Positions 1-14,946 of a stretch of DNA of 14,946 nucleotides are shown piece after piece; position 1 is the first letter of the stretch; each line of letters opens with the position of its first letter. The position numbers were made by a program, and so were the translations under genes. Origin of the DNA: Bacteroidota bacterium (GTDB taxonomy: Bacteria > Bacteroidota > Bacteroidia > UBA8524); contig DQHT01000074.1 in assembly GCA_003531115.1 (NCBI GenBank), positions 21,543 through 36,488 on the forward strand. The letters run 5' to 3'. The notes under the pieces were generated by a model. The model saw only the letters and a program-made list of their open reading frames with translations, did not search any database and was not told where the DNA came from.

Positions 1-1
1 T

Positions 2-2920
2 GCCGATGAGCAGGTAGGAGTTCTGGAAGCCCCATTTTATTCGGCGAAAGGGCTGGATCTTCAATGGGTACTTCGGGTATCTTTTATTGAAAAAGACAAG
101 CTGGATCAACTTGCCAAAGCTTTCAACGAGCATCCTGCTACCCTTTACGCAGAGCGTGTTCCCATCCATTATCTTTCTTATACCCCGAATGACCTGGGCG
201 CGAACAGCAACAACAATCAGTGGCATCTGTATAAGATCAAAGCCCAGGCTGCCTGGGAATTCAGCCAGGGAAATAAACTTGTGAAAGTGGCTATTGTTGA
301 TGATGCTGTTCAGATCAACCATCCCGACCTGGTTAATAATATCTGGGTGAACCCCGGAGAAATTCCGAACAACGGGGTGGACGACGATCAGAATGGTTAT
401 GTGGATGATGTGAATGGGTATGATGTAGGCGGACTGGACAATAACCCCATGCCGAATAACAACAATTTTACCCATGGAACGCATACTGCAGGGATTGCAG
501 GTTCAACCACCGATAACAATACCGGAGTTGCTTCGATCGGGTTTAATATCAGCATTGTTCCTGTTAAATGTACCACCCCAAACCAAAGCAGCGTTACCTC
601 CATTCCCCGCGGATATGAGGGAATCACGTATGCCGTTGCTGCAGGATCGGACATTATTTCCTGTTCCTGGGGAAGTTCCTGGGGAGGAACGACCGGACAA
701 CAGGTTGTCAATTACGCCCTCACTAATGATGCCCTTGTGGTTGCGGCCATGGGAAATGACAATACCGAAATGCTTCAATACCCGGCCAGTTATACCGGAG
801 TTATATCAGTAGCAGCCACGGCCAATAATGACACACGTTCTACCTATTCCAACTACCATTCTACTACGGTGATAAGTGCCCCGGGCAATTATATCAATAG
901 TACGATGACCAACAATTCCTATGGATCTCAATCCGGAACATCCATGGCTACTCCGTTGGTAGCCGGATTATTGGGATTGATGAAGGGGCATATGTATGGC
1001 ATCGAGGTCAGCGACCTTAAAAACTGTTTGATCAGTACTACGGATAATATTGACGCACAAAACTCAAGCTATATTGGTAAGCTCGGTTCCGGGCGTATCA
1101 ATGCAGAGAAGGCGCTGCAATGTGTAGATAATTTAAAAAATGTCCCGCCTGATATTCAGTTCACGCTTACCGAATCGGTGTTTTGTCCGGGTTCACTGGT
1201 CCGATTTTCTGCAGTATCGAATAAGGGGCTTATCGACAGTTTCTTTTGGGAGTTTCCGGGAGGTATTCCGGCTACCAGTACAGAAGCAGAACCGGAAGTT
1301 TTATTCAACGGAAATGGAGCGCGTTCTTTTTACCTGACAGCGTTTAACCAATTTGGACAAGACAAAGACAGTGTCATTAACGGGATCACCTTTTCCGATA
1401 TGGGCCGTGCCCGCGCACTTTCTACTGGTTTTGAAACAGGTTTATCCGGATCTATCTGGACCGTTTCCAATCAAAACGGGATCTATGGCTGGCAGGATTA
1501 TGCCGTTATCAACGGCAACGACACGAATCGGGCTGTTAAATTGAATGCATACAATTCCGGATTGAATAACCTGGTGAGCACATTAACAAGTGCCTCTCTG
1601 GATTTTAGCGATTATGGAAATGCCATATTGACCTTTGATTTTGCTTATGCACGTCGCTCTTCTTCTGCCCTGGATTCTTTGTTTATTGAAGTTTCAACAG
1701 ATGGAGGGGCCAACTTCGACCAGGTTTATAAAGAAGGTTTGAGTGCCAGCTTATTTGTTTCAGGAACAAGCAGCAGTGCTTTTGTGCCTGTTAGTGAGGC
1801 TCAGTGGTGCAAAAAACAGGGCCTGTGCCTGGAAATACCCTTGAAAAAATACAACAGGGCACCTTCCGTGATCCTGCGCATTGTTCACAAAGGCAGGAGC
1901 AATGGCAATAACCTGTATATCGACAATATTCTTGTTGACGGAAACTGTGCTGCCTTTAATACCAACGGAGCTTTGGCTGCGAGCAGCACGGCAACGGTAA
2001 ATGCCTGCGGACCGGTTACCGTTGATTTTGAAGACAACTCCCAGAATTTTCCGGTTAACTACCACTGGTATTTTCCGGGGGGTGTGCCTTCAGAGTCTTA
2101 TGATCCAAATGAACAGGTAAGCTATGATTCAGTTGGAAACTATGATGTTATCCTGGTGGTTGAGAATGAATTTGGGAAGGATTCGCTGTACTGGACAAAC
2201 AAGGTAAACATAAACGGACTCCCGGAGGTTAAGGTTTCTGCTTCTGATACCGTTATTTGTAAAGGTGAGAGCCTGAGTCTCACGGGTGATGGTGCGAATA
2301 CCTATACCTGGTCTCCCCTGATCGCTATTAGTTCCACTACGGGCAAAACCATTACCGCCAGCCCGAGTGCGAATGTAACGTACATGGTAGAAGGAAAAGA
2401 TGCTATTGGATGCCTCAATACGGCGAGCATTTCTATCGTAGTGATGGATGCCCCGGTTGCACCCTTGATCTTTAAGAGTGGTTCACGTTTGTATATCGCC
2501 ATGCAAAGTGGGGTAAAATACCAGTGGTACCGCAATGGTATTGCCATTGACGGCGACACGGGTTTTGAGCATACTGCACTTAGCTCAGGAACTTACGAGA
2601 TCATGCTTACCAATCCCGTTACAGGATGTTCAACCTGGGGAAGAGAATCGGTGGTTGTGCTTTTTACAGATCTGAGCGCTCCCGGAATGGGAGGCTATAC
2701 CTTGTATCCTAACCCGGCTAACAAGCAGCTTAGTTTATCGGCTAGCGCGCCCATTGGAGAATACAAAGTTTACGGCAGCGACGGGAAACTTATATTGCAG
2801 GCATTCGAAAGCAGTGATCAATTGCTTCTTGATGTCAGCGAGTGGGCCCCGGGAATTTACAGCATTCAGTGGGAAGGCGAGGCCCAATCGTACCGGGATC
2901 GTTTTGTCGTACACCATTAA
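2..2920 (+). CDS. Subtilisin-family (S8) serine protease with PKD/Ig domains and T9SS sorting tail, 5' partial
   Basis: This is a secreted or surface subtilase; its start lies outside the window. The frame is open from base 2, and the GTG at 281 is internal because the preceding codons encode a prodomain-like stretch (LRVSFIEKDKLDQL) and the usual pre-catalytic NNNQWHL segment. The catalytic triad is visible: Asp at 299-301 (AIVDDAV, then HPDL), His at 473-475 (HGTHTAG) and Ser at 941-943 (GTSMATP); the oxyanion Asn is at 755-757. The Asp motif reads D-D-A rather than the usual D-T/S-G. After the catalytic domain come a PKD-like domain (about 1160-1390, FFWEFPGG), a jelly-roll-like region (about 1420-1945), a second PKD-like domain (about 1990-2215, YHWYFPGG), two Ig-like modules (about 2220-2650), and a type A T9SS sorting domain from about 2696 (YTLYPNPAN) to the end. 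At least 972 residues. The substrate is unknown; the multidomain tail suggests adhesion or cell-surface retention. Confidence 0.93.
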   Translation, partial: ADEQVGVLEAPFYSAKGLDLQWVLRVSFIEKDKLDQLAKAFNEHPATLYAERVPIHYLSYTPNDLGANSNNNQWHLYKIKAQAAWEFSQGNKLVKVAIVDDAVQINHPDLVNNIWVNPGEIPNNGVDDDQNGYVDDVNGYDVGGLDNNPMPNNNNFTHGTHTAGIAGSTTDNNTGVASIGFNISIVPVKCTTPNQSSVTSIPRGYEGITYAVAAGSDIISCSWGSSWGGTTGQQVVNYALTNDALVVAAMGNDNTEMLQYPASYTGVISVAATANNDTRSTYSNYHSTTVISAPGNYINSTMTNNSYGSQSGTSMATPLVAGLLGLMKGHMYGIEVSDLKNCLISTTDNIDAQNSSYIGKLGSGRINAEKALQCVDNLKNVPPDIQFTLTESVFCPGSLVRFSAVSNKGLIDSFFWEFPGGIPATSTEAEPEVLFNGNGARSFYLTAFNQFGQDKDSVINGITFSDMGRARALSTGFETGLSGSIWTVSNQNGIYGWQDYAVINGNDTNRAVKLNAYNSGLNNLVSTLTSASLDFSDYGNAILTFDFAYARRSSSALDSLFIEVSTDGGANFDQVYKEGLSASLFVSGTSSSAFVPVSEAQWCKKQGLCLEIPLKKYNRAPSVILRIVHKGRSNGNNLYIDNILVDGNCAAFNTNGALAASSTATVNACGPVTVDFEDNSQNFPVNYHWYFPGGVPSESYDPNEQVSYDSVGNYDVILVVENEFGKDSLYWTNKVNINGLPEVKVSASDTVICKGESLSLTGDGANTYTWSPLIAISSTTGKTITASPSANVTYMVEGKDAIGCLNTASISIVVMDAPVAPLIFKSGSRLYIAMQSGVKYQWYRNGIAIDGDTGFEHTALSSGTYEIMLTNPVTGCSTWGRESVVVLFTDLSAPGMGGYTLYPNPANKQLSLSASAPIGEYKVYGSDGKLILQAFESSDQLLLDVSEWAPGIYSIQWEGEAQSYRDRFVVHH

Positions 2921-2924
2921 ATTG

Positions 2925-2950
2925 AAGGCGACTTAGGTCGCCTTTTACTT
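2925..2950 (+). terminator. Intrinsic terminator after the S8 protease gene
   Basis: A perfect 8-bp stem (AAGGCGAC, 2925-2932; GTCGCCTT, 2937-2944) with a TTAG tetraloop is followed by a T-rich tail (TTACTTTT). It starts five bases after the protease stop codon, so the protease transcript probably ends here and the next gene has its own promoter or depends on readthrough. Confidence 0.85.
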
Positions 2951-2966
2951 TTATAGGGCTGAGGGT

Positions 2967-4085
2967 ATGAACGAGAGTATGGTATACCGTTTCAGTTGGA
3001 AGGCACTTCTATGTTCACTGTTGCTGCTTTCTTCAGGGAATTCCCGCGTTTTCGCTCAAAATACTGTTTATATGGGTCTCTATGAAAATGGGGATTCAAA
3101 ACAATGGACCCTCGACCTGGCCACACTGGCTCCCGGGGAGTCGGTTTACCTGATCGTATCTGATTTTTCTGGTCTGGACCAGTGGCAGGAACTGCTGGGC
3201 AAAAGTCTGGGCGGCTTATTCGATTATGCCATGCCGCGTTTTACCCTGGAATACGACAGCTTTGATTGCCTGGAAAGAACACTCATGACCGATTCCGATT
3301 CGACACAGGACCATGCTCGAGGATCGGGCGAAATACTTGGTATACCAGGGAGCCCGCTGAAGAGGGAAGTTGCAGCCCGGGGACAATCCACCGAACTGAG
3401 CATCCGATATCTTGCCGGGCAGGAATTACAAGCATTTTCAGCCTGGCTACAGACGGGGCAATTTGTTATCGAAATTCGTTTGAATGAGGATGCGATCAAG
3501 GGAAAACGGGTTTTGTTATTCGATCAGGAAAGATCCGTAGTACCTCATTGTTTCCATCGAAAAAATGGAACGCTTGTTCCTTTGAGCGTGCACCTGTTTT
3601 CGATGGATGAGAAGGGGCGCTTGTTGGCGCAGGACTGGAAGAAGGAGCCAGGTACGATCCTTCTACCTCCTGAAGTGATGCGACAACGCAGGCCTTTTCA
3701 GGATACCCTGATCCGACATTGGCAGGAAGCGCCCGAATCGGTCCTGGTTTATAGTTGGGATATAGGCTTAAAAGGCGGGGATAAATGCGCCCCTTGTGTG
3801 GCCCCTCCTCCCGATTTTAGCCTGCTTCAAAGTATGGGTATGGATAGTATGCCGGAGCATTTGTATGTGAGTTTCGTCATTTTTTCTCCCGCAGCACCAC
3901 GAAATTTAAGTCGTGTATCCTTTGAGGCCTTTCAATGGGTTTTTGAAATGCACGAGCCTGCAAAAGGCTTCCTCAACTGCGATGAGGCCGTGTTATACCG
4001 GGAAATGCTGCGTAAAAGGAAAGAACAGGAGCTGAGAAATTTGAGGAATCTGTTGGGCGACAAGGCCACAACATTTAAATTTTGA
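2967..4085 (+). CDS. Secreted protein of unknown function with CxxC-PPP motif
   Basis: The product has 372 residues and I do not recognise a well-defined family. It has an N-terminal signal peptide: charged start, hydrophobic core ALLCSLLLL and a likely cleavage after VFA (residue 30). A second Met at residue 5 is an equally good start. The body has no further membrane segments and no T9SS sorting tail, so a periplasmic location is most likely. The region VYSWDIG...GDKCAPCVAPPPDF (residues 261-284) holds Cys274 and Cys277 followed by three prolines, then a Gly-Met-Asp segment and a predicted strand. This order (Trp-Asp, CxxC, PP, then a Leu-Gly/Met-Gly stretch) recalls the C-terminal part of DUF2330 proteins, but that is a weak impression. 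The C-terminus is highly charged (REMLRKRKEQELRNLRN) and probably helical. It lies 46 bases after the protease stop, separated by a terminator. Confidence 0.75.
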   Translation: MNESMVYRFSWKALLCSLLLLSSGNSRVFAQNTVYMGLYENGDSKQWTLDLATLAPGESVYLIVSDFSGLDQWQELLGKSLGGLFDYAMPRFTLEYDSFDCLERTLMTDSDSTQDHARGSGEILGIPGSPLKREVAARGQSTELSIRYLAGQELQAFSAWLQTGQFVIEIRLNEDAIKGKRVLLFDQERSVVPHCFHRKNGTLVPLSVHLFSMDEKGRLLAQDWKKEPGTILLPPEVMRQRRPFQDTLIRHWQEAPESVLVYSWDIGLKGGDKCAPCVAPPPDFSLLQSMGMDSMPEHLYVSFVIFSPAAPRNLSRVSFEAFQWVFEMHEPAKGFLNCDEAVLYREMLRKRKEQELRNLRNLLGDKATTFKF

Positions 4086-4338
4086 AAAAAATTATTCATT
4101 CAGGCAACATTTTAAGTCTGCTTGTACTCTACCCTTCAAACACATTAACACGGATGATATAAATCCTATTGTGGTCTTAATGCATTAACTACCAAGATTT
4201 TACTGAAGCTATTTTAAAGCTGAGGAAAGCAAAAAATTGCTCTTGCTCTGGCTGGTGGTCACTTTATGCCTAAACCCTGTTATCGTATGAAAAGGAAGGA
4301 ACGTACATCAAAGAGACCCCGGCCGGAGAGAGCTGTTT
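4086..4338. other. Convergent intergenic region, no gene seen
   Basis: This 253-base gap separates two converging genes. I see no credible ORF, tRNA or strong intrinsic terminator. It holds a nested imperfect hairpin (4143-4182: CATTAACAC/GTG...TTAATG around a GGAT/ATCC inner stem), a second CATTAAC copy at 4183-4189, a weak AT-rich 5-bp stem at 4228-4241 (AGCAA/TTGCT), and an 8-bp palindrome CCGGCCGG near 4318. None is strong enough to name. Confidence 0.6.
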
Positions 4339-5613
4339 TTATTTCACATGGAAGCGGGTATAGGCTTCCCTTTCGATCGCTTCCCTGTGGTCAGGGTGTG
4401 CTATACTGATCAGTGCTTTTGCCCTTTGTTCCATATTTAAGCCTACCAAATTTACAGCCCCGTATTCCGTTACGACCCAGTGAATATGTCCCCTGGTGGT
4501 TACCACGCCGGCTCCTTTTTTAAGGAAGGGTACGATCTTGGATTCACCCCTGGAGGTTGTTGAAGGCAGCGCGATTATTGGTTTTCCGCCTTCAGAGAGG
4601 GCAGCCCCCCGGATAAAGTCCATTTGTCCGCCAATACCCGAATACTGAAAGGATCCCAAAGAATCGGAACAAACCTGCCCGGTTATGTCAACCTCTATAG
4701 CGCTATTGATAGCCGTTACTTTGTGGTTAAGGGAGATGACCCGCGGATCATTAACATAGGCCACATCCATAAAACGGAAGGTGGGATTATCATCTATAAA
4801 ATGGTAAAGATCTGTGCTTCCCAGGGCAAATGAAGCAACAGAGTAGCCCGGGATAATTTTTTTGTGGCTGTTGGTGATGATGCCCGATTTGATCAGGGGA
4901 ACTACCCCATCGGAGAACATTTCGGTATGGAGGCCCAGGTTTTTATGAGAAGTCAGGTTTTTAAGTACCGCATCCGGAATAGTGCCGATGCCCAATTGCA
5001 GGGTAGCGCCGTCCTCTACCAGTTCAGCCACCCTTTTTCCTATTGCTTCGTTCACCTCATTATTACCGGAGGAATAGCTGATAAAAGGTAAAGGTTCATC
5101 CACCCAGCAGGCAGCAGTAAAGGAGTCAAACCGAACGAAAGAATCACCATGGGTACGGGGAATATTCGGGTTGACCTGAGCGAGAATAATTTTGGCCTTT
5201 TCCATGGCTGCCCTGGCAACGTCAACAGAGGGTCCCAGTGAACAATAGCCGTGCTGATCCGGTGGGGAAACGTGTATAACAGCCACATCCAGCGGGAGGA
5301 TATTTTTTCGGAATAAGCCCGGGATCTCGCTGAGAAATATCGGGATATAATCGCCATAGTCGCCATTTACCACGCTCCGAACGGTATCCGACACAAAGAG
5401 GGAATTGATATAAAAATGGCCGGCTACATCCTCCACATTGATCTTTAAACCCTGCAGGGTAATGCTGACCAGTTCAACATTTTTAAGGCGGTTTTTTTGT
5501 GAGATCAGTTCATGGATCAGGTGAACGGGTGTTGCGGCACTTCCATGCAGGAAGACCCGTTGTCCGGATTGAATATGGGAAATGACTACTTCGGGGGATT
5601 GGTATTCGGGCAT
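4339..5613 (-). CDS. Acetyl-CoA hydrolase/transferase family CoA-transferase (4-hydroxybutyrate CoA-transferase-like)
   Basis: This is a cytoplasmic class I CoA-transferase that moves CoA between an acyl-CoA and a carboxylic acid through a glutamyl-CoA intermediate. The 424-residue length fits the AbfT/Cat1 type. Family landmarks are visible: VSPPDQHGYCSLG (residues 115-127), QLGIGTIPDAV (206-216), the catalytic glutamate Glu231 in LHTEMFSDG, the oxyanion-loop GIGGQMDF (326-333), and the C-terminal TEYGAVNLVG (382-391). The family is confident, but the actual acid substrate (4-hydroxybutyrate, acetate, succinate, propionate) cannot be read from the sequence. The start at 5613 is supported by an AAGGA-like Shine-Dalgarno element about 8 bases upstream on the minus strand. 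It is separated from paaD by a 407-base repeat-bearing gap, so it is probably its own transcription unit; a TAATTTCG sequence (one mismatch to the Bacteroidota -7 consensus) lies just upstream. Confidence 0.92.
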   Translation of the reverse strand: MPEYQSPEVVISHIQSGQRVFLHGSAATPVHLIHELISQKNRLKNVELVSITLQGLKINVEDVAGHFYINSLFVSDTVRSVVNGDYGDYIPIFLSEIPGLFRKNILPLDVAVIHVSPPDQHGYCSLGPSVDVARAAMEKAKIILAQVNPNIPRTHGDSFVRFDSFTAACWVDEPLPFISYSSGNNEVNEAIGKRVAELVEDGATLQLGIGTIPDAVLKNLTSHKNLGLHTEMFSDGVVPLIKSGIITNSHKKIIPGYSVASFALGSTDLYHFIDDNPTFRFMDVAYVNDPRVISLNHKVTAINSAIEVDITGQVCSDSLGSFQYSGIGGQMDFIRGAALSEGGKPIIALPSTTSRGESKIVPFLKKGAGVVTTRGHIHWVVTEYGAVNLVGLNMEQRAKALISIAHPDHREAIEREAYTRFHVK

Positions 5614-5657
5614 GATGGTATTCCTTATTTCACGCGAAATTAGGATTATTCGGGGGA

Positions 5658-5685
5658 AGTTATGAGTTATGAGTTATGAGTTATT
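5658..5685. repeat. Four-copy heptamer tandem repeat (AGTTATG)
   Basis: Units are at 5658-5664, 5665-5671, 5672-5678 and 5679-5685; the last ends in T instead of G. The array lies about 45 bases upstream of the CoA-transferase start, so it could overlap that gene's promoter region. Confidence 0.9.
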
Positions 5686-5829
5686 ATTTGTGAAGTTAGG
5701 GACCTTGTAGGGGCGGTCAGTTCGAGCGGCCAAACGTATTGATAGAGCCAGAAGTATCCTCACGGCCAGTCGAGAACGGAGGAGCAAGCCCTTGGTTGTT
5801 CCGTGGCCGGGTTGTTCCGTTTGAGTAGG

Positions 5830-5857
5830 AGCTGTTCGGTGAGGGCACCGAACAGCT
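5830..5857. repeat. Perfect 12-bp inverted repeat (hairpin)
   Basis: AGCTGTTCGGTG (5830-5841) pairs with CACCGAACAGCT (5846-5857) around an AGGG loop. No T-tract follows on either strand, so it is not a typical intrinsic terminator. It sits in the middle of the repeat-bounded element. Confidence 0.85.
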
Positions 5858-5927
5858 TCAGGGGGATAATCAAGCGATTGCCTTCTGTATCTCGACAGGC
5901 TCGATGTGACTCGGATTAATCCCGGAT

Positions 5928-5959
5928 CCCAAAACCCAGAACCCAAAACCCATAACCCC
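5928..5959 (-). repeat. Four-copy CCAAAAC-type heptamer repeat; potential G-quadruplex on the minus strand
   Basis: Heptamers CCAAAAC, CCAGAAC, CCAAAAC and CCATAAC run from 5929 to 5956. Read on the minus strand they give five evenly spaced runs of three or four G with four-base, T-rich loops (TTAT, TTTT, TTCT, TTTT), which fits the standard G-quadruplex pattern. It lies about 60 bases beyond the paaD stop, so the G-rich strand matches the transcript of paaBCD if that continues this far. Confidence 0.8.
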
Positions 5960-6020
5960 TCCGCCATGGTTTGACCTAACTCACCATGAAGGAAGCCAGG
6001 TAAAGGGAAAACAGAACACT

Positions 6021-6512
6021 TTACCCCACCGGCTTAAACTGCTCAAAAGCCTGCAAACAGTTATCGCAATAGTGCATGGAGCGGCAAAGGGTTGGTCCGA
6101 AAGGGGTGGTGAGGCGGGTGTTTTTGCTTTGGCAATACGGACAAGCCACATCGGAAAGCACACTCAGTTCGATCAATCCGCCTGTATGTTCAGGAGGAGG
6201 TGCAAGGCCATGCTGGAGCAGGGCTTTCCGGCCTTTTTCGGTGATGCGGTCTGTGGTCCATGCGGTGTCGAAATTGGTGCTCACGTCCACCTTTTGGATG
6301 CCCAGCGACAACACTTTTTCACGCACCATGTCTTCCATAACACGCAGAGCCGGACAACCGCTAAAAGTGGGAATAAGGGTTACCGAGGCTGTATTGTCAG
6401 TCTGATTGACCTGAACTTGGGTGATGATTCCCAGATCGACCATCGAAATGGTGGGGATCTCGGGGTCCATGACCTCTTCCAGGGCCTTCCATATTTGTTT
6501 TTCTTCTACCAT
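6021..6512 (-). CDS. paaD: PaaD, phenylacetyl-CoA epoxidase accessory protein (MIP18/DUF59 family with zinc ribbon)
   Basis: PaaD is thought to help assemble or mature the iron centre of the multicomponent phenylacetyl-CoA 1,2-epoxidase. The 163-residue product has the family's two parts. The N-terminal MIP18/DUF59 domain has DPEIP (residues 16-20), MVDLGII (24-30) and the SGCPA motif with Cys53. The C-terminal zinc ribbon has Cys124, Cys127, Cys149 and Cys152 (CPYC...HYCDNC), followed by the typical EQFKPVG ending. The start ATG overlaps the end of paaC by 7 bases (ATGGTAG), which implies translational coupling. It is the last gene of the group; no further paa gene follows. Confidence 0.95.
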   Translation of the reverse strand: MVEEKQIWKALEEVMDPEIPTISMVDLGIITQVQVNQTDNTASVTLIPTFSGCPALRVMEDMVREKVLSLGIQKVDVSTNFDTAWTTDRITEKGRKALLQHGLAPPPEHTGGLIELSVLSDVACPYCQSKNTRLTTPFGPTLCRSMHYCDNCLQAFEQFKPVG

Positions 6513-7270
6513 TCGGCTCCAGGATCTACCCGGAAAACTTCTGTCATCTCTTCCAGGAGGGGTTGCAGGTTTTCGGTATGTTTACCGACACGACCACCAT
6601 ACACGGGTTTCCAGGTGTTGCTATCCGGAATAGTCAGGCCGGCTTCAGCCAGGATGGGCTCTATTGCCTCCAGCCAGCGAAGTTTTAAAGCAGCTTCTCC
6701 CTTCCAGATAGCTTCATTGATGAGGGTAGATTCGTAGGGTGATTCTTCAAAAATTCCCAGGGCCAGGTTCCAGCAGAAATTGAGGCTGTCCTGCATCCGT
6801 TTTTTACTCTCTGCCGTGCCTTTCCCCAATTGCATCACAAATGTGTCGCCATGAAACTTGTGGTACTTTAATTCGCCCTTGAACTTGCGGGCCAGTTTGG
6901 CCAGGGGTTCGTAGCTTGAATCCATCATCATATCATAACGCAACAACTCAGCATTATCGAACAGAAAATGGCGCATCAGCGAAAAATCATACTCCCCGAT
7001 CGGGTATTCTACCAATTGACAATTATGAAACTGCTGTTGGTTACGGGTAAAAGCTACCGTATCGGGTTCAGCCTCCCCAAGGTTGTTGAGCAATTGATAC
7101 AAGGCCAGGGATTGTCCGATCTTGTCCTGTGCCATGGATGAAAAGGAGATATCCTCTTCAAGCATAGGTCCGATACCCGTCCATTCCGAGTTTCTGTGAC
7201 CCAGGATAAGCAGGTCGTCGGCCATTTTATACAGCAGTTCTTTAACTGCCTGAGCATACTTTTCGTTCAT
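6506..7270 (-). CDS. paaC: PaaC, structural subunit of phenylacetyl-CoA epoxidase
   Basis: PaaC is the ferritin-fold partner that pairs with the catalytic PaaA in the epoxidase that converts phenylacetyl-CoA to its ring-1,2-epoxide. The family signature LLILGHRNSEW...PMLEEDISFSSMAQD is near the N-terminus, and GELKYHKFHGD and the PVYGGRVGKHTE end segment also match. I chose ATG 7270 (254 residues, close to the usual length of about 250): it lies one base after the paaB stop (TAAAATG) and is preceded by AAGGAT. A longer frame starting at 7300 would overlap paaB by 29 bases and add ten unconserved residues. The 3' end overlaps paaD by 7 bases. Without a PaaA partner this subunit has no known catalytic activity. 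Confidence 0.95.
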   Translation of the reverse strand: MNEKYAQAVKELLYKMADDLLILGHRNSEWTGIGPMLEEDISFSSMAQDKIGQSLALYQLLNNLGEAEPDTVAFTRNQQQFHNCQLVEYPIGEYDFSLMRHFLFDNAELLRYDMMMDSSYEPLAKLARKFKGELKYHKFHGDTFVMQLGKGTAESKKRMQDSLNFCWNLALGIFEESPYESTLINEAIWKGEAALKLRWLEAIEPILAEAGLTIPDSNTWKPVYGGRVGKHTENLQPLLEEMTEVFRVDPGAEW

Positions 7271-7271
7271 T

Positions 7272-7649
7272 TTAAGATCCTTGTTTGGCTTTATAGGCAT
7301 TGATTCTATCCATCACCTTGTACGGCGATGCTTCCCGGTACTGTTTGTCGGGCGTGGTGCTGAAAATATCGTCATCATCATAATCAGATGCGAAAATATC
7401 CGTTGTGCGTGCCACCCAGATATTGACACAAACCCCGCGACGGCCGTATTGTTCCTTGCCAAAAAGCAATGCCATCTCAGGGTTGGGTGCGTGAACCGTT
7501 CCCACGTGCTGGTGATGCGTGCCTCTTTTCTTCTGGTGAAAAACTTCGTAGGTTTCGAAGTGCTCCAGCGGCTTTAATTCTTGTTCCATACCCGGTTCAT
7601 CGCTGATCTGGGCACGTGAAATTCGTGGATCTAAAGATTTTATTATCAT
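7272..7649 (-). CDS. paaB: PaaB, phenylacetyl-CoA epoxidase subunit
   Basis: PaaB is the small bridging subunit that joins PaaA-PaaC heterodimers in the epoxidase complex. The core FETYEVFHQKKRGTHHQHVG (residues 31-50), VHAPNPEMAL and NIWVARTTDI segments are diagnostic. The product is 125 residues, with about 25 extra N-terminal residues (IKSLDPRISRAQI) compared with the E. coli protein; I believe such an extension is common in Bacteroidota homologues, which supports ATG 7649, though Met21 (7589) is a possible alternative. No clear Shine-Dalgarno is seen. A perfect palindrome lies 10-30 bases upstream of the start, which suggests that transcription of this group begins here. Normally paaA would precede it; here a cytochrome-peroxidase-like gene does. 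Confidence 0.93.
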   Translation of the reverse strand: MIIKSLDPRISRAQISDEPGMEQELKPLEHFETYEVFHQKKRGTHHQHVGTVHAPNPEMALLFGKEQYGRRGVCVNIWVARTTDIFASDYDDDDIFSTTPDKQYREASPYKVMDRINAYKAKQGS

Positions 7650-7659
7650 GACAAGGAAT

Positions 7660-7679
7660 AAACTAACGCAAGTTAGTTA
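7660..7679. promoter_or_regulatory. Perfect 8-4-8 palindrome upstream of paaB, candidate TetR-type operator
   Basis: TAACTAAC (7660-7667) and GTTAGTTA (7672-7679) flank GCAA. A symmetric ACTAAC-N4-GTTAGT core of this size suits a TetR-family repressor dimer. paa genes in several bacteria are controlled by the TetR-family PaaR, so this could be its site; that link is inference. The alternative is a stem-loop terminator for the di-heme gene ending at 7700, but the tail after the stem on the minus strand (TTATTCC) is a poor T-tract. Confidence 0.55.
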
Positions 7680-7699
7680 AAAGGAGGAGTTTTTCAAAC

Positions 7700-8722
7700 T
7701 CATTCCGGGAGCCGGTAATTCTGGTTTTGAATGAAAGTGGGGTCAGACAGCGTTTTCAGAAAGGCGATAAGGGCAGCTTTTTCTTCAGCTTTCAGGGTAA
7801 ATCCTGAAACCAGCGGACTTTGATTCGGTCCCGATTTTCCTCCTGAAGCATAATGATCGATCACAGCTTCGAGTGTGGTGATGGAACCGTCATGCATGTA
7901 GGGAGGAGTGAGTGCTACATTGCGTAAGCTGGGAATTTTAAACTTGCCACTATCGGTCGGCAAGTTGGTAAATCGTGCCCTGCCCGGGTCTTTATAGGAA
8001 AAATAAAGACCATTGTTCATGGGTTCAAATGTGGTGAAAAAGGGTTCTGCATGGCATTTTACGCAATTGGTTTTTGAAGAAAGGAATAAGCGATAACCTT
8101 CTTCTTCCTGTGGGGTATACCTGCTTTTTCCGGTCGATACTTTATCGTAGCGTGAATTGGCGCTTATTAAAGTCCTTTCAAATGCAGCGATGGAACGGGT
8201 AATGGAATAGGGGCCGGGAGCTTGTCCGTAAGCCAGTTGGCTCAGTGAATCATAATAGGGAATGAGAGCGAGCTGCTCACCAATATCCACAATATTATGG
8301 GCAAACTCATTGTGCTCCTGTATCGGAACAAGGATCTGCATTTCGAGGGTTGGCAGGGATGCTTCTCTCAGGTAGTGGGGTTGGTAAGCCAGGTTGAAGA
8401 GACCGGGAGCATTTCGGGTTCCCTGACGGCCATACACACCGGGATTGGTGGCTTTGAGGCTGGCAAAGGCATGTTTGGGCTGATGGCAACTGGCACAACT
8501 GATGCTCGAATCAATACTCAGGATCGGGTCATAGAACAAGGCTTTTCCTAACTCAATACGGGTTGCATTGGGCTGGTTGTCGGCCGGGATGAATGGTGCC
8601 GGAAAATGGGCAGGGTACTGCGTAAACCAGTTGCCTTCTGAAAGACCTGGCGTTTCGTTTTTTTCGCATCCCGTTGTCAAAACGAAAACCAGAAAAAAGC
8701 TGAAAAACGCCAACCTTTTCAT
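7700..8722 (-). CDS. Di-heme cytochrome c peroxidase/MauG-like lipoprotein, divergent second copy
   Basis: This predicted periplasmic lipoprotein binds two c-type hemes. The signal sequence ends in a lipobox (LTTGC, Cys19). Heme sites are CASCH (Cys76, Cys79, His80) and CVKCH (Cys220, Cys223, His224). The family end motif SLRNVALTPPYMHDG is present, with Met276 as the possible distal ligand. ATG 8722 is preferred over the TTG three bases upstream because it forms a TGATG junction with the preceding gene's stop, indicating coupled translation. Unlike its neighbour, it lacks the WDGR segment between the heme domains: the aligned stretch reads PHYLREASLPT. That Trp is the inter-heme relay in MauG and bacterial peroxidases, so activity may differ. 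The context next to an MbnP-like gene suggests a role in oxidative modification of that protein rather than plain peroxide removal. Confidence 0.93.
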   Translation of the reverse strand: MKRLAFFSFFLVFVLTTGCEKNETPGLSEGNWFTQYPAHFPAPFIPADNQPNATRIELGKALFYDPILSIDSSISCASCHQPKHAFASLKATNPGVYGRQGTRNAPGLFNLAYQPHYLREASLPTLEMQILVPIQEHNEFAHNIVDIGEQLALIPYYDSLSQLAYGQAPGPYSITRSIAAFERTLISANSRYDKVSTGKSRYTPQEEEGYRLFLSSKTNCVKCHAEPFFTTFEPMNNGLYFSYKDPGRARFTNLPTDSGKFKIPSLRNVALTPPYMHDGSITTLEAVIDHYASGGKSGPNQSPLVSGFTLKAEEKAALIAFLKTLSDPTFIQNQNYRLPE

Positions 8723-9810
8723 CAATTTGGATCCGAATAACGCGGGTCGCTGAGGAGTGAATAATCACTCAGGGTTTTCAGAAATGCCAGAAGGTCGGCC
8801 TTTTCCTGGGTGTCGAGCATCAGGCCGGTATTCATTGTATACTGCAGGGCAGGATCAAGGCTGGACGAATAGCGGATGCCATGGTCGTAATGGTCGATCA
8901 CTTCTTCCAGAGTCTGGAAGCGACCATCGTGCATATAGGGTGGGGTTAGAGCAATGTTACGCAGGCTCATAACCTTGAATTTGCCCTTGTCGCCCGGCTT
9001 TCCTGTCACCGCTTCACGTCCGATATCCAATATTGCGGATGTGCTGTCGAGGCCGTTGTTCATGTATTGGTTATTCTCGAAATTTCCGCCGCTGTGGCAA
9101 TGCGCACAATCAGCTCCTGAAATTTCCGGAAAAAACGGATTGTATTCGGCAAAAAACAAGGCTCTTCCGCGTTCCTCTTCCTGGCTGAGCGTGGCTTTCC
9201 CGGCCAGATACTGATCGTATTTACTGTCAGCTGAAACAATGCTGTTCATAAACTGCTCAAGAGCCAAAGAAATACGTTGCGGGTTTATTTCTTCGGAGCC
9301 AAAGGCCTTTTCGAACTGGCTTTTATAGGTTTCCAGAGCAGTCAGTTTGGTAACTACATTTGCCAGGGTTTCGTTCATTTCCAGCGGGTCCTGTATAGGT
9401 TTAAGGGCTTGGTCCCGAAGGAGGTGGGCACGACCATCCCAGAAAAATTCATTTTTATGCCAGAGGGTGTTAAACACGGCCATAGCCTGGCGTTTACCGG
9501 GTAATCCTGCAATACCAATTGAAAAACGTGAAGTGTCTGTGAAAGCATGCTCCTGCCGGTGACAGCCCGCACAACTTTGGGTCCCATCACCGGAGAGAAG
9601 CTTTTCATAAAACAACATCCTTCCCAGCTTAACCCCTTCCATGGTCAGGGGATTATCTCCGGGAATTTCAGGAGCAGGTAAATTCCCATATTCCAGTACA
9701 TAAGCAGGATTTTCCGGAGTTGTATTCAAAGGCTCATCCTTCGCACAACTGCCGATAAAAAGGGCAAATCCCAGCATAAAACTCAATATTCCAATCCGTT
9801 TATTCATCAT
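8722..9810 (-). CDS. Di-heme cytochrome c peroxidase/MauG (MbnH)-like lipoprotein
   Basis: This 362-residue predicted lipoprotein (lipobox FIGSC, Cys22) has two heme sites, CAGCH (Cys80, Cys83, His84) and CAHCH (Cys235, Cys238, His239), the WDGRA motif with Trp124, and the C-terminal SLRNIALTPPYMHDGRF segment with Met293. These are hallmarks of the bacterial di-heme peroxidase/MauG superfamily. Because it directly follows an MbnP-like gene (46-49 bases away) it is the best candidate here for MbnH, the enzyme that oxidises an MbnP tryptophan. Three in-frame starts follow one another (GTG 9813, ATG 9810, ATG 9807); I chose the first ATG. The stop overlaps the next gene's ATG by one base. A hairpin lies in the gap before it. 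A peroxide-detoxifying role remains possible. Confidence 0.93.
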   Translation of the reverse strand: MMNKRIGILSFMLGFALFIGSCAKDEPLNTTPENPAYVLEYGNLPAPEIPGDNPLTMEGVKLGRMLFYEKLLSGDGTQSCAGCHRQEHAFTDTSRFSIGIAGLPGKRQAMAVFNTLWHKNEFFWDGRAHLLRDQALKPIQDPLEMNETLANVVTKLTALETYKSQFEKAFGSEEINPQRISLALEQFMNSIVSADSKYDQYLAGKATLSQEEERGRALFFAEYNPFFPEISGADCAHCHSGGNFENNQYMNNGLDSTSAILDIGREAVTGKPGDKGKFKVMSLRNIALTPPYMHDGRFQTLEEVIDHYDHGIRYSSSLDPALQYTMNTGLMLDTQEKADLLAFLKTLSDYSLLSDPRYSDPN

Positions 9811-9820
9811 CACTGAAAAC

Positions 9821-9856
9821 TTTTACCCGCCGAAGCTTCAGCGTAGGCGGGGAAAA
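9821..9856. repeat. GC-rich inverted repeat between the mbnP-like and first di-heme gene
   Basis: CCCGCC (9826-9831) pairs with GGCGGG (9846-9851). TTTT (9821-9824) and AAAA (9853-9856) extend the stem after one mismatch. The loop holds the palindrome GAAGCTTC. The sequence resembles short dispersed GC-rich palindromes found in intergenic gaps of many Bacteroidota (recollection, not checked). No T-tract follows on the minus strand, so it may moderate readthrough or mRNA stability rather than end transcription. Confidence 0.7.
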
Positions 9857-9859
9857 CGC

Positions 9860-10828
9860 TTAAGGAGTAACAACCCATTTTACCGAACGTGTTTCCTTGC
9901 CGGCATATTCAAGAGCGATCACATAAAAACCAGGACTTTGCGGGGCGAGGATCATAGCTTCACTAACCTGATCATACCTGGCCACACATTTGCCTTGTTG
10001 GTCGTATACCTGTATGCAGGAAGGCATATTTTCATCCTTAAATGACAGGGTGCTGCTGCCTGAACTTGGGTTTGGATAAAGTACGGCTTGCTCCTCCGCT
10101 ATTTCGGGATTGGAAAGCACAGAGCTGTTTCCCTCAGAAGAGGTAAACACATGGTTCGCAAAATTCATGATCATTTCGTAACCTTCCTCGACTTCGGCAT
10201 GAGTAACCACGCCCGCTGTAGTTTCAATGCCTTTTAAAGCTTGTGCATAGTCGGCATTCAGTTCTATAGTAAGATCATTGCCCACTTTGACACCGGCCGT
10301 ACTGATCTTTATTTGCAGGTAATTCACATCCCCGAGGCTGTGTACCTCTACATTTTGATCGCGGTTGGTCCCTCCACTGCCTTCTAAGGCTATAAACCGG
10401 TAGCCGGCCTGCCAGCCCCAATGCATGGATGGAGATTTGGGCGCCAACGGGTGAGCGGGTGCATAGGTGCTGGGATCTAAATGGTTGTATGCCTCTTGCA
10501 CACCGATGGAAAAGCGAATTTCTTCAAGATTGGTAATGGTGTGGCTTCCCAAAAGGACATTTAAGGGCATATTTCCTTTGACCAGCAGCCAGGTATCAGC
10601 GATCGCTGTTTGTTGACCGCCATCATGGATCAAAATAATGCTGCTCATGTAATACTCGAGGCGTCTGAATTTAAAGGGCTCACCATCTGCAGTTTCAGTA
10701 TTTTTATTAAAAGCAAAGGCTGAATCTCCCATTTTATGGTTGATTTTCAGATAAATATCACTTTGCGCAAAGAGGTTGCCGGAGCAAAAAATAGCCAGAA
10801 GAGCTAATAGGAGTAAGGGTTTTTTCAT
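9860..10828 (-). CDS. MbnP-like copper-binding protein with T9SS sorting domain
   Basis: The 322-residue product has a signal peptide (cleavage near FAQ, residues 20-22), an MbnP-type domain (about 24-230) and a type A T9SS sorting domain (about 248-322, starting VLYPNPSSG, ending in VVTP). MbnP features are the early FKFRRLEYYMS strand, HPLAPKSPSMHWGWQAGYRF (126-145) with Trp137 and Trp139, the following ALEG, and the closing NHVF (His226). In methanotroph MbnP a tryptophan is oxidised to kynurenine and helps bind copper, and the partner MbnH is a di-heme protein; two such genes follow directly. The sorting tail implies export across the outer membrane, so any modification by periplasmic lipoproteins must precede export. 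An exact -7 box lies 24 bases upstream. The family call is confident; copper binding is by homology; the modified residue is inference. Confidence 0.88.
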   Translation of the reverse strand: MKKPLLLLALLAIFCSGNLFAQSDIYLKINHKMGDSAFAFNKNTETADGEPFKFRRLEYYMSSIILIHDGGQQTAIADTWLLVKGNMPLNVLLGSHTITNLEEIRFSIGVQEAYNHLDPSTYAPAHPLAPKSPSMHWGWQAGYRFIALEGSGGTNRDQNVEVHSLGDVNYLQIKISTAGVKVGNDLTIELNADYAQALKGIETTAGVVTHAEVEEGYEMIMNFANHVFTSSEGNSSVLSNPEIAEEQAVLYPNPSSGSSTLSFKDENMPSCIQVYDQQGKCVARYDQVSEAMILAPQSPGFYVIALEYAGKETRSVKWVVTP

Positions 10829-10851
10829 ATAGAATAAAGTTGTGATTAAAT

Positions 10852-10859
10852 CAAATTTA
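10852..10859 (-). promoter_or_regulatory. Bacteroidota-type -7 promoter box for the mbnP-like gene
   Basis: The minus strand reads TAAATTTG, an exact match to the Bacteroidota TAnnTTTG -7 element, 23 bases before the ATG at 10828. No clear TTG -33 element is seen at the usual spacing; the AT-rich stretch upstream runs into the end of the DUF58 gene. It suggests that the mbnP/di-heme genes form an operon separate from the MoxR group. Confidence 0.6.
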
Positions 10860-10872
10860 TAACATTTTACGA

Positions 10873-12216
10873 CTAAATCATACCCCTGGCCTTAAGTTCA
10901 AGGTAGCGGTTGATCGTGTTTAAGGTTAGGTCAGCGGGGCTGCTAAGCAAAGACAAAATGCCATTTTTCCTCAGTTCCGCCACGATCTGTTCCTTTTCAT
11001 AACGTACTTTTTCCGCCACCATTTTTCGGTAGACATCGTGGGTATTCCGGGCTTTTTTATGGATGAGTTCCAGGGTCTCCGTATTTTCAAAAAACACGAC
11101 CAGAAGCAGGTGGTTTTTTGCCATTGCCTTGATATAAGGCAGGCGACGCTGCATGGAAGAGACGGTATCAAAATTGGTAAAGAGGATAAGCAGGGAACGC
11201 TGGGTTACCTGATGTTTAAGTTTCAGGAAAAGGCGTTCATAATCCGATTCAAGAAAACGTGTTGACTGCCGGTAGAGCATTTCCTGAAACCGGAGCATAT
11301 GTCCCGATTTTCTGCTGGCCGGTAACATTTGCACCTGCTCCTCATCGAAGGTGATGAGTCCGGCTTTGTCGTATTTTTTGATCGCAATATTGGCTAGTAC
11401 AAGTGAAGCATTGATGGCATGATCGAGCAGAGTCATATTTTCAAAGGGCTGGTTCATCACCCTGCCTTTATCGATGATGCAATACACCTGTTGGGAGCGT
11501 TCATCCTGAAACAAATTGGCCATGAGCTTACCACGCCGGGCAGTAGCTTTCCAGTTTATGGTTCGGAAATCGTCGCCGGGAACATAGTCCTTTATCTTTT
11601 CAAATTCTGAATGCTGGCCGATGCGCCTGATCTTTTTAATTCCCGAATCGATCAGGGTATTGCTGATGGCCAGGTATTCATACTTTAGCATAGACAGATA
11701 AGAAGGATAAACCACAATTTCCTGAGGGGATCCCCCTTGTATTTTCCTTTGTACCAATCCTGGCCCCATACTCGCCAGCACCTGGATATGTCCAAATGAA
11801 TAAGCACCACGACGTGTGGGACGGTAAGTATAGAGGATGGTTTGTGTGTCTCCGGGCTTAAGGGTAAGCGACTTATAGAAGTTGCGCACCTGCCACTCAG
11901 GAGGCAATTCATCATAGACTTCAATACGACAGGGAAAGGCAAACTGCGAATGGAGACTTAGACGTATCGGGTTTTCATCGCCGTTGCTGAATTTGTTTAT
12001 CAGGGTCCGTTCCGCACTAATCCCCTTCCCGGTAAATAAAAAGACGATCTCAGCGATGGGGATCAAACAAAACAGGAAGAAAATGACCTTGGCGGGTAAG
12101 AATAACCAGGGCAGGATGAACGACAAAGTGAAAAGCAGCACCAACACCCCGATCCCGATAAAAAAACGGCGGCTTAAAAACAGCGAGGAGTAGGCCTGTT
12201 TGAGTGGATTTATCAC
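10873..12216 (-). CDS. DUF58 family membrane protein (vWA-like)
   Basis: The 447-residue product has two N-terminal membrane segments (about 18-36 and 43-61), an Ig-like region, then the DUF58 core: HSEFEKIKDYVPGDDFRTINW (residues 202-222), followed by KATARRGKLM and DERSQQV, then a vWA-like Rossmann domain. The metal-site motif is D249-KGRVM, so the Asp remains while the DxSxS serines are replaced, as in many DUF58 proteins. DUF58 proteins are coded next to MoxR ATPases and are probably their partners or substrates. The start is GTG at 12216, giving a TAGTG one-base overlap with the MoxR stop; no better ATG is near. The precise role in the envelope is not known. Confidence 0.93.
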   Translation of the reverse strand: MINPLKQAYSSLFLSRRFFIGIGVLVLLFTLSFILPWLFLPAKVIFFLFCLIPIAEIVFLFTGKGISAERTLINKFSNGDENPIRLSLHSQFAFPCRIEVYDELPPEWQVRNFYKSLTLKPGDTQTILYTYRPTRRGAYSFGHIQVLASMGPGLVQRKIQGGSPQEIVVYPSYLSMLKYEYLAISNTLIDSGIKKIRRIGQHSEFEKIKDYVPGDDFRTINWKATARRGKLMANLFQDERSQQVYCIIDKGRVMNQPFENMTLLDHAINASLVLANIAIKKYDKAGLITFDEEQVQMLPASRKSGHMLRFQEMLYRQSTRFLESDYERLFLKLKHQVTQRSLLILFTNFDTVSSMQRRLPYIKAMAKNHLLLVVFFENTETLELIHKKARNTHDVYRKMVAEKVRYEKEQIVAELRKNGILSLLSSPADLTLNTINRYLELKARGMI

Positions 12217-13187
12217 TATCTCGGAACTTCTACCTGGTTCAGTAAACTTAGAATGAGCTCATCAGGCTGTATGCCTTCCATTTCCTTTTCAGGGCTCAGC
12301 AAAATGCGGTGGCGTAAAACGGGCAAGGCACAATATTTTACATCTTCGGGAGTAATGAAGTCTCGTCCATTCATAGCAGCCAGCGCTTTGGATGCGTTTA
12401 GCAGGGCAACTCCCGCGCGTGGTGATGCACCGATAAAGATCCCGTTAAACTGACGGCTTCCCCGAATAATGGCACTGATATAACCCAACAATTCAGGTTT
12501 TGCTTCGACCTGCCTGATGAGTTTTCTCACATCCAAAAGCTGCGCACCGCTTAATATTGTCTCGATATCGCTCAAAGGGTCTTTGCCTGTTGCGTGTTGA
12601 TGCATGGCCAGAATATTCATCTCCGCACTTTCATCGGGATAGCCCACATGAATTTTCATCATAAAACGATCGAGCTGGGCTTCGGGCAAACGGTATGTAC
12701 CTTCATGTTCGATCGGGTTCTGAGTAGCCAAAACCATAAAGGGTTCCTGCAGCGCGATGCTGTGCCCGTCGACACTTACCTGGTACTCTTCCATCACCTC
12801 AAAAAGGGCAGCCTGGGTTTTGGCCGGAGCCCGGTTGATCTCATCGATCAGGACCAGGTTAGAATAGATAGGGCCTTTCCGCAATTCAAAGTCCTGGGTT
12901 TTTTGGTTATAGATGGTCGTCCCCAAAACATCGGAGGGCATCAGGTCGGGGGTAAACTGTATTCGACTGAAATCGGCGCCAATACAGCGGGCAAGCGCTT
13001 TGGCTGCCATGGTTTTTGCCACTCCCGGAACTCCTTCTATCAATACATGACCCCTGCCAAACAGGGCAATGAGAAGCTGGGTGATGAGTTCATTCTGACC
13101 GAGAATATGACTGGCCATCTGTGCTTCCAGGCGGGTGATCTGCTCTTGCAATTCACTCAGGTCTAAGCGTTTTTCAAATTCATTCAT
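12216..13187 (-). CDS. MoxR-family AAA+ ATPase
   Basis: This is a cytoplasmic ATPase of the MoxR class, thought to act as a chaperone-like remodeller for a partner vWA/DUF58 protein. The 323-residue length is typical. Visible motifs are Walker A GVPGVAKTMAAKAL (residues about 55-68), LMPSDVLGT, Walker B LVLIDEINRA, sensor 1 region LATQNPIEHEGTYRLPEAQLD (split by the usual family spacing), and the lid-domain GASPRAGVALLNASKALAA. The ATG at 13187 overlaps the DUF4350 gene by 8 bases and its TAG overlaps the DUF58 start by one base, so translation is coupled on both sides. A second in-frame ATG is not needed to explain the N-terminus. Confidence 0.96.
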   Translation of the reverse strand: MNEFEKRLDLSELQEQITRLEAQMASHILGQNELITQLLIALFGRGHVLIEGVPGVAKTMAAKALARCIGADFSRIQFTPDLMPSDVLGTTIYNQKTQDFELRKGPIYSNLVLIDEINRAPAKTQAALFEVMEEYQVSVDGHSIALQEPFMVLATQNPIEHEGTYRLPEAQLDRFMMKIHVGYPDESAEMNILAMHQHATGKDPLSDIETILSGAQLLDVRKLIRQVEAKPELLGYISAIIRGSRQFNGIFIGASPRAGVALLNASKALAAMNGRDFITPEDVKYCALPVLRHRILLSPEKEMEGIQPDELILSLLNQVEVPR

Positions 13188-14361
13188 GGTAGGGATATTT
13201 TCCTGTTTGTGCGTAAAAATCTTCTAAATGGGTATTCAGGCGACCGAGAAATTCCGGACTGATCTGCGTAAATTTATCCATCGCCTGTATCATTTCTTTG
13301 AGTTTATGGACAGTCGTTTCTTTTGCTCCTGACTTCTGTTGGAGTTTGGTCCAAAAGTCGCTTTCGTGTTCATGGAGCAAAAAGAGGAGCTGAACATTAT
13401 GATAAAAATAACGGATCTTCTTTTTAGCGACATCAATATGGTTGCCTTCCTGAAAATAAAGGTCACCGATGGTTTCTATAAATTCAAGTGTTTTATTTTC
13501 AGGCTGGGGCAGAACGGGAATTGCCCGCTGACGCCGCCTGGCAAAAAAGAAAAGGGCGAGAATTGTTCCTGTTATCAAAAGGGTCCAGGCATAATTGAGC
13601 GCCTGGTTTTTTTTAATCAACTGAAAGGCGCCTTTCTCTTCTGAGCGGAAATAAGGTTTGTAATAGTCATCCCAGATCGTTTCCTGCCTCGGGAGGTACG
13701 ATAGGCAGCGGGCTACATAGTGCGGGTTTTCCAGAAAATGGATATTCGCAAAGACCTTTGGGGCTAAATGCAGGTATATATTGCCATTGTGGTAAGGGAT
13801 CTGTACAAAATTCACCAGGCTGTCACGCCCGCTGATCCCTAAAATGCGTCCTTCAAAATCATCGCCCGGTATTAAGGTGCCACTGGCCTGCAGGTTTGTA
13901 AACCGCACCTGTTCATTCCGATAAGCAGGATTTACAAGTCTGAAGATCGTGCTGGTGTCATGGTTCCAGGTAAAAAGTATTTTATCTGTCAGGTTCAGGT
14001 CTTCCAATAATTTGTCGGTCAGCGATTCATTGGCAATAAAAACCTGATTTCCCCTGCCAGCGAATTCCAATATCAATTCCTGGTCGATCTCACCAAACGC
14101 GATATCATTGCTGATAATGATCAGGTTTTTTCCGACACCCTCCGAACCGAGCCATTCACTAAAGGGACGTTCATTTCTGGTGATTTCATCTTCCGGAAAA
14201 AGCCGGGGCAACTGATCGAAGAGTAAAAATGTTCCATAGGGGATCCGGTCCTCGGGCGAGTACGTTTCTCTCCAGTCGATATCTTCTTCATGAGTATAAT
14301 AACTCAAGCCGAACAGGAAAAGTAAAAAAAGCAGGAACCAATAATATTTTAATCTAGCCAT
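13180..14361 (-). CDS. DUF4350 domain membrane protein
   Basis: The 393-residue product begins with a membrane segment (about 7-21, YWFLLFLLFLFGLS), followed by a periplasmic domain with the DUF4350 pattern: PYGTFLLFDQLPRLFP (residues 41-56), LIIISNDIAFGEIDQ, and a Rossmann-like core. A second membrane segment (about 256-274) is followed by a basic ARRRQR stretch and a cytoplasmic helical tail of about 115 residues. This arrangement is standard for the protein coded between DUF4129 and MoxR genes in Bacteroidota. It overlaps both neighbours by 8 bases. The function is unknown; it presumably works with the MoxR/DUF58 pair at the inner membrane. Confidence 0.85.
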   Translation of the reverse strand: MARLKYYWFLLFLLFLFGLSYYTHEEDIDWRETYSPEDRIPYGTFLLFDQLPRLFPEDEITRNERPFSEWLGSEGVGKNLIIISNDIAFGEIDQELILEFAGRGNQVFIANESLTDKLLEDLNLTDKILFTWNHDTSTIFRLVNPAYRNEQVRFTNLQASGTLIPGDDFEGRILGISGRDSLVNFVQIPYHNGNIYLHLAPKVFANIHFLENPHYVARCLSYLPRQETIWDDYYKPYFRSEEKGAFQLIKKNQALNYAWTLLITGTILALFFFARRRQRAIPVLPQPENKTLEFIETIGDLYFQEGNHIDVAKKKIRYFYHNVQLLFLLHEHESDFWTKLQQKSGAKETTVHKLKEMIQAMDKFTQISPEFLGRLNTHLEDFYAQTGKYPYHE

Positions 14362-14946
14362 GAGGCTGCTCTCCTTTCTCGCCTGTTAACAGACGTTCAT
14401 ACAAGGTTTTGGCCGATCTGTAGTCTTCCTCACTGATGGCATAGCCTCCATATTGGGTATAAGCGAAAAGATCACTCAGCTCCCGGAAGGGACCCCGTTG
14501 CCAGCGTTCTTTCAATTCGTTGAGGTAATCGCTGTTGGTTTTCTCTTTCTTCCATTCAATGCTGTTGGCCTCTTTTAGAAAATAAAGGGTTTTGATAAAC
14601 AAGTAGCGAAGGGCAAGGGCAAAGTTCTTTTCTCTTTCAGCCTCCAGCCATTGTTTTTCGAGATCCGAACTGCTTCCGTCAAAATCCAGAAATTGAACCT
14701 GAGGAAGGTCTTGTCCTTTTGAAGCGATCAATCGCGACCGGCTAATTTTCGAAAGGTAAAAGATGAGGACACTCGCAGCAATGACAATGAGAAGGATCAG
14801 AAAAATCCGGTAAACAAGCTTTACATCTCCCGCGCTATAGCTTCCGAATAATTTTTGCAAAAGCCAGGTAGCAAGCTGCTCCAGCAGGTTTGGGCCTTCG
14901 ATCAAATTCCTTTGGTATTGAAAATCTTTATCCCGGGCATACTCGT
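14354..14946 (-). CDS. DUF4129 domain membrane protein, 5' partial at the window edge
   Basis: The frame stays open to the right edge. A TTG at 14905 is the first possible start within the window, but it is preceded in frame by coding-like residues (EYARDKDFQYQRN), so the true start lies outside. The visible part has an amphipathic stretch (LEQLATWLLQKLFG), one membrane segment (YRIFLILLIVIAASVLIFYL) and a cytoplasmic helical domain with the DUF4129 pattern: KNFALALRYLFIKTLYFL, then TNSDYLNEL and a YGGYAI segment. It overlaps the DUF4350 gene by 8 bases and is the first visible gene of the MoxR group. Its function is unknown. Confidence 0.85.
   Translation of the reverse strand, partial: EYARDKDFQYQRNLIEGPNLLEQLATWLLQKLFGSYSAGDVKLVYRIFLILLIVIAASVLIFYLSKISRSRLIASKGQDLPQVQFLDFDGSSSDLEKQWLEAEREKNFALALRYLFIKTLYFLKEANSIEWKKEKTNSDYLNELKERWQRGPFRELSDLFAYTQYGGYAISEEDYRSAKTLYERLLTGEKGEQPHG

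Follow-up and report, generated by a model that had tools for sequence, protein, structure and literature searches.

A Bacteroidota gene unit appears to join an MbnP-family protein with two unlike MbnH-like di-heme proteins

In methanotrophs, the di-heme protein MbnH oxidizes a tryptophan of its partner MbnP to kynurenine for copper binding. A sequence-only reading of contig DQHT01000074.1 from a Bacteroidota bacterium (assembly GCA_003531115.1) proposed an MbnP-like copper protein coded with two di-heme MauG-like lipoproteins, raising the question of what such a protein would do with two partners. The window (the whole 14,946 nt stretch analyzed) was confirmed to hold all three predicted ORFs between 7700 and 10828 on the minus strand, in the order MbnP, A, and B, with the following features:

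9860..10828, minus strand: MbnP-family protein of 322 aa with a signal peptide, an MbnP domain (~22-233), and a T9SS type A C-terminal domain (~247-322)
8722..9813, minus strand: predicted di-heme lipoprotein A (MbnH-like); the mechanical ORF opens with GTG at 9813, and ATG codons lie just inside
7700..8725, minus strand: predicted di-heme lipoprotein B; the mechanical ORF opens with TTG at 8725, and translation probably begins at the ATG at 8722
8720..8724, minus strand: TGATG, one-base overlap of the A stop and the B ATG, read from the sequence
10412..10426, minus strand: M135-H136-W137-G138-W139, in which W137 is the presumed kynurenine site and Met135 a presumed copper ligand
10340..10342, minus strand: H163 codon, presumed copper-site histidine ligand, matching the histidine of the 7l6g xHxG motif in alignment
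9827..9850, minus strand: hairpin repeat CCGCCTACGCTGAAGCTTCGGCGG inside the MbnP-A gap
10852..10859, minus strand: TAAATTTG, candidate Bacteroidota -7 box 23 nt 5' of the MbnP ATG, read from the sequence, with weak enrichment in relatives

The first gene product displayed a significant match to the MbnP family in profile search (PF20243, 97.2 bits, E 1.5e-27, cut-off 27), and the solved MbnP 7l6g was the sole PDB entry at Foldseek E <= 0.001 for its model, the remaining structural rows, which mainly matched the secretion-tail beta-sandwich, being left out of the reading; its assignment to the MbnP family was upheld. The score against the MbnP equivalog TIGR04052 was 43.6 bits, below the cut-off of 140. 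Alignment with 7l6g identified all presumed copper-site residues (M135, W137, W139, and H163), and the proposed MHWGW landmark was confirmed in the sequence. After published work on Methylosinus trichosporium, W137 is taken to be the tryptophan oxidized to kynurenine, with M135 and H163 presumably the ligands. Histidine occupied the H163 position in 201/201 proteins of the MHWGW subtype, partly by selection and in a set of the 120 best matches per query that leans toward that query (as do the di-heme residue sets below), and in 46/46 WxW-bearing other MbnPs, a set made by a crude P[NT]P tail rule that still includes L177, L192, and L194 and misses L143 and L159. The MHWGW subtype carried additional conserved histidines (31, 68, 136, and 210).

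Both partners belong to the di-heme family claimed for them. PF03150 matched the two proteins at E 1e-55 and 2.7e-43, CXXCH motifs occur at 81 and 236 in A and at 77 and 221 in B, and 6e1c was their best PDB match (E 4.1e-16 for the B model, pLDDT 80.1). Scores against the MbnH equivalog TIGR04039 were 247.6 bits for A and 240.9 bits for B, both below 362.85. Equivalents of MauG Gln103, Pro107, Glu113, and Tyr294 were kept in both proteins along with the heme motifs: Gln135 (Q103), Glu145 (E113), and Tyr309 (Tyr294) in A, and Gln130, Glu140, and Tyr292 in B. The inter-heme tryptophan (MauG Trp93) is Trp125 in A and was present in 185/185 A proteins, whereas B has Arg120 at this place and Arg or Lys replaced the tryptophan in 189/193 B proteins. 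A and B share with MauG of Paracoccus denitrificans the axial tyrosine, the distal Gln and Glu, and a Trp-oxidizing superfamily, but the MauG substrate is preMADH and its surface Trp199 is Ala in 185/185 A proteins and was not found in B. In having the inter-heme tryptophan replaced, B resembles BthA of Burkholderia (Ser257 in BthA, Arg in B), which differs in being described as a peroxidase, with no MbnP partner mentioned in the text available from that source (PMC6405878).

This likeness bears on whether A and B might be peroxide-reducing di-heme peroxidases that guard the cell surface, with MbnP a mere copper buffer or electron donor lacking kynurenine. Such a role is unlikely, although A and B retain the distal Gln and Glu required for peroxide chemistry and H2O2 is turned over by BthA, a relative of MauG in which Ser stands at the Trp93 position (PMC6405878, available text). 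The axial-ligand tyrosine was present in 185/185 A and 190/193 B proteins versus Met in 3/3 bCcP references by alignment, and on this ground A and B were rejected as classical peroxidases; BthA also has an axial tyrosine (PMC6405878, available text), so this residue argues against the classical enzymes only. The alignment with the bCcP references took 14/65 A and 14/72 B proteins at random and was restricted to di-hemes of at least 280 aa with two or more CXXCH motifs. Grouping with classical peroxidases, which the sequence-only reading had named as counter-evidence, was not seen in the free tree (six near-duplicate or partial rows and L103, whose reading looked disrupted, omitted), where A and B were both placed with the MbnH references, apart from the bCcPs and in separate clades. 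An AU test left the grouping of B with the Met-ligand bCcPs unrejected (p 0.204), and forcing A and B into one clade was marginally rejected (p 0.041), both after eight long-branch rows were additionally omitted and with 10 A and 14 B proteins kept. A recent tandem duplication was ruled out by the separate clades and the 37% identity between A and B.

Comparison with relatives showed that the unit recurs. Among 80 PSMHWGW-type MbnP loci, taken as the best 80 of 369 from a search with two patterns that include MHWGW or the region of H163, both A and B were present in 65, one of them in 14 (8 near a contig end), and B was reversed in 1; since the patterns contain these residues, the invariance of MHWGW and H163 is partly built in. 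An even sample of 198 Bacteroidota genomes gave 72 MbnP matches in 51 genomes, and 70 in 50 genomes, source genome included, once two below-cut-off matches (G140 and the second of G178) were omitted. At these 70 loci, two di-hemes were nearby in 8/11 MHWGW-type MbnPs versus 3/59 other MbnPs, one cluster with two di-hemes and two MbnPs (L168 of G109) being counted once in each class and Fisher tests on such counts ignoring relatedness, and 54/59 loci of MbnPs without MHWGW had one di-heme. WGW was also held by L138, L150, and the other MbnP of L168, and MHWGW was used as the strict criterion. These counts support the proposed variant with two unlike di-hemes in Bacteroidota, and no published description of a two-di-heme MbnP unit from this phylum was found among the matches listed. 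All 8 A matches (E <= 1e-115) and 10 B matches (>380 bits) in the 198 genomes adjoin an MbnP, at thresholds chosen after the lists were seen and with up to 10 candidates scored per genome; this neighborhood and the position of A and B in the free tree also speak against the peroxidase role.

The copper site and its partner were linked in the same sample. The full M/W/W/H site was identified in 53/70 MbnPs, every one with a di-heme within 3 kb, and the two MbnPs without any di-heme (C155 of the source genome and L195) had an incomplete site; the link is one-way, because 15/17 incomplete-site MbnPs still have a di-heme. Single Bacteroidota MbnP/MbnH pairs, such as that on contig C48 of the source genome, have the same families and gene order as the unit but differ in having one di-heme and, by the crude tail rule, mostly no recognized secretion tail. 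From sequence comparison, the locus appears to be a conserved Bacteroidota unit of a secreted copper-binding protein and two unlike heme enzymes, and a variant of the MbnP/MbnH system of M. trichosporium and other methanotrophs (7l6g, 6e1c). The two systems share the MbnP fold, the M-x-W-x-W motif plus His, an axial-Tyr di-heme partner, and adjacent genes, whereas the Bacteroidota unit has a T9SS tail, the extra conserved histidines, and two di-hemes, in one of which Arg replaces the inter-heme tryptophan, and lies in a genome where MbnB was unmatched.

A secretion tail was identified in MbnP and candidate lipoprotein signals in A and B. The MbnP tail matched TIGR04183 (29.8 bits, cut-off 23) and, just below its cut-off of 27, PF18962 (26.6 bits), and SprA, the T9SS component searched, was found in the genome (2475 bits); by its type A C-terminal domain and the presence of SprA, MbnP is a predicted T9SS cargo. 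Inspection by eye showed an N-terminal Cys in a lipobox-like setting in both A and B. The LES surface-lipoprotein consensus following the lipobox is given as C-X-K-(D/E)2-X in the available part of its source (PMC5080379), and the post-lipobox sequence of the window A protein (CAKDE) fits it while that of B (CEKNE) fits in part. With HMMs trained on the proteins of these very loci, LES-like C-x-K-[DEN] lipoboxes were found in 25/57 A and 25/68 B proteins versus 5/47 single-partner proteins and 7/210 other flank ORFs; the strict form (C-x-K-[DE][DE]) was rare (12/57 A, 5/68 B). These signals suggest that A and B may be lipidated and located at the surface.

The two heme enzymes probably oxidize MbnP and so build its copper site. 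MbnP would leave the cell through the type IX secretion system, and lipoproteins A and B would lie on the same side, many relatives bearing a surface-export-like signal. A, using H2O2 (or O2 plus electrons), would convert Trp137 of WGW to kynurenine by long-range electron transfer, and the kynurenine, Met135, and His163 would form a complete Cu(I) site. B, with Arg for the inter-heme tryptophan, would act as another oxidase whose hemes are wired differently, either repeating the Trp137 step under other conditions or oxidizing a further site of the histidine-rich MbnP. A stronger version, in which this histidine-rich surface protein needs two different oxidations, kynurenine by A and a second residue by B giving a new metal or redox site, is regarded as doubtful. 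Surface or secreted kynurenine-copper proteins coded with a di-heme are also described for the MopE/SACCP and CorA/CorB systems of methanotrophs (PMC3912023, available text); in CorA, copper is bound by two His near Kyn and there is one di-heme.

The division of labor could be otherwise. One of A and B may be the MbnP oxidase while the other passes electrons or supplies or regulates the oxidant, a relay that can be entertained tentatively: A adjoins B in the 65/80 loci, the inter-heme tryptophan is kept in A and lost in B, and in G199, G200, G201, and G202 the locus lacks one of the two and the other is found at a different place in the genome. Set against it are genomes in which B adjoins MbnP with no A >450 bits, namely G101 (10 contigs), G059 (1 contig, a weak B-like protein), and G203 (locus stopping at the contig end), and G198, which has A and no B >300 bits. 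As one partner occurs alone in G101, G059, and G198, a strict mutual dependence of A and B is unlikely. Single-partner loci of both kinds would also fit redundant enzymes catalyzing the same reaction and kept for dosage or different conditions, and in single-partner MbnH-like proteins the Trp93 position can be occupied by Tyr, Ala, Phe, or Arg, the tryptophan being absent in 7/55, so its loss in B is no proof of another function. The low A-B identity, the separate clades with their marginally rejected merger, and the near-fixed Trp in A versus Arg/Lys in B make such redundancy quite improbable. The reading favored here with moderate confidence is a cell-surface copper protein with its maturation enzymes, the kynurenine site being made by A and the matured MbnP serving copper homeostasis.

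Neighboring genes bear on this purpose. HYC_CC_PP genes were found at 48/80 loci (41/52 matches within 2.5 kb upstream) and CopA-type genes at 16/80 (11/17 within 2.5 kb), while CusA matches showed no clustering at the unit (1/11 within 2.5 kb) and CusB a partial one (9/18); the HMMs were again those trained on the proteins of these loci, and enrichment was judged by distance within these loci, random loci not being the baseline. The suggested role in copper acquisition was not borne out, as HYC_CC_PP and the rarer copper-efflux neighbors fit homeostasis or resistance at least as well. Among the ten window proteins scanned, MbnP alone matched a copper family, the outer-flank ORFs being just looked over. 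The proposed absence of methanobactin genes held for MbnB, to which the statement is limited: TIGR04159 had no match in the 97%-complete genome, ruling out a methanobactin operon with MbnB. If the favored reading is true, di-heme-built kynurenine copper sites would occur at the surface of many non-methanotroph Bacteroidota, HYC_CC_PP proteins would gain a copper link, and a candidate function would emerge for proteins that commonly carry a cytochrome c peroxidase annotation. Two enzymes apparently acting on one substrate with and without the inter-heme tryptophan would then be a natural counterpart of MauG mutation experiments, making the role of this residue in long-range oxidation directly testable.

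The three-gene arrangement stood, and TAAATTTG is present in the 44-nt gap between a DUF58 gene and MbnP, but the claim of the unit's own promoter fared less well. The 120 bp preceding MbnP contained TAnnTTTG in 15/78 relatives versus 6.9% of base-shuffled sequences and 2/142 di-heme upstreams, so that the -7 box is weak evidence for such a promoter; the unit may be transcribed by read-through from the DUF58 gene. The MbnP-A intergenic gap is 46 nt, and the pattern of its hairpin CCGCCTACGCTGAAGCTTCGGCGG was identified at 5 genome places at <=1 mismatch (fold z -2.26). A plasmid search with the MbnP of contig C48 displayed one Deinococcus match.

The sequence-only reading of a three-gene unit, an MbnP-like protein encoded ahead of two di-heme proteins (A and B), was borne out by the open reading frames and profile matches found:

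10828-9860, minus strand: MbnP-family protein gene (PF20243 match)
9813-8722, minus strand: di-heme A gene (PF03150 match)
8725-7700, minus strand: di-heme B gene (PF03150 match)
10859-10852: candidate -7 box, inside the 44-nt gap behind a DUF58 gene

The window MbnP scored 97.2 bits against PF20243 (cut-off 27) and carries a C-terminal domain for type IX secretion (TIGR04183, above cut-off), while A and B each contain two CXXCH motifs and a lipobox-like cysteine (read by eye). The spacing from MbnP to A is 46 nt, and A and B share a TGATG in which the stop of A overlaps the start of B by 1 base. The -7 box also attributed to the unit is present and might be its own promoter: of 78 relatives, 15 had TAnnTTTG in the 120 bp preceding MbnP, vs 6.9% of shuffles. 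The MbnP-A gap, which had a folding z of -2.26, contains a palindromic repeat, CCGCCTACGCTGAAGCTTCGGCGG (9827-9850), whose pattern matched five genomic places with at most one mismatch; the palindrome might set the MbnP/di-heme ratio or be a repeat element.

The proposal of a Bacteroidota variant with two unlike di-hemes was upheld by comparison of 80 loci (the best 80 of 369) encoding an MbnP with a PSMHWGW-type motif (hereafter the subtype), whose downstream di-hemes were typed by HMM. The order was B then A in 41 loci (7 near a contig end) and the reverse in 22 (1 near a contig end). One further locus (L065) had A, B, and an additional di-heme, and in another (L030) both B and A were broken into two frames, so that the two were present on the same strand in 65/80. 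The others held A with a reversed B (one), A only (five, 2 near a contig end), or B only (nine, 6 near a contig end). When 198 Bacteroidota genomes were sampled evenly, MbnP was matched in 51 and above cut-off in 50. Among the 70 loci above cut-off, the 11 with MHWGW had two di-hemes within 3 kb in eight cases and one in three, vs one in 54, two in three, and none in two of the 59 others (Fisher p 2.5e-6, relatedness ignored). All eight A matches at E <= 1e-115 and all ten B matches above 380 bits in these genomes lay beside an MbnP; weaker matches to the B model (338-371 bits) included single MbnP partners and proteins away from any MbnP. A was not found above 450 bits in G101, though B was present, in G059, which has a weak B-like protein, or in G203, whose locus stops at a contig end; B was not found above 300 bits in G198, though A was present. 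In four genomes (G199, G200, G201, and G202) the partner missing from the locus was found elsewhere in the genome. Unusual arrangements included two different MbnPs interleaved with two di-hemes (MbnP', A, MbnP, B; L168 of G109), with Leu at the Met135 place of MbnP', and one genome with two subtype MbnPs, one adjoining B only and the other A only (L021 and L022). A full three-gene unit in a record titled Phycisphaerales MAG (L054) reflects either transfer or a binning error.

Phylogenetic analysis of 112 rows recovered B as one clade (SH-aLRT 95) and placed A within a clade (support 98) also holding two long-branch proteins of the source genome. A, B, and the MbnH references shared one fork (support 93; drawn open) apart from MauG and the Met-ligated peroxidases, with which a grouping had been considered; the free tree thus set both di-hemes with MbnH, but placing B with the peroxidases was not rejected (AU p 0.204). 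Constraining A and B as one clade gave an AU p of 0.041. The predicted B model (pLDDT 80.1; below 50 at residues 127-140 on the distal side) best matched the solved MbnH 6e1c (E 4.1e-16), followed by MauG and then peroxidases (from 7.2e-11). In the numbering of a MauG record aligning without mismatch to 3l4m, both heme motifs and the equivalents of Gln103, Pro107, Glu113, and Tyr294 were near-universally kept in 185 A and 193 B proteins, the Tyr294 place being Met in three Met-ligated reference peroxidases. The place of the inter-heme Trp93 was Trp in 185/185 A proteins, vs Arg (177), Lys (12), Phe (2), and Ser (2) in B. Of 55 MbnH-like proteins at MbnP loci with a single di-heme, 48 had Trp at this place, three Tyr, two Ala, one Arg, and one Phe; with 7/55 lacking it, loss of the Trp does not in itself preclude serving an MbnP. 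The MauG relative BthA, in which the inter-heme Trp is absent as in B, is reported still to form bis-Fe(IV) and reduce peroxide (PMC6405878), so B is not necessarily inactive.

Most likely, A, with the MbnH features tested, would oxidize Trp137 of MbnP, while B may perform the same oxidation in another way, oxidize another site, or possibly act as an electron relay. The MbnP/MbnH pair is described as known also beyond methanobactin producers (PMC3621798). As far as the literature searched shows, a secreted His-rich MbnP subtype tied to two di-hemes, one of them without the inter-heme Trp, is new.

Subtype MbnPs (n = 201) had near-invariant histidines at H31 (199), H68 (196), H136 (201), H163 (201), and H210 (201) and frequent ones at H116 (170) and H126 (177). 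In 46 other MbnPs with WxW, H163 alone was invariant (46/46), with His at H136 in 4, H210 in 18, and H31 in 10. The invariance of H136 and H163 is partly selection, because both lie inside the search patterns that found the 80 loci; H31, H68, and H210 lie outside them. With these additional histidines, the subtype may have a larger metal site or a second one. The source genome encodes three more MbnPs on contigs C48, C20, and C155 (L013, L014, and L015), two with a single di-heme; that on C155 has no di-heme and an incomplete copper site and adjoins a small Cys-containing protein (L015:6547-6918) with no NCBIfam match.

Surface display is plausible for MbnP, A, and B from their export signals, with the strongest case for MbnP. 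SprA is encoded in the source genome, and the surface-export signal of Capnocytophaga lipoproteins is reported as C-X-K-(D/E)2-X (PMC5080379). From the lipobox cysteine, window A reads CAKDE and window B CEKNE; C-x-K-[DEN] occurred in 25/57 A and 25/68 B relatives, 5/47 single-partner MbnH-like proteins, and 7/210 other flank ORFs. The strict signal was rarer (12/57, 5/68, 0/47, and 1/210, respectively). Such display would parallel the joint surface location reported for MopE and SACCP in Methylococcus capsulatus (PMC3912023).

The best guess from gene content is that the unit functions in copper homeostasis, be it acquisition, buffering, or resistance. A small Cys-rich HYC_CC_PP protein (NF047658, from one example scanned) occurred at 48/80 loci (41/52 matches upstream of MbnP and no more than 2.5 kb from it), CopA-type ATPases at 16/80 (11/17 within 2.5 kb), CusB-type adaptors at 13/80 (9/18), and CusA-type pumps at 7/80 (1/11). 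None of these four types was among the ten window proteins scanned with Pfam/NCBIfam profiles, and the HYC_CC_PP genes of the source genome are on contigs C6 and C71. In the window, the unit is flanked upstream by the DUF58 gene and a MoxR-like ATPase gene (named by eye) and downstream by paa genes, with paaB, paaC, and paaD (phenylacetyl-CoA epoxidase) at 6021-7649 on the same strand as B. Elsewhere in the window lie a 372-aa ORF (2967-4085) that matched nothing in Pfam or NCBIfam at E 0.01 and a subtilase with a PKD domain and a T9SS tail (281-2920). Two MbnH-like di-hemes in plasmid records (L098:3947-5101 and L099:3887-5071) are named 'methanobactin export MATE transporter MbnM', which appears to be an annotation error in the database.
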